Assembly (NCBI RefSeq): GCF_027922305.1
Contig: NZ_BSFK01000009.1
Span: 1-64,000 of the forward strand
DNA: 64,000 bases
Direction: 5' to 3'
Origin: Methylopila jiangsuensis
GTDB lineage: Bacteria; Pseudomonadota; Alphaproteobacteria; Rhizobiales; Methylopilaceae
This document shows positions 1 through 64,000 of this stretch, in pieces. The notes below the pieces were generated by a model. It made no database searches, was not told the DNA's origin, and saw only the letters and a list, made by a program, of their open reading frames with translations. A program made the position numbers and the translations under genes. The first letter of the stretch is position 1. Every line of letters begins with the position of its first letter.

Positions 1-306
1 CGTGCGGTGCGCCTTCAGGTAGGTCGCGTCGATCATCACCGCTTTGGGTTCGGCGCCCACCGCAGCCAGACCTTCCATGATGCGCGTGAACACGCCTGCC
101 TCACCCCAGCGCTTCCAGCGGTTGTACAGCATCTTGTGCGGGCCGTACGCGCCAGGAGCATCGCGCCAGCGCAGCCCGTTGCAGTTGACGAACACGATGC
201 CGCTCAGCACCCGCCGGTCATCCACTCGAGGCTTGCCGTGGCTCTTCGGAAAGAACGGCCGCAGCCGCTCCATCTGCTCATCCGTTAGCCAAAACAGGTC
301 GCTCAT
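1..306 (-). CDS. IS5-family transposase, N-terminal part (cut by window edge)
   Basis: The 102 residues inside the window read as the DUF4096-type N-terminal domain of IS5/IS427-group transposases: a start MSDLFWLTDEQMERLRPFFP, then the conserved stretch around residues 35-60 (G-I-V-F-V-N-C-N-G-L-R-W-R-D-A-P), and at the end the first DDE aspartate in 'VMIDATYLKAHRT'. The ATG is preceded by GAGGAG at a good distance. The rest of the DDE domain lies to the left of the window, so I cannot tell whether the element is intact or split into two frames as many of this group are. Confidence 0.9.
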   Translation of the reverse strand, partial: MSDLFWLTDEQMERLRPFFPKSHGKPRVDDRRVLSGIVFVNCNGLRWRDAPGAYGPHKMLYNRWKRWGEAGVFTRIMEGLAAVGAEPKAVMIDATYLKAHRT

Positions 307-370
307 CCCGGTCTCCTCGCGGAGCCTGAATCAGATCGCGACGCTCATATCAATGGGTCCTGAACCTAAC
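1..370 (-). mobile_element. IS5-type insertion sequence, one end
   Basis: This is the upstream end of the element that encodes the transposase. The terminal inverted repeat should lie between the transposase start and the NUDIX gene. A plausible candidate is the sequence around GGGTCCTGAACC (355-366), but its partner lies outside the window, so the exact boundary and target duplication cannot be fixed. Confidence 0.6.
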
Positions 371-426
371 CACCCGGCGCGACCTTCATCGGAAACGTTC
401 ATCAGATCAAGGCGTTGACGGTCGCC

Positions 427-873
427 ATGGGAAAGAAGAACAGCCGCGAGAAGCCGCATGAGCAGTTCGCCGCCGCTCCTTACAGAATCGGCGCTGATGG
501 ACGCCTCGAGGTCATGCTGATCACGAGCCGGGAAACCCGACGCTGGGTCGTCCCGAAGGGGTGGCCGATCAGCAAGCTCGGCCCAATGGGCACAGCGTTG
601 AGGGAGGCCTTTGAAGAGGCTGGCGTCCGCGGTGTGGGTGGGGCCTCGATCGGCACGTTCGACTACCTGAAGCGGATGCGCCGGAAACGCGACCGTCAGT
701 GCGCAGTGGAGGTGTTTCCCCTGCGCGTGCTCGAGCAACTCGACGAATGGCCTGAGATGGACGAGCGCGAACGGCGCTGGTTTCTCCCACAGGAAGCGTC
801 GGAGGCCGTTCAGGAAAAGCGGCTGAGAAAAATTCTGCTCGGCCTGCCCGAACGCATCGCCCTCAACGACTGA
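427..873 (+). CDS. NUDIX hydrolase, diphosphoinositol-polyphosphate phosphohydrolase-like
   Basis: A 148-residue NUDIX protein. The REAFEEAGV core of the Nudix box is at residues 59-67, preceded by the K-G-W-P motif (44-47) typical of the DIPP/MutT-like branch that cleaves nucleoside diphosphates linked to other groups. I chose the ATG at 427; an in-frame TTG at 415 would add four residues. Neither has a convincing ribosome site, and the IS5 end lies only about 60 bases upstream, so the original promoter may have been replaced. Substrate cannot be read from sequence. Confidence 0.85.
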   Translation: MGKKNSREKPHEQFAAAPYRIGADGRLEVMLITSRETRRWVVPKGWPISKLGPMGTALREAFEEAGVRGVGGASIGTFDYLKRMRRKRDRQCAVEVFPLRVLEQLDEWPEMDERERRWFLPQEASEAVQEKRLRKILLGLPERIALND

Positions 874-915
874 TCTCTTGGCTGGGAATCAGGGGCGGCC
901 GGCGCTCCGTCCCAT

Positions 916-1191
916 CTAGATCAAGCGGTAGGTCTCGGGCTCGACTCCAAGTCGCGCCTCCTGCGCGCGGACGTCGTCGCCACAGTTAATGATTGTGAGC
1001 TCCGCCTCGGGAACGTCGTGCGCGAGCAGGTCTCGCGCCTCGCCCTCGTCGATCGCGAACACGATACAGCGGTCGACCGCCTCGTCCGCTCCGCTGTTGC
1101 TCTCAATGATGAACCCGTCGTCGGTGGTCAGTCCTATTTGGCCCTCCGGTCGTTCGCGATCGAACGGCCGCCGCCGTCGACGGGATCGCAA
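916..1191 (-). CDS. Hypothetical protein downstream of paoABC
   Basis: A 91-residue frame with protein-like composition: an Arg-rich start, then an acidic globular part with motifs such as IGLTTDDGFIIES and ELTIINCGDD. I do not recognise a family. The only start in frame after the upstream stop is TTG at 1191. It follows the aldehyde oxidoreductase large subunit by 25 bases on the same strand, so it may be the last gene of that operon. No role is assigned. Confidence 0.5.
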   Translation of the reverse strand: MRSRRRRRPFDRERPEGQIGLTTDDGFIIESNSGADEAVDRCIVFAIDEGEARDLLAHDVPEAELTIINCGDDVRAQEARLGVEPETYRLI

Positions 1192-1216
1192 TCAGCGCGG
1201 CCGGTCGTCCTTCGCC

Positions 1217-3451
1217 TCAGAGCAGCTTATCGATCGTGATTGGCAGGTCGCGCACGCGCTTTCCTGTCGCGTGAAACACGGCGTTGGCGATGGCGGCCGC
1301 CGCGCCCACGATGCCGATCTCGCCGAGCCCCTTAACGCCGAGCGGATTGGCCTTGTCGTCCTCCTCGACGAAGATGACGTCGATGTTCTGGACGTCGGCG
1401 TGGGCCGGCATGTGGTACTCGCCGAGATTGGCGTTGACGACCCGACCGAGAGCCTTGTCCCACATAGTCTCCTCGTGGAGCGCCATGCCGATCCCCATCA
1501 CCACGCCGCCGAGGATCTGGCTGCGGGCGGTGGCGAGGTTCAGGATCTTTCCGGCCGCGATGGCGCTGACGATGCGGGTCACCCGCACGACGCCGAGCTG
1601 CTCGTCGACGCGCACCTCGGCGAACACGGCCGAATGCGTGTAGGACGCGTATTTGCCGGCGAAGTCCTCGTCGGGCTCGAACATGGCTTCGGCCGTTACG
1701 TCCGCACTGCCCGAGCCCCTGACGGCGTCCCCGAAGGTCACGAATTTCTCGTCGTCGGAGACGAGCGAGATCTTCCCGTTTGCGAAACTGACATGCTCAA
1801 GGGAGGCGTTTGCGAGCGGAGAGTCATGGAGACCGCGGGCGGCCTTCAGCAGTTCCTCCTTGAGCGCCGTGCAGGCGACGCGGACCGCGTTGCCGGCGGA
1901 CGCCGCGCCCCACGAGCCGCCTTCCGGCGGCGCCATCGGCAGCGAAGTGTCGCCGACGCGCGCCGTGACGTCGTCAATGTCGAGGCCCAGCGCGTCCGCG
2001 CCGATCTGGGCCAGGATCGTGTAGGTGCCAGTGCCGATGTCGGCGGTGCCGCACGCCACCTCGAGCTTGCCTTCAGCGGAAAGCGTCGCCCGCCCCCCAT
2101 GCGGCTGCATCATGGCCTCCCAGCAGCCGGTCGCCATGCCCTGACCGATCAGCTCCTTGCCGTCGCGCATCGAGCGCGGCCTGGAATCGCGGTCCTTCCA
2201 GCCGAACTGCTCCGCGCCCTGCGCATAGGCCGCCTTCAGCTCCTTGGACGAGAACGGCTTGTCGTCATTCTGGTCCTTCTCGGCGTAGTTCTTCAGCCTG
2301 AGCTCGAGCGGGTCCATGCCGAGCCGGTAGGACAGCTCGTCCATCGCGATCTCGAGCGCACACACCCCGAGCGCCGCGCCGGGCGCGCGCATGTCGGACG
2401 GCGTCGAGACGTCGATCTTGGCGAGCTCGTACTTCAGGCTGACGTTCGGGCAATCGTAGATCAGCCCCGACCAGTTCACAGTCGGCTCCTGATAGTCCTC
2501 AAACTGCGACGTCGCCTGAATGGCGTGGTGGCTAATCGAGGTCAGCTCGCCGTCTTCTTTCGCCGACAGCGCCACGGTCTGCAGCGTGTCCGGCCGCCAG
2601 CCCATCGTGTACATCTGGCCACGTGTCAGCACGAGACGGACCGAGCGTTCGAGCTTGATCGCCGTCATGGTCGCAACCAGCAGGTCGTATTGCGGCCGCA
2701 GCACCATGCCGAAGGCGCCGCCCACGAAGGGCGACGTCACCCGAACTTTGCCCGGATCGAGGCCCAGCACCGCGCAGATGTAGTTCTTCGGGTTGTTCAC
2801 CCCTTGCGTCTTGGTGTGGATCGTGAGCGCGCCGTCGCCTTCCCAGATGACGGTCGTCGCCATCAGCTCCATCGGATTGTGGTGCTCGGGCGCGACCCGA
2901 TAGCTCTCGCTCAGCTTGATGTCAGCGCCCTTGAAGGTCGCCTCGGCGTCGCCGCGCGGAGGCGGCGGCGGCGGAATGCCGTCGCGGGGCTCGAACGTGT
3001 CGTAGGCCTCGTGGCGCGCCTCTGCGACGTCGACGGTCGGCGTCTCGGCCTCGTAGGTCGCGGTCACGAGCGAGGCTGCGTGGCGCGCGTTCTCATGGGT
3101 GTCGGCCACCACCAGCGCGATCGGCTGGCCGCTGTAGAGAATGCGGTCGTTGTACAGCGCTCGGAACGGGCTGCCGGGCACCGCCACCATGTCGTTGAGA
3201 TAGGGCTCGTCGCTGTCGGGCAGCTCCGGGCGGTTCTCATGCGTCAGGATGTCGATGACGCCAGGCGCTGATTTCGCGGCCGACAAATCGATGCTGACGA
3301 TGCGGCCCTTGGCGATCGTGGCCGGAACAGCCGCGGCGTACACCATGCCGTCGGCGAAGAATTCGGCGGCGTATTTCGCGCGGCCCGTCACTTTGAGCGC
3401 GCCGTCGACGCGCGGATGGGCGCGGCCGACGTAAGGATGGACGTTCGACAT
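1217..3451 (-). CDS. paoC: Aldehyde oxidoreductase, molybdenum cofactor-binding subunit (PaoC/YagR-like)
   Basis: A 744-residue large subunit of the xanthine dehydrogenase family. It opens with the usual 'GRAHPRVDGALKVTGRAKYAAEF', has the molybdopterin loops GGAFGMVLRP (about residue 250) and the C-terminal GxKGLGEIG motif with the catalytic Glu. The start at 3451 (MSNVHPYVG) has GAAGGGACG upstream; the open frame runs further up but only into the preceding gene's end. With the two small subunits encoded upstream it should form a periplasmic or cytoplasmic aldehyde-oxidising enzyme. Substrate range is not deducible. Confidence 0.9.
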   Translation of the reverse strand: MSNVHPYVGRAHPRVDGALKVTGRAKYAAEFFADGMVYAAAVPATIAKGRIVSIDLSAAKSAPGVIDILTHENRPELPDSDEPYLNDMVAVPGSPFRALYNDRILYSGQPIALVVADTHENARHAASLVTATYEAETPTVDVAEARHEAYDTFEPRDGIPPPPPPRGDAEATFKGADIKLSESYRVAPEHHNPMELMATTVIWEGDGALTIHTKTQGVNNPKNYICAVLGLDPGKVRVTSPFVGGAFGMVLRPQYDLLVATMTAIKLERSVRLVLTRGQMYTMGWRPDTLQTVALSAKEDGELTSISHHAIQATSQFEDYQEPTVNWSGLIYDCPNVSLKYELAKIDVSTPSDMRAPGAALGVCALEIAMDELSYRLGMDPLELRLKNYAEKDQNDDKPFSSKELKAAYAQGAEQFGWKDRDSRPRSMRDGKELIGQGMATGCWEAMMQPHGGRATLSAEGKLEVACGTADIGTGTYTILAQIGADALGLDIDDVTARVGDTSLPMAPPEGGSWGAASAGNAVRVACTALKEELLKAARGLHDSPLANASLEHVSFANGKISLVSDDEKFVTFGDAVRGSGSADVTAEAMFEPDEDFAGKYASYTHSAVFAEVRVDEQLGVVRVTRIVSAIAAGKILNLATARSQILGGVVMGIGMALHEETMWDKALGRVVNANLGEYHMPAHADVQNIDVIFVEEDDKANPLGVKGLGEIGIVGAAAAIANAVFHATGKRVRDLPITIDKLL

Positions 3452-3467
3452 GTGCTGACGTCCCTTC

Positions 3468-4484
3468 TCAGTTGACGATCTTGCTGGACTGGACCTGCGG
3501 CGTCCCGGCTGCGGCCTGGAACAGCGCGCGGACGACGGCGCGGCGGGCGAGCTCGATCTTGAAATCGTTCTCACCATGGCCCGCGGCGCCCTTCAGCAGG
3601 CGGTCGGCCGCCTCCTCGAACGCGCTCGAGGACGGCAGCTTGCCCTTGAGGAGCGCCTCGGCCTCGGGCACGCGCCAGGGTTTGTGCGCGACCCCGCCGA
3701 GCGCGATCCGCGCCTCCCCGACCACGTCGCCGTCGAGCTCGACCGCGGCCGCGACCGAGACAAGCGCGAAAGCGTAGGACAGCCGGTCGCGGAGCTTGAG
3801 ATAGGTGTGTTTCTTCCCGAAGCGCGGGGCCGGCAGTTCGACCGCCGTCACCATCTCGCCGTGGGCGAGCGTGTTGTCCTTCTCCGGACTGTCGCCGGGC
3901 AGGCGATGAAAATCTTCGAACGAGATGGTCCGCGCGCCGTCCGGTCCCTCGACATGCACCGTCGCTCCAAGCGCGGCGAGCGCGACGCACATGTCGGACG
4001 GGTGCGTGGCGATGCAGGAGTCGCTTGCGCCGAGGATTGCATGGATGCGGTTGACACCCGTTTTGGCCGGACAGCCAGAGCCCGGCTCGCGTTTGTTGCA
4101 GGGCACGCCGGCGTCGTAAAAATAGTAGCAGCGCGTGCGCTGGAGCAGGTTGCCGCCGGTGGTGGCGGCGTTCCGGAGCTGGGCGGACGCGCCGGCCAGA
4201 ATGGCGCTCGCGAGCAGCGGATAGTCGCGCTCGATCCGCGTGTCATAGGCAAGGTCCGAGTTCGGCACGAGCGCGCCGATCTTCAGCCCGCCCTCCGCGG
4301 TGTCTTCGATATCTTTAAGTGGCAAACGGGTGATGTCGACGAGGCGCCCCGGCCGCTCGACGTCGTATTTCATCAAGTCGACGAGGTTGGTGCCGCCTGC
4401 GATGAAGCGTGCATGCGGATCCCCCGCCACCGCTTCGATGGCGTCGCCGACGGTGGTGGCGCGGGTGTAGCTGAAGTTCATCAT
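3468..4484 (-). CDS. paoB: Aldehyde oxidoreductase, FAD-binding subunit with extra Fe-S insert (PaoB/YagS-like)
   Basis: A 338-residue FAD-binding medium subunit of the molybdenum hydroxylase family. The flavin loop FIAGGTNLVDLMKYDV is at about residues 28-43. A Cys-rich insert (R-T-R-C-Y-Y-F ... P-C-N-K-R-E-P-G-S-G-C, about residues 117-139) is the mark of the PaoB type, where it binds an additional [4Fe-4S] cluster not found in ordinary xanthine dehydrogenase. The ATG at 4484 overlaps the stop of the Fe-S subunit (ATGA), so the two are translationally coupled. Confidence 0.9.
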   Translation of the reverse strand: MMNFSYTRATTVGDAIEAVAGDPHARFIAGGTNLVDLMKYDVERPGRLVDITRLPLKDIEDTAEGGLKIGALVPNSDLAYDTRIERDYPLLASAILAGASAQLRNAATTGGNLLQRTRCYYFYDAGVPCNKREPGSGCPAKTGVNRIHAILGASDSCIATHPSDMCVALAALGATVHVEGPDGARTISFEDFHRLPGDSPEKDNTLAHGEMVTAVELPAPRFGKKHTYLKLRDRLSYAFALVSVAAAVELDGDVVGEARIALGGVAHKPWRVPEAEALLKGKLPSSSAFEEAADRLLKGAAGHGENDFKIELARRAVVRALFQAAAGTPQVQSSKIVN

Positions 4485-5029
4485 TCCGCGGCCTCCAGCG
4501 TGGGGGCTTTAAGCGTCGGCGCCTCTCGCGCTCTCCGCACCTCCTCGATCGCTTCGACGATGTTGGTGTAGGCCCCGCAGCGGCAGAGGTTGCCGCTCAT
4601 CAGCTCGCGGATCTCTTCCGGCCCATGGGCGTGGCCCTCGTCCAGCATGCCGACCGCCGAGCATATCTGGCCCGGCGTGCAGTAGCCGCACTGGAAGGCG
4701 TCATGCGTCACGAAGGCGGCTTGCAGCGGATGGAGATGCTCGGGCGTCCCTATGCCTTCGATCGTGGTGATCTCGCGGCCGTCGTTCATGACGGCGAGTT
4801 GCAGGCACGAGTTCACCCGCCGCCCGTCGATCAGCACCGTGCAGGCGCCGCACTGGCCCTGGTCGCAGCCCTTTTTCGAGCCGGTGAGATGTAGCCGCTC
4901 GCGCAGCACGTCGAGAAGCGTGGCCGAGGGTGGGATTTCGACCGAGTGGGTCTCGCCATTCACCGACAGGGTGACGGCGACGGGCTCCGGGGCGGAGCGC
5001 GCGTCTTGCGGCAAGGGAACATCTCCCAA
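4481..5029 (-). CDS. paoA: Aldehyde oxidoreductase, [2Fe-2S] subunit (PaoA/YagT-like)
   Basis: A two-domain iron-sulfur subunit: an N-terminal ferredoxin fold with G-C-D-Q-G-Q-C-G-A-C and a fourth Cys in 'RVNSC', then the helical domain with CGYCTPG and CRCG. Electrons pass from the Mo site through these clusters to FAD in PaoB. No clear Tat leader is visible, unlike E. coli PaoA. The start is doubtful: TTG at 5029 gives 182 residues, while TTG at 5014 has a better spaced GGGAG. It is the first gene of the operon; no PaoD/XdhC-type cofactor chaperone gene is adjacent. Confidence 0.88.
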   Translation of the reverse strand: MGDVPLPQDARSAPEPVAVTLSVNGETHSVEIPPSATLLDVLRERLHLTGSKKGCDQGQCGACTVLIDGRRVNSCLQLAVMNDGREITTIEGIGTPEHLHPLQAAFVTHDAFQCGYCTPGQICSAVGMLDEGHAHGPEEIRELMSGNLCRCGAYTNIVEAIEEVRRAREAPTLKAPTLEAAE

Positions 5030-5085
5030 AACTGGTTGTCACGCCCTCCATCGAGTGCGCGCGAAGCGTTTGGGATCAGAACAAT

Positions 5086-5406
5086 TCAAAACCGAGAACG
5101 TTCCCGCTCCACGATGATCGCGGTGTGGGAGAAGATCGCCTGAATGGGTGCAGACGGCTTGCGGATCTCGACGCGCACGCGTTGCGCGATCCGGAACTTC
5201 GCGAACACAGCCGCCGCGACCGCGTTGGCGGCCGCCTCTACCAGCTTGTAGCGGCGCTCGGTGAAGGCCTTGGTCACGGTCTCGACGAGGTCGGCCCAGT
5301 CGATCGTGCCGTCGGCGTCGTCACGCTCTTCTGCCACGGACAGATCGGCCCCGATCCCGCCGACGCTTCGCAACCCCGACCAGCTCCGCGCCGGCGGGAT
5401 CGACAC
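5086..5406 (-). pseudogene. folB: 5'-truncated dihydroneopterin aldolase (folB-like)
   Basis: About 80 C-terminal residues match FolB: 'ADLSVAEERDD', 'TIDWADLVETVTKAF', 'KLVEAAANAVA' and the V-R-V-E-I-R-K-P-S-A-P-I motif carrying the conserved lysine. The N-terminal third, which holds the catalytic glutamate, is absent. The break coincides with the IS21-like end repeats at 5424-5469, so an insertion/deletion event most likely removed the start. The remnant probably has no aldolase activity; the real folB should be elsewhere. Confidence 0.75.
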
Positions 5407-5423
5407 CGCGCAGCCAGCTTCAG

Positions 5424-5469
5424 GGGGTCAACATTGGACGCCGATAAGGGGTCAAAGTTCAGTGCCGAT
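5424..5469. mobile_element. IS21-like terminal repeats (insertion scar)
   Basis: Two 22-base direct repeats, each beginning GGGGTCAA and ending GCCGAT, lie 24 bases apart (5424-5445 and 5448-5469; 16 of 22 positions match). Tandem terminal repeats of this size and wording are the transposase-binding sites at the ends of IS21/IstAB elements. No istA or istB coding sequence is present, so this is a scar or solo end. Genes on both sides are cut at their 5' ends here. Confidence 0.65.
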
Positions 5470-5475
5470 TGATAG

Positions 5476-6518
5476 GCAAGCGCTGAGCGCGACCGAGCGA
5501 GTCGGAAGCAGGAACTTTTGATTGCGGAGCTGAACCACCGGTCCGTAACATCCTTGGGGTGATCCGCGGCCTCATCCGGCAGGCCAAGCCTTCATCGGAC
5601 AGGATCGAGGACTTCGTGACCCTGGTCGACGGGCGCATCCACGCACTCGCCCGAGCTCACAACCAGATCACTGACGATCACTGGAGCCCGGCACCGATCC
5701 GCGCCCTTATCGACGCCGAGGCGCAGGCCTTCCTCGACGCCTCCGACAACGGCGTGCACGTCACCGGCGAGCCCGTGATGCTGAACCCGCAGGCTTACTC
5801 GACCATGGCGCTGGTGGTGCACGAGCTCGTCACGAACTCGACCAAGTACGGCAGCCTGTCGGCGGGCGGCCACGTCGACGTGTCCTGGACGCGCAAAAAG
5901 GGCGGCGACCTGACGTTCAACGGGCGCGAGCGGGGCGGCCCGCCCGTCGAGCCACCAACCCGCAAGCGCTTCGGCACGACGATCATCAACCGCTCAGTCC
6001 CGTACGACCTCGGCGGCCGTGCCGACATCGACTACTCGCCGGACGGCGTGAAGGCGACCTTCTTGATCCCGGCCCGCCACGTCTCCGATACAGCAGGTCC
6101 CCCGCCGCCGATGTCGATCAAGTGCCCGCGGCATTCGTCGACCCATCCCTCGAACGCGCCACCCAAGTTCCTGACCAGCCACAAGGCGCTGTTGGTCGAA
6201 GACAGCCTGATCATCGCGTTGGACGCCGAGGACATCCTCGGCCGGCTTGGCGCGGAGGTAATGACCGCCTCGACGGTCGAGGGAGCGCTGGACCTGATCG
6301 ACGAAACGACGCCGACCATCGCCGTTCTCGACATCAATCTCGGCGACCAGACCAGTTTTACCGTGGCTGACCAACTCGCCAAGCTCGGCGTCCCGTTCCT
6401 GTTCGCCACCGGCTACGGCGAGCAGGCGGAATTACCGGACGAGCACAGGCACAGGACGGTGATCCAGAAGCCCTACTCGATCGAGGGCATAGCCCGCGTC
6501 TTGGAAGAACTGGTCTGA
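5476..6518 (+). pseudogene. HWE-family histidine kinase fused to a receiver domain; truncated and frameshifted
   Basis: Read with a one-base correction near 5540, the frame gives 'KQELLIAELNHR' followed by V-R-N-I-L-G-V-I-R-G-L-I, the H-box of HWE/HisKA_2 kinases. One base is missing after AACCACCG, so the phosphoacceptor half and the rest fall in different frames. The downstream frame (from GTG 5559) is intact: an N-box 'VVHELVTNSTKYG', a C-terminal ATPase portion, a Pro-rich linker and a receiver domain with phosphoacceptor D in 'IAVLDINLGD' and K in 'VIQKPYS'. Sensor domains are missing, removed at the IS21-like scar. The receiver part might still be translated. A sequencing error could mimic the shift. 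Confidence 0.8.
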
Positions 6519-6566
6519 GACACAAAACCCTGCGGGCGAGCGTGGGCGCCCGGCAAGGCGGTGCGA

Positions 6567-6746
6567 TCAGGCCCCGGCTTCGGTGGCTTCTTTGGCCAGC
6601 CGCGCCGCCTTGAGGCGCTCGGTCTTGGCTTCCCGCTCGGTTCGCTCACATTCGATGATGCCCATGGCCGCCTTCGTCGTGGCGTCATGTTTTGCGGTCC
6701 ACTTCGCCGCGCCGACGGGCTGCTCTTCGCCTAGATCTTCGTCCAC
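6567..6746 (-). CDS. Small hypothetical protein, Lys/Glu-rich helical
   Basis: The last 59 codons of a longer open frame look coding: an acidic start (DEDLGEEQPVG) followed by a helical region rich in A, K, E and R (ECERTEREAKTERLKAARL). The GTG at 6746 is my suggested start; ATGs further up in frame (up to about 6840) cannot be excluded. No family recognised. It lies convergent with the broken kinase gene. Confidence 0.4.
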   Translation of the reverse strand: MDEDLGEEQPVGAAKWTAKHDATTKAAMGIIECERTEREAKTERLKAARLAKEATEAGA

Positions 6747-7108
6747 GTCCGGCTTCCTGCGTTGTGACGCCAGATAGGGCGAGAGAATCCGCGGGCGAAG
6801 TGTTCGGTTCGCCACGGCCATGTAAAAGACCGCGTGCCGCATGAACCGCACAGAACTTTTAGTGCCTCCCGCACGTAAGAAGCGCAACCGCTTCCGGTGT
6901 TTCCGACCTCGGGGCGCGGCGAGAGAGGCCGATCGCGAGGTCGGCTCCTGCATCGTGTGTCTCCGGTCTCTGTTCTCTCCATCGGCCTCGACCGCCACGC
7001 GAGTGCGGCAACCCAATGCTTACGTTTCGGCGCGTTGCTCAGCCCGACGCGACGCAAAACACGCGTCACGAACGGGGCGCCGGCCGTCTTGCTGCATAGC
7101 GACCGAAG
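6747..7108. other. Intergenic stretch without a recognised gene
   Basis: About 360 bases between the small helical protein and pfpI. Frames are open by GC bias only and none gives a recognisable protein. The minus strand contains two in-frame ATGs that could lengthen the small protein encoded to the left. I see no RNA gene or repeat here. Confidence 0.4.
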
Positions 7109-7678
7109 TCAGACGCTACGCGCCTGTTCGGGATGCTTGCCCTCGGCGAACTCCTCGACGAGCTTGACGCAGAAGGCAGGAAGGTCGTCCGGGGTCCGGC
7201 TCGTCACGAGGCCCTTGTCGACCACGACCTCCTTGTCGACCCACGTCCCGCCCGCGTTCTCGACGTCGGTCTTGAGGGTCGGGAAGGACGTGATGGTCCT
7301 GCCCTTTAGGACGCCAGCCTCGATCAGCGTCCACGGCGCGTGGCAGATCGCGGCGACGGGCTTAGCCTGCTCGAAGAATGCCCGGATGAGCGTGATGGCG
7401 TCCTTGTCGGCTCGCAATTTGTCGGCCCCAACGCAGCCCCCTGGAATGACAAGGCCGTCGAACTCGTCTGCGGAGACCTCGGAGAATGTCTTGTCGACGG
7501 CGTAGCTGCCGCCCGGGTCGAGGTCGTTGTTCACCGATTTGGCCTGGCCCGACTCGATGCTGATGACCATCACTTCGCCGCCGGCCTGTTCGACGGCCTC
7601 CTTGGGCTTGGAAAACTCGGGCTCCTCCGTGCCGCGCGGTGCGATCAGGATCGCGATCTTCTTGCCTTGAAGGCTCAT
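7109..7678 (-). CDS. PfpI/DJ-1 family type 1 glutamine amidotransferase-like protein (YhbO-like)
   Basis: A 189-residue DJ-1/PfpI fold: beta start 'KKIAILIAP', conserved Glu in 'GTEEPEF', and the nucleophile elbow AICHAPW with Cys112-His113. Relatives act as stress-protective deglycases/glyoxalases or chaperones in the cytoplasm. The ATG at 7678 has GGAAACG upstream; the frame's earlier ATGs lack support. Together with the alpha/beta hydrolase and SDR genes that follow it forms a small group of stress-type genes. Confidence 0.88.
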   Translation of the reverse strand: MSLQGKKIAILIAPRGTEEPEFSKPKEAVEQAGGEVMVISIESGQAKSVNNDLDPGGSYAVDKTFSEVSADEFDGLVIPGGCVGADKLRADKDAITLIRAFFEQAKPVAAICHAPWTLIEAGVLKGRTITSFPTLKTDVENAGGTWVDKEVVVDKGLVTSRTPDDLPAFCVKLVEEFAEGKHPEQARSV

Positions 7679-7866
7679 GGCCGTTTCCTTCCATGCAGAT
7701 GCAGTGCGCCTTTTCATGGCGCGGGATGCGAATGTCCTAACCAACGGCGCTGGCGAGGTTTCGATCCCGAGAGCGGTGGCGGAGAACCGTTCGGCGCGCG
7801 TTGGCGTTGCGTCAGCAGACCGCCGCTTCACCGCCAGCCCCTGACTGATCGCACCAAGGAGAACGC

Positions 7867-8682
7867 ATGCACATCGAGAGCCGCGACGGCGCGCATCTGC
7901 ACGTCAAGGACGCCGGAAAGGGCAAGCCTGTGGTCCTGATCCACGGCTGGCCGCTGACGGGCGACATGTTCGAGTACCAGACGCTGGCGCTGCTCGAGGC
8001 GGGCTACCGGGTCATTACCTACGACCGCCGCGGCTTCGGTCAGTCGGCGCACCCCGCGACCGGATACGACTACGACACCTTCGCCGACGACCTGGCGGCC
8101 GTGCTGGACAAGCTTGACATCCGCGAGGCGAACCTCGTCGGGTTCTCGATGGGCGGCGGCGAGATCGCCCGCTACCTCACCCGCCATGGGTCCGACCGCA
8201 TCGCGAAAACCGTGCTGGTGGCTTCGGTCGTACCGTACCTGCTGAAGGACGACAGCAATCCCGACGGCGTCGACGCGAGTGTCTTCAGGGACATGAAGAG
8301 CGAGATCCGCAAGGACCGCTTCGCCTTCCTGCAGACCTTCGCCAAGCAGTTCTACGGCGTCGGCGTGATCTCCCGGCCCGTCAGCTCCGCGCTGCTCGAC
8401 TGGACTTTCACGCTTGCGCTGATGGCGAGCCCGAAGGCGACGCTCGATTGCGTGGACGCGTTCGGACGGACCGATTTCCGACCGGACCTGAAATCCTTCA
8501 CTAAGCCGACCCTGATCATCCATGGCGCGTCGGACGCGACCGTCCCGATCAAGCCGAGCGGCAAGGCGGCGGCCGCGGGTATCCCGGGCTCGACCTACAT
8601 CGAGTACGACGGCGAGCCTCACGGCTTGTTCGCGACCGATCCCGAGCGGCTGAACCGTGACCTGATCCAGTTCATCGGCTGA
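7867..8682 (+). CDS. Alpha/beta hydrolase, non-heme chloroperoxidase/arylesterase type
   Basis: A 271-residue single-domain hydrolase with oxyanion motif IHGWPL (25-30), nucleophile elbow GFSMGGG (Ser94), an acid in 'HGASDATVP' and the catalytic His in 'GEPHGLF'. This is the family annotated as cofactor-free haloperoxidase or arylesterase; the physiological substrate is usually unknown. It has AAGGAG just before the ATG. A weak general-stress-like promoter, AGAAC-N17-CGTT (7783-7808), lies upstream. Confidence 0.88.
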   Translation: MHIESRDGAHLHVKDAGKGKPVVLIHGWPLTGDMFEYQTLALLEAGYRVITYDRRGFGQSAHPATGYDYDTFADDLAAVLDKLDIREANLVGFSMGGGEIARYLTRHGSDRIAKTVLVASVVPYLLKDDSNPDGVDASVFRDMKSEIRKDRFAFLQTFAKQFYGVGVISRPVSSALLDWTFTLALMASPKATLDCVDAFGRTDFRPDLKSFTKPTLIIHGASDATVPIKPSGKAAAAGIPGSTYIEYDGEPHGLFATDPERLNRDLIQFIG

Positions 8683-8797
8683 ACCCAGCGTAGGCCCATC
8701 GCCGCGGTCGCGTGACCCCGGCGATGGGCGCTTCGCTTATTCGCGCCCGAACGAATTCCGGGCGCTGGCCGTTTGCTCCAGGACACAGGAGCATTCG

Positions 8798-9658
8798 ATG
8801 AAGCACTTCCCGAAGCCGCCGTTTCCCAAGCAGCCGCAGTCTTTCCCGGGGCTGACCGAGAAGATGGATCCTCGGCCTGACCATGGCGAGGAGAGCTACA
8901 AGGGTTCGGGCAAGCTCTCGGGAAAGAAGGCGATCATTACAGGCGGCGACAGCGGGATCGGGCTCGCGGTGGCGATCGCCTTCGCGCGCGAGGGGGCCGA
9001 CCTTCTGGTCGTCCATCTGCCAAGCGAGGGTGAAGACGGGGCGACCTGCCGTCGCCATATCGAGGAGGCCGGCCGCAAGGCCGTGATGGCGCCCGGCGAC
9101 ATCAACGAAGCGAACTTCCGCGAGCAGATCGTGGAGCGCGCCATGGCTGAACTTGGCGGCCTCGACATCCTGGTCAACAACGCGGCGTATCAGAAACCAT
9201 TTAAGTCGCTCGACGAGGTCTCGCTCGAGGAGTGGACCAAGACGTTCGACACCAACGTCCATGCGACCTTCCACCTGACTCAACTCGCAACGCGCCACAT
9301 CAAGCCCGGCGGCTCGATCATCAACACCGCTTCGGTCAACTCGAAGGATCCGTCCCCGCAGCTCTTGCCCTACGCCACCACGAAGGGAGCCATAGCGAAC
9401 CTGACGGTCGGCCTCGCGCAACTGCTTGCCGAGAAAGGCATCCGGGTGAACGCGGTTCTGCCCGGTCCGATCTGGACCCCGTTCATTCCGGCAGGCATGC
9501 CGCCCGAGGCCGTCGAGACCTTCGGTTCAAAGACGCCGTTCGGCCGCCCCGGGCAGCCGGCCGAACTTGCCTCGGCCTACGTCATGCTAGCCTCAGAGGA
9601 AGCGAGCTACACCTCGGGCGCGCTGCTTACGATCGCGGGCGGCCAGACGGTGGTGTGA
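8798..9658 (+). CDS. SDR family oxidoreductase (YghA / general stress protein 39 type)
   Basis: A 286-residue short-chain dehydrogenase with the long N-terminal extension of the YghA group. Cofactor motif TGGDSGIG near residue 49, NNAAYQ, catalytic Ser in 'NTASVNS' and Y-A-T-T-K. Usually cytoplasmic NADP-dependent aldehyde/ketone reductases induced by stress. Upstream, CGAAC-N17-CGTTT (8748-8774) resembles an EcfG-type promoter with one mismatch, and an AGGA site precedes the ATG. Confidence 0.9.
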   Translation: MKHFPKPPFPKQPQSFPGLTEKMDPRPDHGEESYKGSGKLSGKKAIITGGDSGIGLAVAIAFAREGADLLVVHLPSEGEDGATCRRHIEEAGRKAVMAPGDINEANFREQIVERAMAELGGLDILVNNAAYQKPFKSLDEVSLEEWTKTFDTNVHATFHLTQLATRHIKPGGSIINTASVNSKDPSPQLLPYATTKGAIANLTVGLAQLLAEKGIRVNAVLPGPIWTPFIPAGMPPEAVETFGSKTPFGRPGQPAELASAYVMLASEEASYTSGALLTIAGGQTVV

Positions 9659-9821
9659 TGAGGGTTGAGCCAAATCATCCGACGCCACGCCCTTGAGGGC
9701 AGGATGCCTAAGGTTATCCGGTGGCGTTCGAGAAGGGCTGGTCATTCTGGAAGGATCGCCTGCATCGGTGAAGGCCGGGTGCAAGCTGGCGGGTGCCTGT
9801 GTCGACGCTAGCTTGGATCTG

Positions 9822-10064
9822 ATGAGCACGGGGAAGCCACGGCTGGTCGGCCTGAACCACACCGCCCTCGAGGTCGGGGACGTCGATGAAGCCCTGCGCT
9901 TCTACGAAGCCGTCATCGGGTAAGAGCTCCGCGGCAGCAATCGAGGCGGCGACGGCCGCACCACGATGGCGTTCATCGACATGGTCGACCAGTTTCTGGC
10001 GCTCAGCGGCGGCCGCACGCAGGCGCAAGACACGTGCAGGCATTTCGGGCTTGTCGCCCGCTAA
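9822..10064 (+). pseudogene. VOC/glyoxalase-family protein with premature stop
   Basis: From ATG 9822 the frame starts like a vicinal oxygen chelate protein ('LVGLNHTALEVGDVDEALRFYEAVIG'-type opening) and meets TAA at 9921. The same frame then continues in good VOC sequence (ELRGSNRGGDGR ... MAFIDMVDQFLAL ... DTCRHFGLV) until a second TAA at 10062. The first stop needs only one base change from Tyr (TAT/TAC), which fits the expected G-Y-E-L-R. The reading frame decays after the second stop, so this is a dead gene. Confidence 0.75.
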
Positions 10065-10248
10065 CGAGTCTGGTCCGAAACGACCGAAGATCAATCGGGC
10101 AGCCGGTGAGAACAACTCCACATGTCCGCTATCGGCAACGTTTTCTATGACCGCTATTGGCGCATCTAAGCCAGGCGGCCTTGTCCCTAGCTGACCCATT
10201 GCAGCCCTTGCGTAGGTCCGAATTCTGGAAAGCCACCCCTTGCCGATC

Positions 10249-10265
10249 ATACCCCCATGGGGTAA
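10249..10265. promoter_or_regulatory. CsoR-type operator
   Basis: ATACCCC-CAT-GGGGTAA is a G/C-tract inverted repeat (TACCCC/GGGGTA arms, three-base centre) of the kind bound by CsoR/RcnR family repressors. It sits 10-26 bases before the csoR-like start, where it would cover the promoter and make the copper cluster self-repressing. Confidence 0.7.
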
Positions 10266-10274
10266 ATCTCGCGT

Positions 10275-10550
10275 ATGCAGTGCTGCACCAAAACCTCGTG
10301 TGGGAAGCGTCTGAACCGGATCGAAGGTCAGGTCAGGGGCATCGCGCGCATGCTCGAGGAGGACCGCTACTGCATTGACGTGGTGACCCAGATCTCCGCC
10401 GTCCGGGCCGCGCTGAAGCGGGTCGAGGAGGAGATCCTCAAGGACCACGTCGGCCACTGCGTCGAGAACGCCATCCAGTCGGGCGACAAGGACGATCAGC
10501 GCCAGAAGGTCGCCGAGCTCGTCGACGTCCTCGGGAGGGTTCGCGGATGA
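10275..10550 (+). CDS. csoR: Copper-sensing repressor, CsoR/RcnR family
   Basis: A 91-residue all-helical DUF156 repressor. The metal-site residues Cys33, His58 and Cys62 have the spacing of the Cu(I) sensor CsoR (C-H-C), rather than the formaldehyde (FrmR) or nickel (RcnR) patterns. In the absence of copper it should bind the G-tract palindrome just upstream; copper releases it. First gene of a cluster running to about 15.8 kb; the next gene overlaps it by four bases. Confidence 0.9.
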   Translation: MQCCTKTSCGKRLNRIEGQVRGIARMLEEDRYCIDVVTQISAVRAALKRVEEEILKDHVGHCVENAIQSGDKDDQRQKVAELVDVLGRVRG

Positions 10551-10951
10551 CGCTGCGCGGTCTCCTTCGCCTCGTGGCCGGGTTCGCGCTCGCGCTCTTC
10601 GTCGTCGCGAGCTGGTCGACGCCGAGCGAGGCCCATGCGGGCCACGGCACTCCGGTGCCGCAGGCCGCAAGCGTTCCGGCCGCAATGGCGGTCGCGGTCG
10701 CCCCTGTCGTCGAGCAGGCGGTCAGCACCGCCACGCAGGACTGCGGCGGCCACATGGGCAAATCTGGCTCGGGCCAGTCGACCTGCTGCAGCAACACGTG
10801 TCACGCGGTCATGTCGTCGGGCCTGATGGAACTGCGCGCCGTCGAGGTGTCCCTCACGGTCCTTCCTGAACCGCCGTCTCCGGCGGAGGTCACAGGACCC
10901 ATGACGCATATCAAGCGCCCCCCGAGACTGTCCGCCGCGCTGGTCGGCTGA
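10547..10951 (+). CDS. Hypothetical secreted or membrane-anchored Cys/His-rich protein of the copper cluster
   Basis: A 134-residue protein with an N-terminal hydrophobic segment (about residues 5-23) ending in A-H-A-G-H-G, then a low-complexity Ala/Val stretch and a metal-binding-looking motif C-G-G-H-M-G ... C-C-S-N-T-C-H. The start overlaps csoR (ATGA). Location beside csoR and the cysteines/histidines suggest periplasmic copper binding, but I know no characterised homolog. Confidence 0.7.
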   Translation: MTLRGLLRLVAGFALALFVVASWSTPSEAHAGHGTPVPQAASVPAAMAVAVAPVVEQAVSTATQDCGGHMGKSGSGQSTCCSNTCHAVMSSGLMELRAVEVSLTVLPEPPSPAEVTGPMTHIKRPPRLSAALVG

Positions 10952-11081
10952 CGTCCTCGCTCGCCTGACGCGTGCCCTGATCCGGGGCCTCGTCAACGCA
11001 TCCCTGGACATCTGACCGACCGCGCGTGCCGCCGGCGCCTCCGCGCCATCGCGCTTGCTCGTCCAGATTCCGGGGTTCCCC

Positions 11082-11306
11082 ATGAAGCCGCTCGTCTCGG
11101 CTGCCGTCGCACTGCTCCTGTCCGCCTGCTCGACCCAGTTGCCGTCGCCCGTCTCGGGGCGTGATCCCGGCGATCCGTCGGCTCCCGTGCCGTCCGCCCG
11201 TCCGGCCTCCGTCACGAAGGGCACGTCGGACTATCGCCCCGTCGAGCCGAAGCCTTGGCTCGAGCAGAACAAGGGCGTGACCTCCAAGCCGATGGAGGGC
11301 ATGTGA
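11082..11306 (+). CDS. Small lipoprotein of the copper cluster
   Basis: 74 residues with a clear lipobox (LLLSAC, Cys19) followed by a Pro/Ser-rich, unstructured mature part. The ATG at 11082 sits behind 'CCGGGGTTCCCC' without a strong SD; an earlier in-frame codon at 11055 would ruin the signal peptide. The stop overlaps the TolC start by one base, so it is probably co-translated with it. Function unknown; such lipoproteins often sit next to TolC/copper oxidase pairs. Confidence 0.75.
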   Translation: MKPLVSAAVALLLSACSTQLPSPVSGRDPGDPSAPVPSARPASVTKGTSDYRPVEPKPWLEQNKGVTSKPMEGM

Positions 11307-12742
11307 TGACCGCCCTCCGTTCCAGCCTCCTGAGGACCGCGACGGTCGTCGCGTTTTCGGGCGGCCTCGGCGCCTGCGCGAGCTTCACCAAGTACGGCGG
11401 CATGACGCCCGTCGCGTCGCGTGTCTCGCTCGAGCTCGGCGCAACGACGGCGAAGATCGCGACCCAAGCGGACGCCGTCGCCGTCAGGTCGCGCGTGGAC
11501 CGGCTGCTCGCCAAACCCCTGACGGCCGACGCCGCCGTCCAGGTCGCCCTGCTGAATAACCGCGGCCTGCAGGCGCAGTACAACGCGCTCGGCGTGTCCG
11601 AGGCGGAATACGTCGAGGCCAGCCTGCCGCCGTCCCTGACAGTCTCGATCGAGCGGGTCGCCGGCTCTGGCGACCTCGACATCGAGCGGCGCCTCATCGC
11701 GGACCTGCTCCAGCTCCTGACTCTGCCCCGCCGCACAAAGATCGCCGAGAGCGAGTTCCGCGCGGCGCAGTACAAGGCGATCGGCGCGACCTTCCGCACG
11801 GCCGCGGAAGCAAGGCGCGCCTACTACCGCGCGGTGGCGGCCCGCGAGACCGCGGCGTTCCTCGAGACCGCCCGCGCCTCGGCAGGAGCCGCCGCGGAGC
11901 TGAGCCGCAAGCTCGGCGAGACCGGGGCCGCGACCAAGCTCAACCAGGCTCGCTCCGGCGCGCTCTACGCCGAGGTCGCGACCGAGCTCGCCGAAGCACG
12001 GCTCGACGCCGCGAAGGAGCGCGAGGCGCTCACCCGGCAGCTCGGCCTGTGGGGGCGAGACCTCGATTACAAGATCCCGGCAAGGCTTCCGTCCTTCCCT
12101 CGGCTCAAGACGCAAGCCGACGTCGAGGCGGTCGCGCTCACACGGCGGGTCGACATCATCGGCGACAGGCTCGCGCTCGACGCGCTGGCTCAGCAGTACG
12201 GCCTCACCGAACAGACCCGGGCGATCTCAATGCTCGAGGTCACCGGCCTCGCCAACCACGCGAAGTCCGCCGAGGGGGAGAAGGCGAACCCGAAGGGCTT
12301 CGAGGTCGCGGTCCAGATCCCGATCTTCGACTTCGGCAAGACCGCATCGACCAAGGCCCGGGAGGCCTACATGGGCGCGGTCAACCGACTGCTCGAGAAG
12401 GCGGTCAACGCCCGATCCGAAGCCCGCGAGGCCTACGCCACCTATCGCGGCCGCCACGATATCGCGCGGGCCTACCAGAGCCGCGTGCTGCCGCTCCGCA
12501 AGGTCATCACCGAGGAGTCGCTGCTGCAGTACAACGGCATGCTGGTCGACGCCTTCGAACTCCTGACCAACGCCCGCGAGAACGTCGCCTCGAACGTCGC
12601 GGCGATCCGTGCCAGGCGCGACTTTTTCATCGCCGACGTGGACTTCCAGGCCGCCCTGATCGGAGGCGGCGGCGTCGGGGAGGCGTCGCCGGAACCGAAG
12701 CTCGCCTCGGCGTCCTTCGCCTCCGCCGCATCGCCCCAGTGA
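11306..12742 (+). CDS. TolC-family outer membrane efflux lipoprotein
   Basis: 478 residues with a lipobox (GGLGAC) and two outer-membrane efflux repeats rich in long amphipathic helices ('AEYVEASLPPSLTVSIERV', 'LLQYNGMLVDAFELL'). This would form the outer-membrane channel of a tripartite pump, yet no RND or fusion-protein gene is present in the cluster, so either a distant pump supplies them or the protein has another role in copper export. Start chosen at 11306 where TGATG couples it to the lipoprotein. Confidence 0.85.
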   Translation: MTALRSSLLRTATVVAFSGGLGACASFTKYGGMTPVASRVSLELGATTAKIATQADAVAVRSRVDRLLAKPLTADAAVQVALLNNRGLQAQYNALGVSEAEYVEASLPPSLTVSIERVAGSGDLDIERRLIADLLQLLTLPRRTKIAESEFRAAQYKAIGATFRTAAEARRAYYRAVAARETAAFLETARASAGAAAELSRKLGETGAATKLNQARSGALYAEVATELAEARLDAAKEREALTRQLGLWGRDLDYKIPARLPSFPRLKTQADVEAVALTRRVDIIGDRLALDALAQQYGLTEQTRAISMLEVTGLANHAKSAEGEKANPKGFEVAVQIPIFDFGKTASTKAREAYMGAVNRLLEKAVNARSEAREAYATYRGRHDIARAYQSRVLPLRKVITEESLLQYNGMLVDAFELLTNARENVASNVAAIRARRDFFIADVDFQAALIGGGGVGEASPEPKLASASFASAASPQ

Positions 12743-12756
12743 CCGGGAGAGACATC

Positions 12757-14160
12757 ATGACCGTCTCGCGCAGATCCTTTCTGTCCGCATCAGCGGCAGG
12801 CGCCACGTCGCTCGTCGCGGCCGCCGCGGTTTCGGGCCGCGCCCAGGCCGCTTCGATCCCGGAGGCCGCGACCATGAGGGACGCGACCATGCGGCCGCCG
12901 CTCGTTCCGACGACCGGCCCCGACTACAACCCCGTCGTCACGCTCAACGGCTGGACCGCGCCGTGGCGCATGAACGGCGACTGGAAGGAGTTCCACCTCG
13001 TCGCCGAGCCCGTGATCCGCGAGCTCGCCCCCGGCATGGTGGCCCACCTCTGGGGCTACAACGGCCAGTCGCCCGGCCCGACCATCGAGGCGGTCGAGGG
13101 CGACAAGGTCCGCATCTTCGTGACCAACAAGCTGCCGGAGCACACGACCGTGCACTGGCACGGCATGCTCCTGCCCTCGGGGATGGACGGCGTCGGCGGA
13201 CTCACCCAGCCGCACATCAAGCCCGGACAGACCTTCGTCTACGAGTTCCAGCTCCGTAAGAGCGGGACCTTCATGTACCACCCGCACGCCGACGAGATGG
13301 TCCAGATGGCCATGGGCATGATGGGCTTCTTCGTCGTGCACCCGAAGGATCCGGCGTTCCGGCGGGTCGACCGCGACTTCGTCTTCCTGATGTCGGCCTA
13401 CGACATCGACCCGGGGACCTACGTGCCCCGCGTCGCGGAGATGACCGACTTCAACCTCTGGACCTGGAACACGCGCGTGTTCCCGGGCATCGACCACCTC
13501 GTCGCGAGCAGGGGCGACAGGGTGCGGGTGCGGTTCGGCAACCTCACCATGACCAACCACCCGATCCACATGCACGGCTACGACTTCAAGGTGTCGTGCA
13601 CGGACGGCGGCTGGGTGCCGGAAGCTGCCGCCTGGCCCGAGGTCACGATCGACTGCGCGGTCGGGCAGATGCGCGCCTTCGACTTTGTCGCAGACGCTCC
13701 CGGCGACTGGGCGATCCACTGCCACAAGTCGCACCACACCATGAACGCCATGGGCCACGAGGTCCAAAATTTCATCGGCGTGAACAAGAAGGACGTGGCC
13801 AAGACCATCAAAAAGCTGGTCCCCGGCTACATGCCGATGGGTCAGGCGGGCATGGCCGACATGGGCGAGATGGAGATGCCGCTCCCCGACAACACGCTGC
13901 CCATGATGACGGGCTTTGGCCAGTTCGGCCCGATCGAGATGGGCGGGATGTTCTCGGTCGTGAAGGTCCGCGAGGGAATCGCGTCCGACGATTACAGCGA
14001 TCCCGGCTGGTTCAAGCACCCGGAAGGACAGGTCGCCTTCGAATGGAAGGGCGAGGCGCCCGCGGCGCCCAAGGCTGCGCCCGCGGCCGCCAAGCCCGGC
14101 GACATGCAGATGAACGTCGTGAAGCCGAAGGCAGGCTCTGGCGGGCACGCGAACCACTGA
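12757..14160 (+). CDS. Multicopper oxidase, CopA/CueO-like, Tat-exported
   Basis: 467 residues with a Tat signal (SRRSFLSASAAG). The four copper-binding motifs are present: HWHG (about 129), HPHAD (about 175), HPIHMHG near 268-274 and H-C-H-K-S-H-H. The enzyme should oxidise Cu(I) in the periplasm with O2 as acceptor. A Met-rich region (about residues 350-390) resembles the extra copper-binding segments of CueO/CopA. The spacing of 14 bases after the TolC gene and strong GGGAGAG support the start. Confidence 0.9.
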   Translation: MTVSRRSFLSASAAGATSLVAAAAVSGRAQAASIPEAATMRDATMRPPLVPTTGPDYNPVVTLNGWTAPWRMNGDWKEFHLVAEPVIRELAPGMVAHLWGYNGQSPGPTIEAVEGDKVRIFVTNKLPEHTTVHWHGMLLPSGMDGVGGLTQPHIKPGQTFVYEFQLRKSGTFMYHPHADEMVQMAMGMMGFFVVHPKDPAFRRVDRDFVFLMSAYDIDPGTYVPRVAEMTDFNLWTWNTRVFPGIDHLVASRGDRVRVRFGNLTMTNHPIHMHGYDFKVSCTDGGWVPEAAAWPEVTIDCAVGQMRAFDFVADAPGDWAIHCHKSHHTMNAMGHEVQNFIGVNKKDVAKTIKKLVPGYMPMGQAGMADMGEMEMPLPDNTLPMMTGFGQFGPIEMGGMFSVVKVREGIASDDYSDPGWFKHPEGQVAFEWKGEAPAAPKAAPAAAKPGDMQMNVVKPKAGSGGHANH

Positions 14161-14186
14161 ACCCGACGCCCAACAGGACCAATGAG

Positions 14187-14660
14187 ATGAAGAAGTTCCT
14201 CACGCTTGCCGTGCTCGTCGCGGCGCTCGCTCCGGCCGCGGCGTCTGCGGACCCCGGCCATTCGCATGGCGAGGCCACGGCCTTCGGCGAGCCCGGCGAT
14301 CCCAAGAAACCGTCGCGGACTGTCGATGTGGTCATGAAGGAGACCGACGACGGCAAGATGCTGTTCGCGCCCGTCTCGATCGCCGCCAGGCGCGGCGAGC
14401 AGATCCGCTTCGTGCTGAAGAACGAGGGCCAACTCGACCACGAGTTCATGCTGGCGATGCGGAGCCAGAACGACAGGCACGCGATCGCGATGCGGAAGAA
14501 CCCGGACATGGAGCACGACGAGCCGAACGGCCGTCGCGTCGCGCCGGGCAAGTCGGACGAGATCACCTGGAAGTTCTCGAAGTCGGGCGAGTTCAACTTC
14601 GCCTGCCTGATCCCGGGCCATCGCGAGGCCGGGATGGACGGCACGGTCGCCGTCAAGTGA
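14187..14660 (+). CDS. Periplasmic cupredoxin-domain protein
   Basis: 157 residues: signal peptide ending A-S-A, a His-rich N-terminus (D-P-G-H-S-H-G) and a plastocyanin-like domain. Type-1 copper ligands are visible as His in 'LDHEFML', Cys in 'FNFACLIPGH' and His in 'PGHREAGM' with Met. Probably a soluble electron carrier or copper chaperone acting with the oxidase encoded immediately upstream. Confidence 0.88.
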   Translation: MKKFLTLAVLVAALAPAAASADPGHSHGEATAFGEPGDPKKPSRTVDVVMKETDDGKMLFAPVSIAARRGEQIRFVLKNEGQLDHEFMLAMRSQNDRHAIAMRKNPDMEHDEPNGRRVAPGKSDEITWKFSKSGEFNFACLIPGHREAGMDGTVAVK

Positions 14661-14680
14661 CCCCACGGAGGCATTCGAAC

Positions 14681-14962
14681 ATGAAGAAGACAGCAACGGT
14701 CATCGGCGCCCTCGCGGTCGCCATCATCGCCACCGCGGCTGCGGCCGCGGACGGGACGGTCAAGAAGATCAACGAGGCCGCGGGCAAGATCACGATCGAC
14801 CACGGCCCGATCAAGAACCTCGGCATGGACGAGCCCATGACCATGGTCTTCAAGGCGGGCGACCCCGTCATGCTCAAGAACGTTAAGGTCGGAGACAAGG
14901 TGACGTTCGAGGCCGACCGCGTGAACGGCCAGATCACCGTGACCATGATCCGGAAAAAGTGA
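14681..14962 (+). CDS. CusF-like periplasmic copper-binding protein
   Basis: 93 residues: signal peptide and the small beta-barrel of the CusF/CopK family with the copper motif M-D-E-P-M-T-M-V-F. The aromatic Trp that caps Cu(I) in E. coli CusF is not at its usual place. The ATG at 14681 is preceded by GGAGG. A 9-bp hairpin follows the gene. Confidence 0.85.
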   Translation: MKKTATVIGALAVAIIATAAAAADGTVKKINEAAGKITIDHGPIKNLGMDEPMTMVFKAGDPVMLKNVKVGDKVTFEADRVNGQITVTMIRKK

Positions 14963-14970
14963 GCGTCATG

Positions 14971-15002
14971 GGTCGGAGGTCCGCCACGAAGGCCCTCCGA
15001 CC
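14971..15002 (+). terminator. GC hairpin after the CusF-like gene
   Basis: GGTCGGAGG and CCTCCGACC pair perfectly over nine bases with a 14-base loop. There is no U tract, so it may attenuate or protect the message end rather than terminate strongly. Confidence 0.45.
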
Positions 15003-15026
15003 CCGACACCGCACGAAGTTCGAGGA

Positions 15027-15770
15027 ATGATGATGAACGAGAGCCGAGTCGCGTCGATCCACCGGATGGTGATGCCGGCGCATGTCTGTCCCTACGGCCT
15101 CAAGGCCGTCGACCTTCTTGAGCGGAAGGGCTTCGAGGTCGAGGACCACTGGCTGAAGACGCGCGAGGAGACCGACGCGTTCAAGGCCGAGCATGGAGTG
15201 AAGACCACGCCTCAGGTCTTCATCGGGGGCAAGCGGATCGGCGGCTACGACGACCTTCGGCGTCACTTCGGCCAGCATGTCCCCGAGCCTGGCGAGACCA
15301 GCTACAGGCCGGTCGTCGCGGTGTTCGCCATGACGGCGCTGATGGCGATGGCGGTTAGCCATGCGGCCTTCGGCTCGCCCTTCACCATGCGGGCCGCCGA
15401 GTGGTTCGTGTCGCTCAGCATGTGTGTCCTCGCGCTGCTCAAGCTGCAGGACGTCGAGAAGTTCTCGACCATGTTCCTGAACTACGACCTGCTCGCCCGC
15501 CGCTGGGTCCGATACGGCTATCTCTACCCGTTCGGCGAGGCGCTGGCAGGCGTTCTCATGACGGCCGACGCGCTGCACTGGGTCTCCATTCCGGTCGCGC
15601 TGCTCATCGGGACGGTCGGCGCCGTGTCGGTGTTCAAGGCCGTCTACGTCGATAAGCGCGAACTCAAATGCGCCTGCGTTGGAGGCTCGAGCAACGTGCC
15701 GCTCGGCTTCGTGTCGCTGACCGAGAACCTGATGATGGTCGCGATGGCGGTGTGGATGCTGTTCCGCTGA
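15027..15770 (+). CDS. Glutaredoxin-MauE fusion membrane protein
   Basis: 247 residues. Residues 10-85 are a glutaredoxin-like domain with CPYG active site (Cys21) and the T-T-P-Q-V-F-I cis-Pro motif. After a short linker come four predicted membrane segments of the MauE/DoxX type with cysteines in 'LKCACVGG'. The architecture suggests transfer of reducing equivalents across the membrane or disulfide handling, plausibly for copper proteins encoded upstream. The domain names are clear; the reaction is inferred. Confidence 0.8.
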   Translation: MMMNESRVASIHRMVMPAHVCPYGLKAVDLLERKGFEVEDHWLKTREETDAFKAEHGVKTTPQVFIGGKRIGGYDDLRRHFGQHVPEPGETSYRPVVAVFAMTALMAMAVSHAAFGSPFTMRAAEWFVSLSMCVLALLKLQDVEKFSTMFLNYDLLARRWVRYGYLYPFGEALAGVLMTADALHWVSIPVALLIGTVGAVSVFKAVYVDKRELKCACVGGSSNVPLGFVSLTENLMMVAMAVWMLFR

Positions 15771-15782
15771 TCGACGCCTCGG

Positions 15783-16220
15783 TCAGCCCCGATAGGCGAC
15801 CAGCATCGCCCCGCCGGCGATCAGCGCGACGCCCAGCCAGTTGATCGCAGCCAGACGTTCTCCGAGAAACACGGCAGCGAATATGGCGACCATAACGACG
15901 CTGAGCTTGTCGATCGGCGCAACGCGCGCCGCGTCTCCAAGCTTCAGAGCCCTGAAATAGCAAAGCCAGGATGCACCGGTCGCCAGACCGGACAGCATTA
16001 GGAAGGCATAGGTACGAGAACTCACCGAATGTGGCTGTGGCCATTGCCCAGTCCCGATCACGATGACGGCGATCACGATCAGAATGACAACCGTCCGTAC
16101 GAGCGTCGCATAATCTGAGGAGACATTGTCGATCCCGATCTTCGCGAAGATCGCAGTCAGCGCGGCGAAGGTAGCCGACAGCAGCGCCCAGAACGTCCAC
16201 GAACCCACAATCGTTTTCAT
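15783..16220 (-). CDS. EamA-family transporter, single-domain
   Basis: 145 residues with about five membrane helices and one EamA repeat; full DMT exporters have two such repeats (about 300 residues), so it likely works as a dimer. It starts three bases after the crcB stop, so it shares the fluoride-controlled message. Substrate unknown. Confidence 0.8.
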   Translation of the reverse strand: MKTIVGSWTFWALLSATFAALTAIFAKIGIDNVSSDYATLVRTVVILIVIAVIVIGTGQWPQPHSVSSRTYAFLMLSGLATGASWLCYFRALKLGDAARVAPIDKLSVVMVAIFAAVFLGERLAAINWLGVALIAGGAMLVAYRG

Positions 16221-16223
16221 GTC

Positions 16224-16601
16224 TCAGGCTCCCGAAAGCCGCATCACCTGCAGACCCGCAAAGACGGCGGCGATCGACAGAATGATCGAGGCTGCGACGT
16301 AGGCCGCCGCGCCCAGTGTCTCGCCGCGCTCGTAGAGCAGCGCCGTTTCGAGCGAAAACGCCGAAAACGTCGTGAAACCACCGAGCACGCCTGTCGTCAG
16401 GAAAAGCCGCCACTCCTGGGGCAGTTCTCCCTTGATGACGAAGAGCGCCGCGATCAGCCCCATGGCGAAAGAACCTGCGATGTTGATCGCCATGGTGCCG
16501 ACAGGAAAGCCGGACCCAAGCCATCGTAACGCCGCGAGGTTGACGGCATGCCGAAGGGCGCCGCCGAGCCCGGCGCCAAGAAAAACGATGATGAAACCCA
16601 A
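16224..16601 (-). CDS. crcB: Fluoride channel CrcB/Fluc
   Basis: 125 residues, four membrane helices, with family motifs G-A-G-L-G-A-L-R-H-type (here GAGLGGALRH), G-T-M-A-I-N-I-A-G-S and G-F-T-T-F-S-A-F-S. The dual-topology dimer lets fluoride out of the cytoplasm. Start is TTG at 16601, where AAAGGAAAG gives a good ribosome site and the length matches the family; no ATG is available. A fluoride riboswitch lies upstream. Confidence 0.92.
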   Translation of the reverse strand: MGFIIVFLGAGLGGALRHAVNLAALRWLGSGFPVGTMAINIAGSFAMGLIAALFVIKGELPQEWRLFLTTGVLGGFTTFSAFSLETALLYERGETLGAAAYVAASIILSIAAVFAGLQVMRLSGA

Positions 16602-16610
16602 CTGAGCTTT

Positions 16611-16631
16611 CCTTTCCGCGTGTCGGAAAGG
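16611..16631 (-). promoter_or_regulatory. Hairpin covering the crcB ribosome-binding site
   Basis: CCTTTCCG-N5-CGGAAAGG forms an 8-bp stem whose 3' arm includes the GGAAAGG used as ribosome site. It could hide the site when fluoride is absent, acting as the expression platform of the riboswitch. Confidence 0.5.
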
Positions 16632-16640
16632 CTGCCGCCA

Positions 16641-16677
16641 GCGCGTCGCTGGAGCGACGCACGCTCCTGCGACGCGC
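16641..16677 (-). promoter_or_regulatory. Long GC hairpin in the crcB leader
   Basis: GCGCGTCGC pairs with GCGACGCGC, and inside it GGAGCG pairs with CGCTCC around a five-base loop, with one mismatch between the two blocks. It lies between the riboswitch aptamer and the ribosome-site hairpin. No U tract follows, so it is not a standard intrinsic terminator. Confidence 0.4.
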
Positions 16678-16697
16678 GAAGCCACAAGCCTCTCGCG

Positions 16698-16750
16698 TTG
16701 CAGGAGCTATCAGCCTGACGGCGGTTGTCGGGGAGCCCCATCCCCATCCC
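16698..16750 (-). ncRNA. Fluoride riboswitch (crcB motif)
   Basis: On the minus strand the leader carries the consensus blocks in order: GGGGATGGGGCTCCCC (GGnGATGGnG..C.CC), then AACCGCC, then CTGATAGCTCCTGC. These form the pseudoknotted aptamer that binds fluoride through magnesium ions. It is about 100 bases upstream of crcB, on the same strand, which is the classic arrangement. Confidence 0.88.
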
Positions 16751-16783
16751 ACGCTCGTAATCTCTCGTGCCGCTGTTCTCTCG

Positions 16784-17389
16784 TCAACTCTGCACGCAAA
16801 GTTTGGAGGCCGCTGAATCAAAGCCGCGAGCGAGCGCCCCGGCGGCCGTTCGATCCGCTGCAAGATTCGTAGGACTCGGATGCGGCGCTACGAGTGCGGT
16901 CAGGCCGATCTGTTGAATCCTGGCCAACGCGACCTCGGATGCGATCCCACCAAGCAGAAGCACCACTTCAAGCCGAGGTAGCAGACTGAGCAAGCGAGGC
17001 AGCTCATTTCGGGCGTCCTCAATATCGCGTTTTCGGGGCACGCCAAGTTGGGCTCCCCTCCGAGGCAGGATCCAGGGCACGGCGTTCCAGAGCACGGTCT
17101 CGCGACGATCTATCTCCGAGGCGTCGAACAGCCGTCGAAGCGTTCGCGCAGTGCCGGTGGGATTGTCCCGGGACGTGAAACGGATCAACGCCGTGCTCGG
17201 CCCGGGCGTCGCCAGCAGGACGAGCAGGCGGGCGCCGACCCCGCCGTCGAACGGATCGAAATGCGGAACGTCGCCGTGGCGCTGGCGGAGAAGTTCCGCG
17301 TAGGCCTCGAGCGGAGCGACGTGAGGCAAGCCCAACGCGTCGGCGCGCTCCGCGATCGCCACGGCGTTGTCGAGAAGTCCCGACGTCAC
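16784..17389 (-). CDS. Uracil-DNA glycosylase-like protein
   Basis: 201 residues. 'VLLATPGPSTALIRF' and 'TSRDNPTGTARTLRRLF' resemble motif A of the uracil-DNA glycosylase superfamily, and H-P-S-P-T-N near residue 171 matches the motif B histidine loop. Relatives remove uracil or act as uncharacterised UdgX-like proteins. The ATG overlaps the LysR stop (ATGA), suggesting translational coupling. Confidence 0.75.
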   Translation of the reverse strand: MTSGLLDNAVAIAERADALGLPHVAPLEAYAELLRQRHGDVPHFDPFDGGVGARLLVLLATPGPSTALIRFTSRDNPTGTARTLRRLFDASEIDRRETVLWNAVPWILPRRGAQLGVPRKRDIEDARNELPRLLSLLPRLEVVLLLGGIASEVALARIQQIGLTALVAPHPSPTNLAADRTAAGALARGFDSAASKLCVQS

Positions 17390-18270
17390 GTCTTCCCGTC
17401 TTGGAGCATGTCGAGAAAAGCCTGCGCGGCCTTCGTGACGTGGCGCTCGCGATGCCGCAGCGACAGGAAGCGGCGCGTCGGGAGCTGGAAGGGCACGACG
17501 ACCAACGCGCCGGCCGCGATCGAGGATTTGGCGACCAGGCGCGACAGCACCGTCGCCCCCGCGCCGGCTTCGACGGCAGAGCGCACCGCTTCGTTAGAGG
17601 CGAGCACCATGACGTCGAACTTTTCCATCGCGACTCCCGCCGTCTCGATGGCGGCCTCGAAGATCGCGCGCGTACCCGAGCCCGGCTCACGCAAAGTCCA
17701 CTCCGAGGCGATGAGATCCTCGCCCGAACTCGGGGCTGATCCGATCCATGGATGTCCCGGCGCGACGACCAGGACCATGTCGTCCTCGGCGACCGTCTCG
17801 GAAGCGAGAAGCGGATCGTCGATTTCGCCCTCAACGATGCCGACATCGGCCTCGCCTTGGCGGATGAGCGCCGCCGCATCGTCGGTGTTGGCGATCTGGA
17901 GGCTGACCTCGACGCCTGGATAGGCGCGCCGAAAGTCGTGGATCAGCGGAGAGAGCCAGTATCCCGCGACCGTCTGGCTCGCGGCGAGCGCCAGGCGTCC
18001 GCGCTTGAGGCCGGAGAGATCTGTCAGCGCCTGCTCTGCGGTCGAGGCGCGGGCGAGCACGCTGCGCGCCTCGCCGAGAAACATTCTTCCTGCTTCCGTC
18101 AGCACGATGCTGCGCCCGACGCGGTCGAAAAGTTTTGTGGCGTAACGTGCCTCCAGCGTCGACACCGCGGCGCTAACGGCCGACTGCGTGAGGTTCAGGT
18201 CCTGTGCGGCCTTCGTCACATGCTCGCGTTCGGCGACAGCGACGAAGATGCGGAGCTGCTCGAGCGTCAT
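17386..18270 (-). CDS. LysR-family transcriptional regulator (CbbR/YeiE-like)
   Basis: 294 residues: winged helix-turn-helix at 1-60 (TLEQLRIFVAVAE ... LNLTQSAVSAAVSTLE) and a periplasmic-binding-like effector domain. The start is an ATG at 18270; longer frames upstream lack signals. The gene follows the anti-sigma gene by 19 bases in the same direction, so it may be expressed from the ECF-controlled promoter at 20043-20068 as well as its own. Target genes cannot be read off, as no divergent gene neighbours it. Confidence 0.88.
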   Translation of the reverse strand: MTLEQLRIFVAVAEREHVTKAAQDLNLTQSAVSAAVSTLEARYATKLFDRVGRSIVLTEAGRMFLGEARSVLARASTAEQALTDLSGLKRGRLALAASQTVAGYWLSPLIHDFRRAYPGVEVSLQIANTDDAAALIRQGEADVGIVEGEIDDPLLASETVAEDDMVLVVAPGHPWIGSAPSSGEDLIASEWTLREPGSGTRAIFEAAIETAGVAMEKFDVMVLASNEAVRSAVEAGAGATVLSRLVAKSSIAAGALVVVPFQLPTRRFLSLRHRERHVTKAAQAFLDMLQDGKT

Positions 18271-18289
18271 CGCTTCGCGACCTCGCGCG

Positions 18290-19072
18290 TCACGCGCCGA
18301 GGTCCTTGTAGACAGCCTCTGCGATCGGGAGCAGTCGGTCGCGGTCGGCCTTGGCCGAGACCGCGAAACCGAAGCCGCGGTCGAGCCAGGTGAACGTGCC
18401 GACCTCGCCCTCGCGCATGAACTGGAACGCGGTCTCGGCGCCCTTGTCAGCGCGGACATAGACGGTGAGACGCGTGCCGGCGTCATCGTCATACATCAGC
18501 ATCGCAGCGGCGCCCGCGCCTGCGGGAAGGACGCGCCCGCCCATCAGGCGGAAGCCGAAGCCGGTAAGGTCGGGCGCCTTCAGCGGCTTGCCGATCCGCT
18601 TCGAGAGCCAGGTGATCAGATGCGCCTCGTCGCCGGCGCGGACCTCGACGGGATGCGCGATCTCGACCACGAAGGTTCGATAGGCGCCGACGGCGTCGGA
18701 CACGAAGGCGACGGGCGAAGAGCTTGCGCCCTGGCCCGTCCCCGCGACGTCCTTGGCGACCCAGCCGCCTGCGCCGCCGAGCGCGACCAGCGCCACCGCG
18801 GCTGCGACGGCGCGAAGCTGACTGAGGCTGCGCGCGCGGCGAGCGACGCGGATGTTCGCGATCCTCAGCCTCGACGGGATCGGCTCCTCGACCTTGAACG
18901 CGAGGCGCGCGCGCAGGTCATCACGCTGGCTGCGGTCCGCCTCGACACGGGCGGCGGCGTCGGGGTGTTCCGCGAGCCAGGCCTCAACCGCGGCGCGGCG
19001 TTCGGGCGTAAGGCGTCCGTCCACGAGGGCGGCGAGATCGTCGTCTCCGACAGGGGCGCCGGGCATCGTCAC
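18290..19072 (-). CDS. Membrane anti-sigma factor
   Basis: 260 residues. An N-terminal cytoplasmic domain ('DDDLAALVDGRLTPERRAAVEAWLAEHPD', typical of anti-sigma factors of ECF), one membrane helix at about residues 89-108, and a periplasmic domain. No HxxxCxxC zinc site is present, so it is not a ZAS thiol sensor. The start overlaps the sigma stop, the standard coupled arrangement. Confidence 0.85.
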   Translation of the reverse strand: MTMPGAPVGDDDLAALVDGRLTPERRAAVEAWLAEHPDAAARVEADRSQRDDLRARLAFKVEEPIPSRLRIANIRVARRARSLSQLRAVAAAVALVALGGAGGWVAKDVAGTGQGASSSPVAFVSDAVGAYRTFVVEIAHPVEVRAGDEAHLITWLSKRIGKPLKAPDLTGFGFRLMGGRVLPAGAGAAAMLMYDDDAGTRLTVYVRADKGAETAFQFMREGEVGTFTWLDRGFGFAVSAKADRDRLLPIAEAVYKDLGA

Positions 19073-19572
19073 TTCACTCTCCTCAGGTAGCCGGAGCGTC
19101 CGGTCTCGATCAGCGCCCTGAGGCGTGTCCTTGCGCGCGACAACCGCGACATGACGGTCCCGACCGGCAGGTCCAGTACGCGCGCGGTCTCTTCGTAGGT
19201 CAGGTCTTCGACGCCAACCAGCAGAAGCACAGTGCGATGGTCTTCCGGCAGATGATCGAGCGCCTCGAGCGCGTCCCGGGCCGCGAGCCCGGCCTCCTGC
19301 GTCGCCGGGCCGCCCGGCTCGTCGGCGGCGTCGAGCGCGCTTTCCGGTCGGCGGCGTCGAGTGCGGATCGAACTCACGTGGAGATTGCGCTCGATCGCGA
19401 ACAACCAGGCGCGCAGATCGCCATCGCGCCGGCGCAGCGCCCAGCGCGACAGCGCGCGCTCGAGCGTGTCCTGGACGAGGTCGTCGGCGCTCTCGTGGTC
19501 GCGCGTCATCGCATAGGCATAGCGCCTTAGCTGCGGAATCAGCGGTTCGAGAAGGGCGGCGGCCTCGTCCAA
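19069..19572 (-). CDS. ECF sigma factor (first of two)
   Basis: 167 residues with region 2 (YAMTRDHESADDLVQDTLERAL ... AWLFAIERNLH) and region 4 (LPEDHRTVLLLVGVEDLTYEETA ... VGTVMSRLSRAR). It lies second in the order NTF2-like gene, sigma, anti-sigma. The ECF-like promoter upstream of the NTF2-like gene (20043-20068) makes autoregulation likely. Confidence 0.9.
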   Translation of the reverse strand: MDEAAALLEPLIPQLRRYAYAMTRDHESADDLVQDTLERALSRWALRRRDGDLRAWLFAIERNLHVSSIRTRRRRPESALDAADEPGGPATQEAGLAARDALEALDHLPEDHRTVLLLVGVEDLTYEETARVLDLPVGTVMSRLSRARTRLRALIETGRSGYLRRVK

Positions 19573-19590
19573 GGCGATGCGCTCCGGCGA

Positions 19591-20004
19591 TCAGTAGGCG
19601 GCGTTAGGGTTCACCTGCCAGATTTCGTCCGCGAGCTTGCCCTCGCGCCAGACCATGACATAGCGCACCTTGACGGCGTTCTTGCCCGAGAAGGTGACGT
19701 CGGCGGTGACCGTCGAACCCTTCGGGTTCATGGCCTCGGAGACGGACGCGACCTTGGCGGTCTGCTCGCCTTGAGCGGTCGAAAACTTGGTCCAGACGGT
19801 CTTGAGCTTGTCCGCGCCCGTGTAGACGCCGTCGAGCGGGCCGCCGACCCAGTGAAGCATGGCGCCGTCGGCGTAGGCGGACTGGACCGCGGCGACGTCG
19901 CCCTTGGCGATCGCGTCGATGCGGGACTTGGACATCTCTTCCGCGGGGCCGGCGAAGGCAGGGGTCGCGAGCAAGAGAGCGGCGGCGGCGAGTGCGATGC
20001 GCAT
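19591..20004 (-). CDS. Secreted NTF2-like (SgcJ/DUF4440-type) protein
   Basis: 137 residues: signal peptide (cleavage after T-P-A-F-A) and a cone-shaped NTF2 fold ('RIDAIAKGDVAAVQSAYADGAMLHWVGG', 'VWREGKLADEIWQVNP'). First gene of the sigma/anti-sigma operon. Unknown ligand; possibly a periplasmic partner of the stress sensed by the anti-sigma factor. Confidence 0.8.
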   Translation of the reverse strand: MRIALAAAALLLATPAFAGPAEEMSKSRIDAIAKGDVAAVQSAYADGAMLHWVGGPLDGVYTGADKLKTVWTKFSTAQGEQTAKVASVSEAMNPKGSTVTADVTFSGKNAVKVRYVMVWREGKLADEIWQVNPNAAY

Positions 20005-20042
20005 GGATGGCTCCGTCGGTTGAAGTGACTGACGAGCCGAGA

Positions 20043-20068
20043 GACGCCGCCTCGACACCTGCTATTCC
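20043..20068 (-). promoter_or_regulatory. ECF-type promoter of the sigma operon
   Basis: Minus strand: -35 GGAATA at 20068-20063, 16-base spacer, -10 CGTC at 20046-20043. The same elements and the same spacer recur at three other places in the window. It is 39 bases upstream of the NTF2-like start. Confidence 0.6.
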
Positions 20069-20099
20069 CGCCGCCCGAAAAGATTTCTGCGACCGCGTC

Positions 20100-20142
20100 G
20101 ATCACGCGTCCGTGATGGAATGGTCGCGGACGGGCTGGCGTC
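20100..20142 (+). promoter_or_regulatory. ECF-type promoter of the DUF305-YncE pair, with extended upstream element
   Basis: -35 GGAATG at 20117-20122, 16-base spacer, -10 CGTC at 20139-20142. The 16 bases GATCACGCGTCCGTGA just upstream (20100-20115) are repeated exactly before the AcfC-like gene at 59747-59762. Confidence 0.6.
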
Positions 20143-20177
20143 CCTCCTCGCGACATCGATCTTGAAGAGGAGGCCTC

Positions 20178-20600
20178 ATGCGGATCGCGATCCCGCTCGC
20201 TTTGTCCTTATTCGCGCTGGCGTCGCCCGCTGGCGCAGAAGGCCTGCACGACCACAGCGCCATGGCGCATGCCTCGCCGGCTCAAGCCTCCAATCCCAAG
20301 GCTACGGCCTTCGCGGATCAGACCTCAAAGGCCATGGAGCGCATGCATGCCGGGATGATGCGGGCGCCGACCAACGGCGACCCGCGCCACAACTTCCTCT
20401 CCCAGATGATCCCGCACCATCAGGGCGCGGTCGACATGGCGAAAGCCGCGTTGCTCGCGACCGACGACCCCGAGATCCGCAACCTCGCCCAGTCGATCAT
20501 CGTCGAGCAGCAGTACGAGATCGACCTGATGACGCGGCTCCTTGCCGCCAAGCCGCAGGCCGCAAAGGCCGAAATCCCCCAGCCCAAGGATTCGAAATGA
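20178..20600 (+). CDS. Secreted DUF305 protein (CopM-like metallochaperone family)
   Basis: 140 residues: signal peptide, His/Met-rich N-terminus (G-L-H-D-H-S-A-M-A-H), Met-rich 'MERMHAGMM' and the DUF305 signature F-L-S-Q-M-I-P-H-H-Q-G-A-V-D-M-A. Relatives such as CopM bind copper or silver in the periplasm. AAGAGGAGG precedes the ATG. It overlaps the next gene by four bases. Confidence 0.85.
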   Translation: MRIAIPLALSLFALASPAGAEGLHDHSAMAHASPAQASNPKATAFADQTSKAMERMHAGMMRAPTNGDPRHNFLSQMIPHHQGAVDMAKAALLATDDPEIRNLAQSIIVEQQYEIDLMTRLLAAKPQAAKAEIPQPKDSK

Positions 20601-21994
20601 CCCGAACGCGCCTCGTCGCCGCGGCGTTTCTCGCCGCGACCGCTCTCACCTCGACGGAAGCCTTCGCGCTGCCGCAGGAGGGCGACCGCGTCTACACGGC
20701 CGACCAGAACTCCAACACCGTGACGGTGATCGACCCGGTGAAGAACGAGACGCTCGGCCAGATCAAGCTCGGCGACCCACGCCCGAATGTCCTGAGCCCT
20801 CTCTACAAGGGCCAGGTCAACGTCCACGGCCTCGGCTTCTCGCCGGACCACAAGACGCTGGTCGCGGTCTCGACCGTGACCAACTCGGTCACCTTCATCG
20901 ACACGGCGACCAATAAGGTGAAGGGCACGGCCTATATCGGCCGCAACCCGCACGAGGCCTTCTTCACGCCGGACGGCAAGGAGGTGTGGGCGACGGTTCG
21001 CGGCGAGGACCATCTCGCGGTGATCGATCCGAACACTTTCGAGGAGACGGGCAAGATCAAGACGACGAGCGGCCCGGGCATGACCATCTTCGCGCCCGAC
21101 GGCAAACTGGCCTTCGTGGCCAACAGCTTCAACAGCCAGCTCGATGTAATCGACGTCGCGACCAAGAAAATCGTCAAAGAGATCAAGGTCGTTTCGCCGT
21201 TCTCGCCCTTCGTCCAGATGACGCCGGACGGGTCGGAGGCCTGGATGACGCACAAGGACGTCGGCAAGGTCACGCGCATCGACGCCAAGACGCTGGAGGT
21301 AAAGGGCGTCATCGACTCCGGCCCGATTTCCAACCACCTCGCGTTCGGCAGATCCGGCGACCGGACGCTCGCCTATGTCACGATCGGCGGGGAGAACGTC
21401 GTAAAGGTCTACACGACCGACGCCGAGGCCAAGCTCGTCGCGACCATCCCGGTCGGCGCGCTGCCGCACGGAATCTGGGCGTCGGGTGACTTGAGCCGTC
21501 TCTATGTCGGGCTCGAGAACGGCGACGGCGTCGACGTGATCGACGCCGCCAGCAACAAGGCGGTGGCGCATATGGCGATCGGCCAGGCCCCGCAGGCGCT
21601 GGTCTACGTGCCGGGCGCGGCGCCGGGCGGCGGTGCGGAGAATCTGACGCCGCTGAAGAAAGCGCCCGAGAACCTCACCCTGAACCTCAAGGCCCCGGAG
21701 GGCGAGATGGGCGCCGGCCAGGTCGTCTCGCGCAATCTCGGCCTGATCGACATCCTTGAGATCAGCGCCTCGAAGCTGAAGCCCGACACAGCTTACGCCC
21801 TGTTCGTCGAGGGGACGGATGAGCCGCTGGTCGCCTTCAAGACCAACGAGAAAGGCGCTGCGATGGCGTCCGCGGTTGGCCCGGTCCGCGCGGTCGGCAA
21901 GGCCGCGGCTGGCGAGGCGAAGTCGGTCAAGTTCAGGGTCGTCGAAGGTGAGAAAGCCAAGGCGGACGGTGTCCCAGCGCTCAGCGGCGGCTGA
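20597..21994 (+). CDS. Secreted YncE-like beta-propeller protein
   Basis: 465 residues: signal peptide, then repeated blades of the YVTN/YncE type ('VYTADQNSNTVTVIDPVKNETLGQI', 'PHEAFFTPDGKEVWATVRGEDHLAVIDP'-like repeats), and a C-terminal domain of about 130 residues of unknown type. The ATG lies in the upstream stop (ATGA overlap). Probably periplasmic; such propellers bind proteins or metals but the function here is unknown. Confidence 0.85.
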   Translation: MTRTRLVAAAFLAATALTSTEAFALPQEGDRVYTADQNSNTVTVIDPVKNETLGQIKLGDPRPNVLSPLYKGQVNVHGLGFSPDHKTLVAVSTVTNSVTFIDTATNKVKGTAYIGRNPHEAFFTPDGKEVWATVRGEDHLAVIDPNTFEETGKIKTTSGPGMTIFAPDGKLAFVANSFNSQLDVIDVATKKIVKEIKVVSPFSPFVQMTPDGSEAWMTHKDVGKVTRIDAKTLEVKGVIDSGPISNHLAFGRSGDRTLAYVTIGGENVVKVYTTDAEAKLVATIPVGALPHGIWASGDLSRLYVGLENGDGVDVIDAASNKAVAHMAIGQAPQALVYVPGAAPGGGAENLTPLKKAPENLTLNLKAPEGEMGAGQVVSRNLGLIDILEISASKLKPDTAYALFVEGTDEPLVAFKTNEKGAAMASAVGPVRAVGKAAAGEAKSVKFRVVEGEKAKADGVPALSGG

Positions 21995-22003
21995 TCCAAG
22001 ACA

Positions 22004-22035
22004 CCACGTTCATTCGTTTTAAGCGAATGAAACGT
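22004..22035. terminator. Inverted repeat after the YncE-like gene
   Basis: TTCATTCG (22009-22016) pairs with CGAATGAA (22024-22031) around seven bases, extended by an imperfect ACG/CGT match. It could end the upstream message or be an operator for the membrane gene that follows. Confidence 0.4.
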
Positions 22036-22133
22036 GCCAAACTATTCGTTGGAACGATTGGATGGCGGTTTCTACCTTTCATGCATGAACCGGGACGCAC
22101 TGAGCGCCCCGCCAGCAAACAAGGAGAGCCGCC

Positions 22134-22628
22134 ATGACAGCCGTCGCTTTTCTGGCTCCTGCACGCGAACCCACCGCGCGGGCGATCGACCGCAGGAAGA
22201 TCGTGCGGACGTCGTCCGACGTCGCCCGCCCACTCGCGGACGCGCCGCGCCTTCCTGCCACCCGCATCCATCCGCTCGCGATCTGGACCCCTCTCGCCGC
22301 CTATTCGTGGCTTATCCTCGCCGCCTGCGTGACGTTCGCCGGCGGCGAGACCTCGCTCGTCCTCGCCTTTGTGGTGCTGATCAGCGTGATGTTCCTCGGC
22401 GGCATGGCGCTTCCGGCCTTCATGGGCCGCAACATGGAGCCGGAGCGCGAACAGGACCGCAGCTTCAGCGCGTTCTGGAACGGCGAGACCGATATCGCCA
22501 CAGGCCGGATCAGCGGACGCGCCGCCTTCTGGCAGATCGGCTCGCTTGCCATCGCTCTCGCGATCGGCGGAACCGCAATCCTCGTCGTCGCCCATATGGC
22601 CGCGGTCGCCGCCGGCCCCACCATCTGA
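22134..22628 (+). CDS. Hypothetical membrane protein upstream of the TDT channel
   Basis: 164 residues with three predicted membrane helices (about 53-73, 76-96 and 139-160) and a soluble loop 'MEPEREQDRSFSAFWNGETDIATGRISG'. AAGGAGAGCC precedes the ATG. I do not recognise the family. The 24-base gap and same strand suggest co-expression with the SLAC1/TDT transporter. Confidence 0.65.
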   Translation: MTAVAFLAPAREPTARAIDRRKIVRTSSDVARPLADAPRLPATRIHPLAIWTPLAAYSWLILAACVTFAGGETSLVLAFVVLISVMFLGGMALPAFMGRNMEPEREQDRSFSAFWNGETDIATGRISGRAAFWQIGSLAIALAIGGTAILVVAHMAAVAAGPTI

Positions 22629-22652
22629 CCAGAGACCAACGAGGAGCGTCCG

Positions 22653-23804
22653 ATGACCTTCGAACAGGCCCGCCTCGTCGCGACAGGCATCCATCCGCTG
22701 TCGCGCCTCGACAACCCCCGCGAGGTCGTGCGCCAGTTCACGCCGAACTGGTTCGCGGCCACGATGGGCACCGGCATCCTCGCGATCGCGCTGTCGCAGT
22801 TCGGCAAGGACGTTCCAGCGCTGATGGTGGTCGCCGAAGGGCTCTGGCTCTTCAACATCGGCCTGTTCGCGCTGTTTACGGGCCTCTACGCTGCGCGCTG
22901 GATCTTCTTCTTCGACGGCGCGCGGCGGATCTTCGGGCATTCGGTCGTGTCGATGTTCTTCGGCTGCATTCCGATGGGCCTCGCAACCATCATCAACGGG
23001 TTTTTCATCTTCGGCGTCGCGCGCTGGGGAGACGCCGCGGTCGGGATCGCCCATGCGCTGTGGTGGATCGACGTCGCCCTGTCGATCGTCTGCGGGATCG
23101 CGATCCCTTACATGATGTTCACCCGCCAGGAGCACTCGATCGAGCAGATGACGGCGGTCTGGCTGCTGCCGGTGGTCGCCTGCGAGGTTGCCGCGGTCTC
23201 GGGCGGCCTGCTGATCCCGCATCTCACTGAGGCCTCGCTTCGGCTCGACGTGCTGTTCGTCTCCTACGTCCTGTGGTCGCTCTCCGTGCCGCTCGCCATG
23301 AGCATGCTGGTGGTGTTGCTGCTGAGAATGGTCCTGCACAACCTGCCGCATGTCTCGATGGCGACGACGAGCTGGCTCGCGCTCGGCCCGATCGGGACCG
23401 GGGCGCTCGGCATGCTCGTCCTCGGCCACGCCGCGCCGGAGATCCTCGCCGCGAGCGGGCTCGGCCAGTTCGGCCAGATCGCGGAGGGCGTCGGGCTTGT
23501 GGCGGGACTGCTGCTGTGGGGTTACGGCCTGTGGTGGCTCGCGATGGCGCTGCTGATCACGTTCCGCTACCTGCGGGAGGGGCTGCCGTTCAACCTCGGC
23601 TGGTGGGGCTACACCTTTCCGCTCGGCGTTTACGCGGTCGCGACCTTGCGGCTCGGAAGCGTCCTGCCGATCCCGGCCATCCACGGCTTCGGCGTCGTCC
23701 TGGTCGCCGCGCTCGCGTGCCTCTGGCTGATCGTCGGCGCCCGCACCGTCCGCGGCGCCTGGCGAGGCGACCTGTTCGTGGCGCCCTGCCTGAAGAGCGG
23801 CTGA
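22653..23804 (+). CDS. SLAC1/TDT family anion channel (TehA-like)
   Basis: 383 residues with ten predicted helices. Starts with F-T-P-N-W-F-A-A-T-M-G-T-G-I-L-A, the family signature, and has the conserved aromatic helices of TehA/Mae1 transporters, which move dicarboxylates, sulfite or other small anions. Given the sulfite-oxidising genes nearby, sulfite export is an attractive guess but is not supported by any residue I can name. Confidence 0.88.
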   Translation: MTFEQARLVATGIHPLSRLDNPREVVRQFTPNWFAATMGTGILAIALSQFGKDVPALMVVAEGLWLFNIGLFALFTGLYAARWIFFFDGARRIFGHSVVSMFFGCIPMGLATIINGFFIFGVARWGDAAVGIAHALWWIDVALSIVCGIAIPYMMFTRQEHSIEQMTAVWLLPVVACEVAAVSGGLLIPHLTEASLRLDVLFVSYVLWSLSVPLAMSMLVVLLLRMVLHNLPHVSMATTSWLALGPIGTGALGMLVLGHAAPEILAASGLGQFGQIAEGVGLVAGLLLWGYGLWWLAMALLITFRYLREGLPFNLGWWGYTFPLGVYAVATLRLGSVLPIPAIHGFGVVLVAALACLWLIVGARTVRGAWRGDLFVAPCLKSG

Positions 23805-23813
23805 CGGACAGGG

Positions 23814-23838
23814 GGAACGAGCCGTTCCTGCGCTCGTT
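23814..23838 (+). promoter_or_regulatory. EcfG-type general stress promoter of dps
   Basis: GGAAC at 23814-23818, 16-base spacer, CGTT at 23835-23838. This is the promoter pattern of EcfG/RpoE2, the general stress sigma of alphaproteobacteria, and dps is a typical target. It lies about 80 bases before the start codon. Confidence 0.6.
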
Positions 23839-23917
23839 GTGGTCGCGACATCACGGGCCTGTCATCCCATCGACCGACCGAGATCCAAGTTCAAACATTC
23901 GAAGAAGGCTGAGACAC

Positions 23918-24472
23918 ATGTCCACCAAGACCAAGACTGGCAAGGCGATCCACGACCACAAGACCCGCAACGCGACCCCTTCGAACGCGCGCAAGGTCTC
24001 GATCGAACTGCTGAACGCGCGTCTCGCAGACGGCATCGATTTGGCGCTGGCGGTGAAGCAGGCGCACTGGAACCTCAAGGGACCGGACTTCATCGGCGTC
24101 CATCTGATGCTGGACGGGTTCCGCGACGAACTCGACGACCTGAACGACAAGGTCGCCGAACGCGCCGTTCAGCTCGGCGCGACAGCGATCGGCACCGCGA
24201 CCGAGGTCGCCGAGCGCTCGGCGCTCGCGCCCTATCCGACCGACGCCTATGCGATCGCCGACCACATCGCGGCGCTCATAGACCGCTATGCGGCCTACGC
24301 CAACGCCATCCGGGAGAACGTCGATCAGACCGATGAGGCGGGCGACGCCGGCACCTCGGATCTCTTCACCGAGGTCTCGCGAGCCGTCGACAAGCAGCTC
24401 TGGTTCCTCGAGGCGCATGTCAAGGAGCCGACCGGCCAGATGCGGGACGGCGACAACAAAGGAACGCGCTGA
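23918..24472 (+). CDS. dps: DNA-binding ferritin-like protein Dps
   Basis: 184 residues, four-helix ferritin-like fold. Inter-subunit ferroxidase residues are visible: His in 'KQAHWNLKGPDFIGVH' and Asp/Glu in 'MLDGFRDELDDL' and 'AERA'. A Lys-rich N-terminal tail (TKTKTGKAIHDHKTR) would bind DNA. It oxidises and stores iron with hydrogen peroxide. Preceded by an EcfG-like promoter. Confidence 0.92.
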   Translation: MSTKTKTGKAIHDHKTRNATPSNARKVSIELLNARLADGIDLALAVKQAHWNLKGPDFIGVHLMLDGFRDELDDLNDKVAERAVQLGATAIGTATEVAERSALAPYPTDAYAIADHIAALIDRYAAYANAIRENVDQTDEAGDAGTSDLFTEVSRAVDKQLWFLEAHVKEPTGQMRDGDNKGTR

Positions 24473-24577
24473 CGTACCGCCGACAGGTGGGTGGTCTGAT
24501 CTGGAAGCGGGTCAGCGGCTAGGGATCCACCGAAGTCCGAGAGAATTGCGTCACGGGTCCGCAGAGGAGGTCGAGCA

Positions 24578-26011
24578 ATGTTTGATTTCACCGATCCCGT
24601 CTTGCTCGCCCGGGCGCAGTTCGCTTTCACGATGGCGTTCCACATCGTCTTCCCCGCGTTTTCGATCGGTCTCGCCAGCTATCTAGCTGTCCTCGAAGGC
24701 CTGTGGCTCGCGACGAAGCGCGAGGTCTATCTCGATCTCTTCAAATACTGGCTGAAAATCTTTGCGGTCGCGTTCGCCATGGGCGTCGTGTCCGGCGTGA
24801 CGATGTCCTACCAGTTCGGCACGAATTGGTCGGTCTTCTCGGACAAGGCTGGCCCGATCGTCGGACCACTGATGGCGTACGAGGTGTTGTCAGCTTTCTT
24901 TCTGGAAGCAGGATTTCTCGGCGTCATGCTGTTCGGCATGCGCAAGGTTGGACCGGCGCTGCATTATCTCGCCACGCTGCTCGTCGCCCTCGGCACGCTC
25001 TTTTCGGCGTTCTGGATCCTGAGCGTCAATTCTTGGATGCAGACGCCGGCAGGCTTTGCCGTCAACGCGGCGGGCCAGTTCGTCCCCACCGACTGGTGGG
25101 CGATCGTGTTCAGCCCGTCCTTTCCCTACCGGCTCGTCCACATGGTGCTCGCCGCCTACCTTACGACCGCGCTGGTTGTGGGAGGCGTCGCGGCTTGGCA
25201 TCTCCTGCGTGCGAGGCGTGACACGCTCGGCTTCGGAATGGAGGGCGCTCGGGTGATGTTCTCGATGGCGATGGGAATGGTGCTCGTGACCGCGCCGCTC
25301 CAGATCGCCGCTGGTGACATGCACGGCCTCAACACGCTGGAACATCAGCCCGCGAAGGTCATGGCGATGGAGGGTCATTTCCAAAGCCACCCGGATGGAG
25401 CGCCGCTGCTGCTGTTCGGTCTGCCCGACCAGGAGGCGGCGACCGTCCGCTACAAGCTCGAGATCCCAAAACTGTCGTCGCTCATCCTCAAGCACGACCT
25501 CAACGCGCCGCTCGCCGGTCTCGACACCATCCGCAGGCAGGACTGGCCTTCGGTCCCGATCGTGTTCTGGTCGTTCCGCATCATGGTCGGACTGGGCTTC
25601 TTGATGCTCGGCCTTGGCGCGGTCTCGTTGGTCGCAAGGCTGAAGCGGCGACTGTACGAATGGCGCCCGCTGCACCTCTACGCTCTCGTCATGGGCCCGG
25701 CCGGCTTCATCGCGGTGCTGGCGGGCTGGGTCACGACCGAGGTCGGGCGACAGCCGTTCACGGTTTACGGCCAGTTGCGCACCGTCGAGTCTGTATCGCC
25801 GCTCGCGGCGCCCGCGGTTGGTAGTTCGCTGGCCGCTTTCGCGGTGATCTATCTTCTCGTGTTCGCCGCCGGCGCCTTCTACATTCTCAGGCTGATGAGC
25901 GAGCCGCCGAAACACGGCGAAAGCGGACCGGCTGCGGACGAGCCGACCCGGACGGCCGGCATCGCCCCCGGTCCCGCACAGTCGCCGCTCACGCTCACCG
26001 CCGGCGAGTGA
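24578..26011 (+). CDS. cydA: Cytochrome bd ubiquinol oxidase subunit I (cyanide-insensitive type)
   Basis: 477 residues, nine helices. Heme ligands: His22 in 'FTMAFHIVFPAF', His in 'YRLVHMVLAAYL', Met in 'RIMVGLGFLM'. The quinone-binding Q loop is short compared with E. coli CydA, as in CIO-type oxidases. Reduces O2 to water with quinol, with low proton pumping. GGAGG precedes the ATG; subunit II follows after seven bases. Confidence 0.92.
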   Translation: MFDFTDPVLLARAQFAFTMAFHIVFPAFSIGLASYLAVLEGLWLATKREVYLDLFKYWLKIFAVAFAMGVVSGVTMSYQFGTNWSVFSDKAGPIVGPLMAYEVLSAFFLEAGFLGVMLFGMRKVGPALHYLATLLVALGTLFSAFWILSVNSWMQTPAGFAVNAAGQFVPTDWWAIVFSPSFPYRLVHMVLAAYLTTALVVGGVAAWHLLRARRDTLGFGMEGARVMFSMAMGMVLVTAPLQIAAGDMHGLNTLEHQPAKVMAMEGHFQSHPDGAPLLLFGLPDQEAATVRYKLEIPKLSSLILKHDLNAPLAGLDTIRRQDWPSVPIVFWSFRIMVGLGFLMLGLGAVSLVARLKRRLYEWRPLHLYALVMGPAGFIAVLAGWVTTEVGRQPFTVYGQLRTVESVSPLAAPAVGSSLAAFAVIYLLVFAAGAFYILRLMSEPPKHGESGPAADEPTRTAGIAPGPAQSPLTLTAGE

Positions 26012-26018
26012 GGGGACC

Positions 26019-27035
26019 ATGTCAGGCTTGCCCCCCTTCGACATTCCGACGATCTGGGCGTTCGTGATCGCCTTTGCGGTGTTCGCCTATGTCGTTCTCG
26101 ACGGCTTCGATCTCGGGATCGGGCTGCTGTTTCAGTTCTTCCCCGAGCGGCGCGATCGTGACGTGATGATGAACTCCGTCGCGCCGGTCTGGGACGGCAA
26201 CGAGACCTGGCTCGTGCTTGGCGGCGGCGGGCTGTTCGCGGCCTTTCCTCTCGCCTACGCGATCATCATGCCGGCCATCTACGCGCCCGTCATCGCGATG
26301 TTGCTCGGCCTGGTGCTGCGTGGCGTCGCGTTCGAGTTCCGCTGGCGTACGGAGCGCGGCCGCGGCCTGTGGGAGAACGCCTTCATCGGCGGCTCATTCG
26401 TTGCGACGTTTTCGCAAGGCCTCGCATTGGGGGCCCTGCTTCAGGGCGTCGTGGTGTCCGGTCGCGCCTATGGCGGCGGCTGGTGGGACTGGGCGACGCC
26501 GTTCACCCTGTTGACCGGCTGCGCCGTCACGGCTGGCTATGCCTTGCTCGGCGCGACGTGGCTCGTGCTGAAGACGACGGGCGACCTGCAGAATCATGCC
26601 TATCGCGTCGCTCGCCCACTGGTCTTCGCGACCGTCGGGGCAATCGTGCTGGTGAGCCTAGCGACGCCCTTTTTGGAAGCGGATTATTGGCGTCGCTGGT
26701 TCGAGTGGCCGGGCGTCGCGCTCACCGCTCCAGTGCCGATCGCTGTGGCGGCGACGGCGATTGTGCTGCTGAGAAGCCTCGAAAGCCGCCACGACTGGCG
26801 TCCGTTCGTGATGACGCTTTCTCTGTTTTTTCTCTGCTTTGTGGGCCTGGGCGTTTCGATCTTCCCGAACGTCGTGCCGAGCCGCGTCTCGATATGGGCA
26901 GCGGCGGCTCCGGAATCGAGCCAGATCTTCGTGCTGGTCGGCGCGTCGGTGCTAATCCCAATAATCCTCGCCTACACTGCTCACGCCTATTGGGTGTTCC
27001 GTGGCAAGATCGATCCCGACGCCGGCTACCACTGA
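26019..27035 (+). CDS. cydB: Cytochrome bd ubiquinol oxidase subunit II
   Basis: 338 residues, eight to nine helices. Family signature near residues 24-36 (F-A-Y-V-V-L-D-G-F-D-L-G-I-G) and 'WDGNETWLVLGGG'. It stabilises the heme-bearing subunit I. AGGGGACC precedes the ATG. Confidence 0.92.
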   Translation: MSGLPPFDIPTIWAFVIAFAVFAYVVLDGFDLGIGLLFQFFPERRDRDVMMNSVAPVWDGNETWLVLGGGGLFAAFPLAYAIIMPAIYAPVIAMLLGLVLRGVAFEFRWRTERGRGLWENAFIGGSFVATFSQGLALGALLQGVVVSGRAYGGGWWDWATPFTLLTGCAVTAGYALLGATWLVLKTTGDLQNHAYRVARPLVFATVGAIVLVSLATPFLEADYWRRWFEWPGVALTAPVPIAVAATAIVLLRSLESRHDWRPFVMTLSLFFLCFVGLGVSIFPNVVPSRVSIWAAAAPESSQIFVLVGASVLIPIILAYTAHAYWVFRGKIDPDAGYH

Positions 27036-27036
27036 G

Positions 27037-27204
27037 ATGCGCCGTCCGCTTGAGCAGCCCCACGCGAACGACGGGCACGACTCTCGCCGGCCCTTCCGCG
27101 AGGACGTTCTGTTCATGAAAATGGTCTGGTTCGTGGCGCTTTGGGCCGGCGGCGTTGCGACTGTAGGCGCAGTGGCATTCGCGCTGAGGTTCGTCGCGCG
27201 CTGA
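27037..27204 (+). CDS. DUF2474 family single-helix subunit of the bd oxidase (CydX-like)
   Basis: 55 residues. The C-terminal half is one membrane helix ('MVWFVALWAGGVATVGAVAF') of the DUF2474 type that accompanies CIO-type oxidases and may act like CydX. I start it at ATG 27037, right after the cydB stop; an internal ATG at 27115 would give a 29-residue version more like the usual short subunit. Confidence 0.75.
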   Translation: MRRPLEQPHANDGHDSRRPFREDVLFMKMVWFVALWAGGVATVGAVAFALRFVAR

Positions 27205-27212
27205 GCCGCGGT

Positions 27213-27412
27213 TCAGTCGCCTTCCGTCTCCAGCCGCGTGAGTTCGAGCTCCGCTACCTCCCGCGCCTTTTCAGCGGTCCGGTAGGTTCGGTCGGATGAC
27301 TCGAGCGGCGCCTCCTCGCCGCTCGGTGGATCGACCACACGAACTTCCCGTCGTCGCCCTCCGCCGGCCGAACCTTGATTTCGAACTGATCCGATCGATC
27401 GGCCGCGTTCAC
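27213..27412 (-). pseudogene. Small hypothetical protein, frameshifted
   Basis: GTG at 27412 follows AAAGGGG and opens a frame reading DQFEIKVRPAEGDDGKFVWSIH, after which coding character jumps to another frame: PPSGEEAPLESSD ... REVAELELTRLETEGD ending at 27213. Adding one C to the run at about 27325-27330 restores a single frame of about 66 residues. Either a real frameshift or a sequence error. The unshifted reading would give a 52-residue protein with a basic, implausible end. Function unknown. Confidence 0.55.
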
Positions 27413-27427
27413 CGTCCGCCCCTTTGA

Positions 27428-27565
27428 TCAGAATATCGTCAGCCACACCGCCGCGACCGAGACGATCGCGAGCACGATAGAGACGAGCAGGACCCACCGC
27501 ATGTGGTTGCTGGTTTCGCCCTGTCGGGCTTCGGTTGGGGTCTCGGTGATCTGCGGATCGGTCAT
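27428..27565 (-). CDS. 45-residue single-helix membrane protein
   Basis: A polar N-terminus (MTDPQITETPTEARQGETSN) and one hydrophobic helix at about residues 23-45 (RWVLLVSIVLAIVSVAAV). Codon use fits the neighbours, and a start and stop frame the helix cleanly. It precedes the frameshifted small gene on the same strand, 15 bases away. No family recognised. Confidence 0.5.
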   Translation of the reverse strand: MTDPQITETPTEARQGETSNHMRWVLLVSIVLAIVSVAAVWLTIF

Positions 27566-27593
27566 CGGGTCTCCAGACTAAAGAAATGAAGAT

Positions 27594-27631
27594 AAAGCGC
27601 CGGCTGAACATAAACTTCCTGCCGGCGCTTT
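27594..27631 (-). terminator. Terminator after sorB
   Basis: AAAGCGCCGGC and GCCGGCGCTTT pair over 11 bases across a 16-base loop. On the minus strand the stem is followed by a T-containing stretch (GCGCTTTATCTTC). It separates the sor operon from the small genes to the left and could work on both strands. Confidence 0.6.
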
Positions 27632-27643
27632 CGTTCGGTACGT

Positions 27644-27946
27644 TCAGTAGGTCTTCTCGAGGTAGTCGACGATCGCCTTGGCGTCGGTCTCTTCGATCGG
27701 CGCCTTGTAGGTGTGGATCATCTTCGTGACCTCCATCTCCCAGAACGCGCGGCCCTTCTTCGGCGGCTGCGCGTTGATGTAGTCGGCCGAGTGGCAGGAC
27801 ATGCAGTTGTCCTGCGCCGCCTCGACGCCGGGTCCCTGCTTGAACTCGGCCGTCTCGTCCGGGAGTTGGTAGGTCTTCGGTTCGGCCGACGCCGCGCCTG
27901 CGGCAAGCACTCCGACGAGGCCGAGGGCGATTGTGAAATGTCTCAT
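27644..27946 (-). CDS. sorB: Sulfite dehydrogenase cytochrome c subunit SorB
   Basis: 100 residues: signal peptide (cleaved after A-S-A) and one c-type heme site CMSCH (Cys48, Cys51, His52), with Met in 'WEMEVTKM' as a likely distal ligand. In SorAB this subunit takes electrons from the molybdenum subunit to periplasmic cytochrome c. It starts 11 bases after sorA. Confidence 0.88.
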   Translation of the reverse strand: MRHFTIALGLVGVLAAGAASAEPKTYQLPDETAEFKQGPGVEAAQDNCMSCHSADYINAQPPKKGRAFWEMEVTKMIHTYKAPIEETDAKAIVDYLEKTY

Positions 27947-27957
27947 CCGATCCTCCC

Positions 27958-29172
27958 TCACGCCGCCGTCACGCGGGTGGCCTCGACCGCGTTGCGCATG
28001 TAGCCGGGCGGGTTCCAGCGCGCGGACGTCGGCTGCGTCTCGCCGCCGTTCGAGGTGGCGCGGACCATGATGGTCGCTTCGCCGGAGGGCAGCGTCGCCT
28101 TCGAGGTCCACTGGCGGAACGAGTATTTGCCGAGGTCCTCGCCGAGCCTCGCCGGAGCCCACGTCTTGCCGCCGTCCACGGAGGTCTCGACCGACTTGAT
28201 CCCGGTCCCGCCGTCGAACGCGATTCCGCGGAGCTCGGCGTCGCCGGCCTTCATCTTCGCGCCGTCGAGCACGTTGGTGACGAAGGAGCGCACGTTGAAG
28301 CGTCCGATCGGCTTGGTCTTGTCGGGCTTCTGGCCGGCCTCGACGCAGGCGCAGTCGTTGTCGGGAATGCGGTAGGCCGACTTCATCCAGAAGCCGTCGA
28401 ACGGCTGGTCGAGCACGGTGATGGTCGCGAGGTGCTTGACCCAGTAGGTGCCGAAGCGACCGGGCACGACCAGGCGCACCGGAAAGCCGTTCAGCCAGGG
28501 CAGGTCTTCGCCGTTCATCTGGTAGGCGAGCATCACTTCGCCGTCGCGGGCGTGGTCGATCTCGAGCGCCTTCACGAAGTCGGGCGTCGCCGGGATGACC
28601 GGCTTGTCGAGCCCGTCGAACGAGACCTGCACGGCGCCGGCCTGGACGCCCGCCTTGTCGAGCACGGCTTTGAGCGGCACGCCCTTCCACTTGGCGTTAC
28701 CCATCGCGCCGTTGGCGAGCTGGCCACCGGCCACCCGTGGGTCGACAAAGCCGCGGCTGTTGCCCGAGCATTGGTGGACCGCGACGAGCTCGACAGCGTC
28801 CATCTTCTTGAGATCATCGAGCGAGAGCGACAGCGGATTGTCGACCTTGCCCTTCACCTCGATCCTATAGGCCGCGGGGTCGATCGAGAGCGGCACGCCT
28901 GCAAGGTGGTAGCGCACGAAGAACGCGTCGTTCGGCGTCAGGACTCCCTCGTCGAACACAGAGAACGGCGTCTCGAGCTGCGGCGGGCGGGCGGTGAGCT
29001 GGATCAGCGGGCGCTTGCCCGGATACTGCACGAGCTTCCGCTCGCCATTGGCGAAGGGCAGCGTGACGGTCTCTGCCGCGAAGGCCTTCAGCGGCGATCC
29101 AGCGATCGCAAGCCCTGAAAACCCAAGCGCCATGCCGCCGGCGGATTTCAGCATCCGTCGTCTGTCGAACAT
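27958..29172 (-). CDS. sorA: Sulfite dehydrogenase molybdopterin subunit SorA
   Basis: 404 residues with a Tat leader (FDRRRMLKSAGG), a sulfite-oxidase molybdopterin domain with Cys135 in 'VHQCSGNSRGF' as molybdenum ligand, and a C-terminal Mo-co dimerisation domain ('SVETSVDGGKTWAPARL'). With SorB it oxidises periplasmic sulfite to sulfate. An ECF-like promoter lies 41-66 bases before the start, and the sigma/anti-sigma pair is encoded directly upstream. Confidence 0.9.
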   Translation of the reverse strand: MFDRRRMLKSAGGMALGFSGLAIAGSPLKAFAAETVTLPFANGERKLVQYPGKRPLIQLTARPPQLETPFSVFDEGVLTPNDAFFVRYHLAGVPLSIDPAAYRIEVKGKVDNPLSLSLDDLKKMDAVELVAVHQCSGNSRGFVDPRVAGGQLANGAMGNAKWKGVPLKAVLDKAGVQAGAVQVSFDGLDKPVIPATPDFVKALEIDHARDGEVMLAYQMNGEDLPWLNGFPVRLVVPGRFGTYWVKHLATITVLDQPFDGFWMKSAYRIPDNDCACVEAGQKPDKTKPIGRFNVRSFVTNVLDGAKMKAGDAELRGIAFDGGTGIKSVETSVDGGKTWAPARLGEDLGKYSFRQWTSKATLPSGEATIMVRATSNGGETQPTSARWNPPGYMRNAVEATRVTAA

Positions 29173-29212
29173 GGTCGTCTCCTCGCGGGGACATATTCCC
29201 CGTGAAAGAGGA

Positions 29213-29238
29213 GACGCAGTCGGGCTTCGAATTATTCC
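29213..29238 (-). promoter_or_regulatory. ECF-type promoter of sorAB
   Basis: Minus strand: -35 GGAATA at 29238-29233, 16-base spacer, -10 CGTC at 29216-29213. Just downstream, GGGGA-CATAT-TCCCC (29187-29201) is a small palindrome in the leader. It sits in the gap between the anti-sigma gene and sorA, giving sorAB its own sigma-dependent start. Confidence 0.6.
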
Positions 29239-29244
29239 AGGGCG

Positions 29245-30021
29245 TCAGCCGGTACAGGCGCCGCCGGACGTCGAGGCCTCCTTCAGCGCGATGCGGAGCC
29301 CATCGTCCAGCGTGCGGCCGGGACCTGCGAGATCGGCAATCACGGCTGCGAAGCGATCGAGCCGGAGCGGGTCCATCCCTCGGCTCATCAGCGCGTAGGA
29401 CGCTCCGTCCGCCGACCAGCGGCGCACGCGCACGTCGCCCACGTCTACCGCCTCAGGCGCCGAACGAGCTGCGCCCCGACCAATCCAGAGGCCCAGCCGG
29501 CAGCCATGCGGACCGACATAGCCCGCGAACAGCCCGCGGCGGCCGTCAGAGACAGGATCCGCCGCGAGATAGGCGAGCCTGAGTTCGGCCGCCGACAGGT
29601 CCGGCAGGCTGCTGCTGGCGCCGGTCTCGACGGCGACGCGCACGCCTGCGCCCGACGCTTCCGGTGTGGCGCCCGCCAGCCAGCCGCGCTCCGCCGCGAC
29701 AGTCGCAGCGAGAGGATCGGCGCCCGGAGCCCGGGAGAGCCACGCGCCCGCCCCGGCGGCGAGCAGCAGCGCGATGGAGGCGGCGAGCGCGAGCGGCCGC
29801 CATGACGTAACGGGGCGCCGCCCTGCCGGGCGGGCCGGAAACGGCGGGGCTTCGGTCGGTGCGGGAAGGCCGACGGCTTCAGCCTTCAGTTTCGACATCG
29901 TCGCCACGCGGGCAGCGAGCGACGGGTCGTGCGCGATCGCCGCCGCCACGGCCGCGGATGCGGACGCGTCGAGCTCGCGGTCCACATAGGCGTTGATCTC
30001 GTCCCAGCCTATCGTTGTCAT
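29245..30021 (-). CDS. Membrane anti-sigma factor of the sor cluster
   Basis: 258 residues. N-terminal zinc-less anti-sigma domain ('WDEINAYVDRELDASASAAVAAAIAHDPSLAARV'), a membrane helix at about residues 75-95 and a periplasmic domain that ends in a Cys-containing tail (TSGGACTG) with another Cys in 'GPHGCRLGLW'. It overlaps the sigma stop. It plausibly senses sulfite or a related periplasmic signal, by analogy with the S. meliloti RpoE1/RpoE4 systems. Confidence 0.85.
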   Translation of the reverse strand: MTTIGWDEINAYVDRELDASASAAVAAAIAHDPSLAARVATMSKLKAEAVGLPAPTEAPPFPARPAGRRPVTSWRPLALAASIALLLAAGAGAWLSRAPGADPLAATVAAERGWLAGATPEASGAGVRVAVETGASSSLPDLSAAELRLAYLAADPVSDGRRGLFAGYVGPHGCRLGLWIGRGAARSAPEAVDVGDVRVRRWSADGASYALMSRGMDPLRLDRFAAVIADLAGPGRTLDDGLRIALKEASTSGGACTG

Positions 30022-30581
30022 CGCGTTCCGCGGCTCCGTTCCAGAGGCGTCACCTTTCCGCCCTCGATGGCCTCGAGCAGCGCGAGCCGGGCCCGCGAGA
30101 GACGGCTCATCACCGTGCCCACCGGCACCTCCAGAATCTCGGCGGCCTCGGCGTAACGGAACCCTGCAAGATCGACCAGCTCGATGATCTCGCGCTGATA
30201 GGGCTCAAGCCGGTCGAGCCCCTGCCGCACCGTAATGGCGGCGATCCGGGCGTCTTCATAGGCCCACGGCCCCTCGGTCGGTTCGACCGGCTCGCGGTCC
30301 GCCGCCCGCACGGTCGCCCTGCGCCCCCTGTCGATCCAGTCGTTCCGCATCACCCGGAACAACCAGGCTCGCGCGGCCGCGGGTTCTCTGGGAGGAGCGT
30401 TCGTGTCGAGCGCCTTGACCGCGCTCGACTGGATGAGGTCGCGCGCGGTCTCGCGGTCGCCGCACAGGCTCACCGCATAGCCGAAGAGGCGGCTCCAGCT
30501 CTCCCTCAGGCACTGTTCGACAACGTCGCGCAGGTGGCGCTCCTCCCAGAGCGAGTCTGACGTCCGCCTCCACGCCAGCAT
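30018..30581 (-). CDS. ECF sigma factor of the sor cluster (second of two)
   Basis: 187 residues; region 2 ('FGYAVSLCGDRETARDLIQSSAVKAL', 'AWLFRVMRNDWIDRGRR') and region 4 ('LEPYQREIIELVDLAGFRYAEAAEILEVPVGTVMSRLSRAR'). Upstream of sorAB in the same direction. In S. meliloti, ECF sigma factors RpoE1/RpoE4 respond to sulfite and turn on a sulfite dehydrogenase, which is the most likely role here. Confidence 0.88.
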   Translation of the reverse strand: MLAWRRTSDSLWEERHLRDVVEQCLRESWSRLFGYAVSLCGDRETARDLIQSSAVKALDTNAPPREPAAARAWLFRVMRNDWIDRGRRATVRAADREPVEPTEGPWAYEDARIAAITVRQGLDRLEPYQREIIELVDLAGFRYAEAAEILEVPVGTVMSRLSRARLALLEAIEGGKVTPLERSRGTR

Positions 30582-30668
30582 CTGGCGTCAGGGCAGTACG
30601 GAGCAAGCCAGGCGCCCTCGGATCGTTTTGGGCTCGCCGGCCGTTGCACCTCGAATGTGAGGCGCCCA

Positions 30669-31760
30669 ATGCTCGACAAATCTCATCGAAAGCCCGGTCA
30701 GATCGTTCACAGCGAGGCGCCGTTCAACGCCGAGCCGACCCTGGACAGGCTTCGCCAATCCTTCCTGACGCCGGAAGAGAATTTCTACGTCCGCAGCCAT
30801 GGCGACATCCCCGATCTCGAGGCCGACGGTTATCGGCTGACTGTCGGAGGGATGGTCGCGACGGAACTCAGCTTCACGCTGGCCGAGCTCATGGAGCGGT
30901 TCCCCAACCGATCGGTCATCGCGACGATGCAATGCGCCGGAAACCGGCGCGCCGACCTTCATCGCCATCGCCCGGTGTCCGGCGATCCCTGGGAGCCAGG
31001 CGCGATCGGCAACGCCCGCTGGACCGGCATCGCGCTTTGCGACGTGCTGAGAGCCGCGGGCGTCGACGAGCGGCAAGAACTGCATGTCGCCTTCGAGAGC
31101 CACGACGTGGTGGAGCAGGACGGCGAACGATTTCGCTTCGGCGTCTCGATCGCGATGGAGAAGGCGCTCGATCCCGACACGCTGCTGGCGACGCAAATGA
31201 ACGATGCGCCTCTGCCGGCCGAGCATGGAAGGCCGCTGCGTCTGGTCGTGCCGGGATTCGCGGGCGTCCGGAGTCCGAAGTGGCTCGCCTCGATCACGAT
31301 CCAGGACGCCCCTTCCTCCAATCCAATGCAGGCGGAGGACTACAAGCTGTTTCCGTCTCATCTGAGCAAAGAGACGGCCGACCCGAGCGACGCTCCGGCG
31401 ATCGAAGCGCTGCCGATCAACGCCGCCATCTGCGAGCCGGCGGCTGGTGCCAAGCTTCCGGCCGGCGAGACGACGGTCCGCGGCTATGCGGTCGCATGCG
31501 ACCGGCTCATCCGGCGGGTCGACGTCTCGGCCGACGGCGGCGAAAGCTGGACGCAAGCCGAACTCAGCGGTGACCCCGAGGCGCCCTTTGCGTGGATGTT
31601 CTGGACGACGAGGCTCGATCTGGCGCCAGGCGCGCATGAACTGGTCGTCCGCGCGTGGGACGCCGCCGGACAGACACAGCCCTCGCGCCCCGAGCATGTC
31701 TGGAACTTCAAGGGCTACCTCGGGTCATGCTGGCACCGCGTGACCGTCACGGTCACCTGA
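30669..31760 (+). CDS. Sulfite oxidase, cytoplasmic eukaryote-like type
   Basis: 363 residues: molybdopterin domain with Cys89 in 'IATMQCAGNRRADL' and Arg-rich sulfite pocket, then the dimerisation domain. It lacks a signal peptide and the heme b5 domain of animal sulfite oxidase, so it should act in the cytoplasm or with a soluble acceptor. Start at ATG 30669 with GAGG nearby; GTG at 30657 is an alternative. Divergent from the sigma factor gene. A second sulfite-oxidising activity beside SorAB. Confidence 0.85.
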   Translation: MLDKSHRKPGQIVHSEAPFNAEPTLDRLRQSFLTPEENFYVRSHGDIPDLEADGYRLTVGGMVATELSFTLAELMERFPNRSVIATMQCAGNRRADLHRHRPVSGDPWEPGAIGNARWTGIALCDVLRAAGVDERQELHVAFESHDVVEQDGERFRFGVSIAMEKALDPDTLLATQMNDAPLPAEHGRPLRLVVPGFAGVRSPKWLASITIQDAPSSNPMQAEDYKLFPSHLSKETADPSDAPAIEALPINAAICEPAAGAKLPAGETTVRGYAVACDRLIRRVDVSADGGESWTQAELSGDPEAPFAWMFWTTRLDLAPGAHELVVRAWDAAGQTQPSRPEHVWNFKGYLGSCWHRVTVTVT

Positions 31761-31763
31761 CGA

Positions 31764-32144
31764 TCAGTGCGTCGCAAGGAACGCCGCTGATACGGCCGAC
31801 GAGATGATGAGGAACAGCGGGAGCCCCGCTGCGATCACGCGCGGCAAGAGGCGGACCTCTGTCCGCGCTCCCAACCGCTTTCGGACCTCCGCGTCGCGCC
31901 AGGCCGCGGAGCCGAAGCAGACGACTGCGCAAAGGATCATCGCCAGCGAGATGATCAGGAGCGGCGAGCCCGGCAGCACCTCGCGAAGGAAGCGTTGCGC
32001 CGCGAGCCCGACGACCAGGAAGGAAAGTCCCGTCCTGAGCCAGGAGGCGTAGGTCCGCTCCGCGGCCAGGATTGTGCGGTCCTCCGCCAAGCGGACCTGA
32101 GGGTTTTCGGGATGGTGAGGCGGACTGACGGGGGGCTCAGACAT
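31764..32144 (-). CDS. DUF202 (YidH-type) membrane protein
   Basis: 126 residues with the DUF202 opening L-A-E-D-R-T-I-L-A-A-E-R-T-Y-A-S-W-L-R-T-G and three membrane helices. Function unknown in the family. It is convergent with the sulfite oxidase gene (three bases apart). Confidence 0.85.
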   Translation of the reverse strand: MSEPPVSPPHHPENPQVRLAEDRTILAAERTYASWLRTGLSFLVVGLAAQRFLREVLPGSPLLIISLAMILCAVVCFGSAAWRDAEVRKRLGARTEVRLLPRVIAAGLPLFLIISSAVSAAFLATH

Positions 32145-32347
32145 CAGAACATAGAAGCCGCGCGGAAGAGAGACGTTCCCAGGATCCGTCGTCGTCGTCC
32201 ATTAGGTCCGCTTTTAGCGATGGCGCACCCCAATGCCGTCAGCATCTTATGCGCAGCTTATTACCGATTGCCTCGACAGGTGCGCCGTCGCAAGGTCGCG
32301 GCGCAAGGGGCCGTAGAGCTCCGAACAAGGTTGAGGGTGGAAGCGTC

Positions 32348-33022
32348 ATGGCTCGTCAGGAGACAATGGACCGCTGGGAGTCGACGTTCCCGGTTCTGCG
32401 GGAAATGGCCGCGGACGATCTGTCCTTCGCGCGCGCGAACGTCCAGTTCCCGACTCTCGAAGCCGAGGCCATCGCCTACGAGTTCGAGGCCGACTGCCCG
32501 AACTACCTGATGTGCCTCGACGGGCGCACGCGCGTGTTCCGCCGGTCCGAGCAGGGTCGCGAGGTTCTGATCTATAAGGTCACGTCCGGCGGCACCTGCG
32601 TGCTCACGACCCAGTGCCTCCTGTCCGGCGGCAACTTCCCGGCCGAGAGCGTCGCTGAGGCCAGGACCGAGCTGGCGGCGATCCCGGCGAGCGTTTTTTC
32701 GGAGCTGATGGGGCGTTCAGCGCCGTTCCGGACATTTGTGCTGCAGGACTACAGCAGGCTCCTGTCGGGCATGTTCTCGATCGTCGACGAGGTCTCGTTC
32801 GCCACGCTCGAGCAGAAACTCGCGAGGCGGTTGCTCGTCGATGCGGACGATGCGGGGTTCGTCACGAAAACGCACCAACAGCTCGCCTCCGACGTGAACA
32901 GCGTCCGCGAGGTTGTCTCGCGCCACCTCGGCGAATGGGAGCGCGCAGGTTGGGTCGCCAACCACCGCGGCCGCGTCGAGATCCGCAACCGCAAGGCGCT
33001 GGCTTCGCTGAAGATGGCTTGA
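32348..33022 (+). CDS. Crp/Fnr-family regulator with cysteine pairs
   Basis: 224 residues: cNMP-like beta-roll, then a C-terminal winged helix ('THQQLASDVNSVREVVSRHLGEWERAGWV'). Four cysteines in two C-x5-C pairs (Cys50/56 and Cys84/90) lie in the sensor domain, so iron-sulfur or thiol redox sensing is plausible. It does not have the Fnr N-terminal cysteine cluster. A HTH-less paralog is encoded at 35762-36229. Probably controls the neighbouring thiol/SoxYZ-like group. Confidence 0.85.
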   Translation: MARQETMDRWESTFPVLREMAADDLSFARANVQFPTLEAEAIAYEFEADCPNYLMCLDGRTRVFRRSEQGREVLIYKVTSGGTCVLTTQCLLSGGNFPAESVAEARTELAAIPASVFSELMGRSAPFRTFVLQDYSRLLSGMFSIVDEVSFATLEQKLARRLLVDADDAGFVTKTHQQLASDVNSVREVVSRHLGEWERAGWVANHRGRVEIRNRKALASLKMA

Positions 33023-33047
33023 GCCGCCGGCGGTCCCGGCTCCGCTT

Positions 33048-33767
33048 TTAAAACCGCGTCGTCAGGGCGGTGAGCCAGTCGGGCGACGCGTCGACCAGCG
33101 CGGTCTCGACGGACTTGTCGAACCCGGTCAGGACGGCGGCGCCGATCGCGAGCAGCAGTAGGCCAAGCGCGATCTTCGCGCCGCGGCCGGTCTCCATCAG
33201 GCGCGTCCGCCAGCGCACGAGCGCCTCGCGCGACAGCATCCCGAGCAGGAGCAGCGGGGTCGCCGCGCCGATCCCGAACACCACCATGGTCAGCGCGACG
33301 CTGCCGAGGTTCTCGCCACGGGCCGCGAGCACCGACGTCGCGCCGAGCGTCGGGCCGACGCAGGGCGCCCAGACGGCGCCGAGCAGCAGCCCGACGAGGA
33401 ACTGACCCGTCAGGCCGGTGCGCGAGACCGTGTCGAGGCGTTCGCCCGCCCAGTTCCCGACCGGGCCTGCGGCGACGGCGAAGCGCGCCTGCGCGGCCGG
33501 CACGATCAGGATCAAGCCGAACACGATCATGAGCACGGCGGCCACGGCGCGGAACACGTCCGCGTCGAGGCCGATCGCGAAGCCAACCGTCGCGACGAAC
33601 AGCCCGATCGCCACGAAGGAGAGCGTCAGCCCGCCGACGAGGGCGAGCGGCCCCAGTCGGTGCTCGGACGCCGCCGCGCCGAGCGCGAGCGGCACGAGCG
33701 GCAGCACGCAGGGCGACAGGATGGTGAGGACGCCCGCAAGGAACGCCAGTCCGAGCGTGCCGATCAT
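33048..33767 (-). CDS. CcdA/DsbD-type transmembrane reductant transporter
   Basis: 239 residues, six helices, with the two membrane cysteines in 'ILSPCVLPLVPL' and 'AVWAPCVGPTLG' that carry electrons from cytoplasmic thioredoxin to periplasmic partners. The partner is presumably the thioredoxin encoded next, 10 bases upstream. Paralogous to SoxV encoded at 38997. Confidence 0.88.
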   Translation of the reverse strand: MIGTLGLAFLAGVLTILSPCVLPLVPLALGAAASEHRLGPLALVGGLTLSFVAIGLFVATVGFAIGLDADVFRAVAAVLMIVFGLILIVPAAQARFAVAAGPVGNWAGERLDTVSRTGLTGQFLVGLLLGAVWAPCVGPTLGATSVLAARGENLGSVALTMVVFGIGAATPLLLLGMLSREALVRWRTRLMETGRGAKIALGLLLLAIGAAVLTGFDKSVETALVDASPDWLTALTTRF

Positions 33768-33777
33768 CGCCAGATCC

Positions 33778-34179
33778 TCAAACGGCCTTGTCGAGCAGGT
33801 CTTCGATCCACTCTGGCTGCGTCTCGCCGACCGAGCGGCCGACCTCCTTGCCGTCCCTGTAGACGAGCAGCGTGCTCTGCGCGGTCGCGCCGAGCTTTCG
33901 GACATTGGCCTTGCCGGTGTCGAAGTCGATCTCGAACGCCGCCATGTCCTTGTATTTCGGATCGGCCAGCAGCTTGCCGAGGATCGGCTTCTGGGTCTTG
34001 CAGATCGGGCACCAGGGCGCGCTGATCTCGACGAGGATCGGCTTGCCAGACTTCAGCGCCTCGTCGAAGGCGGCCGGGTCGAAGGGCTTGGATCCGGACA
34101 TGTCGGCGAACGCCGGGCCGATGGCGGCCATGGCGGCCAGTCCGAGCGTGGCGAAGAGCGCGTTACGACGGGTGAGCAT
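33778..34179 (-). CDS. Secreted thioredoxin-like protein (SoxW-like)
   Basis: 133 residues, signal peptide and thioredoxin fold with active site W-C-P-I-C (Cys57/Cys60). It should receive electrons from the CcdA-type protein and reduce the disulfide or carrier cysteine of the SoxYZ-like protein of the same operon. Confidence 0.85.
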   Translation of the reverse strand: MLTRRNALFATLGLAAMAAIGPAFADMSGSKPFDPAAFDEALKSGKPILVEISAPWCPICKTQKPILGKLLADPKYKDMAAFEIDFDTGKANVRKLGATAQSTLLVYRDGKEVGRSVGETQPEWIEDLLDKAV

Positions 34180-34204
34180 CTCGGTTTCCTCTAGCGGGCG
34201 CGGC

Positions 34205-34786
34205 TCAGCGGCCGGCCTCTTGTTTTGTGACGGCGGCCCAGTCGGGGTCTGCGGGCACGACCTCGGTGTCTCGGTCGGCCTTCTGCCAGCCGTCGATCCC
34301 CTCCGGGAACCAGCTCACCTTGGTGTATCCCCAGGTCACGAGCCGCTTGCCCATATTCCAGCTTCCCCAGCAGTCGGGATGGCAGAACGCGACGACGGGT
34401 TTGGCCTTGTCGCCGCCCGTCAGGGTCTCGACGCGCTTCTTGAGCGCGTCCTCATGCGCGGGCGGCAGGTCGCCGGGCGCGGCGCCCGGGAACCAGACGG
34501 CGCCCGGGATCGAGCGGTGCTGTGGCCGCCACAGGGCGGTCGGCGGCAGCGCCGCGGGCTTGTGGTCGGGCTCGGTCACGTCGATGAAGACGGCGCCGCC
34601 CTTGTCGACGAGGGATCCAGCCGCGGCGACGTCGATCACGGCGGCGCCCTTCAAGGTCGAGGGGGTGTAGCCGGGGATGGGCCCGGTCCAGAGCCCTTCC
34701 GGCTCTGGTGCCGATCCCGATCCCCCGGCCGCAGCCGCGCTGACGAGCGCGACTGCGGCGAAGGCTGCGAGCGCGAGGCTTCTCAT
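34205..34786 (-). CDS. PQQ-dependent catabolism-associated CXXCW motif protein (rhodanese-like)
   Basis: 193 residues: signal peptide and a rhodanese-like domain with active site C-H-P-D-C-W-G-S-W, the family's CXXCW signature. The family is found next to PQQ methanol/ethanol dehydrogenase genes. The ATG at 34786 begins the signal peptide. No PQQ dehydrogenase gene is in the window, so its partner must lie elsewhere. Confidence 0.85.
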   Translation of the reverse strand: MRSLALAAFAAVALVSAAAAGGSGSAPEPEGLWTGPIPGYTPSTLKGAAVIDVAAAGSLVDKGGAVFIDVTEPDHKPAALPPTALWRPQHRSIPGAVWFPGAAPGDLPPAHEDALKKRVETLTGGDKAKPVVAFCHPDCWGSWNMGKRLVTWGYTKVSWFPEGIDGWQKADRDTEVVPADPDWAAVTKQEAGR

Positions 34787-34797
34787 GGCGCTCACGA

Positions 34798-35595
34798 TCA
34801 CTGCGTCTTCACGGGGACGTCGAAGGTCTTCTCGAAATGACCGCCCGAGGTGTCGTTCGCCACGACCTTGAACTGGCCCTTGGCCTCCGGCTTGAAGCCG
34901 AACTCGATCACCGGGTTGGTCGACAGCGAGATGTCGCTCGTCAGCGAGAACACGTCCTTGTCGTTGTAGGTGACCTTGATGTCCTTGATGTAGTTGGCCG
35001 GCGTATAGAGGTGGGACTGCTGGTCCTTCTGCATGCCGTTGAAGTTCGGATGCCGGATCATCAGCGTCGCCTGGGCGGACTTGCCCGCGGTCGCCTCGTC
35101 CTTCACCTTCAGCCGCATCTCGCCGACGGTCCCCTCGGCGCCGCCCCCGACCGGGGCGGAGCAGCCGCCGCTGGCCTTCACGAACTTCACTGTCTCGACC
35201 AGCTTCCCGTCCTTGGTCTCCGCGATCGCGTGGACATTGGAATAGGCGTTTACCCGCGTCCTCAGCCGCAGCAGGCCGGGATCGCCGGCGGGGCCGAAAT
35301 CGATCTTGGCCGCGACCGGGCCCGGGTTCTCGTCGATGATGAGGGTCAGCCCCTTCACCTGGTCGGGGTTCGAGACCTTGATGTCCATCGGGACGAGGGC
35401 TGCGTCCTCGGCGCGGACAGGGGCATCGAGCGTGATGAGGCCGTCCTGCTGCTCGACCTGCTTGTCGCCGAACACGCTCTGGCGGAGCTCGGTCCAGCGC
35501 TGCTCGCGCGCCTTGGCGTCGTCGGCGGCGTAAGCGCCTGAGGCGCTCGTGATGGCGAGCGCCGCGGCGCCAGCGATGATCGCATACTTCTTCAT
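34798..35595 (-). CDS. Fused SoxYZ-like carrier, quinoprotein dehydrogenase-associated
   Basis: 265 residues: signal peptide, a SoxY-like domain, the motif ASGGCSAPVG (Cys145) where SoxY normally ends in GGCGG, then a SoxZ-like domain. In real SoxY the C-terminal swinging Cys carries the sulfur chain; here the Cys is internal in a Gly-rich linker. Start at 35595 with GAGGAG close by. First gene of the SoxYZ-like/CXXCW/Trx/CcdA operon; a 24-bp palindrome lies upstream. Confidence 0.88.
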   Translation of the reverse strand: MKKYAIIAGAAALAITSASGAYAADDAKAREQRWTELRQSVFGDKQVEQQDGLITLDAPVRAEDAALVPMDIKVSNPDQVKGLTLIIDENPGPVAAKIDFGPAGDPGLLRLRTRVNAYSNVHAIAETKDGKLVETVKFVKASGGCSAPVGGGAEGTVGEMRLKVKDEATAGKSAQATLMIRHPNFNGMQKDQQSHLYTPANYIKDIKVTYNDKDVFSLTSDISLSTNPVIEFGFKPEAKGQFKVVANDTSGGHFEKTFDVPVKTQ

Positions 35596-35672
35596 GTTCT
35601 CCTCCATCGGGCATGGCCCGTCCGTCCGCGCTTCAGCGCTTGTGGGAGGAGACTGCTTTGAAAATCAGCGCG

Positions 35673-35696
35673 CGTCGGTGACCTAGGTCACCGACG
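35673..35696. promoter_or_regulatory. Perfect 24-bp palindrome between SoxYZ-like and HTH-less Crp genes
   Basis: Half-site CGTCGGTGACCT, mirrored without spacer, centred between 35684 and 35685. It lies 78-101 bases before the SoxYZ-like start and 66-89 bases before the divergent Crp-like gene. The length, symmetry and site suggest a dimeric repressor/activator operator. A following AAAAAA run on the plus strand means a transcript hairpin/terminator is also possible. Confidence 0.55.
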
Positions 35697-35761
35697 CATA
35701 AAAAAGTCTTCCGTATCGTCTCTCCGACTGGCGGCACGCCTCGAAATCGAAGGGACTTGCA

Positions 35762-36229
35762 GTGACGAACCGACAGCTCGATCGATGGGAACGGATGTTC
35801 TCATTCGTCCCGTCGATGTCCGCCGTCGACCGACGCGTGGCCGAGGATGACATCGTTTTCGAGACGTTCCGAGCCGGCGGCGTCGTGTATCGACAAGGGG
35901 CGCGGTGCGATCGCTACATCATGTGCACCAGCGGAAGCGTCCGCTCGTCACGTGTCCCGACCAGGGGCGATGGCGTCCAACTCTATGCGCTGTCGCCGGG
36001 CGAAGGTTGCCCGCTCACGGCCCAGAGCCTGCTCTCCGGGGAGGTTCTCATGGCCGATGGCCGCGCCAGCGAACGGACGAACGTCGCCTCGCTGTCGGCC
36101 CCCGTCTTCGCGCACCTGATGTCGACCTCGGAACCGTTCCGATCCTTCGTTCTGGAAGGATACCTCGCCCTGCTTCCCCGGATTTCAAACGTCGTTGGCG
36201 CTCATGTCCAGCGACTGCAGCGCGCCTGA
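35762..36229 (+). CDS. HTH-less paralog of the Crp/Fnr regulator
   Basis: 155 residues that align over their full length with the sensor domain of the regulator at 32348 (shared 'DRWE..F', C-x5-C, 'LTxQxLLSG', 'S-x-P-F-R-x-F-V-L'). The winged-helix domain is missing; the protein ends at the dimer helix (HVQRLQRA). Cys49, Cys55 and Cys83 are kept but the fourth Cys is Ser89. It could titrate the full-length regulator by heterodimers, or simply be a degraded copy. Confidence 0.7.
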   Translation: MTNRQLDRWERMFSFVPSMSAVDRRVAEDDIVFETFRAGGVVYRQGARCDRYIMCTSGSVRSSRVPTRGDGVQLYALSPGEGCPLTAQSLLSGEVLMADGRASERTNVASLSAPVFAHLMSTSEPFRSFVLEGYLALLPRISNVVGAHVQRLQRA

Positions 36230-36265
36230 CGCCAACAACAACAGCCCTACAGGGAGAGAACGAAG

Positions 36266-36826
36266 ATGGGCCTATCGAGACAAATCATCCTCGGCTTAGC
36301 CGCAGTTTCGCTGCTGCTTGGAGGAATTGGCCGCGCCGACGTTTTCGACAGTTCCAAGAAGATTTATCTCAAGCCCGTAGATGGAGCTGAGATTGAGATC
36401 GGGTCGGTCGAATTCAAGAAATCGGACGACAAGACCACGTTCGCGGTGGATGTCGATCGCTCCAAGTTCAAAGACTTCTTTCTTTCAATGAGGGAGTTCA
36501 AATGCCTCGAAGGGAAAGAAGTTCAGTGCTACGTGCCATATCCCTATCCATCCCAAAACACCGTCTCAGAGAACGATCTGACGTGGCTCGAGACGAATCT
36601 CATCTTTCTGTACAAGTCGCCCGCCCAATTCGGCGCGACGCTCGGTAACGGCCTTTACTACAAACTTGAGCGGACGCCGGAAGGGTTCGAGGGGCGGCCA
36701 TACTCGGTCGACCTGAACACGATCGCGTCGCCCCCTGAGGATGCCGCCAAGGCGCCATTTCCGGCGGACGACCGGCAGGAGATCGAAAGCGGCTCGAGGT
36801 GGATTTCGAAGCTCGTCATCCGCTGA
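36266..36826 (+). CDS. Hypothetical secreted protein, lower-GC
   Basis: 186 residues with a signal peptide (cleavage near G-R-A-D). The mature part is rich in Lys, Tyr and Phe ('CLEGKEVQCYVPYPYP'), with no domain I know. The gene's GC content is visibly below its neighbours, hinting at later acquisition. GGGAGAG precedes the ATG. Confidence 0.7.
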   Translation: MGLSRQIILGLAAVSLLLGGIGRADVFDSSKKIYLKPVDGAEIEIGSVEFKKSDDKTTFAVDVDRSKFKDFFLSMREFKCLEGKEVQCYVPYPYPSQNTVSENDLTWLETNLIFLYKSPAQFGATLGNGLYYKLERTPEGFEGRPYSVDLNTIASPPEDAAKAPFPADDRQEIESGSRWISKLVIR

Positions 36827-36859
36827 CGCGGACGCGGACCGGAGCCGACATCGCGACCG

Positions 36860-38074
36860 TTACAGCCGGGAAATTCGCCTCTGACGGCGGCGACTGGCAA
36901 CGCCGACTTCGACTACGTTCGATCCCCCGTCGCTAAGGTCGTCGCTTGGATCCTTACGGACGTCCCTCGTCCGGCCGTCTATTCCGCGGTCCGGTCGCAG
37001 TCGGAAAGATCGCAGTAGATGGGCGATGGATCCTTCCATCAGCACTGCGATCCCGAGACGGGCTCCCGCGGCAATGCCCAAGATCGCCAAAGGCCAGGAA
37101 AGAGCCAGCATAGAACCTGCCGTCAGACCTTGGCCGATGGTACAACCGCCGCAGATTACGCCTCCTACACCCATCAATGCTGCGCCGCCGATGTGACGCT
37201 TCATCTCGCGCGGATCGTCGAACGCTTCCCACCGAAACTCTCGAGCTTCCCGCGCCGCCAGCCAAGCTCCCAACGTCACCCCGAGAACCGAGCCGACGCT
37301 GAACTCCAGCAGCGCGTCTTGGTCAAACAGAACCCCGAAGACGGCTCGCGCCACGGGCGAGACGAAGGTAAGGCTCTGCGGCGCGATCGGTTGGACGAAT
37401 TCGTCGGTCAGGAAGATGGTCGCCAGCCATCCGGCGGTGACGCCAAGACCGAGCGCTAGCCCGCCCATGACCAGCCGCGGCGTTCGACGAAGCCGCTTGT
37501 CGATTACGACTAAGAGTAAGAGGGTACCGGATAGCGCGAGGCTGATCCATATCCTCAGGTCCACGCCGAATACGCCCTCAATCAGCCCAGGAATGTCGGC
37601 TCGACCAGGTGACGGTGGAGTGAAGGCGATGCTCTCGATGACGCCGATCCGGAACGGCGCGAGGACGCCCCGCAGCGTCGCGTAGGCTGCGACGCCGAAG
37701 ATGAGCATCACGACGAGGCTTCTGAGGTCCCCTCCGCCTAGTCTCAGGAGCGAGCCGAACGCGCAGGTCCCGACGAGCGCCATCCCGAACCCGAAGAGCG
37801 TGCCGCCGATAGCCACTCCGAGCCAAGGAACCGCGACCGAGACGTAGGTAGTCTGGGCGGGATCGAGTAGTCCGGCCAGCACCAGCGCCTGAGCGCCGAG
37901 GACCGCGACGGCAAGCGCAAGTCCGAACACGCGAAGGCGCCGCGTGTCGGAACCGACGAAAGCATCCTCTAGCGCGCCGAACGTGCAGAGCCGCGCTCGC
38001 TTCACGGCGAAGCCGACGACCACGCCGATCGCGAGACCGGCGAGCGCGAGCCACATCGGCCCGATGAATTCCAT
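36860..38074 (-). CDS. soxT: YeeE/YedE-family sulfur-compound transporter (SoxT-like)
   Basis: 404 residues, about ten to eleven helices. Conserved Cys motifs 'VKRARLCTFGA', 'VGTCAFG' and 'VICGGCTIGQG' match the thiosulfate-uptake protein TsuA/YeeE. In sox clusters the member next to soxR is named SoxT and is thought to bring thiosulfate or a signal into the cell. The C-terminus has a hydrophilic tail of about 55 residues that looks non-conserved. Confidence 0.82.
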   Translation of the reverse strand: MEFIGPMWLALAGLAIGVVVGFAVKRARLCTFGALEDAFVGSDTRRLRVFGLALAVAVLGAQALVLAGLLDPAQTTYVSVAVPWLGVAIGGTLFGFGMALVGTCAFGSLLRLGGGDLRSLVVMLIFGVAAYATLRGVLAPFRIGVIESIAFTPPSPGRADIPGLIEGVFGVDLRIWISLALSGTLLLLVVIDKRLRRTPRLVMGGLALGLGVTAGWLATIFLTDEFVQPIAPQSLTFVSPVARAVFGVLFDQDALLEFSVGSVLGVTLGAWLAAREAREFRWEAFDDPREMKRHIGGAALMGVGGVICGGCTIGQGLTAGSMLALSWPLAILGIAAGARLGIAVLMEGSIAHLLRSFRLRPDRGIDGRTRDVRKDPSDDLSDGGSNVVEVGVASRRRQRRISRL

Positions 38075-38150
38075 TGCGCCCGGTCCTCCCGTCCCTTGGC
38101 AGACGCGGAGCTTTTGCCGCTCCTTCGTCCGTCAGGCGCGTTGATCGAAT

Positions 38151-38519
38151 TTAGTCTTCTTCGTCTCTGTCGCAGAAGATGTCGTAAATCACGGAGATGA
38201 CCCTGCGGACGTCATCGTTCGCGAGACTGTAGTAGATCGTTTTGCCGTCCCGACGCGTCGTCACGAGGTCCTCGAGCCTCAACCGAGCGAGCTGTTGCGA
38301 AACGCTCGCCTGACGAAGCGACAAAATGTTTTCAAGCTCGGTGACGGACCTCTCGCGCTCCGCCAGCAGGCAGAGCAGGAGCAGCCGGCTTTCGTGAGAG
38401 AGCGCCTTCAGAAAGTCGCTGGCGTCCCGTGCATTCCGCATGAGCGCGTCGAGCTCAGGCGACACTTCCGGACCGTCGCGGAGCTCGTCCTCGATCCTGG
38501 CCGAAACGATTGCTGGCAT
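38151..38519 (-). CDS. soxR: ArsR-family sox regulator SoxR, two-cysteine persulfide-sensor type
   Basis: 122 residues, winged helix ('SLRQASVSQQLARLRLEDLVTTRRDGKTIYY'). Cys50 and Cys116 are 66 residues apart, the same spacing as Cys41/Cys107 of the persulfide sensor SqrR, so it should release DNA when persulfide links them. In Paracoccus, SoxR represses sox genes at two intergenic sites; similar AT-rich sites lie at 38930-38951 and 41934-41961. Confidence 0.88.
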   Translation of the reverse strand: MPAIVSARIEDELRDGPEVSPELDALMRNARDASDFLKALSHESRLLLLCLLAERERSVTELENILSLRQASVSQQLARLRLEDLVTTRRDGKTIYYSLANDDVRRVISVIYDIFCDRDEED

Positions 38520-38534
38520 TCGGAGAGTCCTTGA

Positions 38535-38918
38535 TCAGTCCATACGGGGAGCGGCTGAGAGGCGGCCGGTCAACGTGGCGAGCTCAGTCCAGAAGAAGTC
38601 TTTGCCAGGGTACCCGGTCAGTCGACCGACTTCCCGTTGATTGTCCACCAGCACGAAAGTGGGCGTGATCCTCACATGCTGAGCGAGCATGAAACCTGCC
38701 GAGTCCTGTTGCCGGATGTCGACGCGCCGTAGCGGCGCACGCCGACCTTCCTCCGACCTCTGGTAGCCCTCGGCCACCTCGGTCTCGAAACGCTGACACC
38801 ACACGCATCCCGGCTGGTCGAACATGACGAGCTCCGCGGCGCGCGCGCCAGCGTTCGCGAACAGCCACCCGATCACAAGAACGAGCGCCACGATTGGGAA
38901 TCTGAGATCTAACGCCAT
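38535..38918 (-). CDS. soxS: Periplasmic thioredoxin SoxS
   Basis: 127 residues with a signal peptide/anchor and thioredoxin-type site C-V-W-C (Cys38/Cys41). SoxS keeps SoxY active by reducing its carrier Cys. It is 15 bases upstream of soxR in the same operon, and its start faces soxV across a 78-base AT-rich region. Confidence 0.85.
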   Translation of the reverse strand: MALDLRFPIVALVLVIGWLFANAGARAAELVMFDQPGCVWCQRFETEVAEGYQRSEEGRRAPLRRVDIRQQDSAGFMLAQHVRITPTFVLVDNQREVGRLTGYPGKDFFWTELATLTGRLSAAPRMD

Positions 38919-38929
38919 GGTTGATATAT

Positions 38930-38951
38930 AAACGCATACGAATATGAATTC
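38930..38951. promoter_or_regulatory. Putative SoxR operator between soxS and soxV
   Basis: The AT-rich core AAACGCATACGAATATGAAT contains CATA-N4-TATG. A related sequence lies between soxA and soxY. It is the soxS-soxV gap, which is a known SoxR-binding place in Paracoccus. Confidence 0.5.
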
Positions 38952-38996
38952 TACTCTGCGAGCCGAACGGACGTTTGGCCTGCTGGGAGGTAATGA

Positions 38997-39719
38997 ATGG
39001 CTCTCGACGTGAGCCTTGTCGGCGCGGCCGCCGCCGGCGCGCTTTCTTTCGTTTCGCCCTGCGTTCTGCCGCTCACGCCGGCCTATCTCGGCTTCATCAG
39101 TGGCGCTGCGACGCCCGAGCAGATCGAGCGGGAGCGATTGAAGGTGTTCGCTCTTGCGCTCGCTTTCGTCGGCGGCTTCTCGACCGTCTTCATCGTGCTC
39201 GGTGCCACCGCGTCGACTCTTGGCCAGCTTGTCGCGAGCTACACGCAGCCGCTGACGATCGCGGCCGGCGCGATGCTGGTGCTCTTCGGGCTGCACTTCA
39301 TGGAGATCGTCCGCATTCCTCTGCTCTATCGACAGGCGAGCGTCGGCATGGAGCGGCGACCGACCGGCCCGCTGGGCGCATATGCCGTCGGCCTCGCCTT
39401 CGGATTCGGCTGGACCCCCTGCGTTGGTCCGATCCTGGCGGCGATCCTAATGGTGGCCGGCTCTGAACAGACGGCATGGCGTGGCGCGGCGCTGCTTGCG
39501 GCTTACTCGGTCGGCATCGGCCTGCCGTTCCTGCTCGCCGCGCTGTTCATGGGGGCGTTCCTGCGCTGGTCGCGCGCGCTCAGATCGCGGCTCGGGTTGA
39601 TCGAGAAAGCGTCGGGAGCGCTGCTGATCCTGACCGGGCTCGCTTTCATCGGGGGGTGGGTGCCGATCGCCGCCGGCTGGCTGCTCGAGACGTTCCCCGG
39701 CCTGGCCGAGATTGGATGA
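38997..39719 (+). CDS. soxV: SoxV, CcdA-type membrane reductant transporter
   Basis: 240 residues, six helices, with the cysteine pair in 'FVSPCVLPLTPAYLG' and 'GWTPCVGPILA'. It passes electrons from cytoplasmic thioredoxin to SoxW. GGAGG precedes the ATG at 38997. The stop overlaps the soxW start (ATGA). Confidence 0.9.
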   Translation: MALDVSLVGAAAAGALSFVSPCVLPLTPAYLGFISGAATPEQIERERLKVFALALAFVGGFSTVFIVLGATASTLGQLVASYTQPLTIAAGAMLVLFGLHFMEIVRIPLLYRQASVGMERRPTGPLGAYAVGLAFGFGWTPCVGPILAAILMVAGSEQTAWRGAALLAAYSVGIGLPFLLAALFMGAFLRWSRALRSRLGLIEKASGALLILTGLAFIGGWVPIAAGWLLETFPGLAEIG

Positions 39720-40297
39720 GGAGACGCGTCGTGGTTGGTCGTGCTGAATTCGACAGAAGGTTGATCCTTGGTCTCGGCGCCGGAACTGCTCTCGTTACGG
39801 CGACAGGGGCCCGGGCCGCGGCAGTGCTTGGCGACGATGGCAACTACGCCCAGGATTGGTACCTCGACAGCTTCCTCGACCTCGCCGAGGACGCCGAGGC
39901 TGCGCAGGCTGCCGGGAAGCGTTTCGCCGTCCAATGGGGCATGCGCGGCTGCCCTGCCTGCAAGCGCCTCCACACCACATATTTCGCGAAGCCCGATATC
40001 GAAACGTTCGTTCGAGAGAGATTCGAGCTCATGCACCTCGACACGTTCGGATCCCGAGAGGTGACGGACATCGACGGCGAGCGTCTCGGCGAAAAAGCGA
40101 TGGCCGCAAAGCGCGCCGTGAGAACGACCCCGACGTTCCAGTTCTTCGCGCCCCGAGACGGCAAGGTCGCCGAGGTTGCGCGGATGCCCGGTCTTCTGGG
40201 CGAAAAGGATTTTCTCGAGATGTTCCGGTTCGTCGCAGAGGGCGCCTACGCGGATGGCTCGTTCGAAGACTGGTTGCGGAAGCGGCAGGCCGGGTGA
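39716..40297 (+). CDS. soxW: SoxW, periplasmic thioredoxin
   Basis: 193 residues. N-terminal hydrophobic leader with a Tat-like 'FDRRLILGLGAG' and a thioredoxin-like domain with site GCPACK (Cys79/Cys82). Partner of SoxV. It ends 26 bases before the convergent soxX stop. Confidence 0.85.
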   Translation: MRRRVVVGRAEFDRRLILGLGAGTALVTATGARAAAVLGDDGNYAQDWYLDSFLDLAEDAEAAQAAGKRFAVQWGMRGCPACKRLHTTYFAKPDIETFVRERFELMHLDTFGSREVTDIDGERLGEKAMAAKRAVRTTPTFQFFAPRDGKVAEVARMPGLLGEKDFLEMFRFVAEGAYADGSFEDWLRKRQAG

Positions 40298-40322
40298 CGG
40301 CCAGCCGCGCCCTTTGGCAGAG

Positions 40323-40937
40323 CTACTTGTTCACCGGCGACTCCGGATCGAACAGGTAAGCTGTCACATCCTTCATCTGCTTTTCGTTCAGCACATGGTT
40401 CGTGCCGAAGCGTGGCATGTTCGAACAGGCGAGCACCGCCTGGGCGTCGAAGATCTTGGCGTAGGTCGCCTTGGCCGCCTCATCCGTGAACTTGAACGTC
40501 TTGCCATAGCCCTTCAGGCTCGGCCCCAGCGTCCCATAGCTCGTTTCCTTGGGGTCGAGCTGATGGCAGGCGTAGCAGTTGCCGCCGGCCTCCGTTCCCG
40601 CAGGATCGCTGAACTGGAAGCCGCGGCCGTTCTGGGCGACCTTTTCGCCCGCCTTCCAGTCGCCCAGCACCTTGCCGTCATCAGGCATTTTGACCTTGGC
40701 CTTCTCGGCCTCGACGATCTTGTCCGCCTGCTGTTCGGACGGCTGGTTGCGCGTCTCCGTGCAGATGCGCTGGGCCTCGTCCATTTTGAGGCGATCGTCC
40801 CAACCCTCCGGCAGGTTGGTGAAGCTCGACGTCACGGTCTTCTCGACGCGAGCGGCGTCGACGGACGACACGCTGTCGGCGGCGAGCGCAGGCGCGGCCA
40901 GAGCCAGAGCGACCAGCCCGATGATAAGGTTCTTCAT
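40323..40937 (-). CDS. soxX: SoxX, cytochrome c subunit of SoxXA
   Basis: 204 residues: signal peptide, heme motif CYACH (Cys121, Cys124, His125) and distal Met174 in 'CSNMPRFG'. Cys59 and Cys171 may form a disulfide. With SoxA it joins thiosulfate to the SoxYZ carrier by oxidation. It follows soxA by 17 bases. Confidence 0.9.
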   Translation of the reverse strand: MKNLIIGLVALALAAPALAADSVSSVDAARVEKTVTSSFTNLPEGWDDRLKMDEAQRICTETRNQPSEQQADKIVEAEKAKVKMPDDGKVLGDWKAGEKVAQNGRGFQFSDPAGTEAGGNCYACHQLDPKETSYGTLGPSLKGYGKTFKFTDEAAKATYAKIFDAQAVLACSNMPRFGTNHVLNEKQMKDVTAYLFDPESPVNK

Positions 40938-40954
40938 GATCAGGGCTCCCGACG

Positions 40955-41809
40955 TCAGCGCTTGATCGAGGGCACTTTGAGCTCGCCCCCTTCAGCGTTC
41001 TTGTTGAGGTAGAGGGTGATCGCCGTGACTGCCTCGGAGCCGTATCCCGGAGCCGGCATGCGCATCTGGCGGTAGCAGTCCCAGAGGCGGTGCTGCATCG
41101 TGCGCGTGGCGCTCTGCGAAACACGGTAGGTCGGCCAACTCCCCATCGACGCCTGGGCAGACTTGTTGGGGACGTCGAACTGCGGCAGGTCTGTCGTGCG
41201 GATGCGCTTGTTGGCCGCCCCGTGGCAGGTCGCGCACGAGAAGTCCATGACCGCCGAGCGGCGGAAGAACAGCGCTTCGCCGATTTCGTAGAGCTCTTTC
41301 TCCTTCGGATGCGCGAGGGGAGCCTCAATCTTCATTCCGCTCGACTTGTTGGCGATGAAGGCGACGAGGTCTTCCATGTCGGAGCCTCGGCCGGGGCCGG
41401 AAAACGGCTTCGCGCGGATGCCTTTGGTGTCGAATGCTTGGACCTTCTCCATGCACCACAGCAGCCGCTGCTCCAGATCCATGACCTGGTCGGCGTCCTT
41501 GAAGTAGCGGGGGAGCTTCGCGTAGGCACCATCCAAGACGCCGGGGCCCTCACCGAGATCGCAGGTCTCGAGCGACACGTTCTTCTCGCCGCGCGCCTCC
41601 GACCAGAGCGCTTCGCCACGATCGACGTTCAGGAAGCCAGGATTGGCCATCGGGTCGTCGATCATCTTGCGGTAGCGCTCGATCTCCGCAGCGCTCGTCG
41701 AGCTGTTGGTGTTGCTACCGTCCTGAGCGGACCCTAGTCCGGTAAAGCTCAACGTCAGCGCGATCGCGCCGACGCCCAGCAGGGCGGCGCCGATGGCCTT
41801 CGATCTCAT
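40955..41809 (-). CDS. soxA: SoxA, mono-heme type
   Basis: 284 residues: signal peptide, one heme site CATCH (Cys192, Cys195, His196) and the catalytic axial Cys245 in '[11 protein letters not shown]', which carries the sulfur. The N-terminal half that binds a second heme in di-heme SoxA keeps only Cys83 and Cys119, which likely form a disulfide. Start chosen at 41809; the frame extends further but the signal peptide begins here. Confidence 0.9.
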
Positions 41810-42043
41810 GTTTCGTCCCCATGCATTTTGTTTTTGACGACCCACCGCATCCGGCCGGTCAGGGAGTCCACCTGCACCGATCGAGTCCGTCAGCGGACTT
41901 TTCGATCGGCCGATACGCGACTTTACATTCAAAAAACTCTATATCACAATATGTCCAATTCGGTCGAGGGGCATATGGCGCTCGATCGAAAATAACAACG
42001 ATAATTCAGAGCCTTACGGATGCGTATGGCTGGGAGGAATCGC
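41810..42043. promoter_or_regulatory. Divergent soxXA / soxYZBCDEF promoter region with putative SoxR site
   Basis: 234 AT-rich bases between soxA and soxY. At 41934-41961 AAACTCTATATCACAATATG plus CAATTC parallels the soxS-soxV site (AAAC..ATA..AATATG..AATTC). This is probably the main SoxR-controlled region for both transcripts. Confidence 0.5.
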
Positions 42044-42508
42044 ATGATGCTGTTCGAGCGGGCCCATTCCCGTAGGGAGGCGCTGCGCGTTGCAGCCATC
42101 TCCGCCGCAGTCGCCGCGCTAACGCCACAGCTCGCCTTCGCGAAATCGGAGGACGTCAAGGCCGAGATCGACAAGCTCTACGGCGGCAAGGAAATGACGG
42201 CGGGCAAGCTGAAGCTCGACATGCCAGAGATCGCCGAGAACGGCCTCGTGGTGCCCATCAACATCGAGGTCGAAAGCCCCATGACGGAGGCGGACTACGT
42301 CAAGTCCGTCAGCGTTTTCGCCGAGGGCAATCCCTTTCCCCGGGTCCTGACCTACCACTTCACGCCGGCCTGCGGCCGCGCGGCTGCATCCCTGCGGATG
42401 CGCCTCGCCCAGACGCAGAACGTCATCGCCGTCGCCGAGACGTCAACCGGCCAACTCTACACGGCGAAGTCCGAAGTGAAGGTCACGATCGGCGGCTGCG
42501 GCGGCTGA
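42044..42508 (+). CDS. soxY: SoxY, sulfur carrier
   Basis: 154 residues: Tat-like leader (HSRREALRVAAISAA) and the carrier domain ending in the invariant G-G-C-G-G, where Cys152 binds the sulfur species on a swinging arm. Start at 42044 with GGGAGG at correct distance; in-frame ATGs at 42020 and 42047 are alternatives. Confidence 0.92.
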   Translation: MMLFERAHSRREALRVAAISAAVAALTPQLAFAKSEDVKAEIDKLYGGKEMTAGKLKLDMPEIAENGLVVPINIEVESPMTEADYVKSVSVFAEGNPFPRVLTYHFTPACGRAAASLRMRLAQTQNVIAVAETSTGQLYTAKSEVKVTIGGCGG

Positions 42509-42554
42509 CGCCGCGCCCCGATTTAACAAGAACCCGAGACAAAGGAGCGATCAG

Positions 42555-42881
42555 ATGGCCAAGACTTCAGCCCGTGTCCGTGTGCCGCCGAAGGCGAAGA
42601 AGGACGAGATCATCGAGGTAAAGACGCTGGTTTCCCACGAGATGGAAAGCGGCGTTCGCAAGGATTCCGCGGGCAAGATCGTGCCGCGCGACATCATCAA
42701 CAAGTTCACCGCGGCCTTCAACGGCAAGGTGGTGTTCGAGGCGGAGTGGTTCCCGTCCGTCTCGGCAAATCCTTACCAGGCGTTTTTCTTTAAGGCCCAG
42801 GAGTCGGGCGAGTTCGCTTTCACCTGGAAAGACGACAACGGCGAAGAGACGACGGCGAAGGCCAAGCTCGAAGTCGCCTGA
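42555..42881 (+). CDS. soxZ: SoxZ, partner of the sulfur carrier
   Basis: 108 residues, cytosolic-looking, an Ig-like fold ('VRVPPKAKKDEIIEVKTLVSHEMESG', 'PYQAFFFKAQESGEFAFTW'). It is exported bound to SoxY. AAAGGAG precedes the ATG. Confidence 0.92.
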   Translation: MAKTSARVRVPPKAKKDEIIEVKTLVSHEMESGVRKDSAGKIVPRDIINKFTAAFNGKVVFEAEWFPSVSANPYQAFFFKAQESGEFAFTWKDDNGEETTAKAKLEVA

Positions 42882-42975
42882 GCATCAGAACTCGCATTGC
42901 GACGCCTGACGCCGCGCCCGGCTGCCGCCGAGCGCGAGCGGTAAGTCGCGCCTCGAAATGGAGAGAGCCTCTCTC

Positions 42976-44670
42976 ATGATATCTCGCCGAGAATTCGTCA
43001 TCGCCGCCTCCGCCGCCGCATCGCTAACGGCCGCGTCTGGACGTAGCCTGGCCCAGGTCGCATCGAGCGGAAAGCTCACGCAGGACGACCTTCTCCGCTT
43101 CGATGCGGCAGGCAAGGTGACGCTGCTCCACATCACCGACACGCATGCGCAGCTTAACCCAATCTATTTTCGCGAACCTTCGGTCAATCTCGGCGTCGGC
43201 GAGACAAAAGGCCTCCCGCCTCACGTCACCGGGACGTCGTTCCTTGACCAGTTCAAGATCAAGCCGGACAGCCCCGAAGCCTATGCGCTGACGAGCGAGG
43301 ACTTCGTATCGTTGGCGAAGGCCTATGGACGCATGGGCGGCTTCGACCGCATCGCGACCCTCGTGAAGGCAATTCGCGCCGAGCGCGGCGAGGACAATGT
43401 GCTTCTCCTGGCCGGCGGCGACGAGATGCAGGGGAGCTGGACGTCGCTGAAGACCCAAGGCGAGGACGTGCTACAGGCGCTCAAAGCTCTGAAGCTCGAC
43501 GCGATGGTGGGCCACTGGGAGTTCACCTATGGCGCAGATCGCGTGAAGGAGATCGCCGAAGCCGGTCCCTTCGCCTTTCTGGCCCAGAACATCCGCAGCC
43601 TCGAATGGCAGGAAGAGGTGTTTCCCGCAGCCAAAGTGTTCGAGCGTGGCGGCGCCCAGATCGCAGTGATCGGTCAGGCCTATCCGCGAACGCCGATCGC
43701 CAACCCGCGCTGGATGATCCCGGACTGGGAATTCGGCCTGCGTGAGGACGACCTACGGAAGCAGATCGAGACCGTGCGGTCCGGAGGGGCCGACGTCGTC
43801 GTCCTGCTTTCCCACAACGGCTTCGACGTCGACCGCAAAATGGCCGGCCGGGTGAAGGGGATCGACGTGATCCTCACTGCGCACACCCACGACGCCATCC
43901 CGACCGCGGTCGAGGTCGACAAGACCCTTCTGATCGCCTCTGGGTCGCATGGCAAGTTCCTGTCGAGGCTCGACCTCGATGTGAAGGACGGCAAGGTTGC
44001 GGGCTATCGCTTCGGTCTGATCCCGGTGTTCTCGGACGCGATCACGCCGGACGCCGAAATGTCGAAGCTCATCGCCGACTCTCGCGCTCCATATTCTGCG
44101 GAACTCGCGCGAGAGATCGGGCGGACCGAGAGCGTCCTTTATCGCCGGGGCAATTTCAACGGCACGCTCGACGACGTCATCTGCCAGGCGATGATCGAGC
44201 AGCGTGATGTCGAGATCGCTCTTTCTCCGGCGTTCCGATGGGGCACCAGCTTGCTGCCGGGAGATCCGATCACCTTCGAGGCGATCTCGAACGCGACCGC
44301 GGTGACCTATCCGAGTTGCTACCGCAACACGATGACGGGCAAGCAGTTCAAGGACGTGCTCGAGGACGTCGCCGACAACATCTTCAATCCTGACCCGTAC
44401 TTCCAGGGCGGCGGCGACATGGTGCGCCTTGGGGGCGTCGGCTACGCGATCAACGTCGCGCAGCCGATTGGCAAGCGCATCTCGAACCTGACCCTGCTCA
44501 AGTCGGGCGCGCCGATCGAGGCCGACAAGTCCTACACGGTCGCGGGCTGGGCGAGCGTCAACCAGAACGTCGAAGGCCCGCCGATTTGGGAAGTGGTCGA
44601 GCGCTACGTCGCCGACCGCAAGACCATCAAGGTCGAACCCAACGACGCCATCAAGGTCACGGGCGCATGA
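42976..44670 (+). CDS. soxB: SoxB, thiosulfohydrolase
   Basis: 564 residues with Tat signal (ISRREFVIAASAA). Metallophosphatase-like dinuclear site: D-T-H-A-Q-L (about 55-60), 'GGDEMQGSW', 'GHWEFTYG', and 'LSHNGFDVD ... TAHTHD'. Hydrolyses the sulfate from SoxY-thiocysteine-S-sulfate. I take ATG 42976, whose length fits SoxB (about 565); ATG 42958 is in frame and near the 42959 GGAGAG. Confidence 0.92.
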   Translation: MISRREFVIAASAAASLTAASGRSLAQVASSGKLTQDDLLRFDAAGKVTLLHITDTHAQLNPIYFREPSVNLGVGETKGLPPHVTGTSFLDQFKIKPDSPEAYALTSEDFVSLAKAYGRMGGFDRIATLVKAIRAERGEDNVLLLAGGDEMQGSWTSLKTQGEDVLQALKALKLDAMVGHWEFTYGADRVKEIAEAGPFAFLAQNIRSLEWQEEVFPAAKVFERGGAQIAVIGQAYPRTPIANPRWMIPDWEFGLREDDLRKQIETVRSGGADVVVLLSHNGFDVDRKMAGRVKGIDVILTAHTHDAIPTAVEVDKTLLIASGSHGKFLSRLDLDVKDGKVAGYRFGLIPVFSDAITPDAEMSKLIADSRAPYSAELAREIGRTESVLYRRGNFNGTLDDVICQAMIEQRDVEIALSPAFRWGTSLLPGDPITFEAISNATAVTYPSCYRNTMTGKQFKDVLEDVADNIFNPDPYFQGGGDMVRLGGVGYAINVAQPIGKRISNLTLLKSGAPIEADKSYTVAGWASVNQNVEGPPIWEVVERYVADRKTIKVEPNDAIKVTGA

Positions 44671-44699
44671 CGCGACCATCGATCCAAGGAGACAGCGCG

Positions 44700-45965
44700 A
44701 TGAGCGAACCCGCAACGCTCAGCCGACGACGCTTGCTCAATCTCGGCCTCGCAGGCGCCGGAGCCGCCGCCGTCGCGCCCACGCTCGCCGCGGCGCAAAC
44801 GCCCGACCCGCTGATCGTCGAGCGACAGGAGTGGACTCAGTATCTCGGCGAGGGCGTCAATGCGAAGCCGTACGGCGTCCCGTCGAAGTTCGAGAAGGAG
44901 GTGGTGCGCCGTGAGGTCGAGTGGCTGACCGCCAGCCGTCAGAGTTCGGTGTCGTTCACTCCGCTTCACGCTCTGGACGGCGTCATTACGCCGAACGGGC
45001 TCTGCTTCGTCCGTCATCACGGCGGCGAGGCCGAGATCGATCCGGCGAAGCACCGCTTCATGATCAACGGCATGGTGGACAAGCCGCTCGTCTTCACAAT
45101 GGAGGACATCAAGCGGATGCCGGGACGCGTGAACCGCGTCTACTTCCTCGAATGCGCCGCCAACAGCGGCATGGAGTGGCGTGGCGCCCAGCTCAATGGG
45201 TGCCAGTTCACCCACGGCATGATCCACAACGTGGTCTACACGGGCGTTCCGTTGAAGGCGTTCCTGAACGAGGCCGGCGTCAGCCCGAAGGGCAAGTGGG
45301 TGCTGGCGGAAGGCGCCGACGCCTCTGTGATGACGCGGTCGATCCCGCTCGAAAAGGCGATGGACGACTGCCTTGTCGCCTGGGCCATGAACGGCGAGGC
45401 GTTGCGGCCCGAGCAGGGTTACCCGCTTCGCCTCGTCGTCCCGGGCTGGGAAGGCAACATGTGGATCAAGTGGCTGCGCCGCGTCGAGATCGGCGATCAG
45501 CCATGGGCGCAGCGCGAGGAAACGTCGAAGTACACTGACCTGCTCGCGGACGGCCGCTCGCGCCAGCATACCTTCCTGATGGACGCCAAGTCCGTCGTCA
45601 CCAATCCGAGTCCCCAAGCCCCCCTGAAGTCCAAGGGCCCGAACGTGATCTCGGGGGTCGCCTGGTCGGGGCGCGGGGCCATCACTCGCGTCGACGTATC
45701 GATCGACGGCGGCAAGAACTGGCGATCGGCGCGCATCGAGGGACCAACCTTCCCGCGGGCCATGGCGCGCTTCTACGCGGACTTCGACTGGAATGGGCAG
45801 GAGTTGCTGCTGCAGTCGCGGGCCATGGACGACAGCGGCTACGTCCAGCCGACAAAGGACGAGCTCCGCAAAGTCCGCGGCACCAATTCGATCTACCACA
45901 ACAACGGCATCCAGACCTGGCTGGTGCGTCCGGACGGGAGCGCAGAAAATGTCGAAGTCAGCTAA
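44700..45965 (+). CDS. soxC: SoxC, sulfur dehydrogenase molybdopterin subunit
   Basis: 421 residues: Tat signal (LSRRRLLNLGLAG) and sulfite oxidase-type molybdopterin domain with Cys152 in 'YFLECAANSGMEW', then the dimerisation domain. With SoxD it oxidises the sulfane sulfur on SoxY, preventing sulfur globule formation. AAGGAGA at good distance from ATG 44700; ATG 44667 overlaps soxB's stop but is poorly spaced. Confidence 0.92.
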   Translation: MSEPATLSRRRLLNLGLAGAGAAAVAPTLAAAQTPDPLIVERQEWTQYLGEGVNAKPYGVPSKFEKEVVRREVEWLTASRQSSVSFTPLHALDGVITPNGLCFVRHHGGEAEIDPAKHRFMINGMVDKPLVFTMEDIKRMPGRVNRVYFLECAANSGMEWRGAQLNGCQFTHGMIHNVVYTGVPLKAFLNEAGVSPKGKWVLAEGADASVMTRSIPLEKAMDDCLVAWAMNGEALRPEQGYPLRLVVPGWEGNMWIKWLRRVEIGDQPWAQREETSKYTDLLADGRSRQHTFLMDAKSVVTNPSPQAPLKSKGPNVISGVAWSGRGAITRVDVSIDGGKNWRSARIEGPTFPRAMARFYADFDWNGQELLLQSRAMDDSGYVQPTKDELRKVRGTNSIYHNNGIQTWLVRPDGSAENVEVS

Positions 45966-46623
45966 GGCGGCAGCGCTCTTCGCTGTAGCTCTCGCCATAC
46001 CGTTCGCCGCGGCGGCAGCCGAAAAGACAGGTCTTGGGCGTCCGGCCCTGCCTGAAGAGGTCAAGGCCTGGGATATCGACGTCCGACCCGATGGCCTCGG
46101 CCTTCCCGATGGCAAGGGATCTGTCTCCGAGGGCGAAGCGCTCTTCCAGACCAAATGCTCAGCCTGCCACGGCGAGTTCGGCGAGGGCGCCGGGCGCTGG
46201 CCAGTTCTGGCAGGCGGAAAGGACAGCCTGAAGTCAGACAGGCCGGAGAAGACGGTCGGCTCGTTCTGGCCGAACACCTCGACGGTCTTCGACTACGTGC
46301 ATCGCGCCATGCCCTTCGGCGACGCCCTTTCGCTCAAGCCGGACGAGGTCTACGCGCTGACCGCCTACATCATGAATCTCAACGATCTCGTGCCGAGTGA
46401 CTTCGTGCTGTCGAAGGACAACTTCCCGAAGGCGCTTCCAAACGAAAAGGGCTTTTACGACGACGACCGAGAGACGACCGAAAAGTCGTTTTGGAAGAAG
46501 GACCCTTGCATGACGAACTGCAAGGAGAAGGTCGAGATTACGGGTCATGCGGCTATCCTCGATGTCACGCCCGACGACCAGAAAGACAACAAGGATGAGA
46601 AGCCGAGCGCGGGCGTCGAGTGA
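45949..46623 (+). CDS. soxD: SoxD, cytochrome c subunit of sulfur dehydrogenase
   Basis: 224 residues: signal peptide and one heme site CSACH (Cys70, Cys73, His74). It overlaps soxC by 17 bases. Di-heme SoxD proteins are much longer (about 380), so this is the short mono-heme form; a Cys pair near the end (PCMTNC) might be structural. Confidence 0.88.
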   Translation: MSKSAKAAALFAVALAIPFAAAAAEKTGLGRPALPEEVKAWDIDVRPDGLGLPDGKGSVSEGEALFQTKCSACHGEFGEGAGRWPVLAGGKDSLKSDRPEKTVGSFWPNTSTVFDYVHRAMPFGDALSLKPDEVYALTAYIMNLNDLVPSDFVLSKDNFPKALPNEKGFYDDDRETTEKSFWKKDPCMTNCKEKVEITGHAAILDVTPDDQKDNKDEKPSAGVE

Positions 46624-46672
46624 TGTCTCAAGCCGCCCAAAGCTGAAAGCTTCAGCAGCGGTCGCGGCCTTT

Positions 46673-46804
46673 ATGATCGCGGCACCGGCGTCGAGCTTGG
46701 TCGATAATGTCTCATCGCGCGGCGAGAGCGCCGAGGCGCGCAAGAAGACGGAGGAAGAAAACGTCGTCTGGCACCAAGCGATCACGACCGACATGCTCGC
46801 GTAG
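46673..46804 (+). CDS. Small possible reading frame between soxD and soxE
   Basis: 43 residues from ATG 46673 (IAAPASSLVDNVSSRG ... HQAITTDMLA). The frame is open further up and reads like a signal peptide (KLKASAAVAAFMIAAPASS), but without a start; a one-base loss just after ATG 46622 would explain that, since ATG is present there in a frame that soon stops. No homolog known. Weakly supported. Confidence 0.3.
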   Translation: MIAAPASSLVDNVSSRGESAEARKKTEEENVVWHQAITTDMLA

Positions 46805-46829
46805 TCGTTTGTCGTCTGCCGGCCTCTCG

Positions 46830-47165
46830 ATGCGCGTTCATCTTGCGAAGCTCGCAGGTGGAACGCTGTGCCTCGCGCTGCTTTGGATCCGGCCGGCGTC
46901 CGCTGCCGAGCTTGCGTCAGAACCGTCGCTTGGCGAAGTCGTCGCGAGCCGCTGTGCGGCATGTCATGCGGCCGGCTCCAGCGACGCTCGGATTCTCGAT
47001 GGTCGCCCGAAGGCCGACCTGGCCGCGGCGTTGCGCGGCTTTCGCGAACGACCGGAGCCACGCAGCGTCATGGGCTCCCGGACGCGGCTGATGACGGACG
47101 CGGAGATAGACGCCGTAGCGGCCTATTTCGCGGGGCGCACGGCTGTCGAGCGGGGTCGGGAATAG
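46830..47165 (+). CDS. soxE: SoxE-like cytochrome c, heme subunit of flavocytochrome c
   Basis: 111 residues: signal peptide and a single heme site CAACH (Cys42, Cys45, His46) with 'SVMGSRTRLM' as a distal Met region. Just before soxF, so together they form a sulfide dehydrogenase (flavocytochrome c). Paracoccus SoxE has two hemes; this one has one. No convincing ribosome site is visible; TTG 46809 is the other candidate. Confidence 0.75.
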   Translation: MRVHLAKLAGGTLCLALLWIRPASAAELASEPSLGEVVASRCAACHAAGSSDARILDGRPKADLAAALRGFRERPEPRSVMGSRTRLMTDAEIDAVAAYFAGRTAVERGRE

Positions 47166-47166
47166 C

Positions 47167-48450
47167 ATGACACTTTCCCGCATCATCGACAGGCGACGCT
47201 TCTGCCTTGCGGCGGGGGGAACCGCTGCGCTCGTCACCGGGGTGCCGCTCGCGCTCGGCTCTCGGAGGCCACGGCTGGTCGTGGTCGGCGGCGGCGTGGG
47301 CGGCGCGACAGCCGCACGTTACGCGGCGATCTGGGGACGTGGCGCGCTCGATGTCATCCTCATCGAGCCATCCGAATCTTACGCGACCTGTTTCTTCTCC
47401 AATCTTTATCTGGGCGGACTGCGATCGTTCGACTCGCTGGTTCACGAATACGACGCGCTTGCCCGTCGACCGGGCCTCGAGCTGGTGCGCCGCTTCGCAC
47501 AGAAGATCGACCGCGAAAGGCGCCAGGTCGAACTCGTCGACGGAACGGAACTGGCCTACGACAGGCTGGTGCTGTCTCCGGGCATCGAGCTCGACTACGG
47601 GTCAGTGCCTGGTTACTCACAGGCCGCTGCCGAGATCATGCCGCACGCCTGGAAAGCCGGTCCCCAGACCAAGCTGCTCAAGGCCAAGCTCGACGCCGTT
47701 CCTGACGGCGGACTGGTCGTCATGATCGCGCCGCCCAATCCCTATCGCTGCCCTCCAGGCCCCTACGAGCGTGTCTCCATGATGGCTCACGCGCTGCGCG
47801 CCGCGGGGAAGGCGAAGGCGCGCATCATCGTGCTCGACCCGAAAGACAAGTTCTCCAAGATGGCGCTGTTCCAAGAGGGCTGGGATCGGCGCTACCCGGG
47901 CGTGGTCGAATGGCAGGACCCGACGATCCACGGGGGAATCAAGGGCGTCGACGCCGTGGCGATGACGGTCGCGACCGACTTCGAGCAGCGCCGAGCGGAT
48001 CTCGTGAACGTCATTCCCGCCCAGCGCGCGGGTCGGATCGCCCAGGACTCCGGGCTGACGGACGCGACTGGCTACTGCCCGATCGATCCTTCCAGCATGC
48101 GCTCGACCGTCGACCCTTCCGTCTTCGTTATCGGGGACGCCTGCATCGGCGGCGACATGCCGAAATCGGGCTTTGCGGCGAACAGCCAAGCCAAGGTCGC
48201 GGCGTTGGCCGTACTAACGGACCTCGCCGGCGCCGCAGCGCTTCCGGCGCATTACGAGAGCACCTGCTGGAGCCTCATCACGCCCACGGACTGCGTGAAG
48301 GTCGACGGGCTCTACGGAGTGCGCGACGGCAGGATCAAGGAGCTCGCCGGCTTCGTTTCAGACACCGGCGAGCCTGACGCCCTCAGGCGGCGGAACGTCG
48401 CCGAAGCGGAAGCCTGGTACGACGCGATGATCGCGGACGTCTTCGGGTGA
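47167..48450 (+). CDS. soxF: SoxF, flavoprotein subunit of sulfide dehydrogenase
   Basis: 427 residues: Tat signal (DRRRFCLAAGG) and FAD-binding pyridine-nucleotide-disulfide-reductase-like fold ('LVVVGGGVGGATAARYAA', 'VFVIGDACIGG'). Redox cysteines are in 'YRCPPGPYER' and 'YESTCWSL', where sulfide is oxidised with FAD. Starts one base after soxE. Confidence 0.88.
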   Translation: MTLSRIIDRRRFCLAAGGTAALVTGVPLALGSRRPRLVVVGGGVGGATAARYAAIWGRGALDVILIEPSESYATCFFSNLYLGGLRSFDSLVHEYDALARRPGLELVRRFAQKIDRERRQVELVDGTELAYDRLVLSPGIELDYGSVPGYSQAAAEIMPHAWKAGPQTKLLKAKLDAVPDGGLVVMIAPPNPYRCPPGPYERVSMMAHALRAAGKAKARIIVLDPKDKFSKMALFQEGWDRRYPGVVEWQDPTIHGGIKGVDAVAMTVATDFEQRRADLVNVIPAQRAGRIAQDSGLTDATGYCPIDPSSMRSTVDPSVFVIGDACIGGDMPKSGFAANSQAKVAALAVLTDLAGAAALPAHYESTCWSLITPTDCVKVDGLYGVRDGRIKELAGFVSDTGEPDALRRRNVAEAEAWYDAMIADVFG

Positions 48451-48475
48451 TGGTCGAAACTTTGGGAGGACCAAG

Positions 48476-48991
48476 ATGGTCGGCGATATGAGCAGGAGGG
48501 CCGTCATGGCCGGCGTGGCGCTCGGGGGCGCGACGGTCGCCGGGAAAGCGATCGCGGCGCCAGTGCATTTGGCACTCGACGACATCAAAAAGGAGGGCGA
48601 AGTCGCTGCGCTTTACCATTGCGACTTCGGTGACGCCGCGCGGTTCGAGCAGACGCTGAACAACATCTCGAACCACTATTCGGCCTACAACGGCGATCCT
48701 TTCGCACTGCAGCTTGTGATCATCGCCCACGGCGGCGGGATCAAGTTCTTCCTCGACAATCTGGAGAACACGCAGTGGAAGGATGAGAAGCTGCCAGCGG
48801 AGCTGTTCGAGCGCGCAGCCTCGCTTTCTAAGAACGGTCTGAAGGTCCATCTCTGCGAGATCACCTTCAAGCGCAACAAGCTCGACCCTTCCCGGGCGAA
48901 GGAGGCCGATTTTATATCCTTCGTGCCGTCGGGCGTGGCGACCGTTGCTGCGCTTCAGTCGAAGGGCTTCGCCTATCTCAAGGTTGGATGA
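48476..48991 (+). CDS. Secreted DsrE-family protein in the sox cluster
   Basis: 171 residues with Tat-like signal (SRRAVMAGVALGG). DsrE/DsrF-like fold with cysteines in 'YHCDFGD' and 'VHLCEITFKRNKL'. Such proteins move sulfur atoms; a periplasmic one beside soxF could accept persulfide from SoxEF or SoxYZ. GGGAGGACC precedes ATG. A second secreted DsrE-like protein is encoded at 60752. Confidence 0.78.
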   Translation: MVGDMSRRAVMAGVALGGATVAGKAIAAPVHLALDDIKKEGEVAALYHCDFGDAARFEQTLNNISNHYSAYNGDPFALQLVIIAHGGGIKFFLDNLENTQWKDEKLPAELFERAASLSKNGLKVHLCEITFKRNKLDPSRAKEADFISFVPSGVATVAALQSKGFAYLKVG

Positions 48992-49050
48992 CGGCGTGCG
49001 ACCAAGCGCGCATGGTGCGCCAAGTTGCTGGCTCGCCAGTTCAATGTGGA

Positions 49051-49067
49051 CTTAAGGCCTGCTTAAG
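49051..49067. promoter_or_regulatory. CTTAAG-N5-CTTAAG direct repeat upstream of tsdBA
   Basis: CTTAAG at 49051-49056 and 49062-49067, 11 bases apart in phase. It lies 49-65 bases before tsdB. OmpR/PhoB-type regulators bind such one-turn direct repeats. Three similar sites occur in the window. Confidence 0.6.
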
Positions 49068-49115
49068 GTGGGTGCGCAGTAAAACTTGGAACGCTGAATC
49101 TATCGGGAGCTTCTC

Positions 49116-49781
49116 ATGCTTGTTCCCAGGTTTTGGACCATCGTCGCCGTGGGGGCGGCCCTATCGCTTCCCGAGCCGGCCGCCGCCGCCGACCTAGGAT
49201 CGGCGATCGTCGACCAAGGCAACGGCAAGGGGGCCATGCCCTGCAAGGCGTGTCACGGACCCGCCGGCGGAGGAAACCCGGCGGCTGGCTTCCCTCGACT
49301 CGCTGGTCTTTCCCGGGACTACGTCGTCCGTCAGCTCGACGCCTACGCCGATGGCAGCCGAACTCAGCCAACGATGACGGCCATCGCGAAGGCTCTGTCA
49401 CTCGAAGAACGGATGGCCGTCGCCACGTACTTCGAGGCTGCGCGAGCGCCCGCGGCAGTCGATGCCAAGCCCGGTGACGAAGCGGCGATCGCGCGCGGCG
49501 CCGACCTTGCGAGAGATGGAGATTGGTCGGAAGGGCTGCCAGCGTGCGGGCAGTGTCATGGACCTGATGGTCGAGGCGTCGCGCCGGATTTTCCTCCTCT
49601 CGCGGGTCAGTCCGAGAAATACCTCAAGGGACAGCTCGACGCCTGGAGGCAGGGCAAACGCAGCAGCGATCCGCTGCATCTCATGACCGCGATCGCAAGC
49701 AAGCTTGACGACGCGGATGTCGCGGCCGCCGCGGCCTATTACGCGAGCCTGCCGCCCAGCGCAGAAGGCGATCAGCGGTGA
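49116..49781 (+). CDS. tsdB: Di-heme cytochrome c4-like protein, TsdB-like
   Basis: 221 residues: signal peptide and two c4-type heme domains, CKACH (Cys43, Cys46, His47) and CGQCH (Cys144, Cys147, His148). Next to tsdA with a four-base overlap, it is the natural electron acceptor for thiosulfate dehydrogenase, as in organisms with tsdBA. Confidence 0.82.
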   Translation: MLVPRFWTIVAVGAALSLPEPAAAADLGSAIVDQGNGKGAMPCKACHGPAGGGNPAAGFPRLAGLSRDYVVRQLDAYADGSRTQPTMTAIAKALSLEERMAVATYFEAARAPAAVDAKPGDEAAIARGADLARDGDWSEGLPACGQCHGPDGRGVAPDFPPLAGQSEKYLKGQLDAWRQGKRSSDPLHLMTAIASKLDDADVAAAAAYYASLPPSAEGDQR

Positions 49782-50707
49782 GAGCGTCGAGAACAGCGCA
49801 TTCCGTCATGCTTGCGGCAGCAGCCTCGTTCGGCGTTGCTGGCATAGTCGCCGTGACCGCGGCCTGGGCCGATCAATCGGGCAAGCAAGCGGCGTTCATC
49901 CCGCCGACTGAAACCGAGATGCCGAAGGACGGCTTCGGCGACATGGTCGCTCTCGGGCGAGACATCTTCACCGACACCTCCAAACACGCCGGCGCTTTCG
50001 TGGGCAACGACCTCAAGTGCTCGAACTGCCATCTCGACAAGGGGCGGCTGGCCAACTCGGCCCCGCTATGGGCGGCCTACGTCGCCTATCCCGCCTTTCG
50101 GAAAAAGAACAACCACGTCAATACGTTCGAGGAGCGGCTGCAGGGCTGCTTTCAGTACAGCATGAACGGCAAGGCACCGCCGCTTGGCGACAAGACGCTC
50201 GTCGCCCTCGAGGCGTACGCCTACTGGCTGGCAAAAGGCGCCCCGACAGGCGCCGACATGGACGGACAAGGGTATCCAGACCTCAAGAAGCCGGAAGCGT
50301 TCGACGTCGCCAAGGGCGGCGAAATCTACTCCCAGAAATGTGCGCTCTGCCACGGCGCCGATGGAGCCGGCCGGAAGGCGGCAGACGGATCGGTCGCCTT
50401 TCCGCCGCTCTGGGGACCGCGCTCTTACAACTGGGGCGCGGGCATGAGTTCGATCAAGAACGCGGCCGGCTTCATCAAGGCGAACATGCCTCTCGGGCTC
50501 GGCGGCACGCTAAGCGACGAAGAGGCATGGAACGTCGCGGCCTATGTGAACACCCACGAGCGACCCCAGGACCCACGATTCAACGGTTCGGTGGCCGAGA
50601 CGCGAAAGGCGCATCATGAAGGACCGTTCGAGTTCTACGGCACGGTGATCGACGGCAAGACGCTTGGGGAGAATTCGCCGGCCTTCGGGACCGTCCCGAA
50701 ACAATAG
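49778..50707 (+). CDS. tsdA: Thiosulfate dehydrogenase TsdA
   Basis: 309 residues: signal peptide; two heme domains, CSNCH (Cys81, Cys84, His85) with the unusual axial Cys124 in 'GCFQYSMNG', and CALCH (Cys188, Cys191, His192). The His/Cys ligation of heme 1 is the hallmark of TsdA, which joins two thiosulfates to tetrathionate (reversibly in some). Starts inside the tsdB stop. Confidence 0.85.
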   Translation: MRASRTAHSVMLAAAASFGVAGIVAVTAAWADQSGKQAAFIPPTETEMPKDGFGDMVALGRDIFTDTSKHAGAFVGNDLKCSNCHLDKGRLANSAPLWAAYVAYPAFRKKNNHVNTFEERLQGCFQYSMNGKAPPLGDKTLVALEAYAYWLAKGAPTGADMDGQGYPDLKKPEAFDVAKGGEIYSQKCALCHGADGAGRKAADGSVAFPPLWGPRSYNWGAGMSSIKNAAGFIKANMPLGLGGTLSDEEAWNVAAYVNTHERPQDPRFNGSVAETRKAHHEGPFEFYGTVIDGKTLGENSPAFGTVPKQ

Positions 50708-50718
50708 TAGCGGCGCGA

Positions 50719-51510
50719 TCAGGCCGTGCTCAGAGCGGAGACTCCCCGCACGATCATGTAGCCAGCGACGCAGAAGATCATGACGGCGAACGCAACGTTG
50801 AGCGCGCCCTTCGCCTTCGCCAGATGGCAGGCGATCTTCGTCCCGATGAGGCCGCCCAGCACCCCGCCGACGACGAACACGAACGCTAGAGGCCAGTCGA
50901 CGAAACCTGAAGCCGCGTAGTTCAGCGCCGTCGTCAGACCGAACGCGCCGACGGCCACGAGCGACGATCCGATCGCCATGAGCGTCGGCATGCCCGTTGA
51001 TGCCACAAGGCCCGGGACGATGAGGAAGCCGCCTCCGATCCCGAAAAATCCGGAAAACACGCCCGTGGCGGCTCCGACGCCGAGGATTTTCGGAGCCTTC
51101 TCGATCGTGCATTCAGAGTTGGAGTCGCCGACATGGCCGCGGCTCCGAAGCATCATGACGCCGATGCCGACCATGAGCACGGCGAACAGCAACAGCAGCT
51201 TTTGGCCGTCGATGGCCTTTCCGACGGTTGATCCGAGTAGCGCGCCGGCGACGCCCGCCACGCTGAACATCGCCGCGCAACGCCATTTCACGTTGCCGCA
51301 GCGCGCATGGGCGAACAGGCTCGAGCCTGCATTGGCCGCGACCGCGAGAGCGCTTGTCCCGATGGCCATGTGCGCGCTTGGAACGCCGACCAGGTAGACC
51401 ATCAGCGGCACGGCGAGGATCGATCCGCCGCCGCCGAAGAGGCCAAGCGCAAGCCCGACCAAACCGCCCGAGGCGCCTCCGAGTGCGTACTGGATCGGCT
51501 CGAGCGTCAT
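50719..51510 (-). CDS. TauE/SafE (TSUP) sulfite/organosulfonate exporter
   Basis: 263 residues, eight helices, with the duplicated TSUP motifs 'GLVGLALGLFGGGGSILAVPLMVYLVG' and 'GVFSGFFGIGGGFLIVPGL'. Last gene of the minus-strand sulfide operon, 10 bases after the SQR fusion. Probably exports sulfite made by the persulfide dioxygenase. Confidence 0.85.
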   Translation of the reverse strand: MTLEPIQYALGGASGGLVGLALGLFGGGGSILAVPLMVYLVGVPSAHMAIGTSALAVAANAGSSLFAHARCGNVKWRCAAMFSVAGVAGALLGSTVGKAIDGQKLLLLFAVLMVGIGVMMLRSRGHVGDSNSECTIEKAPKILGVGAATGVFSGFFGIGGGFLIVPGLVASTGMPTLMAIGSSLVAVGAFGLTTALNYAASGFVDWPLAFVFVVGGVLGGLIGTKIACHLAKAKGALNVAFAVMIFCVAGYMIVRGVSALSTA

Positions 51511-51520
51511 GACAAGCCGC

Positions 51521-53209
51521 CTACTCGGCCGCCTCGAGCGCTTTGTGCTCGGGTTTGCACATCGGCTCGCGACCCTTCAGCATTGCGTCCCAGTAGACCT
51601 TCGGAAGGACCTTCTCCTTGAGCATCCAAGCGGCCTTGGACGGCTTGAGATCGTCGATCAACCATTTCGGGAAGCTCGGCATGCGCTTCCCGCCATAGCC
51701 GAACTCGGCGAGGATCACCTTGCCGCGCTCGACGGTCAGCGGGCATGAGCCATAGCCATTGTAGACGGCGGTCTCGGACATGCTGATCGCGCCCATATCC
51801 CGCAGCAGGTTCTCGGCAACGACCGGAGCTTGCTTACGAGCCGCGGCCGCGGTCTTGGCGTTTGAAGCGCCCATCGCGTCACCGAGGCTGTAGACGTCGG
51901 GATAGCGCGTGTGCCGCAGCGTGGCCGAATCGACGTCGACCCATCCCGCTTCGTTGGCGAGCGGCGACGAACGGATGAAGTCCGGAGCGCTCTGCGGCGG
52001 CGTCACGTGGATCATGTCAAATGATCGCTCGAAGATCTGGGGCTCGCCGTCCTTCGGCGTCGCCTTGAACCATGCGCGCTTGGCCGGGCCGTCGATCCTG
52101 ACGAGGTTGTGCCCGAAGCTGAGGTCGATGCCGTAGGCCTTCACGTACTCCATCAACGGGGGCACGTAATCCGCGACGCCGAAGAGCACGGGGCCGGCGT
52201 TCAGGAACTCGACCTTGGTGTTTCCGAGCGTGCCGACGTTCCGCCACTGGTCGCACGACAGGTACATCGCCTTCTGGGGCGCGCCCGCGCATTTGATCGG
52301 CATCGGGGGCTGCGTGAAGAGCGCGGTCCCGCCGCGCAAGCCCTTCACGAGTTCCCAGGTGTAGGGAGCGAGATCATAGCGGTAGTTGGATGTCACGCCG
52401 TTCTTGCCGAGCGCCTCCTCAAGCCCCTCGACGCCGGCCCAATTCAGCTTGAGGCCGGGCGCAACGACCAGCTTGCCGTAGCCGATCGACCTGCCGCTCT
52501 CGAGCGTCACGGTCTTCGCATCGGGCTCGAAGGTCGCGACCTTCTCTTTGATCCACTTCAGGCCGTTCGGAATGAGCGAGGCCATGTCCCGCTTGGTTTC
52601 TGCCGCGGAGAACACGCCTCGGCCGACCAGCGTCCATCCAGGCTGGTAATAGTGGGCGTCGGCTGGATCGATAATCGCGATATCGAGGCCCGACTTTCGG
52701 GCCAGCATGCTGGCCGCCGCCGCGATGCCCCCGGCGCCCGCTCCGACGATGACGATGTCATGCCTGCCGCCCGAGCCGCCGGTCGCGGTCGCGCCGTTGG
52801 TCGATGAGGCGGCGAGAACGGACGAGACGTCGTAGCCCGCGTCCTTCGCAAGGCGACGAATATCGTCCGCTGGGCGCCGTCCCGCTTCGGACAGCGCCCA
52901 GAGCATCGCGGTTCGCGTGCCAGACTTGCAGTAACCGAGCGTGGGCTTCGGCAGCGCTTCGAGGTCCCGGCGGAACGTCTCCGCTTCCGCAGGGCCGAGC
53001 CCCGCGACCGTAACGGGCACGTAGGCGACCGACAGGCCGGCGGCGGCCGCCGCAGTCTTGATCTCGTCGTGGCTGGGTTGGTCGGGGCCTTCGCCGTCCG
53101 GACGGTTGATCATGATCGAGCGAAAGCCGGCTGAACGAGCCTCGGCGACGTCCGCAACGGAAAGCTGGGGGCTGACCGAAAGATCGTCCGTGATCTTCTT
53201 GGCTTGCAT
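51521..53209 (-). CDS. Phosphatase-like (DUF442) - SQR-like oxidoreductase fusion
   Basis: 562 residues. Residues 1-130 form a DUF442/Blh-type phosphatase-like domain with the P-loop Y-C-K-S-G-T-R (about 93). From about 150 an FAD-binding domain (DIVIVGAGAGGIAAAASML) with SQR-like features: 'HYYQPGWTLVG', 'KCAGAPQKAMYLSCD' cysteine pair, and C-terminal 'KWLIDDLKPSKAAWMLKEK' membrane anchor. Oxidises sulfide with quinone. The fusion is known in bacterial sulfide clusters. Start at 53209 (ATG; a second ATG lies three bases before). Confidence 0.85.
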   Translation of the reverse strand: MQAKKITDDLSVSPQLSVADVAEARSAGFRSIMINRPDGEGPDQPSHDEIKTAAAAAGLSVAYVPVTVAGLGPAEAETFRRDLEALPKPTLGYCKSGTRTAMLWALSEAGRRPADDIRRLAKDAGYDVSSVLAASSTNGATATGGSGGRHDIVIVGAGAGGIAAAASMLARKSGLDIAIIDPADAHYYQPGWTLVGRGVFSAAETKRDMASLIPNGLKWIKEKVATFEPDAKTVTLESGRSIGYGKLVVAPGLKLNWAGVEGLEEALGKNGVTSNYRYDLAPYTWELVKGLRGGTALFTQPPMPIKCAGAPQKAMYLSCDQWRNVGTLGNTKVEFLNAGPVLFGVADYVPPLMEYVKAYGIDLSFGHNLVRIDGPAKRAWFKATPKDGEPQIFERSFDMIHVTPPQSAPDFIRSSPLANEAGWVDVDSATLRHTRYPDVYSLGDAMGASNAKTAAAARKQAPVVAENLLRDMGAISMSETAVYNGYGSCPLTVERGKVILAEFGYGGKRMPSFPKWLIDDLKPSKAAWMLKEKVLPKVYWDAMLKGREPMCKPEHKALEAAE

Positions 53210-53303
53210 CATCTCTCTCCCTTTCAGTTCGCCAGCTTCCGCCGGTCTCCTCAACGCGTCCTTCAGGCAGCAACTGAAGTCAGTAAGCCAGGCATTGGAT
53301 CTC

Positions 53304-53753
53304 TCAGTGGTGCGCCATGCGCCCCCTCGAAAACGGCCTGAATGAGTTGCGGTCGTGCATCGCCATCCCGGCCAGCATCGCGGCCAGAAAGACGAGCGTT
53401 TTCGGAACGCCGAGCGAGATCGACGCGACGGCGGGCCCAGGGCACAACCCAGCCATCCCCCAGCCAACGCCGAACATCGCTGCTCCCGCTATGAGCTTGC
53501 CGTCGATCGGTCGTGTGGCAGGAAGGTGAAAATCGTCATCGAAGGCTGGTCGGTTCATCCGGCGTGCGATCTGAACTCCGACCGAAGCGACGGCTACCGC
53601 ACCGCCAAGCACGAAGGCGAGGCTCGGATCCCAGTCTCCGAAGATGTCGAGGAAGCCACGCACGCGCTGCGGGTCCAGCATGCCCGACAGCGCAAGACCT
53701 AACCCGAACGTCACGCCGCTGAGACCCGCCGCAATCATCCGAGCGCCGGTCAC
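53304..53753 (-). CDS. YeeE/YedE half-transporter (DUF6691-type)
   Basis: 149 residues, four helices: 'GLSGVTFGLGLALSGMLDP', 'GVGWGMAGLCPGPAVA' with the family Cys. Half the size of a full YeeE; pairs with the next upstream gene, whose stop it overlaps (GTGA). GTG 53753 chosen; ATG 53738 is another option. Confidence 0.82.
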   Translation of the reverse strand: MTGARMIAAGLSGVTFGLGLALSGMLDPQRVRGFLDIFGDWDPSLAFVLGGAVAVASVGVQIARRMNRPAFDDDFHLPATRPIDGKLIAGAAMFGVGWGMAGLCPGPAVASISLGVPKTLVFLAAMLAGMAMHDRNSFRPFSRGRMAHH

Positions 53754-54166
53754 GAGGCGCCCGCCAGCCGCATGACCGCGACCGTCGCGATCGCGCAGCC
53801 GAGAAAGGCCGCGACGGCCACGAGCGACCGCGGCGAGAGCCGCGCGAGCCCGACGACGCCGTGCCCGCTGGTGCAGCCCGACCCGAGCCTCGTCCCGTAG
53901 CCGACCAGCAGGCCGGCGACGATAAGCGTCGGCACGCCCGCGTCGACGCGGATTTCGGGAAAGCGGCCGAACGTCGCCAGATAGAGCAGCGGTCCGGCGG
54001 CGAGTCCGAGAATGAACGCGGCGTTCTCGAGACGCGGCGAGCCTGCGCGCCACAGGCCGCTCAGGATGCCGCTCACCCCGGCCACCCTGCCGTTGAGCAG
54101 TAGCAGGAGAGCTGCCGCCAACCCTATCAGCGCGCCGCCGAGGAGGGACGGAACATAAGCCGTCAC
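53750..54166 (-). CDS. YeeE/YedE half-transporter (sulfur transport domain)
   Basis: 138 residues, four helices, conserved Cys motif 'GTRLGSGCTSGHGVVGLARLS'. With the 149-residue partner it makes a split YeeE-type importer of thiosulfate or a related sulfur species. GTG start overlaps the ArsR stop. Confidence 0.82.
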   Translation of the reverse strand: MTAYVPSLLGGALIGLAAALLLLLNGRVAGVSGILSGLWRAGSPRLENAAFILGLAAGPLLYLATFGRFPEIRVDAGVPTLIVAGLLVGYGTRLGSGCTSGHGVVGLARLSPRSLVAVAAFLGCAIATVAVMRLAGAS

Positions 54167-54570
54167 GGATGGCTCTCCTGATCCACAGCCGGCATCACCC
54201 GCGCAAATTGCGCGGCCCCGATCGATCGGTCCGGTCTCGACGGAGCGCCAACCGACAGGCCGCCGGGCGCTACGCTCGTCGCGGTTCCGAACAGCAAATT
54301 CAGGACGCCGGTGACCTCGGCGGCCCGCCTCGGGTGCAGACAGTAGAAGACCTGCTTGGCCTCCCTCCGAGCCTCGACGAGCCCGGCGTCCCGGAGGCCG
54401 GCCAGTTGCTGCGAGAGCGTCGGCTGCCGGATGCCGAGCTCGGTCTCGAGATCGCCGACAGAGGCCCCATCCCGGGCGAGGCGGGCAAGGATCAGTAGAC
54501 GGTTGGGATTGGCGAGCGCCTTGAGGAACTCGGCCGATTGGTCGGCGCGGTTGCGGCTCGGGGTCACCAT
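54163..54570 (-). CDS. ArsR-family regulator of the sulfide operon, one-cysteine variant
   Basis: 136 residues, winged helix ('IRQPTLSQQLAGLRDAGLVEARREAKQVFYCLH'). Close to BigR/SqrR in shape, but it has a single cysteine (Cys77, in the wing) and lacks the two conserved sensing cysteines. It sits in the middle of the operon it should control and overlaps its neighbours on both sides. Confidence 0.82.
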   Translation of the reverse strand: MVTPSRNRADQSAEFLKALANPNRLLILARLARDGASVGDLETELGIRQPTLSQQLAGLRDAGLVEARREAKQVFYCLHPRRAAEVTGVLNLLFGTATSVAPGGLSVGAPSRPDRSIGAAQFARVMPAVDQESHP

Positions 54571-55457
54571 GCCGATCCCTCCAGCGCGTCAAGCGGGAAT
54601 TTGAGGTAGCGACGACCGTCGCTTTCGGGCTCAGGCAGCCGGCCGCCGCGGATGTTCACCTGCAGGGCGTGGAGGATGAGCTTCGGCATCGGAAGTCCGC
54701 GGTCACGCTCCTCGCGGATCCTGACGAACTCGGCCTGCGTCTTGCCGGCGACATGCGAGTTCTTCGTCTTCTGCTCGCCGACCGTGCTCTCCCAGAGCGG
54801 CTCACGGCCGTTCGGCTGATAGTCGTGTCCGGTGAAGACGCGGGTCTCGTCGGGAAGCGACAGGATTCCCTGTAGCGAATTCCACATGCGCGCCGCGCTC
54901 CCGCCCGGGAAGTCGCATCGGGCGGTGCCGCTGTCCGGCATGAAGAAAGTGTCGTGCACGAAGGCCGCGTCGCCGATCAGATAGGTGATCGACGCAAGCG
55001 TATGACCCGGCGAGAACAGGACCTCGGATTCGAGCTCGCCAACCTTGAACCGCTCGCCTTCCGCGAACAGCTTGTCCCACTGGGATCCGTCAGCCCGCAG
55101 CTCCGGCCAATTGTAGATCTTCTTCCAGAGATTCTGCACGTCGACGACGCGTTCTCCGATCGCCGTCGGCGCGCCGGTCTCGGCCTTGAGATACTGCGCC
55201 GAAGAGAAGTGGTCCGCATGCGGATGGGTGTCGAGAATCCACTCGACCCGATACCCGCGGTCGCGGATGTGCTCGAGAATAGCGTCGGCGCTTCGCGTCG
55301 CCGTCGCGCCCGACTTCTCGTCGAAGTCGAGCACAGGATCGACGATCGCGCACGCGCCGGTCTCGGGACATGCAGCGACGTACTGGATGCTGCTGGACCG
55401 GGGCTCGAAGAAGCCTTTGACCAGCGGCTTCAGGTCCGCTTCCGTGACCAAGGTCAT
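54564..55457 (-). CDS. MBL-fold persulfide dioxygenase-like hydrolase (ETHE1/Blh type)
   Basis: 297 residues: metallo-beta-lactamase fold with T-H-P-H-A-D-H-F iron-binding motif, 'FSPGHTLAS', 'HDTFFMPDSGTARCDFPGG' and 'VFTGHDYQPNGRE'. The D-F-P-G-G region matches persulfide dioxygenases, which turn glutathione persulfide into sulfite. One-base overlap with the peroxiredoxin gene upstream. Confidence 0.88.
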   Translation of the reverse strand: MTLVTEADLKPLVKGFFEPRSSSIQYVAACPETGACAIVDPVLDFDEKSGATATRSADAILEHIRDRGYRVEWILDTHPHADHFSSAQYLKAETGAPTAIGERVVDVQNLWKKIYNWPELRADGSQWDKLFAEGERFKVGELESEVLFSPGHTLASITYLIGDAAFVHDTFFMPDSGTARCDFPGGSAARMWNSLQGILSLPDETRVFTGHDYQPNGREPLWESTVGEQKTKNSHVAGKTQAEFVRIREERDRGLPMPKLILHALQVNIRGGRLPEPESDGRRYLKFPLDALEGSAW

Positions 55458-56119
55458 CAGATGCTCCTAAGGCGGTAGTACCAGTCCGGGGCCGTCTCGC
55501 TCGGCGAGAACGTCGCGATCGCGGCGGCGTCGATCGGGCTCGCGTCGATAACCGGGTCGCCCGGCCTCCAGCCTTCGGGCGTAGAGACGACATCTGCGTC
55601 AGCGGTCTGGAGCGCCTCGACGAGCCTCAGGATCTCCTCGACGGACCGCCCGGTGCTCATCGGGTACCAGGACATCGCGCGCACGACGCCAGTCGGGTCG
55701 ATCACGAAGGTGCCCCGAACTGTCGAGCTGTCGGGCGCGTCGTCCTGCAGCATTCCGTAAGCCGCAGCGATCGCCATGGAAGGGTCCTCGGCGATCGGAA
55801 AAGGCACCTCGACGCCGAACCGCTCCGCGATCGAACGCTTCCAGGCGAGATGCGAGAACAGGCTGTCGACCGACAAGCCGAGGAGCTCGCAATCGAGCGC
55901 TTGAAATCGGTCGAACGCCTTGGAGAACGACACGAACTCGCTCGTGCAGACGGGAGTGAAGTCGGCGGGATGCGAAAAGAACACGAGCCAGCGGCCGCGA
56001 TAGTCGGCAAGCGCACGCTCACCCATCGTGGTTCGCGCCTCGAACAGCGGAGCGACCGATCCAATCACCGGCGGGCGCTTCGCGACGCGATCTCTTCCTA
56101 CAGCCGTCATGTCCGTCAC
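55457..56119 (-). CDS. 1-Cys peroxiredoxin (Prx6 type)
   Basis: 220 residues with H-P-A-D-F-T-P-V-C-T-S-E (Cys58) and the long C-terminal domain of Prx6 proteins. Reduces peroxides, and perhaps handles persulfide-related oxidants here. First gene of the sulfide/persulfide operon. ATGs at 56119 and 56110 are both possible starts. Confidence 0.85.
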   Translation of the reverse strand: MTDMTAVGRDRVAKRPPVIGSVAPLFEARTTMGERALADYRGRWLVFFSHPADFTPVCTSEFVSFSKAFDRFQALDCELLGLSVDSLFSHLAWKRSIAERFGVEVPFPIAEDPSMAIAAAYGMLQDDAPDSSTVRGTFVIDPTGVVRAMSWYPMSTGRSVEEILRLVEALQTADADVVSTPEGWRPGDPVIDASPIDAAAIATFSPSETAPDWYYRLRSI

Positions 56120-56129
56120 CGCGGTCCTC

Positions 56130-56200
56130 CCACCTTGCGTCGAAGGATCATTTTATAATTCGGTAGTTCTGTAATTCAAGTTTTTGAAATTGACGTTTGT
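56130..56200 (-). promoter_or_regulatory. AT-rich promoter/operator region of the sulfide operon
   Basis: A low-GC island between the peroxiredoxin and L,D-transpeptidase genes. It contains TTCAAGTTTTTGAA (56178-56191), a small inverted repeat, and ATAATTC / GTAATTC repeats. It is the likely place for the ArsR protein of this operon to bind. Confidence 0.4.
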
Positions 56201-56243
56201 GGGAGGTATTCGGCGGTCGAGGCCTCCGGCTCGCCAGGCGACT

Positions 56244-56903
56244 TCAGAGAACGACCACCTTCGAGCCTCGCGGGACGCGGCCGTAGAGATCGATGACGTC
56301 CTGGTTCAGCATCCGAATGCAGCCGGATGAGACCGCCTTGCCGATACTCTGCGGCTCGGTGGTGCCGTGGATGCGGTAAAGCGTGTCTTTGCCGTCCTTG
56401 AACAGGTACATGGCCCGTGCGCCGAGAGGGTTCTTCTCGCCGCCATCCATACCCCCCTTCCAGGCGCCGTATCGGTCGGGATCCCTTCCGATCATGTCGT
56501 CGGTCGGCGTCCAGCGTGGCCACTCACGCTTCATCTGGATCGAGGCCGACCCGGCGAACTCGAGGCCCGCCTTGCCCACCCCCACGCCGTAGCGCAGCGC
56601 TTTCCCGTTCTCCTGCACGAGGTAAAGGAAGCGAGCGTGGGGATCGACCACTATGGTCCCCGGCGGCTGGTCGGTCGGGAAGTCGACCTCCTGCCTCAGG
56701 ATCTTGGGATCAATCTTTTTGAGGTTCACGGGTTGGACCGCGAATGGTTCGTCGGGCTTCGCGCCGTATCGGACGGCGTCGCTCGGGTCGACAGCGGGTA
56801 TCGCCGCGGTCGTTTCGGTCGGAGGCGGCATGCTCGCGCAGGCGCCGAGGAGCATTGGCAGAGCGATGACGATCGCTCTGCGGGAAAACGCGGACACGGT
56901 CAT
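56244..56903 (-). CDS. L,D-transpeptidase lipoprotein (YkuD domain)
   Basis: 219 residues: lipobox LLGAC, then a YkuD catalytic domain with H-G-T-T-E and the nucleophile S-S-G-C-I-R-M. Cross-links peptidoglycan or attaches proteins to it. Not obviously related to the sulfur genes; it follows dsbA-like gene by 21 bases in the same direction. Confidence 0.88.
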   Translation of the reverse strand: MTVSAFSRRAIVIALPMLLGACASMPPPTETTAAIPAVDPSDAVRYGAKPDEPFAVQPVNLKKIDPKILRQEVDFPTDQPPGTIVVDPHARFLYLVQENGKALRYGVGVGKAGLEFAGSASIQMKREWPRWTPTDDMIGRDPDRYGAWKGGMDGGEKNPLGARAMYLFKDGKDTLYRIHGTTEPQSIGKAVSSGCIRMLNQDVIDLYGRVPRGSKVVVL

Positions 56904-56924
56904 GGATGCAAGGATCTCCGCCGT

Positions 56925-57566
56925 TCAGGATCGGCCAGCGCGCTTGCGCGCTTCAGCGACCGCTTCCTTGAACTGCGCAAAATCGGGCGCCGCCGCGACG
57001 AGCAGCGGCCCGACGAGATAAACTGGCGTGCCCTGGAGCTGCAGGCCTTTGGCCTGGGCGTCATTGCGCTTTAGCAACGCCGAAATCTCTGCGTCGTTCG
57101 CTTTGGCGTCAGCCTCGAGGCGAACCATGTCGACGCCTGATGCCTTGATCGCCGCCAGCATCTGATCCTCCGGAATCCTTCGACCCGGGATCGACATCAG
57201 CGCCTTGTGAACTTCGTCGTACTTGCCCTGGTACTTCGCCGCGAGGGCGAGCTTGGCACCGTAGACCGAAGCTTCCGTCAGGATCGGCCAGTCCTTGTAG
57301 ACGACCTTGATCTTGCCATCCGCCCTGACGAGCTTTTCGAGCTCAGGCGCGGATTTTTTGCAGTAGGGGCAATTGTAGTCGAGATAGGCCACGATCGTGA
57401 TGTCGCCCTTTGGATTCCCGGCCTTTGGAGCCGCAGGATCGTTGACGATCATTTCCCGGCTGGCGTTCGCGTCCTGGGCGAACGCGATCGACGGAAGCGC
57501 CGCGGGCAAGGCGAGAACGAGCGCGAAGGCGAGGCGCCTGAAGACAAGCGTGCGGTGCATGGACAT
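56925..57566 (-). CDS. Periplasmic DsbA/DsbG-like thiol oxidoreductase
   Basis: 213 residues: signal peptide and a thioredoxin fold with C-P-Y-C (Cys66/Cys69) and cis-Pro in 'GTPVYLVG'. Member of the DsbA family near SoxW/BdbD-like. Reads away from the response regulator; the CTTAAG repeat lies in between. Confidence 0.85.
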   Translation of the reverse strand: MSMHRTLVFRRLAFALVLALPAALPSIAFAQDANASREMIVNDPAAPKAGNPKGDITIVAYLDYNCPYCKKSAPELEKLVRADGKIKVVYKDWPILTEASVYGAKLALAAKYQGKYDEVHKALMSIPGRRIPEDQMLAAIKASGVDMVRLEADAKANDAEISALLKRNDAQAKGLQLQGTPVYLVGPLLVAAAPDFAQFKEAVAEARKRAGRS

Positions 57567-57611
57567 CGATCTCCCGAGGTTCGCTGATCGTCGGCCAGCA
57601 TCGGGCGCCGG

Positions 57612-57628
57612 CTTAAGCCAGCCTTAAG
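57612..57628. promoter_or_regulatory. CTTAAG-N5-CTTAAG repeat between dsbA-like and the response regulator gene
   Basis: CTTAAG at 57612-57617 and 57623-57628. It is 46 bases before dsbA-like (minus) and 50 bases before the response regulator gene (plus). The location next to a regulator gene fits autoregulation. Confidence 0.6.
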
Positions 57629-57677
57629 CACCGGGCGGCATCGACGGCGGGCACGTCGGAAAGGGAAGCTGATCGCG

Positions 57678-58340
57678 ATGAGGGTGCTGGTCGTCGAGGA
57701 CGATCCCATGTTGCTCGACGGCCTGAAGGTCGGGCTCGGTCTTGCGGGCGCGACTTGCGACGTCGTCTCAACCTGCGGCGATGCGGAGGCCGCGCTTGCG
57801 ACCAGTGTTTTCGACGCCGTGGTGCTGGATCGAATGCTGCCGGACGGGTCCGGCCTCGACGTCCTGAAGCGTCTGCGAGAGCGCGGCGATCGTACGCCGA
57901 TCCTGCTTCTCACCGCGCTCGACGAGACATCGGACCGGATTGACGGGCTCGACGCCGGCGCGGACGATTATCTTGGAAAACCGTTCGATCTCGATGAACT
58001 CGCGGCGCGTATCCGCGCGATGGTTCGTCGTGGCGCTGGGCGGGCAACCCCAGGCCTTGCGTGGGGCGAGTTCACGCTCGACCCTGCGACGATGACTGCG
58101 GCGCAAGGCGGCAAAGCCGTTGCGCTGTCACGGCGGGAGTTCGCGGTCCTGTCGGCGTTGATGGAGCGACGCGGCGCCATCGCTTCGCGCTCCGAGATCG
58201 AGGACCGCCTCTACGGATGGCAGGAGGAGATCGAGAGCAACGCCGTCGAGGTTCACGTCCATCACCTGCGGGCAAAGCTTGGGCGCGAGGCGATCGAGAC
58301 CGTCCGCGGCCTCGGCTACCGCATGGGAGGACGGTCTTGA
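57678..58340 (+). CDS. OmpR/QseB-family response regulator
   Basis: 220 residues: receiver domain (D8, D9, phosphoacceptor D51 in 'VVLDRMLPDG', K101 in 'GKPFD') and a winged-helix domain ('LSRREFAVLSALMERRG', 'VHVHHLRAKLG'). TctD/QseB-like. The stop overlaps the kinase start. Confidence 0.9.
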   Translation: MRVLVVEDDPMLLDGLKVGLGLAGATCDVVSTCGDAEAALATSVFDAVVLDRMLPDGSGLDVLKRLRERGDRTPILLLTALDETSDRIDGLDAGADDYLGKPFDLDELAARIRAMVRRGAGRATPGLAWGEFTLDPATMTAAQGGKAVALSRREFAVLSALMERRGAIASRSEIEDRLYGWQEEIESNAVEVHVHHLRAKLGREAIETVRGLGYRMGGRS

Positions 58341-59698
58341 GGTCGTTGCGGGTTCGCCTGTTCGCGACCCTGATTGTGGCGACCGGCGCTCTCTGGTTCA
58401 TCGCGGCCGCCTGGATCTATGTCGGCGCGCGCCAGGAGGTCGAGCACGTGCTCGATACGCGCCTCCAGGAAGCGGCCCGCATGGTCGCTTCGCTGGTCGC
58501 GAGCGGCGACATGCCGGCGAGGCCCAAAGCTGGGGAGCCGGCGACGTCTATTCCCGGTCTTGGCGGCTACGAACGGCAGCTCTCCTGCCAAATCTGGTCT
58601 TTCGATGATCGCCTGGTAGCGCGTTCGAGCGGTGCGCCGGACGAGAAGCTGAGCGATGGAGGCACGGGCTTTTCCGAGCGCGTAGTCAACGGTGAGCCCT
58701 GGCGCGTCTATGCGGTCGAGGATGAGGCCAAGGGCATCCGCGTCCTCGTCGGTGACCGGCTCGGTCTTCGCGAAAAGCTTGTCGCCGACCTGATCAAGGG
58801 TCTGCTTTGGCCGGCCGCTCTGATCCTGCCGCTACTCGGCTTCCTGATCTGGGCGAGCGTCGGCCAGGGCCTCAGGCCTCTTCGCCTCATCGCGCGCGAA
58901 TTGGGAGGGCGAGACGCCGAAGACATGAGCCCGGTCGACGCTGGAGCTATGCCTTCCGAGATCAAGCCGCTGACGACGGCCATCAACGGGCTGTTCGATA
59001 AGGTCGAGCGAGCCCGACGGCATGAGCGCGAGGTGACGGCGTTCGCCGCGCACGAACTCCGCACGCCGCTCGCCGGCCTCAAGACGCAAGCGCAGATCGC
59101 CGCAACAGCCAAGGAACCTGGCGTAAGGGATCGCGCGCTGGGCCAGGTTTTGACGGCCGTCGACCGCGCCAGCCGGCTCGTCACCCAGCTTCTTGCTCTC
59201 GCCCGGCTCGACGCCGAAGCCCCCGCCTCGACCCCCGAGACGGCGCCCCTCGGCTCCGTCATCGAGGAAGCGCTGGAACTTGCACGCGCCACGGGTCCGG
59301 CGCGCGTCACGCTCGCGCCGGACGTTCAGCGAATGTGCGTTCAAGCGCCTCGTCAGCCGCTGCTGTTGTTGCTGCGAAACCTCTTCGAAAACGCTTTCGA
59401 GCATTCGCCGCCGGACGGCGTCGTGACCTGCCGTGTTGCAGGGTGCGCGATCGAAATCCTCGACGAGGGGCCCGGCGCGCCCGAGGCCGAGCTCCCTCGG
59501 CTCACGCAGCGCTTCTTTCGAGGTTCGACCAAGATGGCGACCGGCGAAGGCGCAGGGCTCGGTCTCGCGATCGCGTCCGCGGCGGCCGAGCAATGCGGGG
59601 CCACACTTTCGTTCGAAAACCGGCAGGACCGAACCGGGCTTATTGCCCGCATCACGTTTGGGCAGAGCTTAGTCGCCCACAACGCGGCGGCGGCCTGA
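58337..59698 (+). CDS. Sensor histidine kinase (QseC/TctE-like)
   Basis: 453 residues: helix at 10-30, periplasmic domain of about 125 residues containing Cys84, a second helix at 157-175, HAMP-like linker, H-box with His239 ('AFAAHELRTPLAGLK'), then ATPase motifs 'LRNLFENAFEHSP' and 'GEGAGLGLAIA'. TTG start overlapping the regulator stop (TTGA). The sensed signal is unknown, but the neighbours suggest a sulfur or thiol cue. Confidence 0.88.
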   Translation: MRSLRVRLFATLIVATGALWFIAAAWIYVGARQEVEHVLDTRLQEAARMVASLVASGDMPARPKAGEPATSIPGLGGYERQLSCQIWSFDDRLVARSSGAPDEKLSDGGTGFSERVVNGEPWRVYAVEDEAKGIRVLVGDRLGLREKLVADLIKGLLWPAALILPLLGFLIWASVGQGLRPLRLIARELGGRDAEDMSPVDAGAMPSEIKPLTTAINGLFDKVERARRHEREVTAFAAHELRTPLAGLKTQAQIAATAKEPGVRDRALGQVLTAVDRASRLVTQLLALARLDAEAPASTPETAPLGSVIEEALELARATGPARVTLAPDVQRMCVQAPRQPLLLLLRNLFENAFEHSPPDGVVTCRVAGCAIEILDEGPGAPEAELPRLTQRFFRGSTKMATGEGAGLGLAIASAAAEQCGATLSFENRQDRTGLIARITFGQSLVAHNAAAA

Positions 59699-59746
59699 CT
59701 CAATCAATTCAGATACGCAGAAACGCCGCGGCTGCTCGGACAGCAG

Positions 59747-59789
59747 GATCACGCGTCCGTGACGGAATGATCGAGGCTGATCCGGCGTC
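59747..59789 (+). promoter_or_regulatory. ECF-type promoter of the AcfC-like gene, with extended upstream element
   Basis: -35 GGAATG at 59764-59769, 16-base spacer, -10 CGTC at 59786-59789. The preceding 16 bases (59747-59762) are identical to those at 20100-20115. Confidence 0.6.
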
Positions 59790-59890
59790 CCTTCTTAGGA
59801 AGCGTAATCCTAACGCCGCCACAGACACGGGCGCGTGACGACCCGCCGGCCGTTTATGGTCGGCGGCGTCGCCCCAATCAGGAGACATCG

Positions 59891-60652
59891 ATGAAGATCT
59901 CGTCCGCGATCGCCGGCCTCGCCGTATCGCTTTTCGCCTTCAGCGCCTCGGCGGCGGAGATCAAGGCTTACGGTCCGGGAGGCCCAATGCCCGCCATGAA
60001 GGAAGCCGCCGCCAAATTCGAACAGGCTACCGGAAACAAGGTCGAGGTCACTGCCGGGCCGACGCCGAAATGGATCGAGGGCGCTCGCGCCGACGCCGAT
60101 CTGATCTTCAGCGGTTCGGAAACGATGATGACGGACTTCGTCGCCGCGATGAACGGCCAAATCAAGAGCGAGGACGTCGAGCCTCTTTATCTCCGGGCGT
60201 CGGCGATACTCGTGAGGCCCGGTAACCCGAAGAAGATCGAATCCTTCGCCGACCTCCTGAAATCCGACATGAAGGTCATGGTCGTCCAGGGCGCAGGCCA
60301 GACCGGCATGTGGGAGGATATCGCGGGAAGGAAGGGCGATATCGAGACCGTCAAGCGGTTGAGGAAGAACATCGGTTTATTCGCTCCCAATAGCGCCGCC
60401 GCGAAGGAAACTTGGGGCAAGGATGAGTCCTTCGACGCCTGGATCATCTGGACGATTTGGCAAAAGGCCAATCCGAAGTTGGCGGACGTCGTGGAGATCG
60501 AACCTGACCTTCGAGTCTATCGCGACACGGGCGTCGTGCCGACCGAACGCGGCAAGGCCAAGCCCGAGGTCGCGTCATTCATCGAATTCCTCAAGGGTGA
60601 TGAGGGACGAGAGATCTTCAAGAAGTGGGGCTGGATCACCGACCGGCCTTAA
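59891..60652 (+). CDS. Secreted AcfC-like substrate-binding protein
   Basis: 253 residues: signal peptide and a type 2 periplasmic-binding fold similar to accessory colonisation factor AcfC and ModA ('YGPGGPMPAMKEAAAKFEQATG', 'AGPTPKWIEGARADADLIFSGSE'). No permease or ATPase gene is adjacent, so the import partner is missing or the protein is a sensor or scavenger. AGGAGA precedes the ATG. Confidence 0.82.
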   Translation: MKISSAIAGLAVSLFAFSASAAEIKAYGPGGPMPAMKEAAAKFEQATGNKVEVTAGPTPKWIEGARADADLIFSGSETMMTDFVAAMNGQIKSEDVEPLYLRASAILVRPGNPKKIESFADLLKSDMKVMVVQGAGQTGMWEDIAGRKGDIETVKRLRKNIGLFAPNSAAAKETWGKDESFDAWIIWTIWQKANPKLADVVEIEPDLRVYRDTGVVPTERGKAKPEVASFIEFLKGDEGREIFKKWGWITDRP

Positions 60653-60680
60653 CTGGTCCGGCGGCCCCGACCGCGGCAAC

Positions 60681-60709
60681 TCACACCTTAAGCGGCGCTT
60701 AAGGTGTGA
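60681..60709. promoter_or_regulatory. CTTAAG-N5-CTTAAG repeat inside a larger palindrome, upstream of dsrE-like gene
   Basis: CTTAAG at 60687-60692 and 60698-60703. The whole site is a palindrome of 13-base arms (TCACACCTTAAGC) around GGC. It lies 43 bases before the DsrE-like gene and 28 bases after the AcfC-like gene, so it may also act as a terminator hairpin. Confidence 0.6.
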
Positions 60710-60751
60710 GGCCCAGGCGAAACCCTCAACTCATAAACGAGGGAGAGGACG

Positions 60752-61210
60752 ATGCTCGTGAAACTGATCGCCGCCGCGACTTTGGCGGGGTTGGCGATGT
60801 TCGGCGTGGCCAAGGCCGGCGAAACGGCCGAGCCCGGCTACTACACCGACCAGAAGGTCGTCTATCACAACGACGGCGGCCACGATGGGCCCGCCTACTT
60901 CAAGCGGATGCTCGGAAGCATCCGCAACCACGTCGAAGCGCTCGGGCGAGACCACGTCCAGATCCGGGTGGTCGATCACGGCGATGGCGTCACGCTGTTC
61001 AAGCTGGCGCAGGAGGACAAGGTGCTCGCCGAACGCATCGACGCGCTGAAGTCGGACGGCGTTCGGTTCCTGATCTGCGCGAACACGCTGAACGAACGCG
61101 AGATCAACTGGAAGACGCTCTACGGCGTTAGCGAACAGGACATCGTCCCGAGCGGCGTGGCGGAACTCGCCCGCCTCCAGCAGATGGGCTTCGTCTACGT
61201 CCACCTCTGA
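60752..61210 (+). CDS. Secreted DsrE-family protein
   Basis: 152 residues: signal peptide and DsrE-like domain with a Cys in 'RFLICANTLNER', the place of the sulfur-transfer Cys. Paralog-like to the sox-cluster DsrE protein. Preceded by AGGGAG and by the CTTAAG repeat. Confidence 0.78.
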   Translation: MLVKLIAAATLAGLAMFGVAKAGETAEPGYYTDQKVVYHNDGGHDGPAYFKRMLGSIRNHVEALGRDHVQIRVVDHGDGVTLFKLAQEDKVLAERIDALKSDGVRFLICANTLNEREINWKTLYGVSEQDIVPSGVAELARLQQMGFVYVHL

Positions 61211-61233
61211 CGCTGGCGACGACCCATGTTGCG

Positions 61234-63066
61234 TCAGGCGTCGTCGGCCTGAGTCAGCCGGCGCTGGAAGTCAGCGGCCTCGATCGGTCCAATCGATCGC
61301 AACGCCGCAATCTCGGCGCCTGACTTGTCGAAGAACAGCGTCGTCGGCGGTCCGACGACGCCCAACCCCTTCATTAAGAACGCGGCCTCGGCGTCGTTGC
61401 CCGTTACGTCGACTTTCACGACCGAGAACTCGCGGAGCTTCGCCTGGAGCGCCTCGCTGTTCGCCATGGTCTTTTCGTTCTCGGCGCAGGTGGAGCACCA
61501 GCCCGCCGTGAAGATGAGGAGGCTTGGCCGGCCCATAATTTTCGAGCTGGCGAGCGCCGCTTCGAGCTGACCCTTGCTCGTGACCGTCGTGTCGGATCCT
61601 CGCGGTTGCGTCGTCGATGGCGAAGCTGCGAGGTGGGCCAGAGGGCGCAGCGCGTCTTGAGCGCCGGACGCAGCGCCCAGAACGAGCGCAGCGCCATAGA
61701 CAACCGCGGCGACACCCGCGGCCTTCGACAGGCGTTCGCCGGCGCCGCTTCTTCTACCGATTGGGTCGAATGCGCCCAGGAACACGCCGAGGCCGATCGC
61801 GAACAGAGCCCAGAGCGCGACCGTCACCTGCGGAGAGGCGACCCTGCCCACAAGCATGACTGCGACCGCCAGGAACACGACGCCGAAACCGTGCTTCACG
61901 GCTTCGAGCCAGGGACCGGACTTCGGCATGAGTTTCGCGCCGAACAGGCCGACCGCAATAAGCGGTGCGCCCGTGCCTAGTCCCAGTGCGAACAGAGCGG
62001 AGGAGCCGCGAACGACGTCTCCGGTTTGCGCGACGTAGACCAGCGCGGCCGCGAGTGGCGGCGTCACGCAGGGGCCGACGATGAGCGCGGACACGAAACC
62101 AAGAAGCGCCGAGCCGGAAACTGAGCCTCGCGCCCGCGCGGCCGTTCCCGCGAAGCGCGATGAGAGCGCGGTCGGCGCCTGAAAATGGAAGACATCAAAC
62201 ATGGACAGCGCCAGCGCCACGAAGATGGCGCTTCCCACGATCAATGCGGCAGGCGTCTCCAGTGCTGTCTGAAGGTTCTGTCCGGACCACGCCGCCGCGA
62301 CGCCGAGCATGCCGTAGGCCGTAGCCATGGCGAGAACGTATGAAACCGAGAGCGCGAGTCCTCGTCCCGGCGAGAGCGCTTCACCGGATCGCGCGAGGAT
62401 GCCTACGAGGATCGGGATCATCGGGTACACGCAAGGAGTCAGCGCGAGCAGCAGGCCGAGCCCGAAGAAGGCCGCGAGCACGACGGTGAACTCACCTGTG
62501 AGATTGGGTGCCAGGGCGGCCGGGAACGAGACATGAGATTCCGCGGATGCGCCGGGAACGGCTTCGTCCGAGACGTGATCCTGCAAATCGATTCCGTTCG
62601 GCTCCGGCGTCGGCGACACGACGGTCTTTGCGTCGATTTGGCCTATGCGCTGAAGGTCGATCTGCTTGGTGACCGGCGGGTAGCAGATCCCGCGCTCGGC
62701 GCAGCCCTGATAGGTCACCTCGAGCGGCATCGAACGATCGAGCCCGCCCGCATCGACCGTGCCGGAGACATTGGCGTCATAGATTTCCACGGGGCCGAAG
62801 GTCGGGTCGTCCTTGGTCTTGCCCGCGGGCGTGGCGACCTGAAGAGACCGGCCGCCGGATTTCGCGGCGATCTTGTCCCGGTAGAGATAGACGCCCGGCG
62901 CCAATGTCCATGAGAGCTTTATGGAGCCCTCTTCGCGGGTGGCGGCCAACGAAATCGCCTGCTGAGAGGTTGGAAACGGGTCCGCCGCGCGAGCAACTCC
63001 GTAAACCGCGAAGAGGGAGAAAAGAACGAGAACAGCCTTCGCGCCCGCTGGAATCCACATGCGCAT
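61234..63066 (-). CDS. dsbD: Thiol:disulfide interchange protein DsbD
   Basis: 610 residues: signal peptide, N-terminal immunoglobulin-like domain with Cys pair 'QGCAERGICYPP', an eight-helix membrane domain with cysteines in 'LTPCVYPMIP' and 'VGPCVTPPLA', and a C-terminal thioredoxin domain W-C-S-T-C. Delivers electrons to periplasmic thiol proteins. Start at ATG 63066 with a strong GGAGG; ATG 63090 would include that site. Confidence 0.9.
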   Translation of the reverse strand: MRMWIPAGAKAVLVLFSLFAVYGVARAADPFPTSQQAISLAATREEGSIKLSWTLAPGVYLYRDKIAAKSGGRSLQVATPAGKTKDDPTFGPVEIYDANVSGTVDAGGLDRSMPLEVTYQGCAERGICYPPVTKQIDLQRIGQIDAKTVVSPTPEPNGIDLQDHVSDEAVPGASAESHVSFPAALAPNLTGEFTVVLAAFFGLGLLLALTPCVYPMIPILVGILARSGEALSPGRGLALSVSYVLAMATAYGMLGVAAAWSGQNLQTALETPAALIVGSAIFVALALSMFDVFHFQAPTALSSRFAGTAARARGSVSGSALLGFVSALIVGPCVTPPLAAALVYVAQTGDVVRGSSALFALGLGTGAPLIAVGLFGAKLMPKSGPWLEAVKHGFGVVFLAVAVMLVGRVASPQVTVALWALFAIGLGVFLGAFDPIGRRSGAGERLSKAAGVAAVVYGAALVLGAASGAQDALRPLAHLAASPSTTQPRGSDTTVTSKGQLEAALASSKIMGRPSLLIFTAGWCSTCAENEKTMANSEALQAKLREFSVVKVDVTGNDAEAAFLMKGLGVVGPPTTLFFDKSGAEIAALRSIGPIEAADFQRRLTQADDA

Positions 63067-63105
63067 CGATAACCTCCGAGTGGAGGTCATGGGTCCGATG
63101 CTCAG

Positions 63106-63122
63106 CTTATCCCAACCTTAAG
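63106..63122. promoter_or_regulatory. CTTAAG-type repeat upstream of dsbD
   Basis: CTTATC at 63106-63111 and CTTAAG at 63117-63122 with the same five-base spacer; the first half-site deviates in two bases. It lies 39-56 bases before the dsbD start. Confidence 0.5.
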
Positions 63123-63190
63123 GCGTCGCCTGCACGGATGACTGAGTCCGCTTTTCGACATGACATGGAGTCCATTGTTGGTGCATCGGG

Positions 63191-64000
63191 CTATCGGTTG
63201 CGCGAGAGCGCAACCGTCGCAAGCAGGTTGGCCACAGCAAGTATGGCCAACACGCAGAGTGTAATGTTGGTCCCGGCCACTGAGATCACAAACGCGGCCG
63301 CGAAAGGCGCAGCCGCCTGGACGACAAGGTTCGGAGCCGCGAGCCGTCCCATGACGACCGCGTAGCGCTCGGCGCCGAACAGCGCGAGCGGGACCGTGCC
63401 GCGGGCGATCGACCACACGCCGTTCCCGGCGGCGTAAAGCACGACCGCGACCGCGACTGGCCCGGCTTCGAGCGCGAGCAGCACCACGCCGATGGCGACC
63501 AGCGCCCCGGCGCAGACGAGCGTCGCGGTCTGGTGGAGACTGTCGCCGACCAGCATCTCGACGACGCGGGCGCCGACCTGCGACGGCCCGATCAGCGCGC
63601 CGACCGCGACCGCCGCCGCGAGCGCCATGCCCTGGGCTTGCAGGATCGTCAGCAGGTGCACCGACACCGTCGTCTGGACCGCGCCGTTCGCCATCAGGAT
63701 CGCGGCCAGCAGCAGGAAGGTCCGGCGCTCGCGGGCGGTCGCCATGCCGGCGCCGGCTCGGTGGGGTGCGGCCGGGGCTTTTCGCGCCTCGCGCGGCAGC
63801 AGGAGGAACAGCGCCGGAGCCATGACGAGCATCTGGACGGCGGCGTAGGCGAAGCAGGCGCCGCGCCAACCGACATGCTCGACCGCGAGCGCCGACAGCG
63901 GCCAGCAGACCGTGCTGGCGAAGCCGCCGAAGAGGGTCAGGTTGGTGATCGCGCGCCTCGCGGAAGCCCCGAAGATCCTGCCGAGCGTCGAGAACGCCGC
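63191..64000 (-). CDS. MFS transporter, C-terminal part (cut by window edge)
   Basis: The frame runs unbroken from the window edge to 63191 (269 residues visible). It contains about seven hydrophobic helices and MFS-like sequence ('ITNLTLFGGFASTVCWPLSALAVEHVGWRGACF'-type loop, 'GALIGPSQVGARVVEML'). The N-terminal helices lie to the right. Substrate unknown. Confidence 0.85.
   Translation of the reverse strand, partial: AAFSTLGRIFGASARRAITNLTLFGGFASTVCWPLSALAVEHVGWRGACFAYAAVQMLVMAPALFLLLPREARKAPAAPHRAGAGMATARERRTFLLLAAILMANGAVQTTVSVHLLTILQAQGMALAAAVAVGALIGPSQVGARVVEMLVGDSLHQTATLVCAGALVAIGVVLLALEAGPVAVAVVLYAAGNGVWSIARGTVPLALFGAERYAVVMGRLAAPNLVVQAAAPFAAAFVISVAGTNITLCVLAILAVANLLATVALSRNR

Follow-up and report, generated by a model that had tools for sequence, protein, structure and literature searches.

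The window, by which we mean the whole stretch of 64,000 nucleotides of Methylopila jiangsuensis DNA analysed here, carries a two-component system, genes for thiol redox proteins and genes of sulfur metabolism, and the element CTTAAG-N5-CTTAAG recurs at their promoters (Table 1). The first-pass annotation had reported three exact copies of this element and a degenerate one and had found no others in the window; a scan confirmed the four copies and gave no further match with at most two mismatches. In the whole genome (3,715,153 bases) the exact element occurs only at these three promoters, all of them in the window, and a reversed control pattern occurs nowhere. When up to two mismatches are admitted, 19 places are found against 30 for the control, so that weak copies are no proof by themselves, and those elsewhere in the genome were dropped as targets; the best copy outside the window (G000:C13:112330, one mismatch) has no adjoining match to reference genes.

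Table 1. Genes and predicted operators discussed in the text (window coordinates)
Feature	Position	Strand	Remarks
Exact CTTAAG-N5-CTTAAG operator (predicted)	49051..49067	.	Upstream of tsdB-tsdA; 48 bases to start
TsdB-like cytochrome c	49116..49781	+	Pfam Cytochrom_C; first gene after site
TsdA-like thiosulfate dehydrogenase (di-haem cytochrome c)	49778..50707	+	Pfam SoxA-TsdA_cyt-c, 34.2 bits (cutoff 27)
L,D-transpeptidase (YkuD)	56244..56903	-	Pfam YkuD, 79.4 bits; lipobox; catalytic-type Cys (SSGCIRM)
ScsC/DsbA-like thioredoxin-fold protein	56925..57566	-	Pfam DSBA; CPYC; Thr-Pro near C-terminus, presumed cis-Pro
Exact CTTAAG-N5-CTTAAG operator (predicted)	57612..57628	.	Between divergent dsbA-like gene and two-component operon
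QseB/PmrA-type response regulator	57678..58340	+	Pfam Response_reg, Trans_reg_C; proposed binder of all four sites
QseC-like histidine kinase	58337..59698	+	Pfam 2CSK_N, HisKA, HATPase_c
Exact CTTAAG-N5-CTTAAG operator (predicted)	60687..60703	.	Upstream of second DsrE-like gene
DsrE-like protein, predicted exported	60752..61210	+	Pfam DsrE; predicted sulfur transfer
DsbD-type transmembrane thiol reductase	61234..63090	-	NCBIfam DsbD, 485 bits (cutoff passed)
Degenerate operator (predicted)	63106..63122	.	2 mismatches; upstream of dsbD

The name TsdB is our assumption from gene order. All sites had been placed 35-65 bases before start codons, which holds for tsdB, dsbA, the regulator and dsrE (45-49 bases) but not for dsbD, where 15 bases separate the site from the ORF start at 63090; with translation beginning at Met9 or Met11 instead, the distance would be 39 or 45 bases. 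Four other members of the genus carry copies of the element, with one or two mismatches, 31-55 bases upstream of dsbD; of the table behind this result only the dsbD rows were used, as wrap-around errors affect genes close to locus ends (SQR in L034, TauE in L042 and probably SoxD and SoxR). The element had been described as a direct repeat, and two CTTAAG copies with a five-base spacer are indeed present; that description left out that CTTAAG is a palindrome, so that every site is a direct and an inverted repeat at once and its sequence fits either reading. The head-to-tail reading used below is taken from the PmrA precedent. The site before dsrE lies inside a 31-base perfect inverted repeat (60680-60710).

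The regulator is of the OmpR/PhoB type, with a receiver and a Trans_reg_C winged helix. Its best curated-model matches place it in the QseB/PmrA branch (NCBIfam QseB 221 bits, PmrA 220.3 bits), its best solved-structure match is PmrA/BasR, and the residues N, EVH, H, LR and K are shared in one helix, presumably the recognition helix. Neither QseBC proper nor PmrAB proper could be assigned, as the equivalog cutoffs were missed for the regulator (345 for QseB, 330 for PmrA) and for the kinase (231.6 versus 475 bits for QseC, 142.5 versus 314 for PmrB). The sites themselves are of the PmrA-box type, whose half-sites are CTTAAG and XTTAAT (PMC3973317). The box of Salmonella and Klebsiella PmrA/BasR likewise has two CTTAAG-type half-sites with five bases between them in promoters; in the sites described here, however, the second half-site ends in G, not T, and thiol redox genes take the place of polymyxin-resistance genes as targets.

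Genome comparison makes it very probable that the neighbouring QseB/PmrA-type regulator has CTTAAG-N5-CTTAAG as its operator. The first-pass annotation had made this regulator the binder of the sites, a proposal that co-occurrence, position and phylogeny strongly support. Among 18 genomes of the family, the seven that have sites coincide with the set whose regulator reaches at least 65% identity, and in all seven a site precedes the regulator; none of the 11 genomes whose best homolog reaches at most 56% has one. In a sample of 297 genomes of the order, with genome totals tallied by hand, the exact site is present in 23/23 genomes with the ortholog versus 13/274 without it (Fisher P = 2e-25), while the reversed control occurs in 57 of the 297 but in just two of the 23. 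The 274 genomes hold 14 exact copies, about 0.05 per genome, and the three in 11.7 kb here are far above this density; one of the 14, in G316, nevertheless precedes a transpeptidase gene. In the regulator tree, one clade with support 97/93 holds 60 orthologs, and 59 of them are preceded, no more than 260 bases upstream, by a site with at most two mismatches. No more than 53 genomes supplied the 60 loci (G022, G023, G028, G039 and G040 contribute more than one each); L138, L146 and L155 were removed as duplicates, and L031 and G006 represent one contig, judged by its length and the place of the locus. Three sphingomonad orthologs have two-mismatch sites only, the exact site being found nowhere in their genomes. 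The arrangement of regulator and site is found in many alphaproteobacteria.

The genes that recur near the sites encode two kinds of periplasmic thioredoxin-like protein (ScsC/DsbA-like and TlpA-like), DsbD and an L,D-transpeptidase, and the 'thiol' part of the regulon proposed earlier is in fact its conserved core. Genomes with the ortholog have 104 distinct exact sites; a core gene starts no more than 300 bases away, facing the site, in 84 cases, and 10 of the remaining 20 belong to one Bradyrhizobium genome. Thiol or transpeptidase genes lie within 8 kb at 54/60 loci, any sulfur gene at 25/60. Among 19 DsbA homologs of the family, the five directly adjoined by the regulator, kinase and transpeptidase genes are those with exact sites, and the other 14 have at least three mismatches; one of the 14 (L213) lies next to a transpeptidase gene in the regulator locus of G001. 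In M. jiangsuensis the transpeptidase and dsbA-like genes probably form one operon. The DsbA-like protein matches the solved structure 3gyk first, then 7rgv (Caulobacter ScsC, 8e-23) and 4gxz (ScsC); together with the DsbD-like reductase it has, at the sequence level, the composition of a ScsB-ScsC redox pair. The regulon genes probably keep sulfur-bearing parts of proteins outside the inner membrane functional. The first-pass annotation had noticed neither the transpeptidase nor the cysteine of the kinase, which is described below.

Promoter geometry was examined in 134 sites, namely only those facing a recognised core gene, with genes called by homology and a G+C codon-position score rather than a trained gene finder; some of the ORFs are antisense. 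In this set both half-sites are full palindromes and the spacer is mostly symmetric (SCWGS). An A at position +12 behind the site, where a class II activator might have a -10 base at fixed spacing, is found in 77/134 promoters (background 0.15): 36/56 for the regulator, 24/31 for DsbD, 8/10 for other targets and 9/37 for DsbA or the transpeptidase, the last not significant (P = 0.05). It was looked for behind the tsdB site and is absent there.

The kinase, whose best NCBIfam match is QseC and whose sensor domain matches the solved QseC domain 2kse, is a 2CSK_N-type sensor in which the stretch flanked by the two membrane helices contains just one cysteine, at position 84. This periplasmic Cys84 is present in 60/60 ortholog kinases (58 on the regulator's strand, with L180 and L181, on the other strand, included) versus 0/48 paralogs, and it is not conserved in the aligned stretch of QseC. 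Its conservation makes it a candidate sensor residue, and a structural role is also possible.

We consider it likely that the system senses thiol oxidation or persulfides and in response turns on thiol reduction in the periplasm together with L,D-transpeptidation, to which tetrathionate formation and sulfur transfer have been joined in this species. The kinase would respond when its periplasmic cysteine is oxidized or modified by sulfur, reactive sulfur being a presumed natural signal, and the phosphorylated regulator would form a head-to-tail dimer on the operator, directly preceding the -10 element, a position from which transcription is proposed to be activated. The response would build a thiol-reducing chain leading from DsbD to the ScsC/DsbA-like protein, which TlpA-like and DsbG-like proteins may join in other species, and would also make the L,D-transpeptidase; the chain would probably repair the catalytic cysteine of this enzyme. 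In M. jiangsuensis, tsdBA and one dsrE-like gene would have been added to the response.

The same operator and regulator could instead answer to copper or another thiophilic metal, or to a chlorine or disulfide oxidant, with the sulfur genes as bystanders. We regard this as unlikely, though it is the most serious alternative: such signals have been proposed for the Scs system, whose ScsC-type proteins the DsbA-like protein matches, ScsB/ScsC are tied to copper resistance (PMC8900818), and a lone cysteine would react with metals or oxidants too. Against it, no copper gene was found among 10 flanking genes tested, mostly at loci without sulfur genes (their products include a ferric reductase-like protein, an FTR1 iron permease, a peroxidase, unrelated families and one protein without match), and the genes enriched beside the regulator are instead those of sulfide detoxification.

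A dedicated sulfur-oxidation regulon, sensing thiosulfate or tetrathionate and switching on sulfur oxidation, is improbable. The tsdBA and dsrE sites of the window adjoin genes read as a sox cluster, and comparable sites occur elsewhere: G008 has one before a TsdA-like gene, Methylobacterium brachiatum before TsdB, Methylorubrum zatmanii before an ORF without assignment and then DsrE, Paracoccus indicus before CcoN, behind which TsdB and TsdA come later, and L152 before a row of SoxB-like, TsdA-like and DsrE genes; ETHE1-type genes (20/60 versus 1/54), TauE and YedE are enriched beside the regulator. SoxB, however, is found in 7/23 genomes of the order sample with the regulator versus 91/274 without it (P = 1), so that sulfur oxidation is not the core function and a sox-linked core was ruled out; TsdA (E ≤ 1e-40) is present in only two of the 18 family genomes, and in one of them, the sister genome G017, tsdBA has no site (best candidate, four mismatches); sulfur genes are also less frequent than thiol or transpeptidase genes at the 60 loci. 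The 'sulfur' part of the earlier proposal is only partly right: it fits some distant genera, with sites before tsd, dsrE or linked genes, and the enriched genes, but not sox. The genes tsdBA, dsrE and the sulfide-detoxification genes are accessory members.

Binding of the symmetric site as an inverted repeat by an ArsR-type repressor of the cluster (54163, ArsR-type by Pfam, or 38151, by reading only) is very improbable, because the site tracks the response regulator, with a SoxR-like ArsR within 8 kb at 9/60 loci and a second ArsR at 4/60, and its 17 bases share the geometry of the PmrA box (PMC3973317). That the sites are chance or repeat-element copies, as the genome-wide rarity of weak copies relative to the control and several Bradyrhizobium copies that are repeated CTTAAGTGGAACTTAAG sequences might suggest, is contradicted by co-occurrence and by positions and targets shared across orders, and has a negligible probability.

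The thiol-responsive system preferred here resembles several known ones. It is like QseBC in the best NCBIfam matches of both proteins and in the 2kse match, and differs from it in scores below the curated cutoffs, in Cys84 and in its targets. With ScsB-ScsC (suppressor of copper sensitivity) it shares a DsbD-like reductase and a DsbA/DsbC-like periplasmic partner; in the present regulon these go together with an L,D-transpeptidase and with a QseBC-like system, and the best solved match of the partner, 3gyk, is an unnamed 27-kDa protein. Salmonella scs is regulated by CpxRA. ThsSR and TtrSR are also two-component sensors of sulfur oxyanions; ThsSR, however, acts on an 18-bp element that contains inverted repeats of 6 bp and thereby switches on an operon for thiosulfate reductase (PMC5408782). 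In Alphaproteobacteria, the ArsR-type repressors SoxR and sHdrR control sulfur oxidation (PMC11582611 and PMC12423496); ArsR-type genes are present in the window too, whereas the system described here is a membrane kinase with a response regulator.

The site type is known, as the PmrA box; a literature search with thin coverage of subscription journals, hence weak evidence of absence, found no paper describing the regulon or the sensor. For this alphaproteobacterial two-component family, the candidate operator, the core regulon and the candidate sensor residue come to light together. They suggest that damage to periplasmic thiols has a response of its own, in which disulfide reductases are coupled to L,D-transpeptidases, and that tetrathionate formation and sulfur transfer may have been brought under it in some lineages. 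More tentatively, and with somewhat less than even confidence, we propose that this alphaproteobacterial system reads the redox or persulfide state of the kinase cysteine to keep the L,D-transpeptidase cysteine usable, so that the cross-linking of the cell wall would be tied to sulfur chemistry and to thiol reduction in the periplasm, and that the symmetric operator can serve both divergent promoters.

The reported sites of CTTAAG-N5-CTTAAG were all found again in the window, three exact and one, ahead of dsbD, with two mismatches, and the whole-genome scan proposed in the first-pass annotation added no exact copy in the 3,715,153 bases of the source genome, where the reversed pattern used as control has none. 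With up to two mismatches the site occurs at 19 places and the control at 30, and the signal therefore lies in exactness and clustering rather than in weak copies. The annotated spacing of 35-65 bases to the start codon holds for tsdB, the dsbA-like gene, the regulator and dsrE (45-49 bases) but not for dsbD, whose called ORF begins 15 bases from the copy; this start may be set too far upstream, because Met9 and Met11 directly precede the hydrophobic signal segment. The degenerate dsbD copy is itself probably real, as had been proposed, since four other genus members carry copies with one or two mismatches 31-55 bases ahead of dsbD (CTTAAGCCAGCCATAAG, CTTAAGGCTGGCATAAG, TTTAAGATCGCCATAAG and TTTAAGATCGCCGTAAG), mostly conserved in the gene-distal half and variable in the proximal half. 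The dsrE site lies inside a perfect inverted repeat of 31 bases (arms of 14, loop of 3), which could serve as an extended operator or form an RNA hairpin.

Coordinates of the sites, genes and additional loci
Feature	Position	Strand	Remark
Site ahead of tsdB	window 49051		exact
Site at dsbA-like gene and regulator	window 57612		exact
Site ahead of dsrE	window 60687		exact
Inverted repeat at dsrE	window 60680-60710
Site ahead of dsbD	window 63106		two mismatches
L,D-transpeptidase gene (YkuD)	window 56244..56903	-
ScsC/DsbA-like gene	window 56925..57566	-
Regulator gene	window 57678..58340	+	QseB/PmrA type
Kinase gene	window 58337..59698	+	QseC-like
dsbD	window 61234..63090	-
Second DsbA-like copy, source genome	G000:C16:909182-909766		without site
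Second site of genus member G017	L162:5037 (G017:C56:185336)		exact
Site ahead of L,D-transpeptidase gene, genome G316	L184:4039		exact
Site ahead of small secreted protein gene	L058:9529-9545		exact

Regulator and site travel together. Among 18 genomes of the family, exact sites occur in seven, precisely those whose best regulator homolog is 65-100% identical, and the best homolog of the remaining 11 reaches at most 56%. The order was sampled with 297 genomes, in which orthologs were called at E of 1e-80 or less. An exact site is present in 36 genomes and an ortholog in 23; all 23 ortholog genomes have the site, against only 13 of the 274 others (Fisher p=1.9e-25). The control, counted manually, occurs in 57 of the 297 and in 2 of the ortholog genomes. 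In 21 of the 23 ortholog genomes, 33-78 positions separate the end of the site from the regulator start. Genome G142 has its site about 880 bases from the regulator, between the transpeptidase and dsbD genes, and G167 has an exact site about 220 kb away on the same contig and an imperfect one (up to two mismatches) upstream of the regulator. A regulator of at least 58% identity is encoded at 29 of 80 loci from named genomes; in the 200 bases upstream, 26 of these carry an exact site and the other three, from sphingomonads, one with two mismatches. No exact site was found in that interval at the 51 loci below 58%, where two Burkholderiaceae show a copy with one mismatch and one Shewanella a copy with two. 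The whole genomes of the 29 loci hold 70 exact sites in 26 genomes, against seven control copies in seven (manual count). In a tree of 114 regulators, 59 members of a clade of 60 (support 97/93), the orthologs, have a site of up to two mismatches within 260 bases, the exception being G142. Co-occurrence, position and phylogeny strongly support the annotated pairing. The window regulator is 88% identical to that of Hansschlegelia beijingensis. A regulator of 72% identity on a contig labelled Solidesulfovibrio (L033) is nested in the alphaproteobacterial clade, perhaps through mis-binning or gene transfer.

The ortholog genomes contain 104 distinct exact sites, of which 84 face a core gene no more than 300 bases away and 20 do not, ten of the latter coming from one Bradyrhizobium genome with repeated CTTAAGTGGAACTTAAG. 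In the Bradyrhizobium elkanii genome G023 (L036, L156, L157, L158) several CTTAAGTGGAACTTAAG copies have similar flanks and are probably a repeat element, not operators. Core genes lie on both sides of 51 of 80 sites, and outside the family 22 of 25 sites of the order's ortholog genomes face one (manual count). In 134 gene-facing promoters the first gene, supported by Pfam, encodes the regulator (56), DsbD-like (31), DsbA-like (19), L,D-transpeptidase (18), a TlpA-type thioredoxin fused to an LGT-like membrane domain (3), TsdB (2), CcoN (2), or TsdA, DsrE and DsbG (1 each). Within 8 kb of the regulator, 60 ortholog loci were compared with 54 paralog loci, an imperfect control drawn largely from other taxa: DsbA was found at 47 versus 0, L,D-transpeptidase 47 versus 0, DsbD 37 versus 0, TlpA-LGT 18 versus 0, ETHE1-type hydrolase 20 versus 1, TauE 16 versus 0, YedE2 13 versus 0, peroxiredoxin 10 versus 0 and SQR-type 8 versus 0. 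Six of the 60 have no thiol or transpeptidase gene in this range at the cut used, although one, L055, does carry a YkuD gene. A better control is given by the 19 DsbA-like copies in the family: the five that stand directly beside regulator, kinase and transpeptidase genes are accompanied by exact sites, and each of the remaining 14 shows three mismatches or more. One of these 14, L213, lies in the regulator locus of G001, in which the transpeptidase gene is the one that the site faces. The second copy in the source genome (about 61% identity) is without a site. In G316 an exact site precedes an L,D-transpeptidase gene and the best regulator homolog is only 43% identical. The second site of G017 adjoins no thiol or sulfur gene, and the neighbouring ORF looks like a glycosyltransferase gene.

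The first-pass annotation had joined the four promoters of the window in a sulfur/thiol response, of which the sulfur emphasis stands only in part. SoxB is found in 7 of 23 genomes with an ortholog versus 91 of 274 without, and the system is therefore not linked to sulfur oxidation. At E of 1e-40 or less, TsdA occurs in 2 of 18 family genomes, and the sister genome G017 has no site ahead of tsdBA. Sites at tsd- or dsrE-linked genes nevertheless recur: ahead of a more distant TsdA-like gene (G008), of TsdB (Methylobacterium brachiatum), of an ORF of no assigned family followed by DsrE (Methylorubrum zatmanii), of CcoN with TsdB and TsdA further on (Paracoccus indicus), and of a row of SoxB-like, TsdA-like and DsrE genes (L152, G040). 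A site in G100 is flanked by a TsdA-like gene and CcoN, and it faces the latter. We read the sulfur-gene sites as repeated recruitment to the thiol core, with putative operon links drawn from strand and spacing.

The sensor domain of the kinase is 2CSK_N, related to the solved QseC domain 2kse. Every ortholog kinase, 58 of 58 on the regulator's strand and the two others, has Cys84 (in RQLSCQIWS); none of the 48 paralogs has it, most carrying Phe or Tyr instead. With estimated helix bounds, Cys84 is the sole cysteine between the two membrane helices in all 58, and 47 of the 48 paralogs have none there. Since 31 positions of the first 170 are at least 95% conserved among the orthologs, Cys84 is, from the alignment, fixed together with several other residues, none of which is a thiol. 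L,D-transpeptidase is protected by DsbG and DsbC. Among solved structures, the DsbA-like protein matches 3gyk (an unnamed 27-kDa protein) best and Caulobacter ScsC next, and ScsC is held reduced by ScsB in several species according to the available text of PMC8900818. DsbD and the ScsC-like protein would hold the transpeptidase cysteine reduced, and the kinase cysteine would report thiol damage, although the signal may instead be metals or oxidants. Thiols react with tetrathionate and persulfides, and this chemistry would account for tsdBA, dsrE and nearby detoxification genes having been recruited.

Judged by its sequence, the site is a PmrA box, whose half-sites CTTAAG and XTTAAT, five bases apart, are bound head-to-tail (available text of PMC3973317). 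The best solved relative of the regulator is PmrA/BasR, and the curated models that fit it best are QseB and PmrA, each under cutoff. This type of box and both protein families are already known; searches of open papers turned up no description that joins this regulator clade with its core regulon and sensor cysteine, which is weak evidence of absence. Spacers are mostly SCWGS. An A occurs at +12 behind the site in 77 of 134 promoters, against a background of 0.15, namely in 36 of 56 for the regulator, 24 of 31 for DsbD, 8 of 10 for others and only 9 of 37 for DsbA/L,D-transpeptidase. Because some promoters share a site, these counts are not wholly independent. We read this A as the -11 A of the -10 element, which would set the site at the distance familiar from PhoB. 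An exact site also lies about 440-475 bases ahead of a different QseB-like regulator in L058, with similar places in L065 and L067; in L058 it precedes a gene for a small secreted protein, which we take to resemble YgiW, whose gene stands ahead of qseBC in E. coli. The box may go back to the ancestor of QseB-type regulators. In the Burkholderiaceae loci L059 and L064, a one-mismatch CTGAAG-N5-CTTAAG stands 105-135 bases ahead of a 50-52% identical regulator.
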